Shown: positions 1-64,000 of the stretch, piece by piece
Layout of the letters: every line of letters begins with the position of its first letter
Numbering within the stretch: position 1 is the first letter of the stretch
DNA from: Elusimicrobiota bacterium
GTDB taxonomy: Bacteria > Elusimicrobiota > Elusimicrobia > F11
Length of the DNA: 64,000 nt
Assembly (NCBI GenBank): GCA_022072025.1
Contig: JAJVIP010000011.1
Location: 1-64,000 of the forward strand
Direction of reading: 5' to 3'
Program-made: the position numbers and the translations under genes
Notes under the pieces: generated by a model
Database searches by the model: none
What the model saw: the letters and a program-made list of their open reading frames with translations, nothing else
What the model was told of the DNA's origin: nothing

Positions 1-125
1 ATTTGTCACCTGGCTCCTATGGGAACCTCTCGGCCTCCCAACTCAGGATAGCTACGAGTCTTCCTGGCCTTTAACTCGACGGGTCTTTCACCCGCTGGTT
101 CGCGACAGCTTTCTGGGCGCGCCAT
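1..125 (-). ncRNA. Candidate structured RNA / leader, class unknown
   Basis: Read on the minus strand, three helices can be drawn: 94-90 with 84-80 (closed by GAAAG), 60-56 with 44-40, and 27-22 with 17-12 (closed by CATA). GGCC at 69-66 can also pair with GGCC at 35-32, and AGGA at 65-62 with TCCT at 48-45; the latter would form a pseudoknot. Two helices pair fully only on the minus strand, where G-U wobbles (60:40 and 25:14) replace A-C mismatches. That asymmetry argues for a minus-strand RNA leading into a gene left of base 1. The GAAA-type hairpin followed by AAAGGCC loosely recalls c-di-GMP-I (GEMM) riboswitches, but the GACGCAAAGCC signature is absent, so no class is assigned. Bases 126-226 are AT-rich and show nothing else definite. 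Confidence 0.35.
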
Positions 126-226
126 TGTGGAATTATATCCGGATATATTTACCAGATCAATATATTTATCTTAATGACCGAAAGCAGCCTGATGGGAGGA
201 CCTCCGCTTTGTTATAGTTCCGCCTC

Positions 227-1612
227 ATGAAAAAAATTTGGCACATCTTTCTTGAAGCCATCAAAGGCGCGCCGCGCGATTACACTGAAGGATCCATCTC
301 CAAAGCCGTGATCCTGCTGGGGATCCCGATGGTCATGGAAATGCTGATGGAAAGCCTGTTCGCGGTGACCGACATTTTTTTCGTTGGAAAACTGGGGCCG
401 CAGGCGATCGCGACGATTGGACTCACCGAGTCGCTGCTGACCTTGGTCTACACCGTGGCCTTTGGACTGAGTATCGGCGCCATGGCCATGATGGCGCGGC
501 GGGTGGGCGAGCAGGACCGGGAAGGGGCGTCCAACACCGCTGTGCAGGTGATTGTGCTGGGATGCGCGGTGTCGGCCCTTTTGGCGGCATTCGGCGTGGC
601 GCTGGCGCCGCAACTCTTAACGCTCATGGGCGGATCTGATGAATTGGTCCTTTACGCAACGCCTTACACGCGCGTTATGTTTGGCGGAAACGCCTCCATC
701 TTGTTGTTGTTTTTGGCCAACGCGGTGTTCCGCGGCGCAGGTGACGGCACCATCGCGATGCGCGCGTTGTGGATCGCAAACGGACTCAATCTCATGCTCG
801 CGCCTTGCTTTGTGTATGGGCTCCTCTTTTTCCCCGAGCTGGGCGTGACCGGCGCGGCCTGGGCCACCACGCTCTCGCGGGGGGTGGGCGCGCTTTACAC
901 CTTGTCGCATTTGTTCCGCGGCTTGGGCCGGGTCAAGGTGGAGCGGCGGCATTTGACGCTGAATCCGGATGTGATGTGGAAAATGATCAAGCTGTCGGCC
1001 TCCGGCACATTGCAGATTTTTATTTCGACCGCGAGCTGGGTGGGCATGGTGCGTGTGATTTCCACCTTCGGCAGCGAAGCTGTGGCGGGATACACGGTGG
1101 GCATCCGTGTGATGCTCTTCGCCATCTTCCCCGCATTTGGGCTCAGCAACGCCGCCGCCACCATGGTTGGGCAGTCGCTGGGCGCCAACAAGCCGGAGCG
1201 GGCGGAAAAAGCGGTGTGGTTGGCGGGGTTTTACAACCTGGCCTTCCTGGGTGTGATGGGTTTGCTATTTTTGGTTTTTACGCCCACCATCATCGGCTGG
1301 TTCACCGAGGACGCGAAAGTCATGAATTACGCGGTGAGCTGCCTGCGCACGGTGTCCTGCGGATTTTTTTTTTACGCCTTCGGCATGGTGTTGACGCAAT
1401 CCTTCAACGGCGCCGGCGACACCTGGACTCCGACCTGGATCAACTTCCTCGTGTTCTGGGTGTTCGAGATCCCTCTGGCGTACGTGCTGGCTTGGAGACT
1501 TGACATGGGACCGCAAGGAGCCTTTCTGGCAGTGATGCTGGCCTTCTCCAGCCTCGCGGTGGTGAGCGCCGTTGTGTTCCGGCAGGGGAAGTGGAAAAAA
1601 CAGAAGGTTTAA
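227..1612 (+). CDS. MATE family multidrug/Na+ efflux transporter
   Basis: A 461-residue polytopic inner-membrane protein of the usual MATE length. About 12 hydrophobic segments fall into two homologous halves (roughly residues 28-200 and 250-430). The N-terminal part carries the typical MATE pattern of ILLGIPMVMEMLMES, then FVGKLGPQAIATIGL. MATE proteins export cationic drugs or metabolites in exchange for Na+ or H+; the substrate cannot be read from the sequence. The ATG at 227 is followed by a short amphipathic start (KKIWHIFLEAIKG) before the first membrane segment, as is common in bacterial MATEs. No strong Shine-Dalgarno is visible. The gene stands alone, about 100 bp before an unrelated lipoprotein gene on the same strand. 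Confidence 0.9.
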   Translation: MKKIWHIFLEAIKGAPRDYTEGSISKAVILLGIPMVMEMLMESLFAVTDIFFVGKLGPQAIATIGLTESLLTLVYTVAFGLSIGAMAMMARRVGEQDREGASNTAVQVIVLGCAVSALLAAFGVALAPQLLTLMGGSDELVLYATPYTRVMFGGNASILLLFLANAVFRGAGDGTIAMRALWIANGLNLMLAPCFVYGLLFFPELGVTGAAWATTLSRGVGALYTLSHLFRGLGRVKVERRHLTLNPDVMWKMIKLSASGTLQIFISTASWVGMVRVISTFGSEAVAGYTVGIRVMLFAIFPAFGLSNAAATMVGQSLGANKPERAEKAVWLAGFYNLAFLGVMGLLFLVFTPTIIGWFTEDAKVMNYAVSCLRTVSCGFFFYAFGMVLTQSFNGAGDTWTPTWINFLVFWVFEIPLAYVLAWRLDMGPQGAFLAVMLAFSSLAVVSAVVFRQGKWKKQKV

Positions 1613-1717
1613 CCGAAAGACCCACAAGGGATCATGAAACAAGCGGAATCGAGTCTTCCTTGCTACAATCCCTTCGAGTCAAGGACAGCTGCAGTAAAAC
1701 TGAGGAGGGCAACAACC

Positions 1718-2590
1718 ATGACAAAACATATTGTTTCGATGACCATGACAATTTTGACGGTCCTGACCATGGCGGGGTGTGTGAGCACAAAGAAATTCAA
1801 AATGGCAGAGACCCAAGTGGCGGACACAAAAACAAAACTCGCAACCGCCGAGACGCAGATCGCGGAGCTTAAAACAGCGCTCGATAAAACAAACGCCGAC
1901 TTGGCAACGACGCGTTCCGAAAGAGATCAGTTGACTTCCTCCAACGCGGATTTGAGCGCGGCGTTAACCGCCAAGAAAGGCGAACTGACCAAAATGGTCT
2001 CAGATTTGACCGCCCAAAAAACAGCTCTTGAAAAACAAGTGGCGGATTTGACCCAAGCTCAAGCGGGACTGAAGGCTCAACGGGATCGAGAGATCATGCA
2101 GATGATGGAAACCCACGATAAATTGGTTTCCGCGATGCAACAAGAAATCATGGCGGGCCAAGTCGCGATTACGAATATCCAAGGAAAACTTTCGGTGAAC
2201 GTCGCGGACAAAATCTTTTTTGATTCAGGAAAAACCGAAATTAAACCGGGCGGACGCGAAGTGCTTCAGCGGGTGGGTGAAATTTTAAAGAAACTGACCG
2301 ATAAACAAATCCGCATTGACGGTCACACCGACAATGTACCAATCGGTTCCGCACTGGCCGAACGTTACCCCACCAATTGGGACCTCTCCGCGGCACGTGC
2401 TATCCAGGTGGTGCGTTTCCTCCAAGAAAAAGCGGGCGTGCCGCCGGAAATGCTTTCCGCCACCGGATTTGGTCCCTACCGGCCTGTGGCCTCAAATGAC
2501 GTGGAAGCGGAACGTGCCAAAAACAGGCGCATTGAAATTGTGGTGCTTGATAAGGATGTGGCGGTCCCCCCAGCCCCCGCCGCAAAATAA
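1718..2590 (+). CDS. OmpA-like peptidoglycan-binding lipoprotein with coiled coil
   Basis: The 290-residue product begins with a lipoprotein signal ending in the lipobox LTMAGC (Cys21). A long Ala/Lys/Gln/Thr-rich coiled coil follows (about residues 30-150), then a C-terminal OmpA-like domain (about 170-280). The domain contains DGHTDNVPIG near residue 200 and the closing NRRIEIVV motif, which bind meso-diaminopimelate in this family. The likely role is to tether the outer membrane to peptidoglycan. The reading frame is open further upstream to 1634, but the ATG at 1718 has GAGGAG at 1702-1707 and gives a clean signal peptide, so it is chosen. The layout resembles Pal/YiaD-type proteins with an added coiled-coil spacer. 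Confidence 0.88.
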   Translation: MTKHIVSMTMTILTVLTMAGCVSTKKFKMAETQVADTKTKLATAETQIAELKTALDKTNADLATTRSERDQLTSSNADLSAALTAKKGELTKMVSDLTAQKTALEKQVADLTQAQAGLKAQRDREIMQMMETHDKLVSAMQQEIMAGQVAITNIQGKLSVNVADKIFFDSGKTEIKPGGREVLQRVGEILKKLTDKQIRIDGHTDNVPIGSALAERYPTNWDLSAARAIQVVRFLQEKAGVPPEMLSATGFGPYRPVASNDVEAERAKNRRIEIVVLDKDVAVPPAPAAK

Positions 2591-2629
2591 AAACCGAACA
2601 CTCTATCTTGCGCGGTGCTTCGCAGATCT

Positions 2630-3025
2630 TTAAGTCTCCGGCACCTTCTCCACATGCTTATGCTGGCCAGGCCCATGGTAGGTAACGGTTCTGGGCTTCA
2701 TGTCAACTCGGTAAAATGAAACGCCGGCCGCCGCGATTTCTGCCAGAAACTGCGGGTACGTGGTTTCTCGGCGCTGAACGCGTTCAATCGCCAGTTTCAG
2801 GGCCTCGAGATTGTAAGCGGCTCCCGCCGGCAACGGTGAAAAACCTTGGGGAGGCCCTTCCACAAATGATTTTCCTTCCCCCACATATTTAATCTCATGG
2901 GTTAAGACATTCACTTCATACCTTTCCACTCCAAAGGATTTAAGTGAATTAAATATATAGGGATAGGGCCATTTTTCCTCCGCGGCCCGTTGATACATTT
3001 TCCTGATTTTTTCCAGATCAAACAT
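2630..3025 (-). CDS. DUF1398 family protein
   Basis: A 131-residue soluble protein that matches DUF1398 (YbcV-like) by its overall pattern. It has an N-terminal helix with WPYPYIFNSLKSFGVERYEV, a central INV..HEIKY strand pair with a G-rich turn, and a C-terminal FYRVDMKPRTVTYHG segment. The biochemical function of the family is unknown. It is the last gene of a minus-strand run that starts with the membrane protein at 4729 and includes the exonuclease that ends 10 bp upstream. Whether the three are functionally linked is not shown. It ends convergently with the OmpA-like lipoprotein gene, with no clear terminator between them. Confidence 0.75.
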   Translation of the reverse strand: MFDLEKIRKMYQRAAEEKWPYPYIFNSLKSFGVERYEVNVLTHEIKYVGEGKSFVEGPPQGFSPLPAGAAYNLEALKLAIERVQRRETTYPQFLAEIAAAGVSFYRVDMKPRTVTYHGPGQHKHVEKVPET

Positions 3026-3035
3026 GAACCCTCCA

Positions 3036-3701
3036 TTAATGGCTTTTGGTTTTCAGAGCGTGAAAAACTTTGATGGCCGCGAAAGCGTCGTTGGCGGCGT
3101 AATGGATTTGCAAGTCGGTGAGATGGTGAGCGGCCCAATTCGATGTGCTGGCTTTCCTCGATTTTCTAAATCGGCGCTTAAAAACAAGAGCCACGGCCAC
3201 CTTCACCCCCACGCCTCGACCATGCCCCTTTGAAACAAACAAGGTTTCGAGATCAAGAATTTCCTGTGGTTGAACTTTCAGTTTACTGCGGATACTTTTG
3301 ACATCGTTGCTCAATCCAAAACCGACTTTTTTTAACTGAGTTGATTCCATCAACCGGCCGACCACCTTGCGACATTCGGCCTCATGCAACATAAAAATAT
3401 AGGCCCGCTTCAACGTTGAGAATTGCGCCACATGAGGGCCGGTGGATTTTTCGCCTTTCAAAAAAGTGGGCTTCGATTCGGTATCAAACCCCACCACTTT
3501 TTCCTGCACAATTTCTTGGTAAGCCCGGTGCGCTCCTTCTTTGGTTGAAATCACAACAATGTCCTCTTCTCTCAATCCCTCAAAGGGAGCAAGCAGCGCC
3601 ATTTGTTCATTGGTCGGCCACGATGGGTTCCGTCCTCCGCGAACAGCGGGCCTAAAAAACCAAAGAATCCATTTCCAAATCAAACCCACTGTTATTTTCA
3701 T
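3036..3701 (-). CDS. 3'-5' exonuclease, DEDD/RNase D-like fold
   Basis: The 221-residue protein carries all three Exo motifs of the DEDDy superfamily: VVGFDTES (Asp73, Glu75), GFGLSNDVKSI (Asp133) and YAANDAFA (Tyr201, Asp205). It consists of the exonuclease domain alone, without the HRDC domains of RNase D, like short bacterial 3'-5' exonucleases of unknown in vivo substrate. The start overlaps the stop of the upstream membrane-protein gene by 4 bp (ATGA), which supports translational coupling. However, the first ~20 residues are unusually hydrophobic, and homologues start nearer the NEQMALLAPF segment, so Met34 is a possible alternative start. It could process either DNA or RNA. Confidence 0.82.
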   Translation of the reverse strand: MKITVGLIWKWILWFFRPAVRGGRNPSWPTNEQMALLAPFEGLREEDIVVISTKEGAHRAYQEIVQEKVVGFDTESKPTFLKGEKSTGPHVAQFSTLKRAYIFMLHEAECRKVVGRLMESTQLKKVGFGLSNDVKSIRSKLKVQPQEILDLETLFVSKGHGRGVGVKVAVALVFKRRFRKSRKASTSNWAAHHLTDLQIHYAANDAFAAIKVFHALKTKSH

Positions 3702-4729
3702 GGGTTCTTGAAATGTTCCTCGATCAATTTGAGTCCCACAAAATTTTTGAAGGTTTCCGCCGGGACAGCCATCAGAACAAAAACCCCCGCGGCACAGGGC
3801 AGGGCCAAAAGAATTCCAATCGAGATCACAAGAAATTTGGGAACGGCCAGGAATTTGACCAGAAGCGCCCCCAACAATGAAGCGAAACCGAAGAGAATGG
3901 CCATGGTTGCGATAATCATGATTAAAATAATCGACATCGCGATCCCAGTGCCGATAGCCAACAGGGTGTAGAGCAACACAAAGCCCAGTCCATGCATCAT
4001 TTTCTTTGCCCCGAGGCTGAACACATAACGAATCGCTTCTCGACCTCTCTGGCCTGTCACTCCCATATATATAGGAAGAAATCGGTTCACCACGCTCATC
4101 ACGAACACAAAGACCAATAAATAGCCCAACAGGGCAAGGCCCCCCAGGACGAGAAACAACCCATGTTCTTTCAAAACCAAGGTATGTTTGAGAAATCCGC
4201 GAACAACCAACGCTGGCCCAGTTAAAAGAGGAACTGCCAGGAGAACCAAAGCAACGAAATTAAAACGGAACAAAGATTCACCCAGCGCCTGCGTCTCTTT
4301 CCAATATCGCCGCAATGAGAAGGTTTTCGTGAGCAGGCATTGGATAAGGACCATCTTCAGCCTTGAATACAACCATGTCCACACCGCCAACAAAAGCAAC
4401 CAGAGGCTCACTAGAATTCCCAAAAGGGTCAGGATGGTTTTTTTATTTTCTCGCAAAAACGAAAACACTTGAGCCGGTGGGTATAAAAATTTTTCTGGCG
4501 TGATCTCTGCGGGAACGGTCTTGGGCGTGGGTGTCAAAGAATCAGAAGCAGGAGCGTTTTTCCAAAAATTTGGAAAGTCAGGAATTTGAATGTTTGAGAA
4601 CCCGCCCCATCCACCGGTGAACAAATTGAGAAAAAGAAGGCTCAGCCAAACTTTGGCTTTAAAAGGCCAGAGCAATGCTTTTGTGAGTTGAAAGGCCTCC
4701 TCAACACAATTTGTAAACCGGTGGATCAA
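3698..4729 (-). CDS. Polytopic membrane protein of unknown function
   Basis: A 343-residue protein with about six to seven hydrophobic segments. The first sits near residues 25-38 and is followed by a Pro-rich non-membrane stretch (about 50-95). A cluster of strongly hydrophobic helices follows in the C-terminal two thirds, one of them an Ile/Met-rich repeat-like segment near 265-285. The arrangement (early TM, soluble loop, then paired TMs with short loops) is like the DUF975/GlpQ-membrane-domain type of uncharacterised integral membrane proteins, but I recognise no family motif. It overlaps the downstream exonuclease gene by 4 bp, and the DUF5684-like gene lies 15 bp upstream, so all four minus-strand genes may be one operon. 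Confidence 0.7.
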   Translation of the reverse strand: MIHRFTNCVEEAFQLTKALLWPFKAKVWLSLLFLNLFTGGWGGFSNIQIPDFPNFWKNAPASDSLTPTPKTVPAEITPEKFLYPPAQVFSFLRENKKTILTLLGILVSLWLLLLAVWTWLYSRLKMVLIQCLLTKTFSLRRYWKETQALGESLFRFNFVALVLLAVPLLTGPALVVRGFLKHTLVLKEHGLFLVLGGLALLGYLLVFVFVMSVVNRFLPIYMGVTGQRGREAIRYVFSLGAKKMMHGLGFVLLYTLLAIGTGIAMSIILIMIIATMAILFGFASLLGALLVKFLAVPKFLVISIGILLALPCAAGVFVLMAVPAETFKNFVGLKLIEEHFKNP

Positions 4730-4744
4730 GGGGGATTGGAAGGC

Positions 4745-5086
4745 TTAGGCGGCGCGAGGAGTGTACGTCGAACTTCCAAATCCCAACATGGGATAAAAAA
4801 TAATGGGAATGAATGTTAAACCCAACGCGTAACCGACTCCATGACCAAAGGCTTTGGCGATATCAATGGACACGATAATCATGATGACGAAGTTCACGAG
4901 CGGAATGAAGAACAGTAGCAGCCACCAACCTGGACGACCCGCGATCTTCAGCATCAAATAAACGTTGAAGAAGGGAATGATGGCGCCCCAACCTGGCTGA
5001 CCCGCTTTCACGAATGTTTTCCACAAACCCGCGATGACAATAACAGCGACCAACACACTGAACAACAGACCAATCTTCTCCTGCAT
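4745..5086 (-). CDS. Small membrane protein, DUF5684-like
   Basis: The 113-residue protein has three to four membrane segments. Its hallmark pattern is GLWKTFVKAGQPGWGAIIPFFN, followed by LKIAGRPGWWLLLFFIP and then IDIAKAFGHGVGYALGL. This K-x-G-x-P-G-W/IP-x-N layout is typical of the DUF5684 family, often found next to signal peptidase or membrane proteins; its role is unknown. The start has a GGGGGAA-type purine run on the minus strand just upstream. It is the first gene of the minus-strand run 5086-2630 and is divergent from the lipoprotein gene at 5182, so the 95-bp gap should hold both promoters. Confidence 0.78.
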   Translation of the reverse strand: MQEKIGLLFSVLVAVIVIAGLWKTFVKAGQPGWGAIIPFFNVYLMLKIAGRPGWWLLLFFIPLVNFVIMIIVSIDIAKAFGHGVGYALGLTFIPIIFYPMLGFGSSTYTPRAA

Positions 5087-5181
5087 ATTTCCCCCTTTTC
5101 GTTTTCAATTTTCATTCTTGAACCGGCCATGCCGTGTACAAGAACGAGCGGACATTTATCGCATATTGCTAAGATCCCGAC

Positions 5182-5574
5182 ATGAAACACTTTTTCTTTT
5201 TTACCACGCTTATTATTCCACTGACAATATTTCCAGGATGCAATAAAAAACCGTCCCCGGGTTCAGGCAATCATTACAAAGTGACGTTTAAGGCTTTGCG
5301 ACAGAATACGGAGCCGGCCGTTGGGTTTAGAGTCGAGGCTTGGGTCAAAGGGAAAAGTGAACCTCAGACAAAAACTACCAATGTCGATGGCATCGTGGAG
5401 TGGAATGATCTTCCCACACCGGATGCCACCCATCAACTGAACACGGTCCTTCATTATTACATGAAGAAAAAAGATCAATCTCGAGAAATCAGTTATCCCT
5501 TCATTGAGTCTGACGCAACCCGCCTCAAAGACACGCAATACATTCCCAACAACGCCACACCTGACCCCCAGTAG
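5182..5574 (+). CDS. Hypothetical lipoprotein
   Basis: A 130-residue protein with a short lipoprotein signal (MKHFFFFTTLIIPLTIFPGC; lipid-modified Cys20) followed by about 110 hydrophilic residues. The sequence GFRVEAWVKGKSE...TTNVDGIVEWNDLP looks like a small beta-sandwich of the carboxypeptidase-regulatory or transthyretin-like kind, with the strand-turn-strand VDGIVEW at its centre. I do not recognise a family. It ends 22 bp from the convergent DUF3108 gene and has no obvious partner. Confidence 0.65.
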   Translation: MKHFFFFTTLIIPLTIFPGCNKKPSPGSGNHYKVTFKALRQNTEPAVGFRVEAWVKGKSEPQTKTTNVDGIVEWNDLPTPDATHQLNTVLHYYMKKKDQSREISYPFIESDATRLKDTQYIPNNATPDPQ

Positions 5575-5596
5575 AAATCAAAAGATCGGATAGGAA

Positions 5597-6421
5597 TCAC
5601 TTGACGTTGGCGCCATTGACAGTTCTCAACGTGGCGCCCACGTCTCCCACGAAAGTTTTGGCGGCCAATTTGAGGGGCCAATGGCGAGCGTCGTCGGTCA
5701 CCCATAAATAGATGCTGGCCTTCGGGTGCGAGGCAAACCCCTCTCCGGAATCAATAAGGGGTTCTAAAACGAGACAAGGAAACTCGCGCCCCTGATGTTC
5801 CACGTTTTCTTTTCTCAAAACACGAATTTGAATCGATTGGGTTTTGGTCCCATTCATGACTGGAAAAACAACCGATTTCCCGACCGCGAGGGGTTGCGCC
5901 CGCACAAAATAGAGGGCGGACACGATATCTTGAGCCAAACGGCCCGCCTCGCCTTCTTCATTTTTGGGAGCCGTGTCTTTTCCGGGGCGAAAAACCCGGC
6001 TTTTGTAACGGCCCGTCAATGGATCATAAAAAACAGTCTGTACCTTCTTTTTTTTGCCTTCCTGGCTTTGGATGGAGTGACCCACGCTGACCAACGCGTC
6101 AACATCCAGCCATGACTCATAGCGGTTCTTCACTTCAAACACAGCGTCCACCACTTTATTGGTGTTCAATTCAATGGAAGCTTGATAGGCCGGCCGATTT
6201 TTCCGGAGAGTTGTCCCTTTAACCTTCATGCTCATCTCTCCGGCGGAGGCGGATTTCCATCCCACATCAAACACCAGTTCTTCCCCCACCGCAAATGCCG
6301 TGTTGGGAACTTTCCTCCAGGCGGCAGAAACCGCCGCCGTCATACCCCCCATCATCACAGAGAACACAACCGCGTTATGCACATTCGTGATACGGAGGAT
6401 TCGTTTGCATTTTGTTCCCAT
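5597..6421 (-). CDS. DUF3108 domain periplasmic protein
   Basis: The 274-residue product has a signal peptide ending at MMGGMTAAVSAA. It is followed by the DUF3108 pattern: FAVGEELVFDVGWKSASAGEMSM, later YESWLDVDALVSVGHSIQSQEGK, then LAQDIVSALYFVRAQPLAVG and LWVTDDARHWPLKLAAK. The family is predicted to be a periplasmic beta-barrel-like fold of unknown function in Gram-negative bacteria. The frame is open up to 6529, but those extra residues overlap a plus-strand dehydrogenase relic and precede the natural signal peptide. The ATG at 6421 (or 6454, before MPIEKAMF) is therefore preferred; neither has a strong ribosome site. Confidence 0.78.
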   Translation of the reverse strand: MGTKCKRILRITNVHNAVVFSVMMGGMTAAVSAAWRKVPNTAFAVGEELVFDVGWKSASAGEMSMKVKGTTLRKNRPAYQASIELNTNKVVDAVFEVKNRYESWLDVDALVSVGHSIQSQEGKKKKVQTVFYDPLTGRYKSRVFRPGKDTAPKNEEGEAGRLAQDIVSALYFVRAQPLAVGKSVVFPVMNGTKTQSIQIRVLRKENVEHQGREFPCLVLEPLIDSGEGFASHPKASIYLWVTDDARHWPLKLAAKTFVGDVGATLRTVNGANVK

Positions 6422-6455
6422 GATTTCATGAAACATAGCTTTTTCAATCGGCATA

Positions 6456-6641
6456 TTGAATCTTGATTTCTCATTGCAGCGCCGTTTTCGACCAACACTG
6501 TTGGACAACAATGCCATGGGGGTCAACATTACCTCAGCGGATGTGGCAGAAATGGTGGTGACAATGTTGAGTTTCGTTTTTCACAAAACCACGGGCGCCC
6601 AAGTTCCCATCGATGGCGGGGATGAACGGATTATTTCGCGA
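6456..6641 (+). pseudogene. C-terminal relic of a short-chain dehydrogenase/reductase
   Basis: On the plus strand, residues MGVNITSADVAEMVVTML and then TTGAQVPIDGGDERII (about 6516-6635) reproduce the C-terminal end of classical SDR enzymes: the ..VAE.V..L segment before TTG..(I/V)PVDGG. Everything N-terminal of this, including the Rossmann glycines and the YxxxK catalytic pair, is absent; the upstream DNA codes for the DUF3108 protein on the other strand. The tail is also extended past the usual stop by unrelated residues and runs into the 3' end of the DUF502 gene. It is best read as the remnant of an SDR gene deleted by rearrangement. It is probably not translated. Confidence 0.55.
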
Positions 6642-7257
6642 GAGTCCTTTCTACGGGTCTCTGTCGAACAGACATGCCGGCAGTGAGCACCAGTCGACTG
6701 GCATCTTCAACCGACATTTCCAAAGGTTCAATGGCGGACCGCGGAATAAACACCAAATACCCTCCAATCTGATAACTCATCGGAAGATAGACCGCGATTT
6801 CATTGGAGTCGTTAAGACCGTTGGGAAGAGCGGTGAGATCCTCCCTCGTAACAAAACCCACCAACCACACATTCATAGAAGGAATGCGGACCTTCACCAC
6901 CCGATTAAACCGGCCCTTCTGTCCTTGGGAAAATGAATCGATGATGTCTTCCACCGCGCCATAAAGAGATTTGATGAGGGGAATATGTTCCAACAGTTGA
7001 TGCCAAGCAGCCACCAGCCGCCGGGCAAAGGCTGTGTTCAATGATAATCCCATGCCATAACACAACAGAATGGCGATGAGGACTCCCATGCCCGGGAAAT
7101 GAATGGGCTCAGGCAGAAAGGGTTTAAACAAACCGCCCAAGAGTGTTTCGGCCGTTCTGGCCAACCACACAAGCGTCGCCAACAGAACGGCGACCGGCAA
7201 TACGACAACCAACCCTCTAAAAAATGTTCTTGCTACGTTTATTTCTTGTTTCGCCAT
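6631..7257 (-). CDS. DUF502 family membrane protein
   Basis: A 208-residue protein with two N-terminal membrane helices (about residues 11-32 and 55-75), followed by a soluble domain. It contains the conserved DUF502 patterns HIPLIKSLYGAVEDIIDSF, VWLVGFVTRED, YLPMSYQIGGYLVFIPRS and MSVEDASRLVLTAGM. The family is widespread, of unknown function, and appears to act in or at the inner membrane. The frame is open to a GTG at 7269. The ATG at 7257 has GGTGAGGAG just upstream on the minus strand and gives the expected MAKQE start, so it is chosen. It is transcribed divergently from nfeD, with only about 75 bp between the two starts. Confidence 0.85.
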   Translation of the reverse strand: MAKQEINVARTFFRGLVVVLPVAVLLATLVWLARTAETLLGGLFKPFLPEPIHFPGMGVLIAILLCYGMGLSLNTAFARRLVAAWHQLLEHIPLIKSLYGAVEDIIDSFSQGQKGRFNRVVKVRIPSMNVWLVGFVTREDLTALPNGLNDSNEIAVYLPMSYQIGGYLVFIPRSAIEPLEMSVEDASRLVLTAGMSVRQRPVERTLAK

Positions 7258-7331
7258 CTCACTCCTCACCTTGGTGTTAATAAATCAGCGACAGAACAAA
7301 AATCGGCCTCGATATTAATTATTATCCTTGC

Positions 7332-8663
7332 ATGCGGCGAATCATTTCAATTTTTCTCCTATTAATAGCGACTCATGGAACAATATCGAGCGCGGATTCC
7401 AACCTGCTTGTGGTGCTTCAAGTACAAGGAGTCATTAACCCCGTCATCGGGGATTACATCAAAGAAGAAATTGAACAAGCGGAAAAAAACAATGCCTCGG
7501 CGGTCTTGATTGAACTGGACACTCCGGGAGGACTGCTCGACACCACCCGGGACATCATCGGTTCCATGATCAATGCCGACTTCCCGGTCATTGTTTACGT
7601 CTCGCCGCGTGGAGCCCGGGCCACCTCGGCCGGCGTGTTTATCACCATGGCGTCGGACGTGGCCGCGATGGCTCCCGGCACCCATTTGGGCGCCGCCCAC
7701 CCGGTCAATATTGGAGGAGACACTCCCTCCATGCCCACCAATTCCAAAGAATCGAAAACCCCCGCCAAAAACGATGGAAACGTCATGAATGAAAAAATGG
7801 TGTCTGACGCGGCCGCTTACATCCGATCCATCGCCGCCGATAAAGGCCGCAACGCGGCCTGGGCGGAAAAAGCGGTGCGAGAAAGCGTCTCGCTGACCTC
7901 TGAAGAAGCGCTGAAGGAAAAGGTCATTGAATATGTGGCCGAATCACAAGAGGAACTCCTCAAAGCTCTGGAAGGAAAAACCATCACGAAAAACGGAAAG
8001 AAGATCGTTTTGAATCTGACAGGAAAAACCGTCCGAATCGTTCCCATGAGCCCTTTTAAAAAATTCCTTCAAATATTGGCCCACCCAAATGTGGCCTATA
8101 TTTTGATGACGTTGGGAGTCTATGGCCTGATCTATGAATTGGCCTCGCCCGGCATTGGCTTGGGAGGCGTGGTGGGAGGCATTTGCTTGTTGCTGGCCTT
8201 TTTCTCTCTACAAATTCTCCCGATTAATATGGTCGGTTTGGCTTTGATTGTGTTGGGAGTTCTTATGCTCATATTGGAATTGCTCAATCCCACCCATGGA
8301 CTGCTCACCTTTGGGGGTCTGATCGCCTTTGCTTTGGGATCTTTTTTTCTGATCGATACCCATCAGAACCCTTCGTTGGGTCGAGTGTCCATCGAGCTGA
8401 TTGCCTCTACGGTAGGCGTAACGGCGCTCTTTTTTGGCGTGGCGCTCAAAAAAACCTTGGCCGCGAAACAAGCCAAACCCAGAACCGGAGCGGAAAGCCT
8501 CATTGGGATGATCGGGACCGTCACCACGGCGCTCCAACCCGAAGGAAATGTTGATTTGAACGGAGAATTGTGGACAGCGATATCGGATTTGACAGTTGAA
8601 TCTGGAGAAAAAGTCAAAGTAGTGAAGGTGGATGGAATAAAACTTTATGTTGAAAAAGTTTAG
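7332..8663 (+). CDS. nfeD: NfeD-type membrane serine protease (long form)
   Basis: The 443-residue protein has a signal peptide (to about residue 20) and a ClpP-class protease domain (about 25-240). The domain carries ELDTPGGLLD, the nucleophile segment RATSAGVF (Ser99) and the Lys of NEKMVSDAA (Lys155), which form the Ser-Lys dyad of the family. Four or so membrane helices follow (about 255-375), then a C-terminal OB-fold NfeD domain (about 390-443). NfeD proteases cleave stomatin-type proteins, and the gene directly downstream is such a slipin, 12 bp away with its own GGAGG. The pair is a conserved operon linked to membrane microdomain quality control. Confidence 0.93.
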   Translation: MRRIISIFLLLIATHGTISSADSNLLVVLQVQGVINPVIGDYIKEEIEQAEKNNASAVLIELDTPGGLLDTTRDIIGSMINADFPVIVYVSPRGARATSAGVFITMASDVAAMAPGTHLGAAHPVNIGGDTPSMPTNSKESKTPAKNDGNVMNEKMVSDAAAYIRSIAADKGRNAAWAEKAVRESVSLTSEEALKEKVIEYVAESQEELLKALEGKTITKNGKKIVLNLTGKTVRIVPMSPFKKFLQILAHPNVAYILMTLGVYGLIYELASPGIGLGGVVGGICLLLAFFSLQILPINMVGLALIVLGVLMLILELLNPTHGLLTFGGLIAFALGSFFLIDTHQNPSLGRVSIELIASTVGVTALFFGVALKKTLAAKQAKPRTGAESLIGMIGTVTTALQPEGNVDLNGELWTAISDLTVESGEKVKVVKVDGIKLYVEKV

Positions 8664-8675
8664 AGGAGGCGTGGT

Positions 8676-9449
8676 ATGGGCTTTGTGTCAGGTTTGATTG
8701 GTTCGGTGTTGTTTCCTTTTCTCGTTTTGGGGTTTATCATTGTTTATAACGGCGCGCGGGTCTTAGCGGAATACGAACGCGGCGTCGTGTTTCGGTTGGG
8801 CCGTTTGATCGACGTAAAAGGCCCAGGCCTCATCATTATTATTCCTTTCGTGGACCGAATGGTGCGGGTGGACCTGCGAACTATCACATTGGACGTGCCC
8901 GTTCAAGAAGTTATCACGCGAGACAATGTCACCGTGAAAGTGAACGCCGTTTGTTATTTCCGGGTTTTGGATCCGAACAAGGCGGTGGTGGCAGTCCAAA
9001 ATTATATTGTGGCCACCTCCCAAATTGCCCAAACCTCCATGCGCAGCGTGGTCGGCCAAGTGGCGCTGGACGAACTTCTCTCCAACCGCGAAGAACTCAA
9101 TGCCCGCCTCCAAAAGATTATCGACCACCAAACCGATCCATGGGGCATTAAAGTCAGTATCGTTGAATTAAAAGACGTGCAGATTCCTGAAAATATGCAA
9201 CGCGCCATGGCTCAACAAGCCGAAGCAGAACGGGAACGCCGCGCCAAAATCATCAACGCGGAAGGAGAGCTTCAAGCCTCTCAAAAACTGGCCGAAGCGG
9301 CTGGCGTGCTTGGCAAAGAACCCGGCGCGCTTCAACTGCGATATCTGCAAACCGCTCGGGAAATGACCTCGGGCAAAAGCTCCACGATCATTTTTCCGCT
9401 GCCCATCGACCTCATGAATGCTTTCGCCAAATTGGTGAATAAGTCCTAA
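8676..9449 (+). CDS. Slipin / stomatin-like SPFH domain protein
   Basis: The 257-residue protein has one N-terminal membrane anchor (about residues 8-26) and then an SPFH/band-7 domain. Family motifs seen are [15 protein letters not shown] (here [15 protein letters not shown]), [46 protein letters not shown]-like spacing, and [20 protein letters not shown] coiled-coil [17 protein letters not shown] segment follows. Slipins oligomerise at membrane microdomains and are substrates of the NfeD protease encoded just upstream. The start is set by GGAGG at 8664-8668. The next 302 bp (9450-9751) contain no gene, only a large palindromic repeat. Confidence 0.93.
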
Positions 9450-9500
9450 GTGCCCCGTTTCATAAGTACAGTAACGTATTGTGGAGTAATGACGGCCAGC

Positions 9501-9586
9501 CGTCGCCCCGGCACGTTTTTGGCCGGGGCCTAGGTTTTTTCTCAGATGAAAACCTGGGCCCCGGCCAAAAACGTGCCGGGGCGACG
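9501..9586. repeat. Large GC-rich palindromic repeat, family A, copy 1
   Basis: Arms 9501-9537 and 9549-9586 are inverted copies built from CGTCGCCCCGGCACG, GGCCGGGGCCTAGG and a T/A run, with one obvious mismatch, around a 10-base loop. The palindrome continues weakly into the flanks: TACAGTAACGTA near 9467 faces TACGTCTGTA near 9616. The right flank (9587-9632) recurs in inverted orientation at 30250-30289. Similar cores occur at 20614, 28517, 30290, 54922 and 58924. As RNA it would form a very stable hairpin able to act as a bidirectional transcription or 3'-end barrier between the slipin and pilT genes. The rest of 9450-9751 shows nothing definite. Confidence 0.9.
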
Positions 9587-9751
9587 GGGTTGTTCAATGT
9601 CACTTTTCTTTTTACGTCTGTATTAATTCAGACTCCCCCCGCCGTTTTGAATCTTGTGTTGAAAATACGCAGGGTTTACCTCATATTCATACCATTGTGA
9701 TGGAGGGAATTGGGCCCTGGGCCATAAGCACTCCGTCACGACAGGAGCCAC

Positions 9752-10813
9752 ATGGCCACACTCGACATTCTGTTTAAACAATTGGTGAGGAAGGGGGGAT
9801 CGGATCTCCACTTGTATACCAACGGATGCCCCGTTGTCCGCATCGATGGCCATATGCAAACCCTGCTGGACGAATCAATGATAAGCGCGGAACAAATGCG
9901 CACACTTCTCATGGAAATTGCGCCCAAGTCAAATTGGGATACCTACATACAAACGGGCGACACGGATTTTGCCTATGAATTAGTCGGAGAAGGTCGATTT
10001 CGTTGTAATTATTTTCTGGATAGCAAGGGCATGGGAGCCGTGTTTCGATTAATCCCCTCAAAAATAAGATCGATGCAAGAATTGGGGCTACCCGCGGTGG
10101 TCACGGAGTGGGCAAAACTTTCCAAGGGACTCATTATCGTGACGGGGCCCACAGGATCTGGAAAATCGACCACTCTGGCGGCGATCATCGACCACATCAA
10201 CGCCACCCGGCTAGACCACATCATCACCATTGAAGACCCCATTGAATTCGTGTACCAAAACAAACAATGCACGATTAACCAACGGGAAGTCAAACGCCAC
10301 ACCCAAGATTTTAAAACCGCGCTCCGCGCCGCTTTGAGGCAAGATCCCGATGTGGTGCTCGTGGGAGAAATGCGCGACCTGGAGACATTCGAGATTGCCA
10401 TGGAAACGGCAGAAACAGGTCATTTGGTTTTCGCCACACTTCACACCACCACCGCCGCCTCCACCATTGACCGCATCATCAACCAATTTCCAGAAGGCCA
10501 ACGCGATCAAATTCGTGTCATGTTGAGTTCCACCTTGCGCGGCGTGTTGGCGCAAGTCCTGTGTAAAAACCTGGTCAAAGGACGAACCGCCGCCATGGAA
10601 ATTTTAAGCGTGAACCCCGCCATCGCCAATTTTATTCGGGAAGGTAAAACGCATCAGATCCCTTCGTCCATACAGACCGGATCCAAAGAGGGCATGCAAC
10701 TGATGAATGATGCCCTTGCCAATCTTGTTCGACACCAAATTGTCAGTTTCGATGAAGCCTACCTCCGGTCTTCTGATAAAAGTGATTTACAGTTACGCCT
10801 CAAAAGCGCTTAA
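9752..10813 (+). CDS. pilT: Type IV pilus retraction ATPase PilT
   Basis: The 353-residue hexameric AAA-type secretion ATPase has an N-terminal PAS-like domain (about 1-100) and a C-terminal RecA domain. Motifs seen: Walker A GPTGSGKST (132-140), Asp box TIEDPIEF (about 159-166), Walker B VVLVGEMRD (201-209) and the His box ETGHLVFATLHT (221-232). The length and the GEMRD/LHT pattern fit PilT, which retracts type IV pili, rather than PilB. The C-terminal AIREGK-like motif appears here as FIREGKTHQIPS. No other pilus genes are in the window. Two FlgO-like genes follow within 5 bp and likely share its transcript. Confidence 0.92.
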   Translation: MATLDILFKQLVRKGGSDLHLYTNGCPVVRIDGHMQTLLDESMISAEQMRTLLMEIAPKSNWDTYIQTGDTDFAYELVGEGRFRCNYFLDSKGMGAVFRLIPSKIRSMQELGLPAVVTEWAKLSKGLIIVTGPTGSGKSTTLAAIIDHINATRLDHIITIEDPIEFVYQNKQCTINQREVKRHTQDFKTALRAALRQDPDVVLVGEMRDLETFEIAMETAETGHLVFATLHTTTAASTIDRIINQFPEGQRDQIRVMLSSTLRGVLAQVLCKNLVKGRTAAMEILSVNPAIANFIREGKTHQIPSSIQTGSKEGMQLMNDALANLVRHQIVSFDEAYLRSSDKSDLQLRLKSA

Positions 10814-10817
10814 TTCC

Positions 10818-11303
10818 ATGAAACGCGTGCTTGTTTTTGGATTTATTTTCATGTCTCTTCCCTGTCTCCAGGCGGAAATGTCCCTCAAAAAAGTGGCGGC
10901 GGAATTGGCCGCTCAAATTCGCAAACAGGGCCCAACCACGGTAGCGGTTTTGGCCTTACCTCATCATGACAACCACAAAAGTGATGGCCCAATGACCATC
11001 TCGGAGATTTTGGCGTCAAACTTGGCCGCCGATAATAAATTTACCGTCGTTGAACGTCATAAGTTGAATCAGGCGTTAAGCGAACTTCGACTCTCAACCA
11101 CGGGCATGATCGACCCTCAAACCGCCAAAGCCATTGGCCAGATGTTGGGGGCAGAGGTGATTGTCACGGGAACCCTGATCAACCTTCCCGATGATATGTG
11201 CGAGGTCAACGTCCGGGCCCTATTGGCGAAAAACGGGCGTGTCATTGCCGCTGAACGAACGACACTGGAACGAACGTGGAAAGACAAGCGGGTTCTCAAC
11301 TGA
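10818..11303 (+). CDS. FlgO-like secreted/outer-membrane protein, paralogue 1
   Basis: The 161-residue product has a signal peptide (MKRVLVFGFIFMSLPCLQAE) and then a FlgO/CsgG-like domain. Its parts are TTVAVLALP, SEILASNLAADNKFTVVERHKLNQALSEL, AKAIGQMLGAEVIVTGTLINLP and VNVRALLAKNGRVIAAER. The family fold is that of TolB-N/CsgG; FlgO is an outer-membrane protein linked to flagella in Vibrio, and related domains assess copy or assemble envelope structures. The start ATG at 10818 is 5 bp after the pilT stop; the longer open frame upstream lies inside pilT and is not used. It overlaps the next, related gene by one base (TGATG). A role in the envelope near the pilus machine is an inference. Confidence 0.8.
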   Translation: MKRVLVFGFIFMSLPCLQAEMSLKKVAAELAAQIRKQGPTTVAVLALPHHDNHKSDGPMTISEILASNLAADNKFTVVERHKLNQALSELRLSTTGMIDPQTAKAIGQMLGAEVIVTGTLINLPDDMCEVNVRALLAKNGRVIAAERTTLERTWKDKRVLN

Positions 11304-11980
11304 TGCGCCGTCCAATTTTCTGGATATTTTTCATCCTTTGCGTGGGACAACTTCAGGCAGCGGATGATTTGAGGCCTCTCTCAAAAAAATTAATCAGCGG
11401 TGTTAAGAACAAAACAAAACCCACATTGGCGGTTCTCAATTTTCCCTATGCCAAAAATAAAATGAGTACGGGTTCGCACTTGGTATCGGAAAGAATGGTG
11501 ACCTATTTGGTTCAAGGAGGCGCCACCGTGGTGGAGAGGCGGCTTCTGGAAAAAATATTAGAAGAGAGAAAACTTTGGGACACGGGCGTCGCTCATTCGG
11601 ATTTGGCGAAAACAGTTGGAAAACTGGTGGGAGCCGACGCGGTGGTGACGGGCCTTTTGTCTGACTTGTCTGAAACCCAAACCGAGGTGTTCGCCCGTAT
11701 TGTAAAAATTGACTCGGGTGAAATTATGTCGGCCGCAGCCTCTTTCATTGATCGAATATGGAGAGACCCACCCCGTCTGCCAAGGGCCGCTCAACCCCGC
11801 TCCGCGGTCCCAGGAGCGATGCCCTATCTACCCACTTCATTGGAATCGCCATTGGACCAAAATGTTTCCGAACCACTGACAGAAACTTCACGGAAAAACA
11901 GACGCTCCTATTATTCGGTCCCCATTCCGGTTTCACTTATTTCCAATTACCCCGCATCCCGAGGAGGCTCGTCAAAATGA
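11303..11980 (+). CDS. FlgO-like secreted protein, paralogue 2
   Basis: The 225-residue protein has a signal peptide (MRRPIFWIFFILCVGQLQAA) and the same FlgO/CsgG-like core as its upstream neighbour: TLAVLNFPY, VSERMVTYLVQGGATVVERRLLEKIL, AKTVGKLVGADAVVTGLLSDLS and VFARIVKIDSGEIMSAA. A Pro/Arg/Ser-rich tail of about 70 residues follows and ends in PASRGGSSK. The pair probably arose by tandem duplication. The start overlaps the previous stop (TGATG), and its own stop overlaps the downstream permease start (ATGA), so pilT, both FlgO-like genes and the permease look co-transcribed. The tail may be natively unfolded. The function is unknown. Confidence 0.78.
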   Translation: MRRPIFWIFFILCVGQLQAADDLRPLSKKLISGVKNKTKPTLAVLNFPYAKNKMSTGSHLVSERMVTYLVQGGATVVERRLLEKILEERKLWDTGVAHSDLAKTVGKLVGADAVVTGLLSDLSETQTEVFARIVKIDSGEIMSAAASFIDRIWRDPPRLPRAAQPRSAVPGAMPYLPTSLESPLDQNVSEPLTETSRKNRRSYYSVPIPVSLISNYPASRGGSSK

Positions 11981-13533
11981 AACGCAAAGAGAAATGGTTT
12001 TATCATGGTGACATCGACGGGTTCTTCGGGTTGTTTATCGACAATTTGATTCAACTGATGTTGATTTCGGTGCTGTGCCGGTACGCCTGCGGTTTTCCCC
12101 TGGAATTAATCACGGAGCGTATATTGCCGGGGGTTGGGCTCTCCATTTTTGTGGGCAATCTTTTTTACGCTTGGCAGGCTCGGAAACTGGCATTAAGCAA
12201 CCCTGAGAAAAAGGTGACCGCGCTTCCTTTTGGCATCAACACCGTAAGCCTGTTGGCTTTTATTTTCTTGGTCATGAGCCCGGTCTACAATGAAACAGGA
12301 GATGCGAACTTGGCCTGGCAGGCCGGTCTGGGTGCTTGCTTGGTCAGCGGAGTGATTGAAACGTTGGGCGCTTTTGTCGGGACATGGATTAAACGACACA
12401 CCCCTCGCGCCGCGCTCCTTTCAGGCCTGGGAGGAGTGGCGCTGTCATTCATCGTGCTTGGATTTTCTTTTCAGATTTTTTCCACGCCGGCCTTCTCGCT
12501 GATTCCCATGATGTTGGTTTTGTTTTTTTACGCGTCGAAAATTCGCCTTCCCTTCCATTTGCCTTCTGGCGCCATGGCCATGCTCATTGGAGGAATTCTA
12601 GCCTGGTGTCTCAAATGGATGGGTTTCTTAGATTTCACATTGCTGCAAGAACCGATGGCCCTTTCATTAAATGTTCCCATCCCGGCCTTTTCAGAGATAT
12701 TCGCTTCTCTTCAAGGGCCCACCGGCTGGCAAATGATATCGGTGGTTATCCCGGTGGCCTTGTTTAATGTGATTGGATCGATTCAGAATTTGGAAAGCGC
12801 TGAAGCCGCCGGGGACTCCTTTGACACCCAACCCACCCTGTTGGTAAATGGTCTCACCTCTCTGTTGGCTTGCGGTTTTGGAGCCCCCTTTCCCACCTCG
12901 CTTTATATTGGCCACCCGGGATGGAAATCGATGGGCGCGCGAACCGGATATTCCATTTTGAATGGGGTTGCCATTGCGCTTGTGTGCATGACGGGGGGCA
13001 TTAACCTTATTCTTAAAATGATTCCCATGGAGGGGGCTTTGGGAATTCTCATTTGGATTGGGTTGGTCATTGTCGCGGAAGCCACGACCAAAACTGAAGC
13101 CAAACATGGCGTGGCTGTTGCTTTGGGACTGGTGCCGGCTTTCGCGGCTTGGGTGCTCAGCATCATTGAAACCACCTTGCGCGTGGCTGGAACCGACTTG
13201 TACACCGTGATTGACCAATTTAAAGGCGAACTGGCGATTCAAGGAATTCTTTCGCTGTATCAAGGTTTCTTGCTCATTTCGATTGTTCTCTCCGCCATTT
13301 TGGCCCATGTCATTGACCGGCAATTCCTAAAGGCGGCCTGGTGGAGTTTTTCTGGAGCGCTTTTTTCGTCCGTGGGATTGATCCACGCCTATCAATTAAC
13401 ACCCTCGGGTCTTCACACCTCGCTGGGGTGGTTGACCGCTCCTTGGTTTACCTTTGCCTATGGTTTTTTGGGCGTCACCTTGTTGGTGATGAGTCGGCTG
13501 AGCCCGAAACAATTCGAACCCTCTAACTTGTAG
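11977..13533 (+). CDS. NCS2-like permease of unknown substrate
   Basis: A 518-residue integral membrane protein with about 12-14 helices. The N-terminus KWFYHGDIDGFFGLFIDNLIQL and the segment PGVGLSIFVGNLFYAWQARKLA, followed by VTALPFGINTVSLLAF, resemble the xanthine/uracil/AzgA-like permease superfamily: the ALPFGINT stretch sits where NCS2 proteins have their TM3 signature. FGAPFPTSLYIGHPGWKSMGARTGYSILNG near residue 305 corresponds to the second conserved unwound-helix region. The substrate is not predictable. The start at 11977 has GAGGAGG at 11961-11967 and overlaps the previous stop by 4 bp. The longer open frame from 11758 lies inside the FlgO-like gene and is rejected. Confidence 0.75.
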   Translation: MKRKEKWFYHGDIDGFFGLFIDNLIQLMLISVLCRYACGFPLELITERILPGVGLSIFVGNLFYAWQARKLALSNPEKKVTALPFGINTVSLLAFIFLVMSPVYNETGDANLAWQAGLGACLVSGVIETLGAFVGTWIKRHTPRAALLSGLGGVALSFIVLGFSFQIFSTPAFSLIPMMLVLFFYASKIRLPFHLPSGAMAMLIGGILAWCLKWMGFLDFTLLQEPMALSLNVPIPAFSEIFASLQGPTGWQMISVVIPVALFNVIGSIQNLESAEAAGDSFDTQPTLLVNGLTSLLACGFGAPFPTSLYIGHPGWKSMGARTGYSILNGVAIALVCMTGGINLILKMIPMEGALGILIWIGLVIVAEATTKTEAKHGVAVALGLVPAFAAWVLSIIETTLRVAGTDLYTVIDQFKGELAIQGILSLYQGFLLISIVLSAILAHVIDRQFLKAAWWSFSGALFSSVGLIHAYQLTPSGLHTSLGWLTAPWFTFAYGFLGVTLLVMSRLSPKQFEPSNL

Positions 13534-13627
13534 AATCCCAACCAACCGGGAACCTGAAGAGCACCCTCTTGTTCCAAGTGCTGCCTCAGTCTCAACCAAC
13601 ATTCCAAATCAACTAAGGAGTAATGAA

Positions 13628-14263
13628 ATGAAATTATCTGCTCTCAAAATCGCCGCATTTGTGGTTCTGGGTCTATCCATGAGCCCCGTAACCCAAGCCG
13701 AAGTTAAAAAAGTTAAACCTGTTCAGAGTCCCCATCAAATGGCGAAAGTGGATGTGGCCAACAGCAAATTAACCTGGATTGGAAAAAAAGTGACTGGTCA
13801 ACACAATGGATCGCTCCTTCTTAAAGATGGAGAACTTCATCTGGCCAAAAATGAAATTGTGGGTGGAACGTTCAATGTGGACATGACCAGCCTGACCGTG
13901 GAGGACCTCAAAGATGAAAAATCAAACCAAAACCTGGTTGGACATTTGAAGTCAGATGATTTCTTTAGCGCCGCCACCAATCCCATCGCCACCTTTAAGA
14001 TTGTTTCCGTTAAGCCCATCACGCTGGAAGGCGCGACCCATGAAGTTCAGGGGACGCTGACCATCAAAGGCATCACACATCCTTTGAGTTTTCCGGCCAC
14101 GATCACTGTCAACCAAGGTTTGGTTTCGGCTCAGGCCAAAGAAATTAAAGTGGACCGAACCCTCTATAACATCCGTTACGGTTCAGGAAAGTTCTTTCAA
14201 AACTTGGGCGACAAAACCATCAACGATCATTTCACGGTTGATTTGACGTTGGTTGCGAAATAA
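13628..14263 (+). CDS. YceI family periplasmic protein
   Basis: The 211-residue protein has a Sec signal peptide (cleavage after about THR-QAE, residue 24) and a lipocalin-like YceI domain. The patterns seen are NSKLTWIGKKVTGQHNGSL, EIVGGTFNVDMTSLTVEDL, LVGHLKSDDFFSAATNPIATFK, GTLTIKGITHPLSFPATI and the closing INDHFTVDLTLVAK. YceI proteins bind long isoprenoid-type amphiphiles in the periplasm. A clear AAGGAG lies 8 bp before the ATG. The gene is monocistronic in appearance, followed by a strong stem-loop. Confidence 0.92.
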   Translation: MKLSALKIAAFVVLGLSMSPVTQAEVKKVKPVQSPHQMAKVDVANSKLTWIGKKVTGQHNGSLLLKDGELHLAKNEIVGGTFNVDMTSLTVEDLKDEKSNQNLVGHLKSDDFFSAATNPIATFKIVSVKPITLEGATHEVQGTLTIKGITHPLSFPATITVNQGLVSAQAKEIKVDRTLYNIRYGSGKFFQNLGDKTINDHFTVDLTLVAK

Positions 14264-14276
14264 AAAATTCCCCTCC

Positions 14277-14311
14277 TTCCCTCCCCCTTGATAAGGGGGG
14301 GAGGGAATTTT
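14277..14311 (+). terminator. Stem-loop after yceI, probable terminator
   Basis: TTCCCTCCCCCTT (14277-14289) is inverted as AAGGGGGGGAGGGAA (14293-14307), with a short GATA-type loop and a following TTTT. It starts 13 bp after the YceI stop. The C-rich/G-rich arms resemble a dispersed repeat as well as an intrinsic terminator. Confidence 0.6.
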
Positions 14312-14392
14312 GGTTCCGTATCACCAACAAGGACTTCTGAAAACCCATGACTGGAACAGTTCGTTTTACCCAAATTTTCCACTTGGATAGCC

Positions 14393-14481
14393 GTCATTCC
14401 CGCGTAGGCGGGAATCCAGGCTGTAACCCTGCTCATCAACAACATGTTTAAGGACTGGATCCCCGCCTGCGCGGGGATGAC
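14393..14481. repeat. Inverted repeat of the GTCATTCCCGCG type (family B)
   Basis: GTCATTCCCGCGTAGGCGGG...AATCCAG (14393-14418) faces CTGGATCCCCGCCTGCGCGG...GATGAC (14455-14481) as an imperfect inverted repeat around about 36 bases. Each arm is itself a hairpin (CCCGCGTAGGCGGG and CCCCGCCTGCGCGGGG). Elements of this type are common dispersed repeats in many bacterial genomes. The right arm contains the likely ATG of the next gene. Confidence 0.85.
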
Positions 14482-15934
14482 AACCTATTTAATTCTGCTC
14501 GTATTCCTCTTTTCAATTCACCCCTTGAGGGGAGAAGAATCTCCTGTCGAAGTTTGGGATTTAAGAACCGTTGCGGACCGGGCCTTGGCACATTCACCAG
14601 AGTTAAAAGCCGCTCTCACGGAACTGCAAATTTCCCGGTTGGAGGAGCCCCTTTTCCTTTCCGAATTGGACACCCAACTTGAATCGGGGTATCAACGCAC
14701 GGATGATCAATCTCCGAGGGCGGCCCCGCTTTTTGAAGGGACCCGCAGCCAACTTGAAACATTCCATGTGGATTTGGCTCAGAAAACCTTGATTGGAACG
14801 GAAGCGCGATTGGCCTGGGCCAACGAAAGTCTTGACAATCGGTCCCAGTTTCGGGTGTTGGATCCCAGCGCCGGATCTATTCTTTCATTGCAAATCAAAC
14901 AAAACCTGCTGCGTTATCTGTGGGGCCGGCCTGATGTGTCCCGCCGGAAACGTTATCGGTCCAATGTTACGGCTCAAATAGAAAAAGTTCGCCATCTTTC
15001 AACCGAATTGGTCGCCAACGCGACCCGCGCCTATCTTGAGGTTCAGTTCGCCCTCCAACGGGTCCATATTGCTGGGGAAGGTTTGGCCATTGCCGAGAAA
15101 CTCCTCCAATCCAACAATGAAAAGATAAAGTTTGGTTTGGTCGAAGAGTCCGACGTGGCACAGTCATTGGCGTCGGTTGAAGCGGAGAAAACCGAAATCC
15201 TGGTCGCTCAATCTTTTCTCAAATCCAAGCAAAACGCCCTCGCAGAAATCATTGGAGAATCGATTTCCGTCTCTTCTGCGACATCGATGACCTTACCCGT
15301 TCCCCTTCCTCTTTCCTCTTTGGATTCTTCGCTTCAGGAGGCTCTGATAAATCGAGGGGACATCAAATCCCTGGAGGCCTCGGTGCAGGCCGCTGAATGG
15401 GCCGCTCGAAGCGAAGTGCTCGAAACATTGCCGCAGTTGTCTCTGAACGCTTCCTACGGAATGGCTGGACTTGATTACACTTACAACGGAGCGTGGGATG
15501 ATTTGGGCGGATTTGATCATCCAGTAAAATCCATTGGCTTTCAGTTCATCTCTCCGCTGGGTTATCGCAAAGAAAAATTGCTTCGAAAAAACAAAAAACT
15601 CGAGTTGGAATACATTCGACAAAACTTGGAACGAACCAAACTGATGGTCGACCGAGAAGTTCGCGACGCGTGGGAAAATGTTCAGATGAACCGCCTGCGA
15701 CTAACGGCGAGAGAAAACTTGGTTTCTCTGCATAGGAAAAAGTTTATTGCTGAAAGAGACAATTTCAGGCGGGGGCGTTCCACCACTGATATCTTGGTGA
15801 GATTCCAGCAAGAAATTCATCAAGCAGAATTGCTGCTGGCGCGCGCTCAAGCGGATCAGCAAATGGCGGAAATTGATTTGGCCCGCGCCACTGGAACCTT
15901 GCTCTCTGAGCTGGATATGGAAAAAAATCCATGA
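14477..15934 (+). CDS. TolC-family outer membrane efflux protein
   Basis: The 485-residue protein has a signal peptide (MTTYLILLVFLFSIHPLRG) and the two long helical OEP repeats typical of TolC-like trimers (about residues 35-225 and 260-470). Conserved segments include TVADRALAHSPELKAAL, ELVANATRAYLEVQFALQRV, LSLNASYGMAGLDY and ARAQADQQMAEIDLARATGTLL. The annotated-looking start at 14444 (MFKDWIPACAGM) is only translated repeat DNA; the ATG at 14477, the last bases of that repeat, is the better start. The stop overlaps the RND pump start by 4 bp. With that pump it should form a tripartite exporter, but no periplasmic adaptor gene is adjacent. Confidence 0.87.
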   Translation: MTTYLILLVFLFSIHPLRGEESPVEVWDLRTVADRALAHSPELKAALTELQISRLEEPLFLSELDTQLESGYQRTDDQSPRAAPLFEGTRSQLETFHVDLAQKTLIGTEARLAWANESLDNRSQFRVLDPSAGSILSLQIKQNLLRYLWGRPDVSRRKRYRSNVTAQIEKVRHLSTELVANATRAYLEVQFALQRVHIAGEGLAIAEKLLQSNNEKIKFGLVEESDVAQSLASVEAEKTEILVAQSFLKSKQNALAEIIGESISVSSATSMTLPVPLPLSSLDSSLQEALINRGDIKSLEASVQAAEWAARSEVLETLPQLSLNASYGMAGLDYTYNGAWDDLGGFDHPVKSIGFQFISPLGYRKEKLLRKNKKLELEYIRQNLERTKLMVDREVRDAWENVQMNRLRLTARENLVSLHRKKFIAERDNFRRGRSTTDILVRFQQEIHQAELLLARAQADQQMAEIDLARATGTLLSELDMEKNP

Positions 15935-18900
15935 TTGAGCTCTTCTTAAAAAAACGGGTTTTTACGAATTTGCTGACCCTCTTTATGGTCAGTTTGGGTT
16001 TTTATCAATTCCTCACAGTTCGAAAAGAAGCCTTCCCCAAAATCAGCATTGATTGGGTGAACATTTCAACCATTTATCCGGGCGCCGCACCTGAAGAAGT
16101 GGAGAAATTGGTCACGACTCCCATTGAAAAACAACTTAAAACGGTGGACGGGATTGACCGGGTGCAATCCTTTTCGCTGGAGAGCCGTTCCACCATCGCG
16201 GTCAAACTGCTGGAAGATTTATCGTTGTCAGAAAAAAACCGCGTCATCAACGATATCCAGCAAGCGGTGAACCGCGCCGAAGATATCCCCAAAGAAACGG
16301 AGGACCCCCTGGTTCAAGAACTCACGTTTGATGAACCTTTAATTACTCTTTCGGTGGCTGGAGGAACCATTGAAGACCGAGATATTTTTGCCGAAGAATT
16401 AACCGATGTTATTGAAGAGATTCCTGGTGTTTCCCGTGTTGACCAAGTGGGCGACCTCCCTCGTGAAATATGGGTTGAAGTCGACCAAAACGCCCTGCAC
16501 AAACAACGGCTAACCTTAGAAGAAGTCGCCAATGCGATTCGCCTGCACAACATGGACGCCTCCGCCGGCCTGGTCAAGATCGGAACCAAAGAGCTTTTTG
16601 TTCGCGTGATCGGAGCCGCCAAAACCGCCGCCGAGATTGGTGAGATGGTCATTCGCGGAAATGATGAATGGTCCACCTTAAAAGTGAAAGATGTGGGCCA
16701 AGTTACGGAACGCTTTGAAGAGGGGCGGACCCTCACAAAAACCAACGGGCTATCTTCCATCAACCTCCAAGTCAAAAAGGTTCGCACAGGCGACACCGTA
16801 AAGCTCTCCAAAGCAGTTCGAAAAGTCAAAACGGAGTTTGATTCAAAAGCCAAAGAAAAAAACTTGTCCCTTCTCATTTCTGACGATGTTTCATTTTTCA
16901 TAAACCGACGCTATTCGATCATGGTCAACAATATGATTCAAGGAGGCGTGCTCATCCTCATCGCGCTCTTTGTGTTCCTTGATTGGAGGTTGGCACTGGT
17001 CGCCGCGATTGGAGTGCCGATTTCTTTTGGGGCCGCTTTGTCCGTGGCCGTTCCGTTGGGATTCACCATCAACCTCATCTCCTTGCTCGCCTTCATTATT
17101 GTTTTGGGAATGTTGGATGACGATTCGGTGGTCGTGGCGGAAAACATTTATCGCCACATGGAAATGGGAAAGACGCCTCAACAGGCGGCTATTGACGGGA
17201 CCAAGGAAGTGGTGAGACCGGTATTGGCGGCTATTCTGGTGTCTTCCTGTGGGTTCCTGCCTTTCGCGATGACGTCAGGAATCATGGGAAAAATATTGTT
17301 TGTCATACCTGTTATCATCATCCTGTGTTTTTTATCCAGTTTGTTTGAAGCCTTTTTTATTCTTCCTTCCCATGTCGTGGACTTGATGCCGCTTGGAAAA
17401 CCCGTCCAAGAGTCAAGCGAGGGTCGATGGTATATGGCGGTTCTTAACACCTACAAACGCGTCATGTCGTGGGTCATGACCCATCGGGTTAAGTTTTTCT
17501 CTTTGGTGATTCTGTTTATTGTCCTGACCGGCGTGGTAGCCAAAATGCGCTTAAAATTTATCCTGTTCCCTGAAGGTCTCGTTGAACAATTTTTCATTAA
17601 CCTGGAGATGCCCACGGGAACTCACCTCAATGAAAGCGACCGCGTGTTTCAAAAAATTGAACAAGCCGTGATGCAATTGCCTCCCGAAGAATTCGATGTC
17701 ATGACCGGATTGATCGGTTTCAAGATGGCCGAGGACGGATCGTTTCGGTACGGAACCCAATATGCTCAAGCCCGTGTGTTTCTCACCCCGGTTGAAAAAA
17801 GGAAACGTAAATCAAAAGCCATTATTGAAGAGCTTCGTGAGAAAGTTGGTCTTCCGGAGGGGTCGGGAAAAATCACATTTGAGGAATTGCAAGCGGGCCC
17901 ACCCGTCGGAAAGGCGGTGGATGTTCGCGTTCGAGGAAGGGATCCGGACGTCATTGCGACCATTGTCGAGGAAATTAAAAAGGAATTAACCCAAATGACC
18001 GGCGTCAGTGATATTCGTGATTCTCGCGACGGCGGTAAAGACGAAGTTCGCCTCATTTTGGATGACCGAAAAGCCGGATTTGCGAACTTAACCGCCACAA
18101 ATGTGGGCCGCAATATTCTCTACGCTGTTGATGGAGGAGAGGTCAGCAAAATTCGCAGAGGAACGGAGGAAATAAAAATTAAAGTCAAACTCATTGAGGC
18201 CCAACGTTCCTCCAAGAAAGACCTGCTCCAGTTGGATATCCTGAACCCTCAAGGCCGCAACATCAAATTGGGGGCCGTGGCGTCAACCCACATCACGCCA
18301 GGCAAACCCTATATAGAGCACTACAAATTCCGTCCGGCGGTCCAAGTCACAGCCCAAGTCGATACAAAACTTATCACGTCCCAAGAGGCGAATAATCGCA
18401 TCGTTGAAAAATTCAAAGATCTTCCCAAACGCCATCCCGGATATGAATTGATTTATGGAGGAGAGGCGGAGGAAACGGCCAAATCTATGCGATCTTTGGG
18501 CCATGCCTTTTTTGTCGTTCTCGCGTTGGATTTTGTGATCTTGGCCACCTTGTTTGGTTCGTATGGCCAGCCATTGATCATTCTTCTTCTGACAGTTCCC
18601 ATTGGACTTGTGGGGGTTGTGTACGCGCTCATTTTGCACAACCAACCCGCTTCTTTTATGGCGATGCTGGGAGTGGTCTCGATGACAGGCGTCGTCATCA
18701 ACAATGCCATTGTGATTGTTAATTTCATCAATGAACATCGCAAAACGGGTCTGCCTCTTGAACAAGCCGTTATCGAAGCCGGGGCTCAACGTCTTCGCCC
18801 CATATGGGCCTCTTCTCTGACCACACTCTTGGGACTGTTCCCCACCGCTTACGGTTGGGGCGGATATGAACCCTTTGTAGCCCCCATGGCCCTTTCGTTG

Positions 18901-19050
18901 GCCTGGGGATTGGCCATTTCCATGCCCATGACACTCATCCTCATCCCCATGTCCTATGTGATTATGGACGACTTGTCGAAATACTTCGGAAACCTCTTCT
19001 CCGGCCCCAAGACAGCGTTACTCAATTTAATTCGCCGTATAACCCATTAG
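15931..19050 (+). CDS. RND-type efflux pump (AcrB/HAE-1-like superfamily)
   Basis: A 1039-residue inner-membrane pump with TM1 near residues 8-28, two large periplasmic porter/docking loops (about 35-330 and 550-850) and two bundles of helices. The TM4 proton-relay motif is GMLDDDSVVVAENIYRHME (near 395), retaining Asp residues in place of the usual VDDAIVVVENI. The C-terminal half has MTGVVINNAIVIVNFINEHR. It follows the TolC-like gene with a 4-bp overlap. The usual membrane fusion protein is not encoded next to it or elsewhere in this window, so the adaptor must lie elsewhere or be dispensed with. The substrate is not predictable. Confidence 0.9.
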   Translation: MIELFLKKRVFTNLLTLFMVSLGFYQFLTVRKEAFPKISIDWVNISTIYPGAAPEEVEKLVTTPIEKQLKTVDGIDRVQSFSLESRSTIAVKLLEDLSLSEKNRVINDIQQAVNRAEDIPKETEDPLVQELTFDEPLITLSVAGGTIEDRDIFAEELTDVIEEIPGVSRVDQVGDLPREIWVEVDQNALHKQRLTLEEVANAIRLHNMDASAGLVKIGTKELFVRVIGAAKTAAEIGEMVIRGNDEWSTLKVKDVGQVTERFEEGRTLTKTNGLSSINLQVKKVRTGDTVKLSKAVRKVKTEFDSKAKEKNLSLLISDDVSFFINRRYSIMVNNMIQGGVLILIALFVFLDWRLALVAAIGVPISFGAALSVAVPLGFTINLISLLAFIIVLGMLDDDSVVVAENIYRHMEMGKTPQQAAIDGTKEVVRPVLAAILVSSCGFLPFAMTSGIMGKILFVIPVIIILCFLSSLFEAFFILPSHVVDLMPLGKPVQESSEGRWYMAVLNTYKRVMSWVMTHRVKFFSLVILFIVLTGVVAKMRLKFILFPEGLVEQFFINLEMPTGTHLNESDRVFQKIEQAVMQLPPEEFDVMTGLIGFKMAEDGSFRYGTQYAQARVFLTPVEKRKRKSKAIIEELREKVGLPEGSGKITFEELQAGPPVGKAVDVRVRGRDPDVIATIVEEIKKELTQMTGVSDIRDSRDGGKDEVRLILDDRKAGFANLTATNVGRNILYAVDGGEVSKIRRGTEEIKIKVKLIEAQRSSKKDLLQLDILNPQGRNIKLGAVASTHITPGKPYIEHYKFRPAVQVTAQVDTKLITSQEANNRIVEKFKDLPKRHPGYELIYGGEAEETAKSMRSLGHAFFVVLALDFVILATLFGSYGQPLIILLLTVPIGLVGVVYALILHNQPASFMAMLGVVSMTGVVINNAIVIVNFINEHRKTGLPLEQAVIEAGAQRLRPIWASSLTTLLGLFPTAYGWGGYEPFVAPMALSLAWGLAISMPMTLILIPMSYVIMDDLSKYFGNLFSGPKTALLNLIRRITH

Positions 19051-19191
19051 TGTTCTCGTTTTGTTGCACCGACCCTTTGGCTCAGGTGTCTTGGTATACC
19101 CGAATCATGAAAGCCCAAGGGCGATCTTTGGTACCTTTTAGCGAACCTGAGGTTATTCCCATTTTCCACCTGAAGTTTCGTAAGCTGGCGT

Positions 19192-20556
19192 ATGGGTTTT
19201 TATAAATTTCAACTTTCACCGGAGCTGTTCAAATCGATCACCGAGTTGGGTTATGCCGAACCAACTCCGGTCCAGGCCAAAGTCATTCCGGAAGCGATGA
19301 AGGGGCACGACATTCAAGCCTGCGCGCAAACGGGAACCGGTAAAACCTGCGCTTTCGCCATTCCGATCATTGAGAAATTGCTTAAGCAACCGCGGGCTCA
19401 ACGCCCGAAGGCCTTAATTGTGACCCCGACGCGAGAATTGGCCGCTCAAGTGGTTTCTGTGGTGGGCGACTTGGCCAAACACACCCGTATTAAAACAGCT
19501 TTACTATTGGGCGGGGCCAATTTCAATCAACAAGTGCGCCAGTTGCGCGCCGGCGCGGAAGTGGTGGTGGCCACCCCCGGACGGTTGCTGGACCATGTGA
19601 AACAAGGGACCCTATCGCTGCGCGAAGTTCATACCTTCATTCTTGATGAAGCCGACCGTATGCTCGACATGGGTTTTTTGCCTGCTATTCGCAACATCGT
19701 GGCCACACTTCCCTCGCAACGCCAAACCATGCTTTTCTCCGCGACCTATTCCAATGAGATTCAAAAACTCATCAAACAATTTCTCAAGAACCCGGTTGTG
19801 GTGGAACTGGCCCGCTCCCAACCTTCTCAGAATGTGACCCAAATGGCTTATCCTGTCGCCCGGGCGCAGAAAGTGGCTTTGTTACAAGCCATTTTAGAAC
19901 TCGGAAATATGACTTCCGCCCTCGTCTTTACGCGCACCAAACATGGCGCGAGCCGCCTGGCTGAAACCCTCCATCGTCTCGGCAAATCCGTCACGGTCAT
20001 TCATGGAAACCGCAGTCAAAGCCAGCGCCAACAGGCGCTTTTGGGATTTAAAGAGAAACGGTTCCAGATTTTGGTTGCGACGGACATTGCCGCGCGTGGA
20101 ATTGATGTGAAAGACATCAGTCATGTCATCAATTTCGATGTTCCTGTGTCTCCCGAAGATTATGTTCACCGCATCGGCCGAACCGGCCGCGCTCAAGCGG
20201 TGGGTGAGGCTTTTACGTTGGTGTCGCCGGAAGAAATGAGCCAACTGAAAGGCATTGAACGTTTGATTGGAAAACCCATCCCACGCGGTGTGATTCCTGA
20301 TTTCCCTTACCAAACTCAACCCAAGGTTTTTGAACAAAACAATCAATCACACAAACCCTTTGGTCAACCTCATCAAGGAGGACGTCCACACAATGGTGGA
20401 CGCCCCCCTCAACAACGCCATCCCCATCGGGGAGGTCGCCCTCATCAGGGAGGCCGTCCTCAAAATGGCCGTCCTTCTTTCGGTCGTCGTCATCAAGGCG
20501 GTCACTCTCAGGGACACGACGCCTCCTCCAATCGTCCTCCTCACCATCGCCATTAG
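19192..20556 (+). CDS. rhlE: DEAD-box RNA helicase RhlE
   Basis: The 454-residue helicase shows the Q motif (FQLSPELFKSI..GYAEPTPVQ, residues 6-28), motif I AQTGTGKT (45-52), PTRELA, TPGR, DEAD (152-155), SAT, and motif VI HRIGRTGRA near 335. The C-terminal 70 residues are a basic tail rich in His-Gly-Gly-Arg-Pro repeats, typical of RhlE RNA-binding extensions. It acts in ribosome assembly and cold-associated RNA remodelling. The 140-bp upstream leader contains short self-complementary blocks (CTCAGGT at 19081 against ACCTGAG at 19145, and GCCCAAGGGC at 19113). It could be a structured, possibly cold-regulated 5' UTR, but this is weak. Confidence 0.92.
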   Translation: MGFYKFQLSPELFKSITELGYAEPTPVQAKVIPEAMKGHDIQACAQTGTGKTCAFAIPIIEKLLKQPRAQRPKALIVTPTRELAAQVVSVVGDLAKHTRIKTALLLGGANFNQQVRQLRAGAEVVVATPGRLLDHVKQGTLSLREVHTFILDEADRMLDMGFLPAIRNIVATLPSQRQTMLFSATYSNEIQKLIKQFLKNPVVVELARSQPSQNVTQMAYPVARAQKVALLQAILELGNMTSALVFTRTKHGASRLAETLHRLGKSVTVIHGNRSQSQRQQALLGFKEKRFQILVATDIAARGIDVKDISHVINFDVPVSPEDYVHRIGRTGRAQAVGEAFTLVSPEEMSQLKGIERLIGKPIPRGVIPDFPYQTQPKVFEQNNQSHKPFGQPHQGGRPHNGGRPPQQRHPHRGGRPHQGGRPQNGRPSFGRRHQGGHSQGHDASSNRPPHHRH

Positions 20557-20613
20557 CCCGAAGAATTCAGTTGAACGACCGTTATCGTCTATCAACAGTG
20601 AATATTTCAGTGC

Positions 20614-20750
20614 CGTCATCCCGGCATGCTTTCTGGCCGGGATCCAGGTTTTCTTCATGGGGAAAACCTGGGCCCCGGCCAAAAGATTGCCGGGGCGACA
20701 TCGTCTTGTGCAGTACCTTTAGGTACGATTCAACTGAATCATTCCGGTTA
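20614..20750. repeat. Palindromic repeat family A, copy 2, with flank module
   Basis: The core 20614-20698 has arms CGTCATCCCGGCATG...GGCCGGGATCCAGG and CCTGGGCCCCGGCC...TTGCCGGGGCGAC around a short loop. An attached module (20702-20750; CGTCTTGTGCAGTACC to ATTCCGGTTA) recurs inverted at 30121-30171. Outer flanks also match: ATTCAGTTGA at 20565-20574 is inverted as TCAACTGAAT at 20730-20739. The stretch 20557-20820 holds no gene. Confidence 0.88.
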
Positions 20751-20820
20751 GCCCAGATTGTTTTGCGGGTATTGGCACCAAGGAACAGCAAGTTATAAAT
20801 TCCTACTCGTGGGGAATAAA

Positions 20821-21990
20821 ATGTTGATCCGCTTACTTTTAAGTGTCCTGCTCATACAATGCTCGCGGATATCTACACAGGCCAAATCAAACCCATATAA
20901 TATTGATGACCCCATAGATGAAACTCTCCAGAGCGGGTTTCGTGAGCTTTACAATCTCAATTTTGAATCAGCGAAAGAAATTCTCACCCCTCTCACAACC
21001 TTTCGAAATAAGCACGCGCTGGTCGATTTTTCTTTGGCCACCGTGGCCTGGTGGGAGAATTCTGTCAATGTCATGGAAAATGACGAACAAGCCAGTCAAA
21101 TATTTTTAATGGCGGCGGAGATATCAGAAAAAGGGTCACTCGCGAGAATTAAGCAGGGAGATGAGACCGGTGAAGCGCACATGGCCTTGGGCAGCCTGTA
21201 TGCCCTCTTGGCCCGGTGGGACGCCGCCAATCGCAAATGGCTTTCGGTTTTCACCAACGAAAAAAAAGCGCGTTACTATTTGACGAAAGCGCTCTCGCTG
21301 AACCCCAAAGCAACCGATGCCTACATGGCCCTGGGGATATTCGACTACACCTTGGCCACTCTTCCCAAAGTAGTGCGATATCTGTCCACCTCAAGTGCTG
21401 GCGGAAACAAACAAAAAGGGATTCAAGAGTTGACGCTGGCCGCGGAGAGGGGAGTGTATTTACGCCTGCCCGCCATCTTCTTTCTGGCCAACATTTACAC
21501 CAATCAACTCAACCAGCCGGAAAAATCAATCGAATTGCTTTCCAATTTAAGAAAAGAATTTCCAAACAGCCCTTTCGTCGATTTGATGATGTTCATTGCC
21601 CTCTACAACCAAGACTGTCCCGTGGAGATATCCGTTGAAGCGGAAGATTATGAATATCGCGTTGAAAGCGGTGTCTATCGGCCGGAGTTTAGAATCCAAT
21701 CACGATTCTTTAATGGCTTGGTGAAATTCAAAAGAAAAGAGTGGCTAGGGGCTGTCCGGGAATTCAATTTGGCCACAGCTGCCTATGCCCCTCAGAGTCC
21801 CTTTTACATATGGTCCCTTCTCTACACAGGATATGCATTGGACGCGCTGGGAAAAAGGCAAGAGGCCTTGGATTGCTATCGGCTGGTTCTCAAGGAGCGC
21901 GCGCGGTGGCAGTCCCATGACCTGGCTGAAAAAAGAATCAAAAAGCCGTTCTCTCCCGCAGACTCCGAAATGAAAACCCTCTTGCTCTAA
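20821..21990 (+). CDS. TPR-repeat lipoprotein/secreted protein
   Basis: The 389-residue product has a short lipoprotein-like signal (MLIRLLLSVLLIQC; Cys14) and then helical repeats. TPR-like units can be seen around residues 40-75, 110-135, 150-185 (ARYYLTKALSLNPKATDAYMALGIF), 215-250 and 300-375 (LGAVREFNLATAAYAPQSPF, then ALDALGKRQEALDCYRLVL). The frame is open from 20758, but the ATG at 20821 has GGGGAA just upstream and gives the signal sequence. TPR proteins scaffold complexes; the partner is unknown. It converges, 2 bp apart, with the exonuclease III gene, with no terminator visible between them. Confidence 0.75.
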   Translation: MLIRLLLSVLLIQCSRISTQAKSNPYNIDDPIDETLQSGFRELYNLNFESAKEILTPLTTFRNKHALVDFSLATVAWWENSVNVMENDEQASQIFLMAAEISEKGSLARIKQGDETGEAHMALGSLYALLARWDAANRKWLSVFTNEKKARYYLTKALSLNPKATDAYMALGIFDYTLATLPKVVRYLSTSSAGGNKQKGIQELTLAAERGVYLRLPAIFFLANIYTNQLNQPEKSIELLSNLRKEFPNSPFVDLMMFIALYNQDCPVEISVEAEDYEYRVESGVYRPEFRIQSRFFNGLVKFKRKEWLGAVREFNLATAAYAPQSPFYIWSLLYTGYALDALGKRQEALDCYRLVLKERARWQSHDLAEKRIKKPFSPADSEMKTLLL

Positions 21991-21992
21991 AT

Positions 21993-22766
21993 TTAAGGCA
22001 GCTTAAATTCCGCCCAGACCACGGTGTGGTCGGAGGGCGTGGGAGCTTGGCGGGGAGCCAAGTCAACTTCGACTTGGGTACATCGGTTGGCCAAAGGAGC
22101 GGTGGCCAAAATATGGTCAATACGCCAGCCGCGGTTGTTGGCAAACGAATTCCCAAAAAAATCCCAAAACGTATATTGAACACGATCGGGGTAGAGTTTT
22201 CGGAATACATCCACAAACCCCCAACTCACTGTGTTCTTGTACGCTTCTTGGGCCAGTTCGTGATAACAAACATGTTTTTTGTGCCGTTCAGGATGATGAA
22301 CGTCCAAAGGGCTGGGCGCAACATTGAGATCTCCGAGCCAAAGGGCCGGCTTGGAGGGATTCAACCGATCTTCAAATACCTTCCTCAACTGTTGAAACCA
22401 GGTGAGCTTGTATTGGTATTTGGGAGAGTCGATCAAATAACCCTGGGGAATATACGTGTTAAAAATTGGAATTCCATAAATGACCGTCTGGATGATTCGG
22501 AAATCTTCCGAATCAGGACCTTCTTTCAAACCATAAACCACTTTTGAAGGTTTTTCTTTGGAGAGCGTGGCCACCCCATTGTAGGCTTTCATTCCGCGGA
22601 ACGTGACGTGATACCCCAGGTTCTGCAGCGGATCCAAGGGGAAAAGTTTGTCTTCGACTTTGGTTTCCTGTAAACACATCACATCGGGCTGATTTTTTGT
22701 GATCCATTCCGTGACAATGGGCAAACGCTTGCGAATGGAGTTCACGTTAAAGGTCGCAATCTTCAT
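21993..22766 (-). CDS. xth: Exodeoxyribonuclease III
   Basis: The 257-residue AP endonuclease/3'-5' exonuclease of base-excision repair shows MKIATFNVNSIRKRLP at the start, LQETK with the metal-binding Glu (about residue 34), WLGDLNVAP (DxN), FANNRGWRIDHIL and the closing PTPSDHTVVWAEF with the catalytic SDH. All active-site elements of the ExoIII/EEP fold are present and the length is normal. The frame extends eight residues upstream to 22790, but the ATG at 22766 matches the family start. Divergent from the FKBP gene, whose start is about 90 bp away. Confidence 0.93.
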   Translation of the reverse strand: MKIATFNVNSIRKRLPIVTEWITKNQPDVMCLQETKVEDKLFPLDPLQNLGYHVTFRGMKAYNGVATLSKEKPSKVVYGLKEGPDSEDFRIIQTVIYGIPIFNTYIPQGYLIDSPKYQYKLTWFQQLRKVFEDRLNPSKPALWLGDLNVAPSPLDVHHPERHKKHVCYHELAQEAYKNTVSWGFVDVFRKLYPDRVQYTFWDFFGNSFANNRGWRIDHILATAPLANRCTQVEVDLAPRQAPTPSDHTVVWAEFKLP

Positions 22767-22858
22767 GACATTCATCTTGTCATTAATCATTCAACAACTT
22801 CAACATTGACGTCAGGCTCCTAAAAGATCACACTGCGAAAAAATAAAGGAGACCCCCC

Positions 22859-23419
22859 ATGAACGCCTCATCCCGTCCTCAAAACTTTTGCTCACTCTGG
22901 CTCGTTTTGTCCGTCGTCTTTCTATCGATGGGCTGTCAAAACAACAAAGTGGTGGAAAATGGAAAATTGGTAAAAATGAATTACACCCTCACTGTTGATG
23001 GAGCGGTCGTTGACTCTTCCGTCAATAAAACACCGTTGGAATTCGTTCATGGGGGCGGACAAATAATTCCTGGTTTGGAAGAACAGATTGTGGGACTGAA
23101 AGTGGGAGAAAAAAAACACATAACTCTTGCTCCTGAAAATGGATATGGCGCGATCAATCCCAAAGCGCAACAAAAAGTGCCCAAAAAAGCTTTTGGCGAT
23201 GTGAGCCAACTGAAAGTTGGCATGACTGTGAACGGACAAAATGGCGGACGTCCTGTTCAAGCCAAAGTGGTATCCATCGGCTCAAAAGACATCACCTTGG
23301 ATTTCAACCACCCCTTGGCCGGTAAAACCTTGGATTTTGATATTGAAATCATGGCCATAGAGAAGGCCTCGACGCCACCAACGGTTCCCCAAACAGCAGA
23401 ACCCGAAAAGAAGAGATAA
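22859..23419 (+). CDS. SlyD-like FKBP peptidyl-prolyl isomerase lipoprotein
   Basis: The 186-residue protein has a lipobox LSMGC (Cys26), so it is probably membrane-anchored in the periplasm. The FKBP domain begins KLVKMNYTLTVDGAVVDSS and continues PLEFVHGGGQIIPGLEEQIVGL. An insert-in-flap domain (about 90-150; AINPKAQQKVPKKAFGD, then VGMTVNGQNGG) interrupts the FKBP fold as in SlyD, and DFNHPLAGKTLDFDIEI closes it. This makes it a prolyl isomerase/chaperone of the SlyD type that lacks the His-rich metal tail. A strong AAAGGAG lies 8 bp upstream of the ATG. A TTGACG at 22806 may be part of its promoter. Confidence 0.9.
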   Translation: MNASSRPQNFCSLWLVLSVVFLSMGCQNNKVVENGKLVKMNYTLTVDGAVVDSSVNKTPLEFVHGGGQIIPGLEEQIVGLKVGEKKHITLAPENGYGAINPKAQQKVPKKAFGDVSQLKVGMTVNGQNGGRPVQAKVVSIGSKDITLDFNHPLAGKTLDFDIEIMAIEKASTPPTVPQTAEPEKKR

Positions 23420-23505
23420 ACAGGCTGATGGTTCAATAGGAAATTATTTTGGCTTTCCTGTTGCATATTCCCTCAGAGAGACCCATATTCTTAGGGAGTG
23501 AAACC

Positions 23506-23664
23506 ATGAAAAACTTAATATTCATATTGATAACAATGGCTGTATTAGTCGGATGCTCCAAAGATGGGTCCAAGTCGCGTGTACTGGAAGGGGGTAGCAT
23601 CAGCAACACAGGTGAACCGACTCCTACCGACGCCAATTTTCCTGAACTGGGCCCCAAACCCTAA
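23506..23664 (+). CDS. Very small lipoprotein
   Basis: A 52-residue open frame with a clear lipoprotein signal, MKNLIFILITMAVLVGC (Cys17). A short hydrophilic tail follows, rich in Ser, Gly, Thr and Pro and ending ELGPKP. AGGGAGTG lies just before the ATG and a strong intrinsic terminator begins 22 bp after the stop; together these make a real gene likely despite its size. It lies 86 bp after the FKBP lipoprotein and may share its transcript. Small lipoproteins of this kind have no predictable function. Confidence 0.65.
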   Translation: MKNLIFILITMAVLVGCSKDGSKSRVLEGGSISNTGEPTPTDANFPELGPKP

Positions 23665-23685
23665 CAAACCCAGAGTCCCACGCGC

Positions 23686-23725
23686 GCCGTGATGGATCCC
23701 AACCTCCATCACGGCTTTATTTTTT
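23686..23725 (+). terminator. Intrinsic terminator
   Basis: A perfect 11-bp stem, GCCGTGATGGA (23686-23696) with TCCATCACGGC (23705-23715), has an 8-base loop and is followed by TTTATTTTTT. It ends the FKBP/small-lipoprotein transcription unit; beyond it the convergent GT39 gene ends. Confidence 0.93.
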
Positions 23726-23765
23726 CAAGTTGTCCGAGGGATGAATGAGAAACCAGCTCTGGACT

Positions 23766-25523
23766 TTACTGCGGCCCAAGCCCCGGAAAAGTGGCTCCGT
23801 CGTATGGAGCCCTTGACTCCTTAAAGTTAGCGGCCAGCATGTGGCGATGGTTTTTGGCAATTTCATGCAGGCGGGTGGTTAAGTCTCGAAAATGGTCCAT
23901 TGAGTTGTCTGTCCCGCGAATGGCAAAAACGACCAAAAGATGTTCCTCCGAATTCCATCTTTTCCAAAATTCTTCATGCCCGATAAACAGTTGCGGGTCT
24001 TTGATTCCGTCCGAAGCGAGCTCCCCTTTAAAATCCGCCACCAAAATGGGTTTCTTCAGCGCCCAAGGAAATCCATGGGGATAGGTTCGGTAAGCCACCA
24101 GGGTCGCGTTTTGAACCTTTTGAGCGGCACGCGCCATGTCCATGGAGGAATAGTCTTTGGCCAGAGTGGGGATCGCGCGGACCAAAACGAACAACAAACC
24201 CCACCAGGCCACCCCCTGGATGAAGAGGGCCCGGCGGACACTTTTCCTGGAAAAATAAAATGCCAACCAAGCCCCAAACAAAATGAATATCAACATCATT
24301 CCAACACTTCTCTCCAAACCGAGCGTCACAACCGCTTCGGCCTGAAGCCCCACCCAACCGCCCACGCCAACCAAACCGGTCATCAGAAGGGCGTTCCATA
24401 TCCAAAATTTCTGAGAGCTCATCACATCTTGGGGTGTCACTTCTGATATCCACCGACCCAACAAGGCCGCCGCGGCTGGAAAAGCGGGCAAAATATAGGG
24501 GATAAGTTTTGAATGAGAAAAGGAAAAAAAGAGAATGGGAGTCACGCACCACAGAAACAAGAATAATTCTTCAGAGTTTTGAATAATTCGAGCACGCCCC
24601 AGAACCAAGGGCAACCCTTTGGTCTGCCACTTTTCCTGGGCTTCGCCCGCAGTGAAATGTTTGTAGACCTGCCCGATAAAAATAAACGTCCACGGTAACA
24701 ACCCGCCGACAAAGATCGGAACAAAATAGAGAATATGTCCCGTTCGGTCATGAATATCGGTTGAATAACGCTGGAAATGTTCTCGAATAATAAAGAAGTG
24801 CAGGAAGCCGGGATTGTGTTTTTCGATCACATAAAATGAAGGCACCACAATCATGAAGAAAAGAACGGGAGCCCAAGAAAGCAGCAAATCACGCAAATGT
24901 TTCCATCGACCGGTCAGCAGTGTCCAAGGCAAAAGAACCAATCCGGGCAACACAAGCGCCAGCAAACCTTTTGAGAGCATGGCCAAGGCCGCCGCGAACC
25001 CCACCAACCATTGAAAACCTGTGCCGGGGCGTCCCGCCGCTCTTTCTCGGAAAAATCCCATCACGCCAAACAGCGTGAGCGTTAGAAAAAACGAAACCAC
25101 CCCATCGGTTAAATTGATTCGGCCCAGCGCGAAAGGGAGCAACGATGAGATAAAAATCAGACCTCCCCAGAGCCCTCCCAGAGGGGAAACTGTCGTCCCC
25201 AGCCTTCCTATTATGAGGAGCACAGTGCCAATACAAGCCAATCGGACCGCTAGCCGCGCGGCAAAGGGGGTTTCTCCCAAGAGACTCATGGAGGTCGCAT
25301 TCAGCCAATAAAGCAGAGGAGGTTTCTCGAAATATCGAGAATCATTGAGTCGAAAGGTGAGCCAATCTTGATGGGCCAGCATTTCTCGCGGAATTTCCGC
25401 ATAACGCGTTTCGTCGGGATCAAAAAGGTGCGCGCCGGGAAGATCCAAAAATAAAATCGCACCAAACAGAATAATCAACCCCGCCAAAAAGGGCCGCTGT
25501 CTGAGAAAAATTCGAGTGAACAT
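23766..25523 (-). CDS. GT39/ArnT-like lipid-linked sugar glycosyltransferase
   Basis: A 585-residue polytopic membrane protein of the PMT/ArnT superfamily. The catalytic first loop has FDPDETRYAEIPREMLAH (Asp-Glu near residue 35-38), followed by FEKPPLLYWLNA. About 11-12 helices follow, then a soluble C-terminal part. Such enzymes transfer a sugar from polyprenyl phosphate to lipid A or other periplasmic acceptors. Two oddities stand out. The last 13 or so residues (APYDGATFPGLGPQ) are encoded by a dispersed 48-bp repeat that also supplies the region of the stop, and residues near TAGEAQEKW (24627-24653) contain a half copy of the same repeat. Both suggest repeat insertion that kept the frame open. 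Confidence 0.85.
   Translation of the reverse strand: MFTRIFLRQRPFLAGLIILFGAILFLDLPGAHLFDPDETRYAEIPREMLAHQDWLTFRLNDSRYFEKPPLLYWLNATSMSLLGETPFAARLAVRLACIGTVLLIIGRLGTTVSPLGGLWGGLIFISSLLPFALGRINLTDGVVSFFLTLTLFGVMGFFRERAAGRPGTGFQWLVGFAAALAMLSKGLLALVLPGLVLLPWTLLTGRWKHLRDLLLSWAPVLFFMIVVPSFYVIEKHNPGFLHFFIIREHFQRYSTDIHDRTGHILYFVPIFVGGLLPWTFIFIGQVYKHFTAGEAQEKWQTKGLPLVLGRARIIQNSEELFLFLWCVTPILFFSFSHSKLIPYILPAFPAAAALLGRWISEVTPQDVMSSQKFWIWNALLMTGLVGVGGWVGLQAEAVVTLGLERSVGMMLIFILFGAWLAFYFSRKSVRRALFIQGVAWWGLLFVLVRAIPTLAKDYSSMDMARAAQKVQNATLVAYRTYPHGFPWALKKPILVADFKGELASDGIKDPQLFIGHEEFWKRWNSEEHLLVVFAIRGTDNSMDHFRDLTTRLHEIAKNHRHMLAANFKESRAPYDGATFPGLGPQ
23768..23815. repeat. 48-bp hairpin repeat, family C, copy 1
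   Basis: ACTGCGGCCCAAGCCCCGG...AAAAGTGG followed by the hairpin GGCTCC-GTCGTAT-GGAGCC and CCTTG. It matches 31107-31154 in inverted orientation at the same length. The hairpin there is GGCCCC/GGGGCC, so a stem base pair has changed on both sides (compensatory). It covers the 3' end of the GT39 gene. Confidence 0.75.
24627..24653. repeat. Family C half copy inside the GT39 coding region
   Basis: This 27-bp stretch agrees with 31128-31154 at about 24 of 27 positions (CCACTTTTCC..GGCTTCG.CCGCAGT) but lacks the second hairpin. It lies within the GT39 open frame and encodes part of TAGEAQEKW on the minus strand without breaking the frame. Confidence 0.55.
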
Positions 25524-25549
25524 GGCCCGATTAAATTAAAATCCGAGCG

Positions 25550-27046
25550 ATGACAGTTCACCTTTTTCTCACTCTTTTCTTTCTTGGGATGAACACCTTC
25601 TTTGTATTGGCTGAATTCGCGTTGGTCAAAGCCCAACGGTCCCGTTTAGAGGTTCTCAAAAATGAAGGCCGGCTTCGAGCCGGGCTCGTTCTGGGAATGT
25701 TGGACAATTTGGACAATTACCTCTCCGCCATCCAAATTGGCGTGACCATGTCGACCTTGGCGCTGGGATGGGCCGGGGAACCGGTGATGTCGAGCCTATT
25801 CCGGGAATGGTTCGCTTGGCCTTCTCTGTTGGCTCCCTATTCGGCGCGCATCAACACGGTTCTGGCGTTCTGCCTGATTATTTATGTTCAGATTGTTTTT
25901 GCGGAGTTGGTGCCCCGCAGTATCGCCATACAAAAAGCGGAGTCCATCGCTCTTTGGATGTCGATCCCTCTGGCCGCTTTCTACAAAGCCTTGCGATTCC
26001 CCATCATGCTGATGGCGAGAAGCTCCAAATTTGTTTCTCGCTTGATTGGCCTCAAGCCCGTGGGTGAACATCAGGAAATTTTTACTGAAGATGAAGTGCG
26101 CGTTCTGCTGGGCGCCTCTCAGGAAAAAGGCCTCATTCCACTGGACCGACTGCTGCTCATTGAAAACCTCTTTGATTTTGAAGATTTAAAAGTGAGGGAT
26201 GCCATGGTGCCCCGCGACAAAGTGGTGTTTCTTTCCACCGAAAGATCTTGGGACGAAAACAGAAGAACGCTTCAAAATCACCATTTCTCTCGTTATCCCG
26301 TGGGGAACCCCGACATCGATCATCCAATCGGATTTATTCATGTCAAAGATTTGGCTCTTCTAGGGGCCGGCATTCCCGATCTGGCCCGCTTGGCCAGGCC
26401 GCTGCCGCCCGTCGACGACGGAGCGGCCCTCCAACCCCTATTAAAAACCATGACAAGCCAAGGAAAACACATGATGTTGGTCACCCGTTCGGGGAAACCT
26501 GCGGGCATCATCACACTTGAAGATGTGATTGAAGAGTTGTTGGGTGAAATATTGGATGAATTTGACGCTCCGAATGCTTGGTCGTTTCACCGTCTGCTTA
26601 CACCCGAGGCGATCGATTTGGATCTCACCGCTCCCACCCCCATTGGGGCGGTGCGAAGTTTGGTTGAACGTCTTAAAAAAATTCACCCCACGTTGGATTT
26701 GAAAAACGTGGAAACCGCGGTGATGTCTCGAGAAACTCAACTTTCAACCGCCATCGGGCAAGGCGTGGCGGTTCCCCATGCCCGCGTGGCCGCATTGAAT
26801 CGTCCCCTCATCGCGGTGGGACGAAGCAAACAGCCCATCTCATTTACAACTCCGGACAAATTGCCGGTTAAATTGATCTTTCTCATCTTGACACCCATGT
26901 CCTCTCCCATCGATCAACTGCGCATCTTGGCCCGCATCGCCATGCTCATGCGCAACCCCACACTCCTTAAACAAATCATGAAAGCCAAAACCCCCGCTCA
27001 ATTCCTGGACGTGATCGGAACCTCGGAGTCGATTGTCGTTGGATAA
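25550..27046 (+). CDS. CNNM/CorC-type (DUF21-CBS) membrane protein fused to a PTS EIIA-like domain
   Basis: A 498-residue protein in three parts. First is a DUF21/CNNM membrane domain (about 1-180; LAEFALVKAQRSRLEVL, LSAIQIGVTMSTLALGW, FAELVPRSIAIQ). Next is a CBS pair (about 215-345; RDAMVPRDKVVFL, then GKPAGIITLEDVIEELLGEI). Last is a C-terminal domain (about 350-495; AVMSRETQLSTAIGQGVAVPHARV) that has the phospho-His pattern of type-2 PTS EIIA proteins (His in VPHAR). Normal CNNM/CorC proteins end with a transporter-associated CorC_HlyC domain, which is missing here. The membrane part is linked to Mg2+ or Na+ transport, so the EIIA-like part may sense phospho-state. No EI or HPr gene is in the window. 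Confidence 0.87.
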   Translation: MTVHLFLTLFFLGMNTFFVLAEFALVKAQRSRLEVLKNEGRLRAGLVLGMLDNLDNYLSAIQIGVTMSTLALGWAGEPVMSSLFREWFAWPSLLAPYSARINTVLAFCLIIYVQIVFAELVPRSIAIQKAESIALWMSIPLAAFYKALRFPIMLMARSSKFVSRLIGLKPVGEHQEIFTEDEVRVLLGASQEKGLIPLDRLLLIENLFDFEDLKVRDAMVPRDKVVFLSTERSWDENRRTLQNHHFSRYPVGNPDIDHPIGFIHVKDLALLGAGIPDLARLARPLPPVDDGAALQPLLKTMTSQGKHMMLVTRSGKPAGIITLEDVIEELLGEILDEFDAPNAWSFHRLLTPEAIDLDLTAPTPIGAVRSLVERLKKIHPTLDLKNVETAVMSRETQLSTAIGQGVAVPHARVAALNRPLIAVGRSKQPISFTTPDKLPVKLIFLILTPMSSPIDQLRILARIAMLMRNPTLLKQIMKAKTPAQFLDVIGTSESIVVG

Positions 27047-27133
27047 CCCCATTACAGTTTAATTAACCCGAATTTTGCAGAGGGCCCGATGTTTTCGTCA
27101 AAAACACAGTTCTATTGCAGAATCTGGATTTAG

Positions 27134-27183
27134 ATACCGGGAATCCCGGTGTCTTGACTTTATACCGGGATTCCCGGTATATT
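27134..27183 (+). promoter_or_regulatory. Promoter with two palindromic operators
   Basis: Two near-identical palindromes, ACCGGGAATCCCGGT (27136-27150) and ACCGGGATTCCCGGT (27164-27178, extended to ATACC...GGTAT), have centres 28 bp apart. A -35 box TTGACT (27154-27159) lies between them. A -10 box TATATT (27178-27183) follows an 18-bp spacer that is filled by the second palindrome. A bound dimer there would block polymerase. The predicted start of transcription, about 7 bp after the -10 box, coincides with the ATG at 27190, and no ribosome site exists. No candidate repressor gene is adjacent. Confidence 0.8.
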
Positions 27184-27189
27184 TCGATC

Positions 27190-28149
27190 ATGAAAATTCA
27201 TTTGCCCAATAGTGCGTTCTTGGGAAATATCGATCCATTTTTGCGCGGCTTCGATCCGTCCTCCCCTGAAATATTGGAGATGACGGCCAACGATAAGTGG
27301 ATCTCTGTTCATCCCTTCGTTCTCTCAATGATTGCGGCGCTGGGCCTCACCATCAAACCCGAGAATTTCCATTGCGGGAAACTGTTGGCGCCATCGAAAC
27401 ATTATTTGGTCAGAATGGGCCTCTTCAAAATTCTGAATGTCTCTTCCGACATCAGCGTGATAGAGCATGAGCCGGCGGGACGGTTTATTCCGCTCTCTCA
27501 AATAAAAACGTCGGAGGAATTAACCAAATTCATCACCGAGATGATTCCACTTCTCCATGTGGAAGCTGAACAAGCCAAAACCATCGGGTATATCGTCAGC
27601 GAGTTGGTGAGGAATGTCATTGAACATTCGGAGTCTCCACACGGAGCCCTCCTCTGCGCCCAATATTATCTGAAGAGCAATGTGATTCGGATTGGAATCG
27701 CCGATACGGGGATTGGGATTAAAGCGTCCATCAACCAGTCGCATAACGCCAAGTCGGATCTGGAAGGAATCCGTTTGGCATTGATGCCAGGCATTACCGG
27801 AAAAACTCGCACCGAAGGCGGGACTGAACAAAATGCGGGGGCCGGTCTTTTCTTCATCAAATCCATCGCCAGCGTCAACCGGGATTACTTTGTCATTTAT
27901 AGCGGAAGCGGTTTCTACAAATTATTAAAGAGAAAAGATCGACGGATGAACCTCTATGCGGATCCCCTTAAGGACCGGCATTCCGTGGACGAAAACATGC
28001 CTTATTGGCATGGAACGGTTGTGGGCGTGGACATCACGTTGGATCAGACGGAAGAGTTTTCCCTCCTCCTGGAAGCCATTCGGAAAACATATAGCACCGC
28101 GATCCGGGAGCGGAAAGAAGCAAGGTTTCGCAAACCAAAATTCATATGA
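27190..28149 (+). CDS. GHKL-type ATPase (anti-sigma/HATPase_c-like) of a two-gene module
   Basis: The 319-residue soluble protein has an N-terminal region of unknown fold (1-100) and a C-terminal GHKL ATPase domain. The N box is VSELVRNVIEHS (Glu138, Asn142, His146), the G1 box ADTGIGI (Asp172) and the G2 box AGAGLFFIKSI (217-225). No H box, transmembrane or sensor domain is present, so it is not an ordinary histidine kinase; it is more like RsbW/SpoIIAB-type switch kinases or effector ATPases. Its stop overlaps the start of a DUF4325 (STAS-like) gene by 4 bp. The ATG at 27190 lies at the expected transcription start, suggesting a leaderless mRNA; the frame is open to 27115, but that region contains the promoter. 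Confidence 0.82.
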   Translation: MKIHLPNSAFLGNIDPFLRGFDPSSPEILEMTANDKWISVHPFVLSMIAALGLTIKPENFHCGKLLAPSKHYLVRMGLFKILNVSSDISVIEHEPAGRFIPLSQIKTSEELTKFITEMIPLLHVEAEQAKTIGYIVSELVRNVIEHSESPHGALLCAQYYLKSNVIRIGIADTGIGIKASINQSHNAKSDLEGIRLALMPGITGKTRTEGGTEQNAGAGLFFIKSIASVNRDYFVIYSGSGFYKLLKRKDRRMNLYADPLKDRHSVDENMPYWHGTVVGVDITLDQTEEFSLLLEAIRKTYSTAIRERKEARFRKPKFI

Positions 28150-28460
28150 ACATTTCCATCTTCGATAAAGCAGGCGCATTCGCTGAAAACAAAGATGTGG
28201 CCAGACACATTCGTTTGAATGAAATCATCCCCGCCCTCGAGAAAAATGAAAATGTCGTTCTTGATTTTGAGAACGTGGACGCCGCCACTCAGTCTTTCAT
28301 CCACGCTCTCATTAGCGATGTGTTGAGAAAACACGGATTCGAAGCGCTGGATCGAATCGCTTTTAAGTCCTGCAACAACACCGTCAAACAAATGATCAAT
28401 ATCGTTGTTGAGTATATGCAGATCGGGCTGGGAATCGACCCCTCCCATGGTGGCGATTAA
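28146..28460 (+). CDS. DUF4325 / STAS-like protein
   Basis: A 104-residue protein with the STAS-like pattern of DUF4325: a beta strand, helix and VVLDFENVDAATQSFIHALISDVL, where STAS anti-sigma antagonists have their phosphorylated Ser/Thr loop. This is followed by a helix and a C-terminal helix ending in IGLGIDPSHGG. It overlaps the upstream GHKL ATPase gene (ATGA), the same pairing as SpoIIAA/SpoIIAB or RsbV/RsbW. By analogy it may be the phospho-target or partner of that ATPase; neither the target nor any sigma factor is in the window. The Ser/Thr cluster DAATQS near residues 44-50 is the candidate modification site. Confidence 0.8.
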   Translation: MNISIFDKAGAFAENKDVARHIRLNEIIPALEKNENVVLDFENVDAATQSFIHALISDVLRKHGFEALDRIAFKSCNNTVKQMINIVVEYMQIGLGIDPSHGGD

Positions 28461-28516
28461 AGGTTTGTTGGGAGAGACGACCGTCTCTTAGAGCCTGTAT
28501 AAAAACCCCGAGGAAC

Positions 28517-28602
28517 CGTCGCCCCGGCACGCTGTTTGGCCGGGGTCCAGGTTCTACCGTCAGGAACACCTGGGTCCCGGCCAGAGGCATGCCGGGACGA
28601 CG
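28517..28602. repeat. Palindromic repeat family A, copy 3
   Basis: Core arms CGTCGCCCCGGCACG...GGCCGGGGTCCAGG and CCTGGGTCCCGGCC...ATGCCGGGACGACG are separated by a short loop. The palindrome extends outward: TGTATAAAAACCCC at about 28496 is inverted as GGGTTTGTATACC at about 28602. It lies between the convergent DUF4325 and manA genes and could end both transcripts. Confidence 0.9.
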
Positions 28603-28619
28603 GGTTTGTATACCCTCTC

Positions 28620-29744
28620 TTAAATCGGGATGTAACTTCGAATGACGGTGGCCGGAGCTGAAAGACAAGTCAACTTGATTTTTTCTAGACACGCCGGAAC
28701 CAACAGGGACTGTCCCTGCGTTGCCTGAAAACCCACATCCACTTTTCCTTGAACCACTGTTAATACCTGAAATCGCCCAATTGTACTGAGCCCACAATGG
28801 CTGCCCTTCTTTTTGAAGGTCAGTCGATGAGTGGCAAACTTTTTATGGGCCTCTTGAATCAGGATTTCCTCAAGAATTCCTTCGCGATCGTTGATCTGAA
28901 CGGGTTGAGGCGCCAGTCGGTAATATTCGGGTGGATGGCTTTTATAGTTGATCACGGGGCGCGCCGCGTCCAAGTGAAGGGCCCGAAACTCCAATTTCCC
29001 CACTTTTTGTTTCTCAGCGTCCGGGCGGTTCCAATCCCAAACACGATAGGTCACATCACTCGACTGTTGGATTTCATAGATCCTAACGCCGCGCCCCAAC
29101 GCGTGAATGGTCCCCGGAGTCACCTCATAGACCTCTCCGGGTTGGACTGAAATCTTGTTTAAAAATGGAAGGATCACCCGTTCGGCTTTGGCGCGAAGCT
29201 CAAGGTTTGTGCTGGGTCCCCATGATTGGACTTGGGTCAAACTCTCAAAGAAGGCGGATTCAAAACTCGCGCGATCGGGATAGGACGCGACCGTCCCTGA
29301 ATCAAACCCCAAATAGATATAGCCTTCTCCTTCTTGAGACGAGGTCTCTAGAATCAACCAGGCTTCTGACTTCCCTCCCCCCTCCTGGCCACTCAACACC
29401 TGATCATCTGAAGGATGGACTTGGAGAGACAGGTCCTCCCTCGCGTCAATCAGCTTGACGAGGATACTGGTTTTGGTCGGGTCCTCCGCGCCATGCTTCC
29501 CCAAAATTTCCGCGGAATAATCCTTTAGCAATTCCAAAAGCGGGGCCCGTTTTCCATTCGGCAACAACACATGAGACGGTCTTTCAGGACGCAGACTGAA
29601 CTCCCAAGATTCTCCCACGGGCTGAGACAGGGAGGGTTGTCCTTTAAAAGAGGAGATCCAATTTCCCCCCCACATTTGATGGGTGAAGTTTCCCGATTCA
29701 ATCCGGAGAGGGCTCGTCCATTGTTTTGGTTCAATCGAAGCCAT
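28620..29744 (-). CDS. manA: Class I mannose-6-phosphate isomerase-like protein
   Basis: The 374-residue cupin-type metalloenzyme has the Zn-binding elements LSLQVHPSDDQ (near residue 110), GKSEAWLILE (Glu) and VYEVTPGTIHALGRGVRIYEIQQ (His near 215), in the order seen in the Bacillus-type ManA. It interconverts mannose 6-phosphate and fructose 6-phosphate and so feeds GDP-mannose for surface polysaccharide. The N-terminus carries an approximately 15-residue extension before FTHQMWGGNWI, where homologues start. It could be shorter in fact, but no better start is visible. Divergent from the MNT nucleotidyltransferase gene (gap about 27 bp). Confidence 0.85.
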   Translation of the reverse strand: MASIEPKQWTSPLRIESGNFTHQMWGGNWISSFKGQPSLSQPVGESWEFSLRPERPSHVLLPNGKRAPLLELLKDYSAEILGKHGAEDPTKTSILVKLIDAREDLSLQVHPSDDQVLSGQEGGGKSEAWLILETSSQEGEGYIYLGFDSGTVASYPDRASFESAFFESLTQVQSWGPSTNLELRAKAERVILPFLNKISVQPGEVYEVTPGTIHALGRGVRIYEIQQSSDVTYRVWDWNRPDAEKQKVGKLEFRALHLDAARPVINYKSHPPEYYRLAPQPVQINDREGILEEILIQEAHKKFATHRLTFKKKGSHCGLSTIGRFQVLTVVQGKVDVGFQATQGQSLLVPACLEKIKLTCLSAPATVIRSYIPI

Positions 29745-29771
29745 AAGGGATTATTCTACAATCACAGCCCT

Positions 29772-30095
29772 ATGAAACAACCGATCCCTGCAAGAATCAT
29801 CGATCAATGGAAGGAATATGTAAAAAGCCACTCTGAAATTGATTCCATTACCTTGTTTGGATCTCGTGCGCGTGGAGACCAAGACCTCAGGTCGGACATT
29901 GATATTGCCGTTTCTGCTCCGAAAGCCACCCAAAAACAATGGTTGGACGCTTTTTTCTTTTTTAAAGATGATGCGGACACCTTGCTCCCTATTGATGTTG
30001 TTAGATTGGAGGAAGCTTCCAAGAATTTAAAAACAAAAATTAAAAAAGAGGGCCGTCTTTTGTATGCAAAACCACAAACTAAATCAAAATATTGA
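29772..30095 (+). CDS. MNT-type nucleotidyltransferase (minimal NTase)
   Basis: The 107-residue protein shows the NTase core ITLFGSRARGDQDLRSDIDIAV: Gly-Ser near residue 30 and Asp42/Asp44 as the metal pair. A helix-strand end, PIDVVRLEEASKNLKTKIKKEGRLLY, is the common C-terminal signature of MNT antitoxins. In MNT-HEPN pairs the NTase AMPylates and silences a HEPN RNase toxin. The gene for the HEPN/substrate-binding partner overlaps it (30064) but is cut short after about 19 codons. The ATG at 29772 gives the typical length; the open frame continuing upstream runs into the manA region and is not used. Confidence 0.82.
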   Translation: MKQPIPARIIDQWKEYVKSHSEIDSITLFGSRARGDQDLRSDIDIAVSAPKATQKQWLDAFFFFKDDADTLLPIDVVRLEEASKNLKTKIKKEGRLLYAKPQTKSKY

Positions 30096-30213
30096 AAATT
30101 TGGGAGCAGCCCTTGATCGATTAACCGGAATGATTCAGTTGGATCGGACCGATAGATACTTGTACAAGACGGTCGCCCCGTCATGCTTCTTGGGTGAGGC
30201 AAGGATTACCTGA
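30064..30213 (+). pseudogene. Truncated HEPN-like partner of the MNT nucleotidyltransferase
   Basis: Starting inside the MNT gene (overlap 32 bp), this frame begins MQNHKLNQNIENLGAALDRL, the normal first helix of HI0074/HEPN-type NTase-substrate-binding proteins. From about 30121 the DNA matches a repeat module also found inverted at 20702-20750, and the frame ends 30 codons later. The essential HEPN helices and the RxxxxH motif are missing, so the gene is non-functional. The lost toxin would leave an orphan antitoxin-like MNT gene. Confidence 0.6.
30121..30171. repeat. Flank module shared with palindromic repeat copy 2
   Basis: TTAACCGGAATGATTCAGTT...TACTTGTACAAGACG is the inverted copy of 20702-20750 (about 49 bp, with differences mainly in the centre). 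A short GTCGCCCCG.CATG start of the palindromic core follows, but the second half of the core is absent. It replaces the 3' part of the HEPN-like gene. Confidence 0.75.
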
Positions 30214-30249
30214 TTGCTTTGCAAATTAACATGAAATTGAGATTTCATA

Positions 30250-30376
30250 CTAATACAGGCGTAAAACGAAAAGTGACATTGAACAACCCCGTCGCCCCGG
30301 CATGCTTTTGGCCGGGGCCCAGGTTTTCATCTGAGAAAAAACCTGGATCCCGGCCAAGAAGATTGCCGGGAAGACG
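30250..30376. repeat. Palindromic repeat family A, copy 4, with flank module
   Basis: The core 30290-30376 has arms CGTCGCCCCGGCATG...GGCCGGGGCCCAGG and CCTGGATCCCGGCC...TTGCCGGGAAGACG. The left flank 30250-30289 (TAATACAGGCGTAAAACG..AAGTGACATTGAACAACCCC) is nearly identical to the inverted right flank of copy 1. It sits between the broken HEPN-like gene and the TPR lipoprotein; 30214-30474 has no gene. Confidence 0.88.
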
Positions 30377-30474
30377 ACTTTGTAACTTTATTTTCTTCGT
30401 TGATATTAAAGAAGTATTACAAAAGGCATTTCAACGGGAGAATTCTTTTCATCTCCTTAAAGAGCGGGTCAAGC

Positions 30475-31080
30475 GTGCGGGTTAAACCATGGTTCTTGAT
30501 TTTTTTTGCGCTTGGCTTGACCGGATGTGGGAAAAGATTTTCCGCCTCAGTTGATGAAGCCGAAACCGCTTTTTCAAAACATGTGTATGTGGATGCCATC
30601 GATGCGATCAACAATGGCTTATTGAAATGGAAAGAATCCGACGGCACGGATCTCAAGGGCCGGGCCTATGAGATTTTGGGTAAGTCTTACCACCGGCTCC
30701 GCAATACCGACAAGGCCATTGAGGCCTATGAACAAGCGGTCGCTTTGTCCACACGCACCGTGGATTCAGCCATGGCCTTGGGCAACCTGTATTTGGCCAA
30801 AAACCAACCTGAACTTGCTCTGAAAAGTTATTCAGCGGCCCTTCAAATGAAACCAAAGGACCCCTTGGTTTATTTGGGGCTGGGCAATGCCTATTTCGCC
30901 GCCAAGAAAATCCCGGAAGCCGTCGCCCAATTCGAAAAAGTCCTCGACGTCTCTCCCGGCGCCCGCGAAGCCCTGGAACAACTGGCCGTCCTCAAGTCCA
31001 AACCCCAAAAAACAACCACCGTTTACATCAACAAAAAACCGCCCCTCAAACTCAAAACCCACCGCAAATCTAAACGGTAA
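30475..31080 (+). CDS. TPR-repeat lipoprotein
   Basis: The 201-residue product has a short signal and lipobox ALGLTGC (Cys near 17), followed by TPR units. Examples are GRAYEILGKSYHRLRNTDKAIEAYEQAVALS (about 60-95), NLYLAKNQPELALKSYSAALQMKP, and GLGNAYFAAKKIPEAVAQFEKVLDVSPGARE. A Lys/Thr-rich basic tail ends in KTHRKSKR. The frame is open from a TTG at 30400, but the GTG at 30475 gives the cleanest signal peptide; neither start has a convincing ribosome site. It may function with envelope complexes; the partner is unknown. The gene ends 27 bp before a family C repeat. Confidence 0.7.
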   Translation: MRVKPWFLIFFALGLTGCGKRFSASVDEAETAFSKHVYVDAIDAINNGLLKWKESDGTDLKGRAYEILGKSYHRLRNTDKAIEAYEQAVALSTRTVDSAMALGNLYLAKNQPELALKSYSAALQMKPKDPLVYLGLGNAYFAAKKIPEAVAQFEKVLDVSPGAREALEQLAVLKSKPQKTTTVYINKKPPLKLKTHRKSKR

Positions 31081-31106
31081 TCGGCGGGCCCCCCAGATTT
31101 TTTCTG

Positions 31107-31154
31107 CAAGGGCCCCACCCGACGGGGCCACTTTTCCGAGGCTTCGGCCGCAGT
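31107..31154. repeat. 48-bp hairpin repeat, family C, copy 2
   Basis: Two hairpins in tandem, GGCCCC-ACCCGAC-GGGGCC and CGAGGC-TTCGGCC, match 23768-23815 in inverted orientation. It lies between the TPR lipoprotein and the AT-rich start of the nucleotidyltransferase cassette, where the base composition changes abruptly. Confidence 0.75.
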
Positions 31155-31177
31155 CACCGCTGGGTTTTTGCGATAAT

Positions 31178-31221
31178 TTGAGTTAAAATATACTTTATGT
31201 ATTTAATAATAAATATATAAT
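31178..31221 (+). promoter_or_regulatory. AT-rich promoter of the DUF6036 cassette
   Basis: The 31170-31240 stretch is strongly AT-rich. A perfect -10 box TATAAT lies at 31216-31221 with only a poor -35 (CTTTAT) 17 bp upstream; an alternative uses TTGAGT at 31178-31183 with TTTAAT at 31202-31207. The ATG at 31254 lies downstream with GGAG 7 bp before it. Confidence 0.45.
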
Positions 31222-31253
31222 GGCATATTTAAAATAGGAAATTGGAGTCACCT

Positions 31254-31850
31254 ATGTTTCATAACGAATCTGAAGTAAATAAAGCGCTTTCTGCCCTTGG
31301 TGATCAATTCGCGGATAAAAACCAGGTACATATCGATCTGGTGGTATGTGGCGGCTCTGCCCTTAACGCCCTGGGACTGGTTTCGCGAACCACGAAAGAT
31401 GTGGATGTGCTCGCGCTGGTTAAACACCTGTCTATCGAAAAATTGGTTCTTCAAAGTGCCCACCCTTTGCCGGATCCGCTGTTAAAAGCAGCAGAAAAAG
31501 TTGAACGAGACTTTGGATTGCCCAAAGGATGGATTAATTCAGGTCCATCTTCCATGTTGAAATTTGGATTACCCCTGGGTCTTTTGGAAAGATGTGAAAC
31601 ACGTCAGTATGGACCCGCCTTAACCATTCGTTTCTTAAGTCGTTACGATCAAATCCATTTCAAGCTTTATGCAGCTGTTGACCAAGGTGGAAAACATTAT
31701 GAGGATCTGTTGGCATTAAAACCGCTTGCACATGAAATTGAAGCTGCTGCCAGGTGGACAATAACCCATGACCCATCTGAACCGTTTAAAACACAGTTAA
31801 AGTCGCTCATCAACCATATGGGGTTTATAAATGTCGCAAATGCAATTTAG
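31254..31850 (+). CDS. DUF6036-type nucleotidyltransferase
   Basis: The 198-residue protein shows the NTase-fold start of the DUF6036/AbiEii-like group: LVVCGGSALNALGLVSRTTKDVDVLAL (Gly33-Gly34-Ser35, Asp49 and Asp51 as the metal pair). It continues with LKFGLPLGLLERC and a helical end. Such NTases occur with a partner gene as toxin-antitoxin or defence modules, in which the NTase modifies a tRNA or protein. The next gene, overlapping by 20 bp, codes for a winged-helix protein. Codon use is noticeably more AT-rich than in the flanking housekeeping genes, a sign of recent transfer. Start chosen at the ATG at 31254 (GGAG at 31244). Confidence 0.8.
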   Translation: MFHNESEVNKALSALGDQFADKNQVHIDLVVCGGSALNALGLVSRTTKDVDVLALVKHLSIEKLVLQSAHPLPDPLLKAAEKVERDFGLPKGWINSGPSSMLKFGLPLGLLERCETRQYGPALTIRFLSRYDQIHFKLYAAVDQGGKHYEDLLALKPLAHEIEAAARWTITHDPSEPFKTQLKSLINHMGFINVANAI

Positions 31851-32886
31851 AAATGAATTCCTTAATCTACTGCTGGAATTTATTTGGGAGCAGTGGTCAT
31901 CCCTTGGTGTTCCAGGTCATATAGGTAACAATAACGATAAGAAGTTTATTATTGACCCAGAGGCATTGCTAATATTTTCCCTGCCCATTGCTCGCTATGA
32001 ACCACGCCTTTTTGAAGAAATTGAAAATTGGACCCTTAAGAATGGCAAGTGGCTTGATGCGTCTCGTTTAAGGAATTTTCTCTTGAAAGAAAACTTAGAG
32101 GGTATTCAATTAACCGGGGCGGTATTTCAATCTATCATCCGACAAGCCAAAACCCAAAAATGGGCCGGCCTAAGCGAATTGTGTTGGAGAAATTTTAAGC
32201 AACAATCTAAAACAGAAAAAATAGAGATTCTTTATAAAGAAAAAAATGGAGCGCCTTATCCACTATCAACATCTGAAAATGCCGACCCAAGTTTTGCGCG
32301 TTTTCAACTTAACCGGCCTTCTTTGAGGTCCAGAAATAAATCTGGAGAAGTTCCTTTTAATCCCAAGTCAAACATCCGCTTTTATTTTCGATCATTGTTT
32401 GGGGTTGGAAGCCGCTCAGAAATTCTGCTTTATCTTTTTACCCATAAAGAAGCCCACGCCCGTGAAATTGCAGAGTCCGTGGAATTGTTCTGGTTGGGTG
32501 TCCAAGAAACCCTTATTGATTTATCAAAATCTGGGCTTGTCCAAAAATTTCGGAAAAGTAAAAAGGTTAAATATCGGCTCTCACATAAACAGTGGCAAGG
32601 CTTTATTTACGGTCCAGCAGAGAATTTCACTGCAGGTCCCCTCTGGGTCAATTGGAAAGAAATTTTTTTATCCTTGATGAATATATGGAACGATGTGAAT
32701 GAAGTTGGCCCAATAGAAAAATCCAACTACTTGGTTAGTTCCATTGTTCACCACAACCTCGGTCTTATTCAAGAACAATTCTCCCAAGCGGGAATAGAGA
32801 CGACGCCTTTACCAGCTTTGAAAGAGCCCTATAATGACACCCAAGAAAAATCTCTCCAACTTTTAAACAGGCTGCTTTTATCTTGA
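31831..32886 (+). CDS. Winged-helix protein paired with the DUF6036 nucleotidyltransferase
   Basis: A 351-residue protein whose clearest part is a winged helix-turn-helix at about 193-252 (SRSEILLYLFTHKEAHAREIAE, then VQETLIDLSKSGLVQKFRKSKKVKYRLS), as in ArsR-like regulators. The N-terminal 180 residues are helical, with FIIDPEALLIFSLPIARYEPRLFEEI, and match no family I know. The gene overlaps the NTase gene by 20 bp and shares its AT-rich composition. This exact pairing of NTase plus long wHTH partner is seen in mobile modules; the partner could be the repressor and target. Two hairpins end the cassette. Confidence 0.72.
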   Translation: MSQMQFRNEFLNLLLEFIWEQWSSLGVPGHIGNNNDKKFIIDPEALLIFSLPIARYEPRLFEEIENWTLKNGKWLDASRLRNFLLKENLEGIQLTGAVFQSIIRQAKTQKWAGLSELCWRNFKQQSKTEKIEILYKEKNGAPYPLSTSENADPSFARFQLNRPSLRSRNKSGEVPFNPKSNIRFYFRSLFGVGSRSEILLYLFTHKEAHAREIAESVELFWLGVQETLIDLSKSGLVQKFRKSKKVKYRLSHKQWQGFIYGPAENFTAGPLWVNWKEIFLSLMNIWNDVNEVGPIEKSNYLVSSIVHHNLGLIQEQFSQAGIETTPLPALKEPYNDTQEKSLQLLNRLLLS

Positions 32887-32916
32887 CCATTATAAAGTTC
32901 AACTTTATAGTGGTCA
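32884..32916. repeat. Perfect-arm inverted repeat at the stop of the wHTH gene
   Basis: TGACCATTATAAAGTT-C-AACTTTATAGTGGTCA: arms of 16 bp with one non-matching position (ATTA against TAGT), starting on the stop codon itself. There is no U-tract, so it is either an operator-like palindrome or a 3'-end stabilising hairpin. Confidence 0.8.
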
Positions 32917-32946
32917 GACAACAAGGCTTAAGCCCGCGGCCCTGCC

Positions 32947-32990
32947 TTTACAGTCTGAAAGTACTACTTTCAAACTGTAAATTTTTGTTT
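32947..32990 (+). terminator. Intrinsic terminator of the DUF6036 cassette
   Basis: TTTACAGTCTGAAAGTA (32947-32963) pairs with TACTTTCAAACTGTAAA (32965-32981) with one mismatch, followed by TTTTTGTTTT. It ends the AT-rich cassette. The convergent polymerase/ligase gene ends just beyond (33029). Confidence 0.9.
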
Positions 32991-33028
32991 TGCGTTTTGC
33001 CCGGCACCAAAAAATAGAATTCAAAAAA

Positions 33029-34567
33029 TCACTGAGATAGCTGCCCGCTGGTTTTTGAAGCTTGGGCAGAGTAGAAGGCCAACTCCCGTTTTAATGGTAG
33101 CGACAACCGGTTTCGTTTCAAAGCCTCTTCCTGCATTTCCACCGCCCGTTTATAATCCCCTTGGAAAAAAGCCACTTTGGCCAACCCCGCATAGGGCTCC
33201 CACGATCGTCCATCAATATCCCTGGCCACACCAAAATGTTTCTCAGCCAATACCCAATTTTTTTCTTTTAAATAATCATTCCCGTCAACGATATGCCGGC
33301 TGGCAAGGAAGGGGGAAAGGATAAACGGAAAACAGAGAAAAACTGCCAACACGAAACAAACTGACCACAGCGGCCGAACATTCCAACCATTCTCCTTTTC
33401 TGCTGCTACCACAATACCGAGAAAAACCCCACAAGCTAGTGCATTGCTTAAATATTCCATGCTCACGTGGAGAAGACTAAAAACAAGAAACATGCAGAGG
33501 CCTATCCCGATCAAGCGACGGTTATGTTCGATTTGATTTTTGGCCAACGCCCACCAGCGGGCAGAAAAGAGTACCACGGAGGCAAGGCCCGCCAATCCCA
33601 TCTCAGCAATGATCTGCATAATGAATCCGTGAGCATATAAGGTATTTTCACCTGGGCCTGTTTTAAAAGAAAGATACGCGCTTGGGAAATTACCAATACC
33701 GACACCGAACCATGGGTACTCTTTACACATTTTCAATACACTGATCCACCAATCCAACCGGCTGGTCGAAATACGCTCCGACGAAATTCCCACCCACGAA
33801 TAAATTAGCGCGAGTTTGTAAAAAATAAGCCCCCCCAGTGTCACGCTGACCAGAATCAAAAAAGTCCAAGAAAAAACCGGATATCGGGCAAACAGGCCAC
33901 GCAACCTAACTTTACCAACATAGATCATTCCCCCGATAAAAAGAGAGAAAAGACTCCATGTACTCCCAACAAGCCCCAACGCCATAATAATCGCTGCCAA
34001 TCCACTGGCCCAATACCAACGACTGCGCGGGGATGTTTTCCTAACACTCTCTCCGAGGTACGGAATCCATAACAGAAAAAATGCCACAGCACTATTACCG
34101 TTAATAAATGTTCCCGTTGGCTCCTTCCAGGTAGTCAACCCGAGTTCCACCAAATGGGTATTGGCCAAACGCTGATAGACCATCACAGTGTATTCGGTTA
34201 AAAGTAAAGGCACCATTAACATGCAAAATAAATCGACAACGTTTTCCGACCGAAACACATTCACCGCCAAGTAAAAGAGGAGAATCGCCGAGGTCCAATC
34301 CATGAAGGCAAGATAAGATTCTCCAGGGTTGGAGGATCCTAAAAACGAAACGCTCATTACCACCCAAAAAATCATGACAGGGAAAGCCAAAGGGAGAGAA
34401 ATTGGGGAAGTATAATTGCGGAGCCCGGTCAGCATCACGTAAACCGCGCATAACAAAAGGACTGTCGTGTAAACCGCGGTGGCCGCCCAAATGTCGTGGG
34501 CACCCTTAGCGACAACTGCGAAGATGATAACCACAGCGATACTCACTGAAAAAACGCAGTCTTTCAT
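33029..34567 (-). CDS. O-antigen ligase/polymerase family protein with TPR tail
   Basis: A 512-residue membrane protein of the Wzy_C/WaaL family with about 11-12 helices (residues 1-430). The signature region is SRLDWWISVLKMCKEYPWFGVGIGNFPSAY, with a long periplasmic loop, followed by ENTLYAHGFIMQIIAEMGLAGL (the conserved His of H..(L/I)Q...E.G). The final 80 residues form a TPR-like unit (WEPYAGLAKVAFFQGDYKRAVEMQEEALKRN). It either joins O-antigen to lipid A or polymerises repeat units. A second protein of the same architecture is encoded at 45493. Divergent from the flippase gene across an AT-rich 78-bp gap that must hold both promoters. Confidence 0.85.
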   Translation of the reverse strand: MKDCVFSVSIAVVIIFAVVAKGAHDIWAATAVYTTVLLLCAVYVMLTGLRNYTSPISLPLAFPVMIFWVVMSVSFLGSSNPGESYLAFMDWTSAILLFYLAVNVFRSENVVDLFCMLMVPLLLTEYTVMVYQRLANTHLVELGLTTWKEPTGTFINGNSAVAFFLLWIPYLGESVRKTSPRSRWYWASGLAAIIMALGLVGSTWSLFSLFIGGMIYVGKVRLRGLFARYPVFSWTFLILVSVTLGGLIFYKLALIYSWVGISSERISTSRLDWWISVLKMCKEYPWFGVGIGNFPSAYLSFKTGPGENTLYAHGFIMQIIAEMGLAGLASVVLFSARWWALAKNQIEHNRRLIGIGLCMFLVFSLLHVSMEYLSNALACGVFLGIVVAAEKENGWNVRPLWSVCFVLAVFLCFPFILSPFLASRHIVDGNDYLKEKNWVLAEKHFGVARDIDGRSWEPYAGLAKVAFFQGDYKRAVEMQEEALKRNRLSLPLKRELAFYSAQASKTSGQLSQ

Positions 34568-34645
34568 TGGTAGATCAATATAGCAAAACGTATATTGTGA
34601 CTATTTGTTAGAGGGCTATTTATTTAGTCCAATCAGGAAACCCCT

Positions 34646-36070
34646 ATGCTAAAAAATTATTTTTCGCTGGTTATGTCGGAAATCGTCAGCAGAGTGGTTT
34701 CTTTCATATGGATCATTCATATGGCGCGTTATCTCGGAGTGGCGGATTATGGAAGATACTCCACCGTCATGGCTATGATAGGGATCGCAACATCCTTCCT
34801 TGATCTTGGTGTCAACTTCATCATCATTCGCGAGGTGGTCAAGAAACCAGAAATGGTCCGCAAATATATGGGCGCTCAAATTTATCTCCGTATTTTCATG
34901 GCGGTTTTGGCGTTGGTGTTCATTTGGTTTAATCTGGAGTGGTCCAACTTTCCTCGCGATATAAAAATACTTGTCTTCATCGCTGGTCTTCACATGATTT
35001 TCCACAACATCGGCATGATCGGTGACACGGTTTTTGCAGCCTTCAGCAAACAATACTTGACCGCTATCATGCATACCGCGCATAACGTTGGATGGGCCAT
35101 CCTCGGGTTTTACGCATTGACAACGCACGGAAACTTGAAGGCCCTCTTGGTGGCCATGGCGGTCAACTCTCTCATCATCTGTGCCATTTATTTATGGCTG
35201 GTCCTATCGATCTTTGGCATGCCGGACTTCACCATTGAATTGCCTTTTCTCACCCATCTGGTCCGTCTCTCACTGCCGATCGGATTAACCGCAATTTTTG
35301 CTTCCGTGTTTCAAAGAATTGACAAATTGATGCTTTCCAAATTCTGCGGGCCCGTGGAGGTGGGACTTTATTCTGCCGCATCCACTCTCATTTATCCCAT
35401 CCAAGACTTGACTTGGTGTGCGGCCATCATTGTCCTTTATCCGTACATGGCCAAGCTGAATGAACACCCCGCTGAGTTTAAGGCAGTCTTTCGGGTCGTT
35501 ATTTCTTGGATTTTTGCCGCCATTGCGGGCTGCACGGCAATGCTGGTCGCGTTTCCGCAACAGATCATCCATTTCGCGTTCGGAAGCAAGTACGTAGAAA
35601 GCACACATGTTCTCGGCATTTTGGCACTTCAAATGTTGTCGGTTCCCTTTCACGGTTTTCTTGCCAGAAGACTACTCATTCAAAATAAACAAAAGGCATA
35701 TGGGGTGGCTAACTTTTTTGCCCTCATCACAAACCTGGGATTAAATTTCGCAATGATTCCAAAGTGGGGCATATTCGGAGCCGCTGTCGCTTGCGTCATC
35801 ACAAATTCACTGATTGTTTTTTATTACTCGATCTGCAGCGGCATTTCTCTCGCCGACCATTTGGATTGGGGCAAGCTGACCTGGGTATCGGTGTTTTGTT
35901 TGGTGTCAATTCTTATCGCGAAATTTTCCAGCTTTACTAATCTTTTTGTTGTGTCGCTTATTTTTTCCACCATTTATTTGGCATTCCTATTTTGGACACT
36001 GAAACCTAAAAAAGAATGGGAAAAGATCGCCGGGATCCTTCAATTTGCAAAACAAAATCCCGCTATTTAA
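34646..36070 (+). CDS. Wzx-like polysaccharide flippase
   Basis: A 474-residue membrane protein with 12-14 helices of the MATE-like flippase (MOP) superfamily. The N-terminus MLKNYFSLVMSEIVSRVVSF, then MARYLGVADYGRYSTVMAMIGI, is typical of Wzx/RfbX O-unit translocases, as is the central FQRIDKLMLSKFCGPVEVGLYSAA. It moves undecaprenyl-linked repeat units across the inner membrane to the Wzy-type polymerase encoded next door. CAGGAAA precedes the ATG. The stop overlaps the aminotransferase gene by 26 bp. It opens the plus-strand polysaccharide operon, which runs to about 47 kb with almost no gaps. Confidence 0.88.
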   Translation: MLKNYFSLVMSEIVSRVVSFIWIIHMARYLGVADYGRYSTVMAMIGIATSFLDLGVNFIIIREVVKKPEMVRKYMGAQIYLRIFMAVLALVFIWFNLEWSNFPRDIKILVFIAGLHMIFHNIGMIGDTVFAAFSKQYLTAIMHTAHNVGWAILGFYALTTHGNLKALLVAMAVNSLIICAIYLWLVLSIFGMPDFTIELPFLTHLVRLSLPIGLTAIFASVFQRIDKLMLSKFCGPVEVGLYSAASTLIYPIQDLTWCAAIIVLYPYMAKLNEHPAEFKAVFRVVISWIFAAIAGCTAMLVAFPQQIIHFAFGSKYVESTHVLGILALQMLSVPFHGFLARRLLIQNKQKAYGVANFFALITNLGLNFAMIPKWGIFGAAVACVITNSLIVFYYSICSGISLADHLDWGKLTWVSVFCLVSILIAKFSSFTNLFVVSLIFSTIYLAFLFWTLKPKKEWEKIAGILQFAKQNPAI

Positions 36071-37181
36071 ACCCCAACTGGGCAAAGAAGAACTGTCTGC
36101 ATTGCGTTCTATTTTCGCAAGTGGGTGGGTGGGACTTGGCCCCCAATCTGTCGAGTTTGAGAAGGCCATTTCGAAATATCAAAACCGCAAGTTTGCGGTG
36201 GGCACAAATTCCTGCACAGCCGCCCTGCATCTGGCATTACAAATCCTCGATCTGCCGCCCGATGCCGAAATACTCATTCCCACCATTTCTTTTATCTCCG
36301 CTCCTCACGCGGTCGAATACATCAGCCGGAAAATTGTTTTTGTCGATATACAGGAAAACGATCTCTGCATAGATATTGAGGATCTTCAAAAAAAAATCAG
36401 CGAGAAAACCAAGGTCATCATTCCAGTCCACATGGGTGGCCAGCCCTGCCGTATGGATCGGATCGTCGAAGTGGCCGAAAAACACAACTTGACCGTCATT
36501 GAAGACGTGGCCAACGCCCAAGGCGGTGAATGGCAAGGTAAAAAACTCGGGTCGTGGGGCCATATCGGGACCTTGAGTTTCGAGGCGAAAAAAAACATGA
36601 CCACCGGGGACGGTGGCATGATCATATTCGACAATCCTGAGTGGCTGAATCTTTTACGAAAGGCCCGTTGGCTCGGTATCGACAAAGATACGTGGCGCCG
36701 GTTCTCAGAGTCCGATACAAGCACCTCCTGGCATTATGAAGTCGACTCCCTGGGATACAAATACAACATCAATGATATTGCCTCGACATTGGGCCTGTGC
36801 CAGTTGAAAAAACTCGACCGGGTTAACAAAGCAAAGCGAAAATTAATTCGCACCTATTTGAATGAGCTTGCGGGGGTGGGGGATCTTTTCCTACCGACTT
36901 ATGATCTTGAGCACGGTGGATATTGGCTGTTCATCGTGCACACGGACCAGCGGGACAAATTAATCCAATTTCTCGCGTCTGAAGGAATTACCTGCGGCGT
37001 GCATTTCATGCCGAGTCATCTTCATCCCTATTATCGCCGACATTATCCTGACACTCGGTTACCGGTTTCCGAACGCGTTTGGAAACGTATTGTGACATTA
37101 CCTTTGTACGCCTCACTGTCGGAAAGCGAACAAGCCCACGTTATTAGCAGTATTAAGAAGTTCTTCAAATCACCAAGGTGA
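36045..37181 (+). CDS. DegT/DnrJ/EryC1 sugar aminotransferase
   Basis: The 378-residue PLP enzyme shows IPLFKPQLGKEEL at the start, NSCTAALHLAL, IPTISFISAPHAVEY, VIIPVHMGGQPCRMD, VIEDVANAQGGEW and the cofactor motif TLSFEAKKNMTTGDGG. The aligned lysine (Lys183) should bind PLP. It makes an amino-sugar from a nucleotide keto-sugar. The start is a TTG at 36045 (no better codon in frame), overlapping the flippase by 26 bp. Together with the RfbH-like gene 4 bp further, it suggests a deoxy- and amino-sugar in the polymer. Confidence 0.88.
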   Translation: MQNKIPLFKPQLGKEELSALRSIFASGWVGLGPQSVEFEKAISKYQNRKFAVGTNSCTAALHLALQILDLPPDAEILIPTISFISAPHAVEYISRKIVFVDIQENDLCIDIEDLQKKISEKTKVIIPVHMGGQPCRMDRIVEVAEKHNLTVIEDVANAQGGEWQGKKLGSWGHIGTLSFEAKKNMTTGDGGMIIFDNPEWLNLLRKARWLGIDKDTWRRFSESDTSTSWHYEVDSLGYKYNINDIASTLGLCQLKKLDRVNKAKRKLIRTYLNELAGVGDLFLPTYDLEHGGYWLFIVHTDQRDKLIQFLASEGITCGVHFMPSHLHPYYRRHYPDTRLPVSERVWKRIVTLPLYASLSESEQAHVISSIKKFFKSPR

Positions 37182-37185
37182 CCGC

Positions 37186-38505
37186 ATGGATTTTCAAGAA
37201 GCCACTACTTCGATAAATAAAATCATTTCGGAATATTTCAAGGGTCAGAAAGAACCGGCCTTTATTCCAGGCAAAACGTTGGTTCAATACGCCCAGAGCA
37301 ACTATGGACCGGAAGAATATCAGGCAGCCGTTGAAACGTTGCTGCAAGGTTGGCTCGGTCTGGCCAAGTCCGGCCACCAAATGGAGAAAGGACTCGCGAA
37401 GCGTTTTAACGCGGCCGGTGGCCTTTTGACGAACTCAGGCTCATCTGCCAACCTGCTGGCGCTTTCCACGTTGAAATCAAAACGGTTCCGGCGACCACTC
37501 AAAGCCGGCGATGAAATCATAACTCCGGCTGTTGGATTTCCTACGACGGTCAATCCCATCATTCAAAATGGGTTTGTGCCTGTTTTTATTGACGTGGATA
37601 TCGGATCGTATAATCTGCTAACAGACCGTTTAAAGGATTGCCTCTCTCCCAAAACCAAGGGAATTATGTTCTCCCATACCCTTGGAAACCCAGCGGATCT
37701 GGAGACGCTTGTCCAATTTTGTAAAGAACACGAATTGGTTCTTATTGAAGATTGTTGCGACGCTCTCGGAAGTAAGTATGACGGTAAACCCGTAGGCAGT
37801 TTTGGTGACTTTGCCACCCTCTCTATGTATCCGTCGCATCACATCACCATTGGGGAAGGTGGTTTTGTGGCGGCACGCGACGAAGAAAATCTGGCCATTT
37901 TAAGATCGTTCCGAGATTGGGGACGCGCCTGCTATTGCGTTGGAAAAGCAACCCTCCTCAAAAATGGGAGCTGCGGGACACGCTTCAGCAAATGGCTCGA
38001 AAATGTCGACGAATTGATCGACCACAAATATGTCTATAGTGAAATTGGCTATAACCTGCGTCCAATCGAAATTCAAGCTGCAATGGGATTGGTCCAATTA
38101 ATGCGACTTGATGGAATCATAAGCAAACGACGGGAGAACTTCCAAAAATATTATGCGCAATTTAAAAATCATGAAAAGTTCTTCCATCTACCCGTTTGGA
38201 GCAAACGGGCCAATCCTTCTTGGTTTTCATTCCCACTCACCGTCAAGAAGGACGCGCCGTTCAACCGGTCGGACATTGTGGAATACCTTGAAAGCCACAT
38301 GATCCAGACCAGGAACTTGTTCGCCGGCAACATCTTACGCCATCCCGCCTATGCAGATATTGAGCGGCGTGTTGTCGGAGATCTCACCAACAGCGACCTG
38401 ATTTTGACCAACACTTTTTTTATCGGAGTTCACCCGTTGATCACGCAGGAAATGATCGCCTATGTCTGTTCTACCATGGATTCCTTTCTTGATCAGTACC
38501 GATAA
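37186..38505 (+). CDS. rfbH: RfbH/E1-type CDP-4-keto-6-deoxyglucose-3-dehydrase (dideoxyhexose)
   Basis: A 439-residue DegT-fold enzyme in which the PLP-binding lysine is replaced by histidine: TLSMYPSHHITIGEGG (His218 by alignment), the hallmark of E1. E1 also carries an iron-sulfur cluster with cysteines in the spacing C-X57-C-X1-C-X7-C (from memory of the Yersinia enzyme). Here Cys191, Cys249 and Cys251 follow the same 57 and 1 spacing, with Cys263 as a fourth ligand after 11 rather than 7 residues. The enzyme removes the 3-hydroxyl in 3,6-dideoxyhexose synthesis. Its reductase (E3) and CDP-glucose enzymes are not in this window. Confidence 0.87.
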   Translation: MDFQEATTSINKIISEYFKGQKEPAFIPGKTLVQYAQSNYGPEEYQAAVETLLQGWLGLAKSGHQMEKGLAKRFNAAGGLLTNSGSSANLLALSTLKSKRFRRPLKAGDEIITPAVGFPTTVNPIIQNGFVPVFIDVDIGSYNLLTDRLKDCLSPKTKGIMFSHTLGNPADLETLVQFCKEHELVLIEDCCDALGSKYDGKPVGSFGDFATLSMYPSHHITIGEGGFVAARDEENLAILRSFRDWGRACYCVGKATLLKNGSCGTRFSKWLENVDELIDHKYVYSEIGYNLRPIEIQAAMGLVQLMRLDGIISKRRENFQKYYAQFKNHEKFFHLPVWSKRANPSWFSFPLTVKKDAPFNRSDIVEYLESHMIQTRNLFAGNILRHPAYADIERRVVGDLTNSDLILTNTFFIGVHPLITQEMIAYVCSTMDSFLDQYR

Positions 38506-39637
38506 AGGTTGGAATGGTCGCAACATCCTTGTCAATCTTCCTTCTTGGGATCCAACATTTTGGGCGACCAATGTCGGTAAATTAATTCGTGGATTGGTTG
38601 AACACAAAGCGAAAGTTACAGTCTTTTGCCGCAAAACACCGTTACTAAAAGATTTGCTTGAAACTCCGGGTGTCCGCGTTTTTTCCTATAAAAACCCTTC
38701 GTTCCGTTTTGTTTCATTTCTCAAATGCCTTCTTTTAAATAAATTTCAGTTGGTCCTGTGGACCTACAACAGTTACCGGGAAAACCTGCTTTTGGCGCTG
38801 TGGCGCGCGGCGGGGAAGGTTCGGTACGTCATTAAATGCGACTCACTTAAGGTAAATCCGCGACCTGGCCTACGTGGCAAAGCCGGTTTTTCAATTTTCA
38901 AATGGATAAACCGGTCCGCTGATCTTGTTTTAGTGGAAACAACTGAAATCCAAGAATGGGCGCGCAGTTTTCTTTCTTCCGAGAAAATCTTTTTCATGCC
39001 GAATGGGGTGCCCAAAGAAATGTTTTCACGCCTCTTGCAGAAATTTCGCTCGGAACAACCCTCCTCGCCACGGCCCTATTTCCTCACCAGCCGCCGCATT
39101 AGCCATGAAAAAGGAATCGATTTGTTAATTGAGGCTTTCGCGATGATTGCTCCGGACCATCCTGAATGGGATCTGTCTATCGTAGGCCCTGTGCGTGACC
39201 AAGCCTATTACGAGAAATGTCTCCAACTCGTCAGGTCAAGAAATCTCGAGCAGCGGATTTTTTTTCGCGGGTATCTTTCCGGAGAAGCGCTGTATCGCCA
39301 GTATTTCTTTTCGGAAATTTTTGTCCTGCCTTCACGACTTGAAGGTCTTGCAAATGTGATCACGGAGGCCATGTTCTTTTACAATCCCCTTGTTGCATTC
39401 GACACCGGTCAAACAGCCTCACTGGTCAACGACAAGACCGGCGTTCTTGTGCCAGCGGAACGTGTTGATTTATTGGCCAAGGCCATGAAAGATCTGGCCG
39501 TGGATCCACCGCGACGCCACATGCTAGCCGCCGCTGCCCATGCCTTGGTTTCAGAGCAATACAATGACGACGTCATGTTTCCCAACTTGCTACGGGCCTG
39601 TGCCCAAGTTGTTTTTCAAGACAGCAAAGGGCAATGA
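38462..39637 (+). CDS. Glycosyltransferase family 4
   Basis: A GT-B fold enzyme of 391 residues (from the ATG at 38462; a TTG at 38489 would give 382). An N-terminal Rossmann domain holds ILVNLPSWDPTFWATNVGKLIRGL. The C-terminal half has YFLTSRRISHEKGIDLLIEAFAMI and the donor-binding SRLEGLANVITEAMFFYNPLVAFDTG, in which the E-x7-E motif of GT4 retaining enzymes lies. It adds a sugar to the lipid-linked unit in the cytoplasm; donor and linkage are not predictable. It overlaps the preceding dehydrase gene by 44 bp and the next methyltransferase by 4 bp. Confidence 0.85.
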   Translation: MSVLPWIPFLISTDKGWNGRNILVNLPSWDPTFWATNVGKLIRGLVEHKAKVTVFCRKTPLLKDLLETPGVRVFSYKNPSFRFVSFLKCLLLNKFQLVLWTYNSYRENLLLALWRAAGKVRYVIKCDSLKVNPRPGLRGKAGFSIFKWINRSADLVLVETTEIQEWARSFLSSEKIFFMPNGVPKEMFSRLLQKFRSEQPSSPRPYFLTSRRISHEKGIDLLIEAFAMIAPDHPEWDLSIVGPVRDQAYYEKCLQLVRSRNLEQRIFFRGYLSGEALYRQYFFSEIFVLPSRLEGLANVITEAMFFYNPLVAFDTGQTASLVNDKTGVLVPAERVDLLAKAMKDLAVDPPRRHMLAAAAHALVSEQYNDDVMFPNLLRACAQVVFQDSKGQ

Positions 39638-40296
39638 AGCGTTCATTGGGAGAATTCATTTGGCAGCACCTGTGGCAGATTTGGGAACCATTGCTGTTAA
39701 GGTCGGGATACGATCCCAAAAAATATTGGAATGCGCGCGGAAAATTCTTTCGCCTTGAGAAACACCAAACGGAAATCGGCTGGCAACATCAATGGTTAGA
39801 AAAAAAACTAAAAGAAACGACCTGGACGTCCCTGCTCGAAGTGGGTTGCGGTTTCGGACGAAACTTAAAATATCTGGACACCTTGTTTGCCGAAAATGAA
39901 AAAAAATTGAGCGGCATGGACATCAGCGCCCCCCTGCTGCGGCAATGCCGGACCTCGCTCCCCAGTCCGCTCATTCAGCTCCACGAAGGGACATTGTTGT
40001 CCCCGCCTGACATCGAAAAAGTGGACGTGGTTTTGACTTTTGGCCTGTTGATGCATGTGCCGCCCTCTGACATCAACAAAGCATTTGAGAATATCGCCAG
40101 GCTTTCCCAAAAAGCGGCGATCCTGATTGAAGAAACCGTACCCGGCTCTGAAAATGCGCCGGAGTCCGTTAAAATTAATCCATTCACGTATCAGCATCCC
40201 TACAAAGCACTGATTGCCAAGCATGGGTTTGCGTTGGCCGACTCCTTCATTAATGACGCCTGGGGCCTTTTCTTCATCCAAAAGAAAACTTCATGA
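39634..40296 (+). CDS. Class I SAM-dependent methyltransferase
   Basis: The 220-residue protein shows motif I SLLEVGCGFGRNLKYL (residues about 68-83), motif II around ISAPLLRQCRTSLP, and VLTFGLLMHVPPSDINKAF (post-I/III with His near 146). It is a small-molecule or sugar methyltransferase by context, probably decorating the polysaccharide. The start overlaps the GT4 stop by 4 bp (ATGA) and its stop overlaps the GT2 start by 4 bp. The N-terminus before residue 60 is Trp-rich and unlike common MT leaders. Confidence 0.82.
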   Translation: MKRSLGEFIWQHLWQIWEPLLLRSGYDPKKYWNARGKFFRLEKHQTEIGWQHQWLEKKLKETTWTSLLEVGCGFGRNLKYLDTLFAENEKKLSGMDISAPLLRQCRTSLPSPLIQLHEGTLLSPPDIEKVDVVLTFGLLMHVPPSDINKAFENIARLSQKAAILIEETVPGSENAPESVKINPFTYQHPYKALIAKHGFALADSFINDAWGLFFIQKKTS

Positions 40297-41177
40297 AATT
40301 GACCGTCGCCATCGTGAGCTTTAATACCCGCGAACTTCTTCTCAAGTGCATTCAATCGGTCCTCGATTTCGCGCCTTCTTCTGGCCTGGAGGTCATGGTG
40401 GTCGATAATGCATCTTCAGACGGCAGTGCCACAGCCGTCAAAAAGACTTTCCCCACTGTGGAGGTTATTGAAAATCCCACAAATGAATTTATGCCCAAGG
40501 CCTACAACCGGGCCTTCCTTAAAGCGAAAGGCGAGTTCTTTTTAATTCTCAGTTCGGATATTGAATTCAAAGACGATATCTTGAAAACAATGATCAGCAC
40601 GATGGAGCACGATCCTCACTTGGGGGCCGTCGGAAGCAATCTGTATTACGCTGACGACCGTCTCCAGAAGAATTGTTCCGAAGATTATTCCTATGAATTG
40701 GCTCTATATAATTTCACGTTTCTGGGGAAAATATTCCGAAAGCGGTCGGCAAAGTTGAACCAAGAAATTTTTTACGCCGATTGGGACCGGCAGAGCGATC
40801 GGGAAGTGAAAATTATTCCTGACTCATTGTTGCTGGTGCGGAAGTCCCTGTTCGGCGCTGATTTTTATGACGAAAGATTTCTGCTTTATTTCACCGAGAA
40901 TGATCTCTGCCAACAAATCCGACAGAAGGGCTTTGGCCTTCGCCATTTGGGACAAGGCCGGACAGTGCATCAGGAAAGCCAGAGCGTAAAGAAGGTTGAT
41001 CCGGCATTTATTTCCAAAATTTATCGCAACGATATCCGCGCCTACTACACGAAATACTACGGCATTGGCCCCACGTTGTTTCTGGGGTTGATGATTGAAC
41101 TCACCCGCTTTCTCATTCATGTTTGTATAAAGCTCAAAATCAGATCTTTCAAAAAAAATCTGGTTTGGGGCATTTAG
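40293..41177 (+). CDS. Glycosyltransferase family 2
   Basis: A 294-residue inverting GT-A enzyme with LTVAIVSFNTRELLLKCIQS, VVDNASSDGS (DxS and the nucleotide-binding Asp), LILSSDIEFKDDI (the metal-binding DxD equivalent is SDIEF) and a C-terminal DFYDERFLLYFTENDLCQQIR, similar to rhamnosyltransferase-like GT2. The C-terminal part has a membrane-associated stretch (near 265-285). It adds one sugar of the repeat unit. A 4-bp overlap with the methyltransferase and a 3-bp gap to the next GT4 show tight operon packing. Confidence 0.86.
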   Translation: MKLTVAIVSFNTRELLLKCIQSVLDFAPSSGLEVMVVDNASSDGSATAVKKTFPTVEVIENPTNEFMPKAYNRAFLKAKGEFFLILSSDIEFKDDILKTMISTMEHDPHLGAVGSNLYYADDRLQKNCSEDYSYELALYNFTFLGKIFRKRSAKLNQEIFYADWDRQSDREVKIIPDSLLLVRKSLFGADFYDERFLLYFTENDLCQQIRQKGFGLRHLGQGRTVHQESQSVKKVDPAFISKIYRNDIRAYYTKYYGIGPTLFLGLMIELTRFLIHVCIKLKIRSFKKNLVWGI

Positions 41178-41180
41178 GCA

Positions 41181-42338
41181 ATGTCTGGTTCAAAAAATAT
41201 TGCCTACATGATTCCGCATTCCGAATTCGCCGGCGGAGAAAGGGTCATCTTTGATCTCTGCTCACGGCTGGATCCATCTCACTTCCGGCCTCACGTTATA
41301 TTGCCGAGGTCTGGTGGACTCTCCAAGCGGTTTGAGGAAATCGGCGTTCCGGTCGCCATTGTTCCTTTCCGACGAGACATCGCTTTCGGATATCCCCTCG
41401 CCTTCAATCCTCTCTCGATAAAAAGAATCAAAAAACAACTGTTGGTCTGGCGGTGCGACTTGTTGCATCTCAACGATTCTTATCTATCGCTGTTGGGCGG
41501 TATCGCCGGGAAGATGCTTAATATCCCTGTTACTTTAACCGCGCATGGTATATGGGATGCTCACTTCATTATTCAAGATGTCGCCAATCGGTTGTTTCTA
41601 AACAGAATTTGGGCGCCCTCCGCGTTGGTGACGGGCGCAATGGTACAGCACGGGATTGTGAATGCTTCACGTGTCGCTCGCGTGCCTTTCGGGGTGGACG
41701 TTGAGAAATTTGCCCCAGGCGCTGGGACTATTCGGACGACGCTGGGAATTTCGCCAGATGACGTGGTGGTGATTCGTGTGGCACGATTCGATACGGTAAA
41801 AGACTATCCAGGGTTCTTAAAGACGGCGGGGATCCTTGCGGAAAAATACAAGAATGTGCACTTTATGGTTTTGGGAGATGTAACCTTGAACATCAAATCA
41901 GAAAATAAAAAAAACAAAGATGAGTTTCTTGAATTTCTCGAACGCCGGCCAACGCTTAAACAAAGGGTTCATTTCCTTGGGTACAAGACTAACGTTCCTG
42001 AGTACCTTGCTGCGGCCGATATTTTGGTTTCATCTTCCATCAGTGAATCTTTCCCGATCAACCTGCTCGAAGGGATGTCGGCCGGCCTTCCGGTCGTGAG
42101 CACGCGGGTTGGTGCTGTGGATGAAATTATTGAGGATGGCGTTCATGGCTGCCTGGTTCCAGCGCGGGATCCTGTCGCATTGGCCGAAAGTGTGGCCCGA
42201 CTTATCGACGATCCTGGAAAACGCAAAAAAATGGGGCAGGAAGCGAGAAAAAAAGCGGTTGCCTCATTCAACCTAGAGAAGTTCGCTGACACAATGCAGG
42301 AACAATACCGCCTGGTGCTGGATCTCCCCGCCCAATGA
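41181..42338 (+). CDS. Glycosyltransferase family 4
   Basis: A 385-residue GT-B enzyme: MIPHSEFAGGERVIFDLCSRL at the N-terminus (the acceptor-side GGxE-like start), HLNDSYLSLLGGIAGKML, then IRVARFDTVKDYPGFLKTAGIL and the donor motif SSISESFPINLLEGMSAGLPVVST, whose Glu residues (E-x7-E) bind the nucleotide sugar. The C-terminal HGCLVPARDPVALAE is typical of GT4. Sugar donor unknown. The stop overlaps the start of the next GT4 by 4 bp. Confidence 0.87.
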   Translation: MSGSKNIAYMIPHSEFAGGERVIFDLCSRLDPSHFRPHVILPRSGGLSKRFEEIGVPVAIVPFRRDIAFGYPLAFNPLSIKRIKKQLLVWRCDLLHLNDSYLSLLGGIAGKMLNIPVTLTAHGIWDAHFIIQDVANRLFLNRIWAPSALVTGAMVQHGIVNASRVARVPFGVDVEKFAPGAGTIRTTLGISPDDVVVIRVARFDTVKDYPGFLKTAGILAEKYKNVHFMVLGDVTLNIKSENKKNKDEFLEFLERRPTLKQRVHFLGYKTNVPEYLAAADILVSSSISESFPINLLEGMSAGLPVVSTRVGAVDEIIEDGVHGCLVPARDPVALAESVARLIDDPGKRKKMGQEARKKAVASFNLEKFADTMQEQYRLVLDLPAQ

Positions 42339-43546
42339 AGCTCCTGTTCATCTCACACAGCTTTCCATTCCCCATCCATGAAGGAATCCGTTTGCACGTG
42401 TACCACTTGCTCAAAAATTTCTCCAAGCGGTGCGATGTCCATCTTCTTTGCTTTATTTTTTCCGAAGAGGAGAAAAAATTCTTTGATGAAATCAAACCCT
42501 TTTGCAAGTCGCTCACCATGGTGCTGCATCCCGTGCCCAAAGGCCCGTTGCGGCGAATTTTCAACACGCTGTTTTCCCTCAATCCTTTTTGTCTTTACCA
42601 ATTTAACTCGGAAGGCATGGCCTCGGCCGTACAACGATTGATCCGCGAGATCGAGCCGGATGTGGTGCATTTCGACCACACCCCAATGGCCCAATACGCC
42701 CCGTTGGTGCCGCTTGGGACTCCCAAAATCTTTTTCCCGCATGACGCACTGTCGATGCTATTTGAGCGGAATTACTTGTACGAAAAAAATCTGGCGCGAA
42801 AATTTTATTTTTGGGCACAATTTCGGAAAATTCGCCGCTATGAAAGGAAGATGCTCCCCCAATTCGACAAGACCGTTGTTGTCTCTCCGGTGGACCAAGC
42901 CGTCATGCAGAAAATAGCACCGGCCGCCTCCATCGGCTGGAGTCCCAATGGCGTCGATATGGATTATTTCGCCGCTGCTCCGGAACAAGAAATGGAAAAT
43001 ATAGTCGTGTTTCGCGGAATTATGGATTTCTTTCCGAATCACGACGCTGCCGCTTACTTCGCGGGGTCGGTCATGCCGCTTGTCTGGCAAAAGAACCCAC
43101 AGGCTGAATTCTGGATTGTCGGACACAATCCATTTCCGGCATTGAAACAAATGGCCGCTCGAGAACCGCGCATAAAAATTCTGGGGTTTGTGGGAGACAT
43201 TCGCGTGCCGATGGCAAAGGCCACAGTCATCGTCTGTCCCATGAGAACGGGATCGGGAATCAAAAACAAGATATTGGAGTCGTTTGCGATGGCCAAACCC
43301 GTTGTGGCAACGACTCTCAGCCTTGCCGGTATTGATGCGCATCCCGGACAGCAGGTAATGCTGGGCGACGATGCTGCGGCACTTGCCCAACACACCCTGG
43401 ATCTCCTCGCAAACCGAGAACTGCGGAAAAATCTGGGCCGCTCCGGACAAGAGTTGGTCAAATCACATTACCGCTGGGAATTGAACGCCGCCTATTTTTA
43501 CCAAACATATAAAGACGCCATTAAGAAACGGGGGCGGTCATCGTAA
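42335..43546 (+). CDS. Glycosyltransferase family 4
   Basis: A 403-residue GT-B protein: MKLLFISHSFPFPIHEGIRLH, then VHFDHTPMAQYAPLVPLGTP in the acceptor domain and VFRGIMDFFPNHDAAAYFAGS plus GSGIKNKILESFAMAKPVVATTLSLAGI in the donor domain. The last motif, with KILE..A..KPVVAT, resembles the sugar transferases (PEP-CTERM/XrtA-associated GT4) rather than classical WaaG. Tightly coupled to its neighbours (4-bp overlap upstream, 29-bp gap downstream). Confidence 0.85.
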   Translation: MKLLFISHSFPFPIHEGIRLHVYHLLKNFSKRCDVHLLCFIFSEEEKKFFDEIKPFCKSLTMVLHPVPKGPLRRIFNTLFSLNPFCLYQFNSEGMASAVQRLIREIEPDVVHFDHTPMAQYAPLVPLGTPKIFFPHDALSMLFERNYLYEKNLARKFYFWAQFRKIRRYERKMLPQFDKTVVVSPVDQAVMQKIAPAASIGWSPNGVDMDYFAAAPEQEMENIVVFRGIMDFFPNHDAAAYFAGSVMPLVWQKNPQAEFWIVGHNPFPALKQMAAREPRIKILGFVGDIRVPMAKATVIVCPMRTGSGIKNKILESFAMAKPVVATTLSLAGIDAHPGQQVMLGDDAAALAQHTLDLLANRELRKNLGRSGQELVKSHYRWELNAAYFYQTYKDAIKKRGRSS

Positions 43547-43575
43547 AGCAAGACACCAATCGATGGGAGCTGGCT

Positions 43576-44502
43576 TTGCCTCTTCTGGCTTGTCCGGATT
43601 GTTGCTGCGCTCTGACGTTGTTGAACAACACTTTCCATTGCCCAAAGTGTGGAATGTCGTTTTCCTGTCATCATGAGATTCCGTCGCTGGTTTCACCGAA
43701 AATGCACGTTCCTTCGCAGTATGACATTGACTGGCATCCATCGACAGTTCCTGTGGACCCGGGTTTTAAAGGGTCCCTCAAAAGATTAAAAAGAGCAATG
43801 GAGAAGAATACCTTTCTCCGTCGGACTGCCGGGTGCTTTTTAAACTCCATTTTTACCACGGTTGTGATGAACACTCTCGAGCACCTTGTTTCTTCGCCCG
43901 ATGCGCGGGTGCTGGATGTTGGTGTGCGGCGCGGAGACTTCACCAATAATCTCAGAGCGCGGGTGGTAGGGATCGATGTGGACTTTCCCAGCCTTGAGTA
44001 CATCGCCCATCACACGGATATCGTTCCCTTTCATGCCACGGCGGAAGCGCTGCCATTTATGGCCCATTCATTTGATGTAGTGTTTTGCACGGAAGTCATC
44101 GAGCACGTTGAACGCGACGATTTGATGGTCAAAGAACTGGCGCGCGTGACGGCGCCCGACGGTGTTCTGTTGCTCACAACACCCAACGGGGCGGTGGTCC
44201 CACTGGTCAGAGAAATTAATCACGTTCATTTGCGGCATTACAAACCGGCTGAACTCACAACCTTGCTGTCCGCCTCTTATGAAGAGGTGAACGTGCATTC
44301 TCGGTTTATTTTTAAGTGGCTCATTGAGTGGGAAGCTTCCGTTTACCAGGCGTTCACTCGCCGGCCACGTCTTTGGCTTTATGCACTGCGGTTGATCCTG
44401 TGCGCGGTCCAATCTTTTCTCTATTACGGCTTTGAGAAATTTCTGCCGGATCGCCATCTCGGATACAATCTCGTGGCGACGGCCCGCTGTCCCAAAAAAT
44501 GA
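43576..44502 (+). CDS. SAM methyltransferase with N-terminal zinc ribbon
   Basis: The 308-residue protein opens with a zinc ribbon (ACPDCCCAL...FHCPKCGMSF, Cys6/9 and Cys22/25), like the Trm112-type leaders of UbiE-like methyltransferases. The methyltransferase core follows: ARVLDVGVRRGDFTNNL, then FHATAEALPFMAHSFDVVFCTEVIEHVERDD and APDGVLLLTTPNG. The motif order fits class I methyltransferases acting on small molecules. The start is a TTG at 43576 preceded by GGAG at 43566; an ATG at 43563 is out of frame. The stop overlaps the GT9 start by 4 bp. Confidence 0.82.
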   Translation: MPLLACPDCCCALTLLNNTFHCPKCGMSFSCHHEIPSLVSPKMHVPSQYDIDWHPSTVPVDPGFKGSLKRLKRAMEKNTFLRRTAGCFLNSIFTTVVMNTLEHLVSSPDARVLDVGVRRGDFTNNLRARVVGIDVDFPSLEYIAHHTDIVPFHATAEALPFMAHSFDVVFCTEVIEHVERDDLMVKELARVTAPDGVLLLTTPNGAVVPLVREINHVHLRHYKPAELTTLLSASYEEVNVHSRFIFKWLIEWEASVYQAFTRRPRLWLYALRLILCAVQSFLYYGFEKFLPDRHLGYNLVATARCPKK

Positions 44503-45527
44503 ATATTGCCATTATCAAATTGGGAGCGTTGGGCGACGTGGTCAGGACAACGTCTTTGCTTCGCCCCTTACATCATCGATATTCAAATTCGAAAATTTGG
44601 TGGCTGACATCGGCGGCAGCCCTACCGCTGCTCAAAGGCAATCCGCTCATCCACAGTGTCATCCCATTAACAACCGGCGCACCTTGGCAGACCACGGACT
44701 CCATGGATTGGGTCATTTCCTTGGACGAAGACAGGTTGGCAGCAGAGATTGCTTCTAAAATGGGGGCAAAAAAAATAACCGGGGTTTATGTGGGGCCACA
44801 GGGCAACACAACTTACACCCAAGACAGCCGCGCCTGGTTCGATATGAGTTTGTTGAACCGCGACGCCGACGGCGGATTGGCGACCGCCAACAAACTTAAA
44901 AAAGAAAATATCCGTACATATCCGGAAATCTTGATGGAAATGTTGAACATTTCCAGAGCCACCAAACAAGACCTCTTGCCGATCGTCGCTCTCGATCCCA
45001 TCGAAACGGCGGCGGTGGCCCGTGATTATGGGAAACGTATCAAGCCGGGCTCGAAAATAATTGGGCTTAATTTGGGAAGCGGAAAACGCTGGGAAAACAA
45101 ACAGCTCACTGTGGAAAAGGCGCTGGAGTTGATAAATGCCTTAAGCCACCTCCCGGCGACCCTGTTTCTTTTGGGTGGGCCCGAAGAAAAGGAACGCAAT
45201 GAAGAAATTGCGCGGATTGCTCAAGGAAAAATCATCGACACAGGCACAGACAATTCATTGACACGATTTGGCGCGATCATTGGCCTGTGCGACGCCATCA
45301 TCACCACCGACAGTCTCGCGATGCACATGGCCACGGCACTTAAGAAAAGAACTATCGCGTTTTTCGGCCCCACCTCAGCGACAGAAATTGAACTGGGGGA
45401 GCGGGGATCCAAATGGTTTCCTGCCGTCGCCTGTGAATGCTTTTATACTTCGCGGTGCATGAAAAACGCTTTCTGCTTAAATACTCTGGATTGTGCGGCC
45501 ATTGCGAAATTCATTGAAAAATCTTAA
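44499..45527 (+). CDS. Glycosyltransferase family 9 (heptosyltransferase-like)
   Basis: The 342-residue enzyme begins MNIAIIKLGALGDVVRTTSLLRPL, the GT9 signature with the Gly-Asp of the acceptor site. The C-terminal part has IGLNLGSGKRWENKQLTVEKAL, TLFLLGGPEEKERNEEIA and ITTDSLAMHMATALKKRTIAFFGPTSATEIE, where the nucleotide-heptose is bound. GT9 enzymes add heptose to LPS core, so this cluster may also make core sugars. The last ~35 bp overlap the next ligase gene. Confidence 0.86.
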   Translation: MNIAIIKLGALGDVVRTTSLLRPLHHRYSNSKIWWLTSAAALPLLKGNPLIHSVIPLTTGAPWQTTDSMDWVISLDEDRLAAEIASKMGAKKITGVYVGPQGNTTYTQDSRAWFDMSLLNRDADGGLATANKLKKENIRTYPEILMEMLNISRATKQDLLPIVALDPIETAAVARDYGKRIKPGSKIIGLNLGSGKRWENKQLTVEKALELINALSHLPATLFLLGGPEEKERNEEIARIAQGKIIDTGTDNSLTRFGAIIGLCDAIITTDSLAMHMATALKKRTIAFFGPTSATEIELGERGSKWFPAVACECFYTSRCMKNAFCLNTLDCAAIAKFIEKS

Positions 45528-47322
45528 CGCGCTCGTACTGGCCATCCTGGCCCTCGCCTATTTGTTTCGCGGAGCCAAACAGCCCGCTTCATTCGCTGTT
45601 GTTTTTATTCTTATTCACGCCCTCCTCTTATGGACCTACGTCCTCAATAAAAACGAAAAAATTCCCGTTAAAACCGTGGCCCCCTTCGCGTTGTTCTTTT
45701 GCTGGAGCTGGTTGGGATTATTGAGTGAACCGCCTTTGGATATTTTTTTATTCTTTGAAGCGAAGCTTTGGTTGCTTCTAATTTTCGCCGTCCTTGTCTA
45801 CGCAAATGCGGATAAAAACACCGGGTCTCTTTTGCGTTACGGCCTCCTGACATTGGCCACGGTCGAAACCGTTCTGATCAGCCGAACCTCCGATTGGAGA
45901 TTCACCCAAACGAGCGGACTTCTCGCCAACTCACTCCACTCCGGAATTTTGTTGCCGGTGGGATTGGCCTGTATTGCTCATGAACTGAAGGAAACCAAAG
46001 CGTTTTCGAGAATCTTTTATTTGTTATTGGCCCTGGCGCTGGGCATGTTGTACGCGCTGGTGTTATTACGCTCACGCGCAGCCCTGGTGTGTATCGGCTT
46101 ACTGGTAATTTTTCTCTATCCGCGAAAAAGATTGGTGGGAGCAATCGCAATCATGTGCGCGACTCTTGTGGTTCTATGTTTTTCGAGTGCTACCGTACGG
46201 GAATTTTTTGAAATTGGAAGTATTTCGTTGGGCCAATCGACCGGCCGTCTTTCCATATGGAAAACCGCGTTAAAGGCAATTGCCGACGCGCCGTTAATCG
46301 GTCATGGTCTTGGAAATTTTGAGCAAGCCTATACCCAATTTCAGCAACCGAGCAGTGAATATTACCGCTTTGGAAAAAGTACTGCATTTGCTCACAATGG
46401 ACTTCTCCAAGTGGCCGCGGAAACAGGAATTGTGGGACTCTGTTTGGCCATCATGGGATGGGTGCGGGCAGTGGTTCCGGCGTTTAAGCGTCCATTGGAC
46501 CCCGAGCAAAGATGGCTATTGTCAATCGTCCTGGTTTACTTCGTGACATCCTGGTTCAATTACAGCGTTGCGCTTCCCTTCAATGGATTGGTGTTGTCCG
46601 CCGTGTTGGCCCTGATAGTTAGAAATTCATTGATGGCAAAAGAAAAAAAGGTTTCGTTGCTTAAATTCAAAGCTGTGCCATTGATGATGATGGTGATACT
46701 AATCCCCTTCCTTCTCCTCTATGGGGCATCCGACCTGCTGATGAGAAAAGGGAAACTATCCACCGCACTGAGCGTGTGTCCTCTCCGAGCCGAAGGCTGG
46801 TACCAGTCAGCCATTTCAAAAATGTCAGAAAATCAAGTTAACGAGGCCATGAGCGATTTGAATATGGCGATCAAACTGGATCCCAAAAATTCTTTTTACT
46901 GGTTCCGTCGAGCCCTATTGTTGTCCAACAACGGGCCCCATCAAAGAACCGAAATTAATATCGCGTTCGAAAAGGCCCGTGCTTTTGGTCCCCATCATGC
47001 GCCTTTCTATGTCGTGGAAGGTTTTTACCGATTCTCTCTCAAAGAAATGGAGCCGGCTTTATATCTGTTTCAAAAAGCGCGGGAGCTTGAGCCGCAAGCT
47101 TCAACACCCCCATACGGAATTGCGCTGGTCCAAATGGAAAGAAAGGAGTGGAACGCGGCGCGCGAACAATTAGGGATAGCGAAAACAATAAAAGAGAATG
47201 AATCCCGCCTCCGGCAAATTTCTTCCGATCAGAAAGATTACTTCAATTCACCATATGCGAAAGTTTTGGGTTCGGTTCGGAGTGATGACATTGAGGACAA
47301 GATCAAGAGCATCCCCCAGTGA
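45493..47322 (+). CDS. O-antigen ligase family protein with TPR tail, second copy
   Basis: A 609-residue membrane protein with about 11 helices (to residue 420) and the Wzy_C signature: STGRLSIWKTALKAIADAPLIGHGLGNFEQAY, then KSTAFAHNGLLQVAAETGIVGLC (His of the HN..LQ..AE.G motif). The C-terminal 170 residues are TPR-like (EAMSDLNMAIKLDPKNSFYWFRRALLLS, EMEPALYLFQKARELEPQAS). The start is uncertain: GTG at 45493, TTG at 45502, or TTG at 45514 (KNLNALVL), all overlapping the GT9 end. Architecture parallels the protein at 33029; one may ligate and the other polymerise. Confidence 0.83.
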   Translation: MRPLRNSLKNLNALVLAILALAYLFRGAKQPASFAVVFILIHALLLWTYVLNKNEKIPVKTVAPFALFFCWSWLGLLSEPPLDIFLFFEAKLWLLLIFAVLVYANADKNTGSLLRYGLLTLATVETVLISRTSDWRFTQTSGLLANSLHSGILLPVGLACIAHELKETKAFSRIFYLLLALALGMLYALVLLRSRAALVCIGLLVIFLYPRKRLVGAIAIMCATLVVLCFSSATVREFFEIGSISLGQSTGRLSIWKTALKAIADAPLIGHGLGNFEQAYTQFQQPSSEYYRFGKSTAFAHNGLLQVAAETGIVGLCLAIMGWVRAVVPAFKRPLDPEQRWLLSIVLVYFVTSWFNYSVALPFNGLVLSAVLALIVRNSLMAKEKKVSLLKFKAVPLMMMVILIPFLLLYGASDLLMRKGKLSTALSVCPLRAEGWYQSAISKMSENQVNEAMSDLNMAIKLDPKNSFYWFRRALLLSNNGPHQRTEINIAFEKARAFGPHHAPFYVVEGFYRFSLKEMEPALYLFQKARELEPQASTPPYGIALVQMERKEWNAAREQLGIAKTIKENESRLRQISSDQKDYFNSPYAKVLGSVRSDDIEDKIKSIPQ

Positions 47323-47402
47323 ATAAACTGCATGTCAACATTTTCTAGAGACAATCACTCACAACTCTCTACAAGAAAATTGTGCTTTGATAGGATCGAT
47401 TC

Positions 47403-48155
47403 ATGAACCTCCTATATCATTATTATCCAAATCTCTACACGCGATTTAGTCGTTTCCTTAAAGGTACTGTTCCAACGCGTCAATCTGTATTGAGGGAATA
47501 TTTCCGTGATAATTCCATTCAATTACTGCAAATAGGGGCGGGAACGTGTTTGTATGAAGGCTGGTGCCATGGCGACATTGATTATTGGAATCGAACCCTA
47601 TCTGGCAAGAAGAATATGAAAACGGCCCAGATTTTCCTGGATTTAGAGAAACCATTCCCGTTTGTAGAAAACACTTTTGATGCCGTTTATTCGTCACATG
47701 TACATGAACATTTTCCATATCGTGTAGGAGAACGAATATTGGCTGAATGTTTTCGCATCCTTAAGCCAGGCGCTCAGTTACGGATTGTTGTCCCCAAAAT
47801 TGAGTACTACTTTGAAAAATACATGCAACGACAGATAGGAATCGAAAGCCACCCAACCAACCTGGAAAATATTGTGTCAGATTTTCGGAAAGAAACTGGA
47901 GCCCCCTTGGACACCACCACGCTTCTCAACACTATCTTTTTGTGTCACGGCCACCGCATGCTGTATGATTTTTCACAAATTAAGGACTAAATGCAGAGAG
48001 CAGGTTTTACTGAGATTGAACGTCAACACATTGATCGGTCGAGCAATCCAAACCTTTGTAAATTAGAATCATGTCTGATCGGCCGGAAGAAAGATGATGG
48101 CATTGAATATCATTTGGCGGCCAGCTTGGTTATTGAAGGCAAAAAGACAACTTAA
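47403..48155 (+). pseudogene. Methyltransferase gene broken by an in-frame TAA
   Basis: The first frame (195 codons, 47403-47990) has the SAM motif SIQLLQIGAGTCLYEGW, then EKPFPFVENTFDAVYSSHVHEHF and VLKPGAQLRIVVP-like FRILKPGAQLRIVVPKIE. It ends at TAA 47988-47990 exactly where the family continues. The same frame reads on as MQRAGFTEIERQHIDRSSNP to a natural TAA at 48153-48155, giving the expected C-terminus (HGHRMLYDFSQIKD-stop-MQRAGF). One base change explains it (for example TTA or CTA to TAA). Readthrough is possible but not supported. AT-rich compared with the genes upstream. Confidence 0.85.
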
Positions 48156-48171
48156 TTTTATTGGAGGGAAC

Positions 48172-48888
48172 TTGCGCGGCTTGTGGCATATCAAACAATT
48201 AATAACAAAAGTATTTGATGCAATTGATCCGACCATCCTTAATTACAAACCTGAAGGGGGCCTGGTTGATTTGGACAAGGTATATTCTCCTGAGGATAGC
48301 TCTAAGCGGGATAAGGAGATCTACCTTTCTTTTGCAAAGTGAATCGAGGATGTCATACATCCCCAGCTTGGCGTGATAGATATCGGATGTGCGACTGCTA
48401 AAACATTGTCGCATTTTCAACGACAAAAGATAAATATCTTTGGTCTGGATGGTGCGAAAACGGTCCTCGAAGTAATGGATGAAACAGTTAAGCCCCATGT
48501 TCAGATTCTTGATTTAAGAAAAAATATTCGCGATCAATTTCAAAATTTTAATAAGAAAGAATTCGACCTTATAATATGCACTGAAATCATCGAGCATTTG
48601 GAAGCTCAATTTGAAGATATCTTTCTCAACAATATGATGCACTTCGTGACAAGAAATTTGGTTTTCTCCTGGTCCCCTGAATGGGACCCTCATCGTGGAA
48701 CAGAAAGACAAGAGCATTGGAATCCAAGACCATATCCGTATGCCATCAATAAGTTGGTAAAAAATTATGGCTTAACTTTCTGTGAAGAAAAAACTTCCTC
48801 ATTGAAAAAACTTCTCTCTGGAAATTCGCGAATTGCATACGAGTTCAATCATTGGATTAAAAACATAATGGTTTCCGAAATGGTTTAA
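48172..48888 (+). pseudogene. Second methyltransferase gene broken by an in-frame TGA
   Basis: The frame from a TTG at 48172 (GGAGGG at 48163-48168) runs to TGA 48340-48342, after KEIYLSFAK. It then continues in the same frame as IEDVIHPQLGVIDIGCATAKTLSHF, which holds the SAM-binding motif, followed by LIICTEIIEHLEAQFEDIF, to 48888. The stop falls between the usual N-terminal helix and motif I, so the product is dead unless read through or restarted (for example at 48373, giving 171 residues with motif I incomplete on its N side). The frame is open upstream to 48094 but overlaps the previous pseudogene there. Confidence 0.82.
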
Positions 48889-50360
48889 ATGAATCTGTCT
48901 TTCAAAAGCCCGACAACTTTCATTGTGCCAGCGAAAAATAAAATGAGATAAATCGGCTCAACCGTCAATGCGTAGCGTCCATCAACGCCACCTCCCATGC
49001 TGCTCATAAGTAAATGTAAAAATTCGACTGCAATTAGTGTAAGTGCAATAGGCCGGGCCCGAGAATTAAACATCAACATCAATGATGACAAAAATCCGGC
49101 TAATGGTAGCCAGGCTCCGGTGAGGACAAGTGGCCAGAGAAGTGTGGAAATAATGTCGCCGTATTCATAAGGATATACGGTCGTTGTTTTAATACGCGCT
49201 AAATCCCTTCCTAATTTTTCGGGATGAATTCGTAGCATTGTGCGCGCTTCTGGAATATCCGTGGTTTCTTTCCAAAATATTTGAATTCCTCTAAACCAAA
49301 AAATGTCTTTAGGGAGCAGATTTGTGGGCCTACGTGAAGCATAAGTTAAATAACCCCATAAATCTTCAAAGCGACCTTTCACAAAAAGGATAGGTTTTTG
49401 ACGGATAGCCAAAATAGCAAGATTCTTAAAAAGCTGATCTCCCTGCGCCTGATAGATTTTCGTTTTTTTTAGGTTTATTACCGGACCGTCTTGATTCCCC
49501 AAGGTCCAGGCATGGTCATGACGAATCACAGCGCGATTCTTCTCATATATAGGCAGAAGTGTTTCCCTGATATCATCCGATATTTCCTGAGCATCCAAAT
49601 TCAATAAATATCCGCTAGAACTGAAAAGCACCTCCCCTGATTGCCCGGTAAGGCTAAAGGATCCCCGAAATGAATAGTTGATCATAGCCCAAGCCAACAA
49701 TGGAATCAGGAGCGTTACGATGAATATAAAGACTGAGAGCATACGCCGCTGTATCGGAGTCCACACAAAAGATAACAATAGCGCTGAACCCAGCGCGTAT
49801 CCGGATGGGCGTACCAAGATTGATAAGAAACAAAAAATTCCTGTCCATGCAAACCATTTCCAACCTTTTCTCACCGCGAATAGGAAGGTAAGAATGGAGA
49901 GGAGAAAAAAGAAAGCAAACAAATTGTCGGACATGATGGTATGTGCGTACATCATTGGACGTGGCAAAACGGGTGTGATAACAGCGATTAGGACAGCGAT
50001 CCATAATGATCTATGAATGAAGAAGAAAAGAATTCCAGCTATGATTCCAGTGAGGAATAAGAGGACAACCTGAATAATTATCACACCAAAAAAGCTTTTT
50101 GTGAAAGTGAGAATTAAATAAAGAAAAAGCGGATATCCCGGTGTTCGTATCTCAGATAATGAAAATTGGAAACGATAAACAAGTGAGACGGCTGGATGGA
50201 AATAACCTCCTGAGTCAGGCTGAAAAAAAGGGGCAGGAAAAATAAAAAACAAATTAAAGTGTGCACAGAGGACTATGGTATAAGCCAGACTAAATAAAAG
50301 GATTACTACACGATTATTGATTAGGTATTTTCGATCTATCTTGAGGGATAAATTTTCCAT
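48885..50360 (-). CDS. GT39-like polytopic membrane protein
   Basis: A 491-residue protein with 10-11 helices; its N-terminal loop has FQPDSGGYFHPAVSLVY and RTPGYPLFLYLIL, the Asp-containing first loop and TPGYP of the PMT/ArnT-like GT-C group. HTIMSDNLFAFFFLLS follows, where a second conserved Asp lies. The soluble C-terminal part is short. It would transfer a polyprenyl-linked sugar on the periplasmic side. Transcribed against the polysaccharide operon, its end overlaps the second broken methyltransferase by 4 bp. The strand switch, AT-richness and neighbouring pseudogenes mark this as a later addition. Confidence 0.78.
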   Translation of the reverse strand: MENLSLKIDRKYLINNRVVILLFSLAYTIVLCAHFNLFFIFPAPFFQPDSGGYFHPAVSLVYRFQFSLSEIRTPGYPLFLYLILTFTKSFFGVIIIQVVLLFLTGIIAGILFFFIHRSLWIAVLIAVITPVLPRPMMYAHTIMSDNLFAFFFLLSILTFLFAVRKGWKWFAWTGIFCFLSILVRPSGYALGSALLLSFVWTPIQRRMLSVFIFIVTLLIPLLAWAMINYSFRGSFSLTGQSGEVLFSSSGYLLNLDAQEISDDIRETLLPIYEKNRAVIRHDHAWTLGNQDGPVINLKKTKIYQAQGDQLFKNLAILAIRQKPILFVKGRFEDLWGYLTYASRRPTNLLPKDIFWFRGIQIFWKETTDIPEARTMLRIHPEKLGRDLARIKTTTVYPYEYGDIISTLLWPLVLTGAWLPLAGFLSSLMLMFNSRARPIALTLIAVEFLHLLMSSMGGGVDGRYALTVEPIYLILFFAGTMKVVGLLKDRFI

Positions 50361-50446
50361 GCATACGAATTTAACTATTTAACCATTTGAAAGACACCTC
50401 TAAGGTTACATTCTAAGACTGCTTGACGCGCTTGAACAAGTATTAC

Positions 50447-50514
50447 GCACAAGTTGACCATTTACTATGCACAACTTGGCCATCAACCCCTCCATTCAGA
50501 ACAACTTGGGAAGC
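50447..50514. repeat. Three tandem near-repeats upstream of the oxidase cluster
   Basis: GCACAAGTTGACCAT (50447), GCACAACTTGGCCAT (50469) and GAACAACTTGGGAAG (50499) are spaced 22 and 30 bp apart, that is about two and three helical turns. They could be binding sites for a regulator of the cluster or the end of a lost insertion element. The rest of 50361-50617 shows no gene. Confidence 0.45.
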
Positions 50515-50617
50515 ATGGACATAGCGAATTCAAAAGGCGAATTTTGTTGACCGGCTAACGTTAGATTGATATTTTCCGGGCCCGACCTAGCCTTGACTTA
50601 ATTCCAGGAGGACGTAC

Positions 50618-51391
50618 ATGAAGTTCAATCGAAGTTATCTGTTGGTTTCACTTTTTTTTGTTTTGAATGCCTGTAAAGGCAGCAACCAGACCTCCACCCC
50701 CGCAGAACAACCCGCTCAGTCCACCTCGCAAAGCCCCGTGGATACCGCAACCGCCGGCAACATCACCGGCGTGGTGAAATTCGCTGGAACCAAACCCAAA
50801 ATGCAAAAAATTTCTATGGGCGCCGACGCGACCTGCAAAATGGCCCATGCCACAGACGTCTACTCCGAAGAAGTGGTGGTCAACCCGAACAACACGCTGA
50901 AATATGTTTATGTGTACGTAAAAAGCGGTTTGGGTGCGCTTAAATTCCCGGCTCCAGCAGAACCCGTGGTTCTTGACCAATTGGGATGCCTTTACGCTCC
51001 CCATGTCGTCGCGATTCAAGTGGGACAAAAATTAAAAATTAGAAATTCCGATGGCGTACTTCACAATGTGAATGCCCGCCCCGTTAAAAATCAGGGCTTC
51101 AACTTGGGCCAACCCGTTAAGGGGATGGAAACCGACAAATCCTTCACTGTCCCGGAAGTCATGATTCCCGTGAAATGCGACGTTCACCCCTGGATGCATG
51201 GTTGGATTGGCGTTCAAGACCATCCCTATGCCTCCGTCACCAACGACGGTGGCGCGTTCTCCCTCAACAATTTGCCTCCAGGCGATTATGAAATTGAAGC
51301 CTGGCATGAAAAATACGGCACCGCCACACAAAAGGTGACGGTGGGCGCCAAGGAATCCAAAACCATCGAATTCACGTTCAAAGGGGCCTAA
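50618..51391 (+). CDS. Cupredoxin-like copper lipoprotein
   Basis: The 257-residue protein has a lipobox VLNAC (Cys19), a Ser/Pro/Gln-rich linker, and a cupredoxin-like domain (about 50-200). Candidate copper ligands are the His of DGVLHNVNARP and the block VKCDVHPWMHGWIG (Cys, His, Met/His), the usual spacing of a type-1 site. A C-terminal carboxypeptidase-regulatory-like beta domain follows (about 205-257; GGAFSLNNLPPGDYEIEAWHEKYG). By position just before coxB it may deliver electrons or copper to the oxidase; this is an inference. AGGAGG lies 8 bp upstream. Confidence 0.82.
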   Translation: MKFNRSYLLVSLFFVLNACKGSNQTSTPAEQPAQSTSQSPVDTATAGNITGVVKFAGTKPKMQKISMGADATCKMAHATDVYSEEVVVNPNNTLKYVYVYVKSGLGALKFPAPAEPVVLDQLGCLYAPHVVAIQVGQKLKIRNSDGVLHNVNARPVKNQGFNLGQPVKGMETDKSFTVPEVMIPVKCDVHPWMHGWIGVQDHPYASVTNDGGAFSLNNLPPGDYEIEAWHEKYGTATQKVTVGAKESKTIEFTFKGA

Positions 51392-51396
51392 GACTT

Positions 51397-52158
51397 TTGA
51401 TCGACCCGTCCAATTATACCGTCGGGCTGCCCATTGCGGCCTCCACCTATGCGTCCAAGGTGGATTTGTCCCTCAATATCCTGCAATGGGGCATGGTGGC
51501 CATCTTTGTTATTTGGGGCATTTTCTTCACTTATTGTCTGGTGAGGTTTCGCTCCCGTAACAACCCCAGCGCCTCCTATGCTGCGGCCAACAAAGGAGGC
51601 GCCCTTTCGTTTCTTCCTGATGTGATGGTCCTCGGGTTTGAAATTTGGCTCATTTTCTTTTTGGGGTTGCCCATTTGGGCTGAAATTAAAGAAACGTTCC
51701 CCACGGCCATGGAATCCAATGTGGTGGAATTGGTGGCTGAGCAATATGCCTGGGGTTTTCAATATTCTGGAGACGACGGCCTTTTCGCCAAGCGTGATCC
51801 CAAACAGATCAGTTCAGGAAATACCATCGGTCTCGACGCCAATGACCCGAATGGGAAAGATGATTATGTTTCGATCAATGAGCTTCATGTCCCTCTGGGG
51901 AAACCGACCCTTTTATACATGTCCTCCAAAGATGTGATCCACAGCTTTTTTGTTCCGGAATTCCGCGTGAAACAAGATGTGGTGCCTGGCATGCGCGTTC
52001 CGCTCTGGTTTGAACCCACAAAAACGGGCCGTTTTGAAATAGGATGCGCGCAATTGTGCGGTCTGGGCCATTACCGGATGCGGGGCGAAGTGGTGGTCCA
52101 CACGCCGGAAGAATTTGAGGTTTGGAAGCAAGAGAAAATGAAGGAGAAGGAAATTTAA
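51397..52158 (+). CDS. coxB: Cytochrome c oxidase subunit II (CuA)
   Basis: The 253-residue protein has two N-terminal helices (about 25-50 and 72-92) and a cupredoxin domain with the full CuA site: DVIHSFFVPEF (His), then GCAQLCGLGHYRM (Cys, Glu/Gln position, Cys, His, Met). EQYAWGFQY carries the aromatic patch for electron entry. No fused cytochrome c is present, so the donor must be a separate protein. Start is a TTG at 51397, the only codon that gives the usual N-terminus; it has a weak ribosome site and follows the lipoprotein stop by 5 bp. Confidence 0.93.
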   Translation: MIDPSNYTVGLPIAASTYASKVDLSLNILQWGMVAIFVIWGIFFTYCLVRFRSRNNPSASYAAANKGGALSFLPDVMVLGFEIWLIFFLGLPIWAEIKETFPTAMESNVVELVAEQYAWGFQYSGDDGLFAKRDPKQISSGNTIGLDANDPNGKDDYVSINELHVPLGKPTLLYMSSKDVIHSFFVPEFRVKQDVVPGMRVPLWFEPTKTGRFEIGCAQLCGLGHYRMRGEVVVHTPEEFEVWKQEKMKEKEI

Positions 52159-52168
52159 CCCCTCCCGA

Positions 52169-52194
52169 CCTCCCCATTGTGAGACATGGGGAGG
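52169..52194. other. Intra-operon hairpin between coxB and coxA
   Basis: A perfect 9-bp stem, CCTCCCCAT-TGTGAGAC-ATGGGGAGG, starts 11 bp after the coxB stop without a U-tract. It more likely affects mRNA processing or relative expression of subunits than termination. Confidence 0.75.
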
Positions 52195-52225
52195 AGTCCA
52201 CTTCGGCTGAGGACAAGCTACCGCT

Positions 52226-53950
52226 ATGACATCAAAACATCAAACACACGAATCCGGATTTGTCCGGAAATATATTTTTTCGCTTGATCACAAGGTGATC
52301 GGGCTCCAATATATGTTCACGGCTCTGACCTTTTTGCTCTTGGGGTTTGGGTTTGTGCTCTTGATGAGATGGCAATTGGCCTATCCGGGAAAAGCCATAC
52401 CCCTCATTGGAGGATGGCTCAGCGACACGCTGGCCCCCGGTGGCGTCATGTTGCCTGAATTTTATAATCAGCTCGGTGCGATGCATGGCACCATCATGGT
52501 GTTTTTGGGAATTGTGCCTTTGGGCGTGGGGTTCTACGGCAATTACTTTCTTCCTCTCCAAATTGGCGCGGGGGACATGGCCTTCCCCAAACTGAACATG
52601 ATGAGTTATTGGACCTACTTCGTAGGCGGAATTTTGATGTTGTCCAGTTTCTGGTTACCGGGCGGAGCCGCTCAATCGGGTTGGACGTCTTACCCGCCGC
52701 TCTCAGTCATCGCGCCCAGTGGGCAAACCATGTGGCTTCTCTCCATGACATTCATCATCACCTCATCGCTTTTTGGAAGCATCAATTTCATTGTGACCAC
52801 CATCAACATGCGTGCTCCTGGTCTCACTTGGATGCGGCTGCCCATTTTTGTTTGGGGTCAGTTTGTGACGGCCATTTTACTCCTGTTCGCGTTCCCGGTT
52901 CTTCAAGCCGGCGCCATCTTGCAATTGTTGGACCGTGTGGCGGGCACCTGTTTCTATTTGCCCGCGGGCCTGGTCGTTTCTGGGACCTTGCTTGAGCGAG
53001 TGGGCGGAGGCAGCGCGCTTCTCTATCAACACCTGTTCTGGTTTTTAGCGCACCCCGAAGTGTATGTTTTGATACTCCCCGCTATCGGTATTGTGGGGGA
53101 AATCATCGCCAATAACACCCGCAAACCCCTGTTTGGATACAAAACCATTGTGGCTTCTATGATTTTCTTGGGTGTCCTCTCGTTCCTGGTTTGGGCGCAC
53201 CATATGTTTTTGAGCGGAATGAAAACCTCGCTCAGCCGTATCTTTATGGTAACCACCATGGTCATCTCCATTCCATCAGTGGCCATTTTGAGTTGCTATA
53301 TTTTCAGCCTGTGGGGCGGTTCCATTCGTTACCGGTTGCCCATGTTATTCGCCTTGGCATTCCTTCCGATGTTTGGCATTGGCGGTCTGACGGGCCTTCC
53401 CCTCGGATTTCTCCCCACCGACATTTATCTGCATGACACCTATTATGTTATCGGCCATTTCCATTATGTGGTGGTCACTGGCACCTTGGTGGCGCTGATG
53501 GGAGGGCTCTATTATTGGTTCCCGAAAATGTTTGGGCGAACGATGAACTCGTTCTGGGGCCATGTCCATTTCTGGGGCACGCTGATTTGTATGAACGGCA
53601 TTTTCTTCCCCATGTTCATTCAAGGCATGGCCGGAATGCAAAGACGGCTCTATGATCCCACCGTCCAAGCCCACAACTTATCCACTCAATTTTTGAGCCC
53701 TTTTCAATTTTTGTCGGCGATGCTTTTGCTGGTGTTCCAATTTCCGTTTATCATCAACTTGTTCGTGAGTTTGTTCAAAGGGAAAAAACCAGTCGAGAAT
53801 CCGTGGGAAGCAACCACTTTGGAATGGGCCTGCCCTTCACCACCTCCCCATGGGAACTTCACCTCGCTTCCCAAAGTTTATCGGGGCCCTTACGAATACA
53901 GTGTTCCGGGACAAAAGCTGGATTTCATTCCGCAAAACAAGGAAAGCTAA
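52226..53950 (+). CDS. coxA: Cytochrome c oxidase subunit I
   Basis: A 574-residue heme-copper oxidase catalytic subunit with 12 helices. The low-spin heme ligand is seen in GAMHGTIMVFLG; HPEVYVLILPAIG has the CuB His cross-linked to Tyr; WAHHMFLSGM carries the two further CuB His; and YYVIGHFHYVVVTG holds the heme a3 and low-spin heme His. The Tyr in HPEVY marks an A-type oxidase. It reduces oxygen to water and pumps protons in the inner membrane. Length is slightly above the usual 530-550, owing to the C-terminal tail after residue 520. Confidence 0.96.
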   Translation: MTSKHQTHESGFVRKYIFSLDHKVIGLQYMFTALTFLLLGFGFVLLMRWQLAYPGKAIPLIGGWLSDTLAPGGVMLPEFYNQLGAMHGTIMVFLGIVPLGVGFYGNYFLPLQIGAGDMAFPKLNMMSYWTYFVGGILMLSSFWLPGGAAQSGWTSYPPLSVIAPSGQTMWLLSMTFIITSSLFGSINFIVTTINMRAPGLTWMRLPIFVWGQFVTAILLLFAFPVLQAGAILQLLDRVAGTCFYLPAGLVVSGTLLERVGGGSALLYQHLFWFLAHPEVYVLILPAIGIVGEIIANNTRKPLFGYKTIVASMIFLGVLSFLVWAHHMFLSGMKTSLSRIFMVTTMVISIPSVAILSCYIFSLWGGSIRYRLPMLFALAFLPMFGIGGLTGLPLGFLPTDIYLHDTYYVIGHFHYVVVTGTLVALMGGLYYWFPKMFGRTMNSFWGHVHFWGTLICMNGIFFPMFIQGMAGMQRRLYDPTVQAHNLSTQFLSPFQFLSAMLLLVFQFPFIINLFVSLFKGKKPVENPWEATTLEWACPSPPPHGNFTSLPKVYRGPYEYSVPGQKLDFIPQNKES

Positions 53951-53953
53951 GCC

Positions 53954-54535
53954 ATGTCGAGTTCAGCCATCGAATACAACTCCACCGGAATCCCCCATGG
54001 GAAATTGGGCATGTGGGTCTTTTTGGCGTCTGAAATAATGTTGTTCGGCGCCTTCATCAGCGCTTACATCGTTCTTCGCATCGGAAGTCCCAATTTCGGC
54101 GTTCCTCCCGAATCGGTGATGGGCCGGCCCTTGGCCACTCTGAACACCTTCGTGCTCATCACGAGCAGCGCAACCATGGTGTTGGCTCTGGCCGCCATTC
54201 AACGAGACAACATCAAACAATTCACCTGGTTTATGGTCCTCACTTCCGTTTTGGGACTGACTTTTTTGGGTATCAAAGCTTTTGAATACCAACATAAAAT
54301 TCATGAAGGGCTCACCCTCTCCAGCGGACTCTTCGGGTCCTTCTATTACACACTCACGGGGCTCCATGCTCTGCACATGATTGGAGGCTTGGTGTTCAAC
54401 ACCTATGTTTTGATTCAAGGGCTTCGCGGGGTCTTCAACAGTCACCACCACGAACGGGTGGAATATGCGGGACTTTACTGGCATTTCGTCGACCTCGTGT
54501 GGGTTATTCTATTCCCGGTCTTTTATCTGGTTTGA
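53954..54535 (+). CDS. coxC: Cytochrome c oxidase subunit III
   Basis: The 193-residue protein shows the subunit III pattern: GKLGMWVFLASEIMLFGAFISAYIV at the start (with the Glu of helix 1), FGSFYYTLTGLHALHMIGGLVF and EYAGLYWHFVDLVWVILFPVFYLV at the end. It has five helices and lacks the first two of the mitochondrial form, as in caa3-type enzymes. It stabilises subunit I. Start is 3 bp after the coxA stop. Confidence 0.95.
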   Translation: MSSSAIEYNSTGIPHGKLGMWVFLASEIMLFGAFISAYIVLRIGSPNFGVPPESVMGRPLATLNTFVLITSSATMVLALAAIQRDNIKQFTWFMVLTSVLGLTFLGIKAFEYQHKIHEGLTLSSGLFGSFYYTLTGLHALHMIGGLVFNTYVLIQGLRGVFNSHHHERVEYAGLYWHFVDLVWVILFPVFYLV

Positions 54536-54564
54536 AAAATGCAGAGGAGATTAAATTACCAACC

Positions 54565-54855
54565 ATGACAGATCAAGCGACCTCACATTCTTCTGTTAAA
54601 TCATATCTGCTGGTGTTCTTGGGGCTGGCCATTCTCACGGGCTGCACGGTTCTATTGTCCTATGCGGGATTGCCCCACAGCACCGCGGTTGCCTTGGCCG
54701 CTTTGATCGCTTTGTTTAAATGTGCGCTCATTGCCACTTTCTTTATGCATCTTCGGTTTGAACAGAAAGGGTTTGTCTATATGATTTTGGTGGCGCTCTT
54801 TTTCGTTGGTGTTCTCATAGCGTCCTTGATTAAAGATATCGGGGTTTTGTCTTAA
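54565..54855 (+). CDS. coxD: Cytochrome c oxidase subunit IV (caa3-type)
   Basis: A 96-residue protein with three helices and the COX4-pro pattern, LVFLGLAILTGCTVLLSYAG and ALIATFFMHLRFEQKGFVYMI. This is the small fourth subunit of bacterial aa3/caa3 oxidases. The ATG at 54565 fits the family start and AGAGGAG lies upstream (long spacing); the frame is open from 54499 within coxC. After it lies a family A palindrome. Confidence 0.9.
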   Translation: MTDQATSHSSVKSYLLVFLGLAILTGCTVLLSYAGLPHSTAVALAALIALFKCALIATFFMHLRFEQKGFVYMILVALFFVGVLIASLIKDIGVLS

Positions 54856-54862
54856 CCCCAAT

Positions 54863-55044
54863 GCGGTTTAGTTAAGGGGATTACCGTCCATAATCTTGGC
54901 CATTTTGATGTCAGAAGAAGTCGTCGCCCCGGCATGCCGTTTGGCCGGGGCCCAGGTGTAGCCTCGGTCAAAACCTGGATCCCGGCCAAGAAGCGTGCCG
55001 GGATGACGACCAATCGTCGACGAAGGATCTCTTATCTAAACCGC
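54863..55044. repeat. Palindromic repeat family A, copy 5, with outer inverted flanks
   Basis: The core 54922-55010 has arms CGTCGCCCCGGCATGC...GGCCGGGGCCCAGG and CCTGGATCCCGGCC...GTGCCGGGATGACG. Its outer ends, GCGGTTTAGTTAAG (54863-54876) and CTTATCTAAACCGC (55031-55044), are inverted copies with one mismatch. The whole 182-bp unit splits coxD from the small membrane protein gene. No gene lies in 54856-55158. Confidence 0.88.
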
Positions 55045-55158
55045 TTTGGTCTTAACCCACATATTTGGGAGAGAAATCCCAAGCAAATACCTCGTAGTGG
55101 AACCTGTCTCGCGGACAGACACAGCGAGAAGTTAACTTGTAACAACCAGGTCTATTTT

Positions 55159-55362
55159 ATGCAGCTACTTATCGCCGCTCTCATTTTATTAATCCCCAAC
55201 CTCTCCTATGCCTGCACGGTTTGTTTTGGTGGCGCGGATGGGAATTTGATCCGCGGATTTACCTGGGGCGTGGCTCTGTTGGGGTCACTCCCATTTTTGC
55301 TGATGATTGGGCTTGTCACCCTCATTGTTAAATCCACCAAAAACCGCAAACACCCTGAATAA
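55159..55362 (+). CDS. Small CxxC membrane protein of the oxidase cluster
   Basis: A 67-residue protein with a signal-like helix, then ACTVCFGGADGNLIRGFTWG, in which the Cys-x-x-Cys faces the periplasm, and a second helix followed by a Lys/Arg-rich tail. Short proteins with this CTVCFG pattern sit in cox gene clusters of several phyla, probably in oxidase assembly or copper handling; no activity is known to me. Its TAA is directly followed by the ATG of ctaA-ctaB (TAAATG), so the two are co-translated. The start ATG at 55159 lies 149 bp after the palindromic core. Confidence 0.78.
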   Translation: MQLLIAALILLIPNLSYACTVCFGGADGNLIRGFTWGVALLGSLPFLLMIGLVTLIVKSTKNRKHPE

Positions 55363-57111
55363 ATGAAAGAAAATAAGGCTCTTCATTATTTAGCGATTGC
55401 CTTGGCCTTCTCCACGCTTTTCCTCATTTTTGCCGGAGGACTGGTGAACTCCATGGGGGCGGGTCTCTCCGTTCCTGATTGGCCCTTGTCGTACGGACAA
55501 ATTATGCCGCCCATGGTGGGGGGCGTTTTCTATGAGCATGGCCATCGCATGATTGCCACAGGAGTGGGGTTCCTCACCGTTCTTTTTGCTTCGTTCGTAT
55601 CATTCACAGAAGATCGCGCTTGGATAAAAAAAGCCGCCTGGATAGCCGTGGGCCTTGTCATTCTTCAAGGAGTCTTGGGCGGTTTAACAGTCCTTTTTTT
55701 GCTTCCTCCGCCTATTTCGATTGCGCACGCCACTCTCGCTCAAACATTCTTTTGCCTGACCATTGGCCTGGCGATTTGGACCTCCCCTTTTTGGCGAAAA
55801 ACATCCCTTGTTCGACAAGAGAATTCCGAGTCCATCCCGCTGCACCGTTTGGGGATGGCCTTGCTCGCCACCTGTTTTATTCAACTGATCTTGGGCGCCA
55901 CCTTACGGCATACCGGACGAGCGTTGGCCTTCCATATTCTCGGGGCTTTCACAGTGGCCATATTTGCTTGTTGGTTTGTTTGGAGAGTATGGAGAAATTA
56001 CGGCGAGTTTGGTGCTTTAAGACGAGTGGCCGCTTTACTTCTGGTCGTCTTGATTTCGCAGTTGGGATTGGGCGTCGCCACTTATTTCCTCTTGAGGCAC
56101 AGGTTTGACGTGATTCCCCCTCCCTTTCCCGCGATCCTGACCATAACGGCGCATGTGGCGATCGGCGCCCTCCTCCTCGGACTTTCGATGCTGGCGATTC
56201 TCTTGGCCTATCGAACCAAACCCGCTCATTTACCCTCGTTGATGACCACCCTCAAAGATTATTTCACGTTGACCAAACCCGGTATCGGTTTCATGGCCGG
56301 TTTTACGGCGCTCGCGGGGTTCATTCTCGGAAGCCCTGGCGAGGTCAATTTTCTTCGTTTGATTCATACCTGCTTGGGCACATTGTTGGCGGCGGCCGGA
56401 GCCGGGTGCCTTAACATGCTCATTGAAAAAGATATCGACGCTCAAATGGCCCGCACCCAATCTCGCCCATTGCCCTCAGGCCGGCTCAAATCTGGAGAAG
56501 TTTTTTTCATTGGGCTTCTATTCTCCTTGTCCAGCGTGGTTTATTTAAGTTGGATGGTGAACTTCATCACGGCTTTTTTTGGAGCGCTGACCTTAAGCGT
56601 CTATCTATATTTTTATACCCCTTTAAAAAAAATATCGGGTGTTTGTGTATCCATTGGCGCGATTGCCGGAGCGCTCCCCCCCGTGATGGGTTGGACAGCC
56701 GCCACCGGGCGACTCTCCATTGAGGCTTTGGCTTTGTTTGGGATATTGTTTTTTTGGCAATTCCCCCACTTCTTATCTCTGGCCTGGCTTTATAAAGAGG
56801 ACTACGCCTCAGCCGGGCTGCACATGCTCCCCAACCCTCTTTCTGGTGATCGAGCGACGGCCTTACAAATGTTTTGGTCCAGCGCAGCTTTGATGTTGGT
56901 GAGCTTCCTGCCCACTTTCCTCGGGTTAACCGGACGTTTGTATTTTCTGATAGCGCTCTCGCTTGGAGTTGTTCTTCTTTGGTTCAGCTATGGCTTTTTA
57001 AAAGACATAGGCCGCCCGCAAGCCCGCCGCGTTTTTCTTTTTTCCCTTCTCTATATCCCTGTTCTCGTGACTTTTATGCTGATCAATACGCCAGGCAAGG
57101 GTTTGCAGTGA
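55363..57111 (+). CDS. Fused heme A synthase and heme O synthase (CtaA-CtaB)
   Basis: A 582-residue fusion. Residues 1-290 are CtaA (COX15): GGLVNSMGAGLSVPDWPLSYG, then VFYEHGHRMIATGVGFLTV and HATLAQTFFCL, with the heme-binding His residues. Residues about 300-582 are CtaB (COX10), the protoheme farnesyltransferase: DYFTLTKPGIGFMAGFTA, then NMLIEKDIDAQMARTQSRPLPSGRL with the Asp-rich prenyl-diphosphate motif D..MART..RP. The chain makes heme O from protoheme and oxidises it to heme A for the oxidase. Such fusions occur in a few lineages, with the CtaA half N-terminal here. Confidence 0.92.
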   Translation: MKENKALHYLAIALAFSTLFLIFAGGLVNSMGAGLSVPDWPLSYGQIMPPMVGGVFYEHGHRMIATGVGFLTVLFASFVSFTEDRAWIKKAAWIAVGLVILQGVLGGLTVLFLLPPPISIAHATLAQTFFCLTIGLAIWTSPFWRKTSLVRQENSESIPLHRLGMALLATCFIQLILGATLRHTGRALAFHILGAFTVAIFACWFVWRVWRNYGEFGALRRVAALLLVVLISQLGLGVATYFLLRHRFDVIPPPFPAILTITAHVAIGALLLGLSMLAILLAYRTKPAHLPSLMTTLKDYFTLTKPGIGFMAGFTALAGFILGSPGEVNFLRLIHTCLGTLLAAAGAGCLNMLIEKDIDAQMARTQSRPLPSGRLKSGEVFFIGLLFSLSSVVYLSWMVNFITAFFGALTLSVYLYFYTPLKKISGVCVSIGAIAGALPPVMGWTAATGRLSIEALALFGILFFWQFPHFLSLAWLYKEDYASAGLHMLPNPLSGDRATALQMFWSSAALMLVSFLPTFLGLTGRLYFLIALSLGVVLLWFSYGFLKDIGRPQARRVFLFSLLYIPVLVTFMLINTPGKGLQ

Positions 57112-58058
57112 AAACCGGGGTCGCTCCAGCTGTCCAAGTCGTTGATGTTAATCACTCGTACACTGTCGGAAAGAAAACACGACAGGTTCTCGACCACCTC
57201 AATATCACGGTGAAACGCGGAGAAATATTCGGCCTCTTGGGTCCCAATGGCGGCGGGAAAACAACTCTTTTCAAGATTCTTTCCACGGCGATTCCCCTGA
57301 CGAGCGGCGAAGTCAAGATATTTGATTTTGATCTAAAAACCCAAGCCCACCAAATTCGAAATAAAATGGGAGTGGTGTTTCAACACCCGAGCTTGGATAA
57401 AAAGTTAACTCTATTGGAGAATATCGAAACTCAAGGAGTCTTATACGGCCTTGGGCGAGAAGAAATCAAAAGTAGATCGAGTCAACTTCTTAAGAAATTT
57501 TCTTTGTTGGACCGGGCCCATGACTTCGTGGAACATTTATCTGGGGGGCTTCAACGTCGCGCGGAAATTGTGAAAGCCCTTCTTCATGAACCCGAGCTCT
57601 TGCTTATGGATGAACCCTCCACGGGCTTGGACCCTGGTTCCCGCCGCGATTTGTGGGATTTGTTAAATAATCTTAAAAACGAGGGAGTGACCATCCTTCT
57701 CACCACTCATCTTATGGAAGAAGCAGACAAATGCGACCGTGTGAGCATTCTCCATCATGGACGTACAATAAAGACCGGAACGCCAAACGATCTCAAAAAT
57801 AAAATTGGTGGAGACATGATTGTTGTGCATGCAGACCAATTAGATTTACTCTCCTCAAAAATTCACCAAACGTTTGGCCTCACGCCAATCCTCATTGATA
57901 ACACCCTCCGAATCGAAATGGCGGAGGGCCACAAATTTATCCCGAAACTGGTCGAGAGTTTCCCTGGCCTCATCAAGGCTGTTTCCGTTGGGAAACCAAC
58001 GCTGGAAGATGTGTTCGTGCACGAAACCGGTCAAGCGTTTGAGGATCCGCGTGCTTAA
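57108..58058 (+). CDS. ABC transporter ATP-binding protein
   Basis: The 316-residue ATPase shows Walker A GLLGPNGGGKTT (about 46-57), Q-loop VFQHPSLDKKLT, signature HLSGGLQRRAEIVKAL, Walker B LLLMDEPSTGLDP and the switch His in TTHLMEEADKC. Starts at a GTG whose last bases form the upstream TGA (4-bp overlap), so it is translationally coupled to CtaA-CtaB. With the ABC-2 permease that follows it forms an exporter; in other genomes this exporter sits in cox clusters, but its cargo is unknown. The frame is open from 56874 within CtaB. Confidence 0.9.
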   Translation: MKTGVAPAVQVVDVNHSYTVGKKTRQVLDHLNITVKRGEIFGLLGPNGGGKTTLFKILSTAIPLTSGEVKIFDFDLKTQAHQIRNKMGVVFQHPSLDKKLTLLENIETQGVLYGLGREEIKSRSSQLLKKFSLLDRAHDFVEHLSGGLQRRAEIVKALLHEPELLLMDEPSTGLDPGSRRDLWDLLNNLKNEGVTILLTTHLMEEADKCDRVSILHHGRTIKTGTPNDLKNKIGGDMIVVHADQLDLLSSKIHQTFGLTPILIDNTLRIEMAEGHKFIPKLVESFPGLIKAVSVGKPTLEDVFVHETGQAFEDPRA

Positions 58059-58791
58059 TTTCATCGCCTGCACCTCCGCTTTGCTCAAGAGAGAAATCAT
58101 TCGGTTTCTCCGCCAAAGACAAAGAATTGTCGGGGCCCTTGGAACTCCATTGGTTTTTTGGGGCCTCATCGGATCCGGCATGGGAACCCTTAAATATTTC
58201 TTTCCAGGGACCGTTGTCATGATTCTCCTTTTTACCGCCATTTTCTCAACCATCTCCATCATTGAAGACCGAAGGGAAGGGTTCCTGCAGGCCGTCCTCG
58301 TTTCTCCGGCTTCCCGCATGAGCGTGGTCATGGGAAAAATTTGGGGGGGCACGCTTTTGGCCACCCTCCAAGGGTTGGTTTTTTTCTTGGCTCTTCCTTT
58401 TTTGGGACTTCAGCTGAGTTGGGCGGATTTTCTTTTCATTCTGATTATCATGTTGACCATCTCATTTGCCTTAACAGGCCTGGGATTTATCATCGCTTGG
58501 AAATTGGATTCCACCCAAGGGTTTCACGCCATCATGAATTTACTGCTCATGCCGATGTGGTTCTTGTCGGGCTCACTTTTCCCGCTGACGAATGCTCCCC
58601 ATTGGCTTAAAACAGTGATTCAATTAAATCCCTTAACCTATGGCGTGGCCGCTTTGCACCAAGGTTTTTTTGGAAACTCTCTGCAGATGGGACTCTCCAA
58701 TCCTTCGCGACTTTATTGCCTTTCCATGATGATTATTTTCGCTCTCTCCAGTTTGGTTCTGGCCAGATGGGTGGCGGGTAAAAATGAATAA
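58051..58791 (+). CDS. ABC-2 type transporter permease
   Basis: The 246-residue membrane protein has six helices: FLRQRQRIVGALGTPLVFWGLI at the N-terminus, SIIEDRREGFLQAVLVSP as the coupling loop, and LLLMPMWFLSGSLFPLTNAP near residue 170, which is the ABC-2 signature. Start is a GTG at 58051 within the end of the ATPase gene (8-bp overlap) with GAGGA before it. The longer frame from 57874 lies within the ATPase gene. It works with that ATPase in export of an unknown substrate. Confidence 0.88.
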   Translation: MLNFIACTSALLKREIIRFLRQRQRIVGALGTPLVFWGLIGSGMGTLKYFFPGTVVMILLFTAIFSTISIIEDRREGFLQAVLVSPASRMSVVMGKIWGGTLLATLQGLVFFLALPFLGLQLSWADFLFILIIMLTISFALTGLGFIIAWKLDSTQGFHAIMNLLLMPMWFLSGSLFPLTNAPHWLKTVIQLNPLTYGVAALHQGFFGNSLQMGLSNPSRLYCLSMMIIFALSSLVLARWVAGKNE

Positions 58792-58923
58792 TTTTTCGAG
58801 TTTAGAGTTTGAGACTTGTGATAGGAATTTCGAAATTTCCGATATGTCATTTTGAGCGAAGCGAATCTATGAAATGGAATCGTGGAATCTTGTTTTTATA
58901 CGAAGAAATGTTTGAATTACGCT

Positions 58924-59093
58924 GTCGCCCCGGCCTAGCTGTTAAGTGGAGTGATTGTTGGCAAGTGTATAAGCCGGGGCCCAGTCGTTCCAACAGAAGG
59001 TGTATTGGGATCACCTCCCCCTCCGGAGAGGCTGGGTCCCGGCTTATACTCTTCTCCGCGCACACATCCTTTAAAAAATGGGCCGGGACGACG
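58924..59093. repeat. Expanded palindromic repeat of family A, copy 6
   Basis: Four arms, GTCGCCCCGGCC (58924), TATAAGCCGGGGCCCAG (58968), CTGGGTCCCGGCTTATA (59030) and GGCCGGGACGAC (59081), form nested inverted repeats, but the spacers are about 35-50 bp instead of the 5-10 bp of the other copies. It lies between the ABC permease and sco genes; 58792-59134 holds no gene. Confidence 0.82.
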
Positions 59094-59134
59094 GCCATGC
59101 CTGGTCCCTTGTTGGGTTGCGGCGGAGCTGCGCT

Positions 59135-59749
59135 ATGAATTCGATTAAAAACCTTATTAGAGCAACAATGATCACGCTGGGTGGCGTGGTTCTGGGCCTT
59201 CTAGCCTGGCGAATAGGGCGCCAACCCACAGGACCTGGGAGTTCGCTCGTGGAAGTCCCCACCTATGGTTCGGTGAAAGATTTTGTTTTTGTCGATCAGA
59301 CAGGGCAACCCTTTGGGCTTAAAAATCTAAAACAAAAATATTGGCTGGCCGACTTCTTTTTCACCCGGTGCATGGGTCCCTGCCCTCTTCTCACCAATAA
59401 AATGAAAGAACTTCAAGCCGAGTTTTCTCATAAAGAAAAACTTTCTTTTGTTTCATTTTCAGTTGATCCGGACCATGACACACCTGAAGTTCTTTCCCTA
59501 TATGCCAAGACCTATGAATTGAACTTGAACAAATGGACCTTCGTCACCGGCTCAAAGGAAAAAATGTACGAATTGATTCGAGAGAGCTTTCATTTGGCCG
59601 TGGAACCCTCCAATCCGCCTTCTCTAAACGATATCTTGCACAGCCTGTACTTTGTTTTGGTGAATCCGCAAGGCCAGGTGACGGGTTATTTCAACACGGG
59701 TGACCCAGAAGCCATGAAAAAGTTGCGCCATGCACTTGCCAACATTTAA
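59135..59749 (+). CDS. sco: SCO1/SenC family copper chaperone
   Basis: The 204-residue protein has one N-terminal membrane anchor (about 10-25) and a thioredoxin-like fold with the copper motif FTRCMGPCPLL (Cys-x3-Cys) and the conserved His in DILHSLYFVLV. SCO proteins deliver Cu to the CuA site of subunit II. Start at the ATG at 59135 (GGAG upstream); the frame is open from 59078 within repeat DNA. Its 3' end overlaps DUF420 by 20 bp. Confidence 0.92.
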   Translation: MNSIKNLIRATMITLGGVVLGLLAWRIGRQPTGPGSSLVEVPTYGSVKDFVFVDQTGQPFGLKNLKQKYWLADFFFTRCMGPCPLLTNKMKELQAEFSHKEKLSFVSFSVDPDHDTPEVLSLYAKTYELNLNKWTFVTGSKEKMYELIRESFHLAVEPSNPPSLNDILHSLYFVLVNPQGQVTGYFNTGDPEAMKKLRHALANI

Positions 59750-60134
59750 CGCTGTCCTCAACCTCACGAGCACCCTTCTTCTGACGCTGGGCTTTGTATT
59801 CATCAAGAAAAAAAATGTCACGGCGCACCGAATCTGTATGGGATTGGCCTTTATGACCTCGACCCTTTTTTTGGTTTCTTATCTTTATTACCACTACAAC
59901 GCGGGAAGCAAACCCTTTTTAGGAATGGGCTGGGTTCGGCCCGTCTATTTTTCAATTCTTCTCACCCACACCCTTTTGGCGATGGCGATCGTCCCCTTGG
60001 TTCTTGTGACACTCCGACACGCCCTCAAAGGAAACTTCCCCGCTCATCAAAAGTGGGCGCGTTGGACCTGGCCCATTTGGATGTACGTCTCAGTCACCGG
60101 CGTGGTCATTTATTGGATGCTGTACCGGATGTAA
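59730..60134 (+). CDS. DUF420 membrane protein (oxidase-linked)
   Basis: The 134-residue protein has four helices, with FNAVLNLTSTLLLTLGFVFIK, AHRICMGLAFMTSTLFLVSYL, and HTLLAMAIVPLVLVTL then HQKWARWTWPIWMYVSVTGVVIYWM; the His residues and WARWTWP...YVSVTGV are the DUF420 pattern. It is related to CtaM-type assembly factors of aa3 oxidase. The position at the end of the cluster, overlapping sco by 20 bp, supports a role in oxidase maturation. Nothing else about its mechanism can be read. Confidence 0.85.
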   Translation: MHLPTFNAVLNLTSTLLLTLGFVFIKKKNVTAHRICMGLAFMTSTLFLVSYLYYHYNAGSKPFLGMGWVRPVYFSILLTHTLLAMAIVPLVLVTLRHALKGNFPAHQKWARWTWPIWMYVSVTGVVIYWMLYRM

Positions 60135-60143
60135 TGGTTCATC

Positions 60144-61676
60144 GTGTTTAAAACTTTGGGAATGGCCTGTATATTGGGGCTCATTGCCTTCAACGCCACT
60201 TCAATTCAAACTTTTCCTCCTGTCAATGCCGACGACGTAAGCAATGCCATTCTTGGAGACCATTATGGGCTGACAGGTGAAATTCGTTACCCGTTGATGA
60301 AAAACGTGGTCCACCCTGATTTCTATGATCTTTCTTCCTCAGATCAGTATGCCTATCGCGGCATTTACACCTTATTTACTGCGTTTGGCCAAAGGTTGAT
60401 TGGAAAAAGTTTTTTCCAACACCGGCTCTTCTCATTTATAGGATGGGTTTTGATTGGTCTACTTATGGCCTGTTTCCTGGCCAAGAACTGGGGCCCCAAT
60501 ACTGCAATTATTGGTTCCATTCTTTGGTATGGAAATCTTTGTGGGATTTTGGCTTCCCATTTAATACGGCCAGATATTTGGCTGGCTTTCTTTGCAACCA
60601 TTCAACTCATTTTAATTCCTTATATACACAAGCGACCTCATCTGGGATTTTTTTTCTTCGCAATGGCTGGCCCTATTGCCATGGGATTTCATCCTCATGG
60701 AATTTTGCTCATTGCGTGGAGTCTATTGATTTTTTCTCATTTTCTATTCAAGCAAGGTAATTTGGAAGGTTTTTGGGGCTTTGTTTTAGGTTTGCTGAGT
60801 GGTGTGGCCATCTATGCCCTATATGTTGATGTTGAAACTGCTGCCATTTCTAAATTTACCTACGCTATGGCGATCCATAAATCCAACTTTGGCACATGGT
60901 TGACGCGCTTGAACCCATTGACTTGGATAAAAGACACTTTTCTTTTATTTATATTTCCCGATTCATTTTATTTACCCTCAATATTAAGACTTTCACTCAT
61001 CTGGTATTGGTCTTTTAATTCTTTCTTGTTGGTTTTCATTTTGGCTTCCATTTATTTGATTTGGAATAAAAAAATGAATCGCCTTCTTTGGTCCGTTTTT
61101 TCACTTTGGGCTGTCTTATTCTCCGGGATGGGTTTTGGATATATCCGCCGCGAAGCAATTTACATTCTTCCTATTATCGTATCGATCATTCCGATTATCA
61201 CGTGGTTTATGACAACACTTTATAAAGATAAAAAACCTATTCTCTTGTTCTTAACAAGTTGCATCCTACTGAGTAGCGTATTGTCTACTATTGTCCAAAC
61301 CTCTTTTGCTTCACAGCATTGTCCTCCGATCACCCAATCATTTTCTAAAACTGAAGAAATCATCGGGACGAAAAAACAGCGAATCATGGGACCGGCTTAT
61401 TTTTGGTTCATGTTCGGAAATGAATTGTTGGATATAGAAGGCCTGGAAATTGATTACTTTTATTCCCTACGCATAAGAACCGCCGAGATTATGAATCGAT
61501 CAAAACCGGACATCGTGATTACAGACTTATATGTCCGCCGACGTTTTCCATTTATCGACCAATGGCTGACTCAAAATGCCTCGCTCATCGGGATCATCCC
61601 TGAAAATCCCAACCATGGCGAACTAAGATTTTATCGATTTTCTTGGAAGGAACCTGTGAGTGAAAAAACCCTGTGA
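60144..61676 (+). CDS. Polytopic membrane protein, GT-C/GT39-like
   Basis: A 510-residue protein with about 11 helices. The first loop FPPVNADDVSNAILGD has an Asp pair where GT39-like enzymes place their catalytic Asp, and ILASHLIRPDIWLAFFATIQLIL matches their second conserved Asp region. The sequence is otherwise not assigned. It starts with a GTG at 60144 (MFKTLGMAC), 9 bp after DUF420, with AT-rich composition, so it may be unrelated to the oxidase operon. It overlaps the convergent methyltransferase by 46 bp at the 3' end. Acceptor and donor unknown. Confidence 0.72.
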   Translation: MFKTLGMACILGLIAFNATSIQTFPPVNADDVSNAILGDHYGLTGEIRYPLMKNVVHPDFYDLSSSDQYAYRGIYTLFTAFGQRLIGKSFFQHRLFSFIGWVLIGLLMACFLAKNWGPNTAIIGSILWYGNLCGILASHLIRPDIWLAFFATIQLILIPYIHKRPHLGFFFFAMAGPIAMGFHPHGILLIAWSLLIFSHFLFKQGNLEGFWGFVLGLLSGVAIYALYVDVETAAISKFTYAMAIHKSNFGTWLTRLNPLTWIKDTFLLFIFPDSFYLPSILRLSLIWYWSFNSFLLVFILASIYLIWNKKMNRLLWSVFSLWAVLFSGMGFGYIRREAIYILPIIVSIIPIITWFMTTLYKDKKPILLFLTSCILLSSVLSTIVQTSFASQHCPPITQSFSKTEEIIGTKKQRIMGPAYFWFMFGNELLDIEGLEIDYFYSLRIRTAEIMNRSKPDIVITDLYVRRRFPFIDQWLTQNASLIGIIPENPNHGELRFYRFSWKEPVSEKTL

Positions 61677-62326
61677 TAGGGCAAAAAGGAGAAAGGAACT
61701 CCAAACTCTCTGATTTTTACATTCTGGATTTTAATCATATCAAGAATCCATGATCTTGAAATTTCGTGTTTATGCCATTCTTCACGCATATCATCCGACA
61801 TCGGATATTTTCCAGCAATTAACTTTTTAATGCCAAAAGCCAAAACTATTCTTTTGGTCCAGTTGATCAGTGTCTCATTCGGAACAGTGATAACAATAAG
61901 GCCTTGGGGTTTGATCACGCGAAACATTTCATCGATAACCAATTTGGGGTTCTCTACATGCTCCAATACTTCTGAACAGATGACACAATCAAATAAACCG
62001 CGTTCAAATGGAAGTCGCTCGATATCCGCCTTGATTAACTCACAGTTTGGTTTATCTTTCAACCTTTCGCGAGCCTGATTGAGCAATGTATCGGACAAAT
62101 CAATCCCCACCAACCTGTCTCCGTTTAATTTCTCCAAAAGGTTTCCAGACCCACAGCCCACATCAAGGATTTTTCCTCCCGAGGCACTGCCACATAAATT
62201 CTTAATCATTACAAACCTGCGATTTTCGACCCATCTGATGGGGAGCCCTGATTGAGATATAAACAAATCAGGCATGTATTTTTTGGCCATTTCTTCATTC
62301 CACGACTCATGGTCATTTGAATTCAT
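61631..62326 (-). CDS. Class I SAM-dependent methyltransferase
   Basis: The 231-residue protein shows motif I GKILDVGCGSGNLLEKL (about 52-68), acidic residue at GIDLSDTLL, then LIKADIERLPFERGLFDCVICSEVLEHVENP and IKPQGLIVITVPN, in the standard order. It resembles small-molecule (UbiE/COQ5-like) or sugar methyltransferases. Its start overlaps the stop of the GT39 gene upstream by 4 bp (ATGA), so the two are coupled. The 3' end overlaps the convergent membrane protein by 46 bp. Confidence 0.83.
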   Translation of the reverse strand: MNSNDHESWNEEMAKKYMPDLFISQSGLPIRWVENRRFVMIKNLCGSASGGKILDVGCGSGNLLEKLNGDRLVGIDLSDTLLNQARERLKDKPNCELIKADIERLPFERGLFDCVICSEVLEHVENPKLVIDEMFRVIKPQGLIVITVPNETLINWTKRIVLAFGIKKLIAGKYPMSDDMREEWHKHEISRSWILDMIKIQNVKIREFGVPFSFLPYHRVFSLTGSFQENR

Positions 62327-63993
62327 GCCTGATTCTCCAATAGAAAATTTGCCCTTTCCAACTGTCGCTGATAGAGCGCTTTTCGTCCCATTTCTTTATA
62401 AATATCGCCTATGCGAAGGATGGATTCTTCATCTCGGGATATGTCGTAAACAAACAAAGTTCCCCCGATTAATAAAAATGGATTTTTGTTGTTGAGCCAC
62501 GCATAGGCGGCTTTTGTGGAAGGGTTGTGACGGAGCTCCGCACTGACCACCAGCCATTCTACGGGAACATCACTGGGGTTAATCGTCTCCTTTCTAAAAG
62601 AATTCGTAATGGCGGGAGAAAGGACATCTTGATAGTCTATACCCCATGCCTCGGGACGGTTGGAACCCCAATATCCCATCAGAATGGAGGGCTTGATGGC
62701 TTGCTTGTGAATGACTTTTGCAAGAGTTGGGAGATCCTGCCCCCAATCTTGATTGGATCCATCCAACCACTTCCATCCATTTTTTATGCCTCCGACCAAG
62801 GGATTGAAATAGGCCATGTGATGTGGATGTGTGATGAATGACTCAATTACCATCCATCCCATTAACATCCAACATACGATTCTGTCTTTTCGTGATTTAA
62901 GCGAAGAATAATATACACCAATTAATATCGCTAAAAACGGAATGGCAGGTAGAAGATAACGAATCCCAAAATGATTGTTACTAATAAGAACAGAAAACCA
63001 TAAAACCAATATTGGAATAAACAATAAAAATCCCCGACTATTATCTTTCCTTTTAACCAAGGCAATTCCCACAGTGATCCAAAAAAACAGAAGTGGGAGT
63101 GGCGTTTTTATCAGGGATACAGTCGGATAGTAAAACCATCCCTTGGCCACAGCCTCGCCCAAGAGATAACCATCTGACAATCGTTCCTTGTGAAAAGATC
63201 GCCCTTGACTTAAAGCTTGATTCAACATCTCTAGATTGAAATTATAAAGGCTTAACACAACAAACAGTGTTGCCAATATAATAATAGCTGCCCCTACAGC
63301 ATCGGATTTCTCTATTCTTTTATTCTCAATTTTTCTTTGCAAAAGGTACATCAAGATGAAAATGGGAGCTAATAGGAAACCAGTAAATTTGGATGAAATC
63401 GCTGCTCCCGCTGATATACCTGAAAGAAGAGCGGTGGTCCGATTCCGTTTCATCAGCCATTCGTAAAATAAGAATATTGATCCAGTCATAAAAAAAGTGA
63501 CATAAATATCATTCATCGCCAAGGACCCGTTACCTAGAATTAAAGGGTCAAACAAAAACACAGAACAACTGAGTAACGCTGCTTGCAATCCAAACAGTTT
63601 CTTACAAAAAAAGTAAATAACAATACCCAATACAAGCGTTATCAAGATACTGGAGAAACGACATAAGAAAATTAGTTTTGGAGCGGGAACAGTATTATGA
63701 AAAAATATTTGGTACCCATTTCTCCATGCATCATTCAAATTCATGAAACGTTCGATTGGCCATTTGGCACCCTGGAGAAGCATAGGAACTCCGGAGATTA
63801 TTTTTTGTAAGGGTGGATGCTCGATGTTAGGCGTTAATTGTCCTGTTTTTAAATAAATTAAACCGGCCGGCGCGTAAATGACCTCATCGTAAACCAAAGA
63901 GGTGTTCTTGGCTGTTGAAATCAATAAATACATTGAGGGAAGCAAAATCAAACCTAACAATAAATAATGTTTCTTTTTCACCAGCTTATCCAA
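62323..63993 (-). CDS. GT39-like (phospholipid carrier-dependent) glycosyltransferase
   Basis: A 556-residue protein with about 11 helices and the first-loop motif SLVYDEVIYAPAGLIYLKTG (catalytic Asp-Glu) followed by NIEHPPLQKIISG, then SLAMNDIYVTFF. These match the Dol-P-Man/ArnT-like family. The soluble C-terminal third holds LDGSNQDWGQDLPTL, a feature of this family in bacteria. Its upstream end lies at the window edge: the frame opens with a TTG at 63993 but has no stop before base 64000, so the true start may lie outside. It is coupled to the methyltransferase that follows. Confidence 0.78.
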   Translation of the reverse strand: MDKLVKKKHYLLLGLILLPSMYLLISTAKNTSLVYDEVIYAPAGLIYLKTGQLTPNIEHPPLQKIISGVPMLLQGAKWPIERFMNLNDAWRNGYQIFFHNTVPAPKLIFLCRFSSILITLVLGIVIYFFCKKLFGLQAALLSCSVFLFDPLILGNGSLAMNDIYVTFFMTGSIFLFYEWLMKRNRTTALLSGISAGAAISSKFTGFLLAPIFILMYLLQRKIENKRIEKSDAVGAAIIILATLFVVLSLYNFNLEMLNQALSQGRSFHKERLSDGYLLGEAVAKGWFYYPTVSLIKTPLPLLFFWITVGIALVKRKDNSRGFLLFIPILVLWFSVLISNNHFGIRYLLPAIPFLAILIGVYYSSLKSRKDRIVCWMLMGWMVIESFITHPHHMAYFNPLVGGIKNGWKWLDGSNQDWGQDLPTLAKVIHKQAIKPSILMGYWGSNRPEAWGIDYQDVLSPAITNSFRKETINPSDVPVEWLVVSAELRHNPSTKAAYAWLNNKNPFLLIGGTLFVYDISRDEESILRIGDIYKEMGRKALYQRQLERANFLLENQA

Positions 63994-64000
63994 TTCACAT

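Follow-up and report, generated by a model that had tools for sequence, protein, structure and literature searches.

The stretch of DNA considered here, hereafter the window, comprises bases 1-64000 of a 161 kb contig, in an assembly of 3.64 Mb in 43 contigs. Within it, a run of genes with surface-polysaccharide functions (a GT2 glycosyltransferase, two of GT1/GT4 type, a methyltransferase, a heptosyltransferase-like GT9 protein and an O-antigen-ligase-like Wzy_C protein) precedes two adjacent methyltransferase reading frames, gene 1 and gene 2 (Table 1). An earlier note on this DNA had placed the pair at the end of a polysaccharide cluster, and the order of the glycosyltransferase, heptosyltransferase-like and O-antigen-ligase-like genes bears this out. 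Each frame contains a single in-frame stop, for which that note gave position and codon correctly: TAA at 47988-47990 in gene 1, TGA at 48340-48342 in gene 2. The end of gene 2 is overlapped by 4 nt by the gene on the opposite strand. The DNA of gene 1 and gene 2 occurs once in the assembly. ARAGORN finds no tRNA in the 64-kb window. Further along, at 55363-57111, a 582-residue frame beside cytochrome oxidase genes looks by eye like heme A synthase fused to protoheme IX farnesyltransferase.

Table 1. The two interrupted methyltransferase frames and their neighbours (window coordinates)
Feature	Coordinates	Strand	Description
Upstream neighbour	45493..47322	+	O-antigen-ligase-like (Wzy_C), TPR-containing; final intact member of the polysaccharide run
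Gene 1, 5' part	47403..47990	+	Methyltransf_11 core; 195 codons, ATG 47403 to TAA 47988-47990
Gene 1, 3' part beyond the stop	47991..48155	+	54 codons to TAA 48153-48155; matches the C-terminus of intact homologues
Gene 2, 5' part	48172..48342	+	Likely TTG start behind GGAGG; 56 codons, TGA 48340-48342
Gene 2, 3' part	48343..48888	+	Methyltransf_12/25 core; 181 codons, TAA 48886-48888
Downstream convergent neighbour	48885..50360	-	Low-GC membrane protein, intact frame; PMT_2 match below cut-off

Homologues were gathered from the class (235 genomes), the phylum (340 genomes, those of the class included) and plasmid records; the nearest genomes compared belong to other genera of the same family. 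With the genome itself counted, 82/340 phylum genomes have matches to gene 1 and 56/340 to gene 2, mostly short matches to the core. Plasmid searches gave distant matches only, in 13 and 5 records (loci L050 and L051 were used). The alignment compared gene 1 with 9 homologues and gene 2 with 14. For the gene 1 profile, 5 of the 9 were kept (L005, L027, L028 and L029, short local matches, were dropped) and L053 and L054 were added; for gene 2, 13 of the 14 were kept (L036 had an unclear start) and L052 was added; choosing homologues alike over their full length biases both sets towards ones that run past the stop. Interrupted relatives do exist elsewhere: single matches in three genomes (G244, G132 and G160) have internal stops. 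The genome under study is otherwise rich in methyltransferases, with 28 PF08241 matches, and holds no near second copy of either gene; its closest other matches reach 41% identity over 54 residues and 27% over 78. A search of genome contigs for related loci also produced L021-L023; these had an exonuclease-family look by eye, were judged to stem from a chance seed and were dropped.

The 5' part of gene 1 belongs with the class I SAM-dependent methyltransferases, matching PF08241 at 38.4 bits against a cut-off of 21.2 (E 2.1e-9). The whole frame, 47403-48155, contains the one TAA, no frameshift and no second in-frame stop. The earlier note held that the family continues past this stop, and here it was right. 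Against a profile made from 7 homologues alone, the piece beyond the stop scores 11.2 bits by itself (E 1.2e-5, versus at most 3.4 in 1000 shuffles), and the fused frame scores 128.4 versus 103.0 without the post-stop residues, a value reached by 0/2000 shuffles (maximum 118.1) and by 0/149 natural pieces, that is, pieces of other window proteins (maximum 108.0). All 9 aligned homologues continue past the stop column without a stop there; the matches that cross the stop (residue 196) include ones covering query residues 33-219, 33-219, 35-208 and 37-223. The alignment-invariant residues F202, L242 and E245 are all kept among the 54 that follow. Because the post-stop piece scores alone and the fused score exceeds every shuffle and every natural piece, gene 1 reads firmly, at the level of sequence, as interrupted where intact homologues continue.

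One way to understand this stop is as a change in the architecture of gene 1 that did not kill it. At 47982-47993 the TAA is followed directly by an ATG, with AAGGA 4 nt upstream of that ATG (AAGGA-CTAA-ATG), an arrangement that could allow the C-terminal piece to be made. Such sites are rare: among 266 internal in-frame ATGs of 21 window genes, 5 are preceded by a match of at least 5 bases. Gene 1 would then be freshly split, pieces of 195 and 54 residues being translated from one message by stop-start coupling and reassembling into one methyltransferase, and the retention of the three invariant residues in the smaller piece fits this. In its favour stands the rarity of such a site, which puts a ribosome site and a start codon right at the stop; on the other side, 0/9 aligned homologues are split there, all of them running through without a stop, the arrangement was spotted only in hindsight, and the adjoining gene 2 has no comparable restart. 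A working split enzyme is on balance very improbable.

Gene 2 presents its lesion near the other end of the protein. The frame is open from 48079 up to the TGA, and translation most probably starts at TTG 48172, closely preceded by GGAGG. The part beyond the stop exceeds the cut-offs of PF08242, PF13649, PF08241 and PF13489, which places it too among the class I SAM-dependent methyltransferases; the frame has no frameshift and no second in-frame stop. A segment N-terminal to the core spans the TGA site in 14/14 aligned homologues, the matches that cross the stop (residue 83 in query numbering) include 57-229, 55-242 and 60-235, and the invariant L, Y and A of that segment are kept in gene 2. 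At its other end, 48860-48888, gene 2 is shorter than the aligned homologues, most of which have an LPF- or LPL-containing tail.

The profile scores for gene 2 admit a different account, in which the gene is unbroken, starts at GTG 48373 (the nearest start codon after the stop) and has an open frame before its TGA by chance. Against the profile of 14 homologues the pre-stop piece alone scores -1.9 bits, which is not significant; fusion raises the score from 59.4 to 64.4 bits, and this 5-bit gain is matched by 17/2000 shuffles and by 2/144 natural pieces. The alignment of the fused frame begins at profile position 4, instead of 39. Two things make a start at the GTG doubtful: it lacks a Shine-Dalgarno sequence, whereas TTG 48172 has its GGAGG, and every one of the 14 homologues carries the N-terminal segment before the SAM motif, with its invariant residues preserved here. 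An intact gene 2 is accordingly quite unlikely. The claim that this family, too, continues across the stop is supported in moderate degree; since the pre-stop piece scores nothing alone and some shuffles and natural pieces match the gain, gene 2 is to be called probably interrupted.

Other approaches were less informative. No NCBIfam model exceeds its cut-off for gene 1 or gene 2; a codon-usage test failed to separate coding from other frames, with log-odds near zero in the right ones; and structure models of the two read-through frames, with mean pLDDT of 36.0 and 34.5, were useless.

Frames that stay open on both sides of a stop might also be read as recoded, by a suppressor, as selenocysteine or pyrrolysine, or through stop reassignment. 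The earlier note preferred decay, on the ground that the two stop codons differ, and several further observations uphold that preference. TAA, TGA and TAG terminate 23, 14 and 6 of the 43 long window ORFs tallied (out of 44, with 13502-14260 left out). Opposite the TGA the 14 homologues show I, L, A, V or S, with Cys or Trp in 0/14; opposite the TAA, 7 homologues show five different residues (C, R, H, A and L). No SelB match in the genome exceeds the cut-off, the best one lying in a 398-residue frame that is probably EF-Tu, and the gene 2 TGA was not classed as a selenocysteine codon. Given two stop codons, ordinary use of all three at ORF ends, the homologue residues and the SelB result, recoding is scarcely credible.

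A more prosaic explanation locates one or both stops in the data: the genes would be intact, and the stops errors of sequencing or assembly. The assembly is a 43-contig draft, and both lesions are single in-frame stops without frameshift, just as erroneously read intact genes would look. The genome can be asked how often such stops appear. A stop lies inside the domain match in 1/24 cases for PF13489 (the one case being gene 1), 0/28 for PF08241, 0/28 for PF00535 and 0/19 for PF00534; the pooled figure of 1/99 is a rough guide to the background rate, as the models detect only stops within the matched domain and PF08241 reaches neither lesion. Because domain-internal stops are thus rare elsewhere in the genome, two independent substitution errors within 352 bases would be unlikely, unless coverage there is poor. 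Error is an unlikely explanation overall.

The base composition of the pair sets it apart from the cluster it follows. The four pieces of the pair have a GC content of 0.37-0.42 and the convergent neighbour (48885-50360) one of 0.41, versus mostly 0.45-0.53 in nearby genes, so that the two genes sit in a low-GC patch of ~3 kb. The patch is compatible with lateral gain, and suggests that the pair may be a cassette gained from elsewhere and no long-standing part of the cluster; the class, phylum and plasmid searches gave no close homologue by which a donor could be named. Viewed over the whole window, there are two low-GC patches, 47400-50400 and 60135-64000, at about 0.38-0.43 versus about 0.50. 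Large membrane proteins, one of which matches PMT_2 weakly, lie in these patches together with methyltransferases, including an intact one at 61631-62326, and both patches look as if they were laterally acquired glycan-modification cassettes.

The best explanation of the locus, to which we give a probability of roughly 0.7, is decay: a single nonsense mutation has inactivated each of the two neighbouring genes for class I SAM-dependent methyltransferases, which may have arrived together in low-GC DNA. On gene 1, ribosomes would stop after 195 residues; the product would keep the methyltransferase core and lose ~54 C-terminal residues, which we take to carry the last strands of the class I fold. 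On gene 2 they would stop after ~56 residues, before the catalytic core, leaving a leader peptide and little else, the nearest restart being the GTG that has no Shine-Dalgarno sequence. Both products are presumably inactive. The loss may be recent, to judge from the single lesion in each frame and the lack of any frameshift; the absence of further decay marks (frameshifts, extra stops) from both frames fits recent decay, error or a still working gene.

If decay is the right reading, a methyl mark on a cell-surface glycan would presumably have been lost as a result, as the earlier note suggested. By their position gene 1 and gene 2 may be decorators of the polysaccharide made by the preceding genes; in sequence both are generic class I methyltransferase matches. 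Confirmation would add one more loss of a surface-glycan modification by nonsense mutation, here in two neighbours at once. The finding is an ordinary one, of an already known kind and of minor importance. If confirmed, it would also carry a caution: automatic annotation would list these truncated methyltransferases as functional genes.

Both cores pass the gathering score of the Pfam class I SAM methyltransferase families (Methyltransf_11/12/25), the window frames differing in that each is interrupted. Among enzymes with solved structures, the gene 2 profile matches UbiG-type proteins (best E 1.1e-7) and WbdD (best E 4.5e-5); these matches are weak and allow no substrate to be inferred, and WbdD chains run to 471-569 residues versus about 238 for gene 2. 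Surface-glycan genes with comparable lesions are known from Salmonella, whose O-antigen pseudogenes have been reviewed; the review also cautions that pseudogenes get misannotated through sequencing errors (PMC11078800). The psi-fepE and rfbE pseudogenes it describes resemble the present case as lesions in surface-glycan genes, there with a changed surface glycan; unlike the genes here, one encodes a chain-length regulator and the other acts in sugar conversion, and their phenotypes have been tested (PMC11078800). Another parallel is found in E. coli O101/O162, where the methyltransferase gene of the Onovel32 rfb locus is disrupted in 58 of 191 loci and O-methylation needs the intact gene (PMC13168486). 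In both cases a methyltransferase of a surface-polysaccharide cluster appears to have been inactivated; in E. coli the remaining cluster is little varied (PMC13168486). There the lesions are frameshifts and insertion elements in one gene, established by comparing strains and analysing glycans (PMC13168486); here two neighbours carry one nonsense codon each, in one genome.
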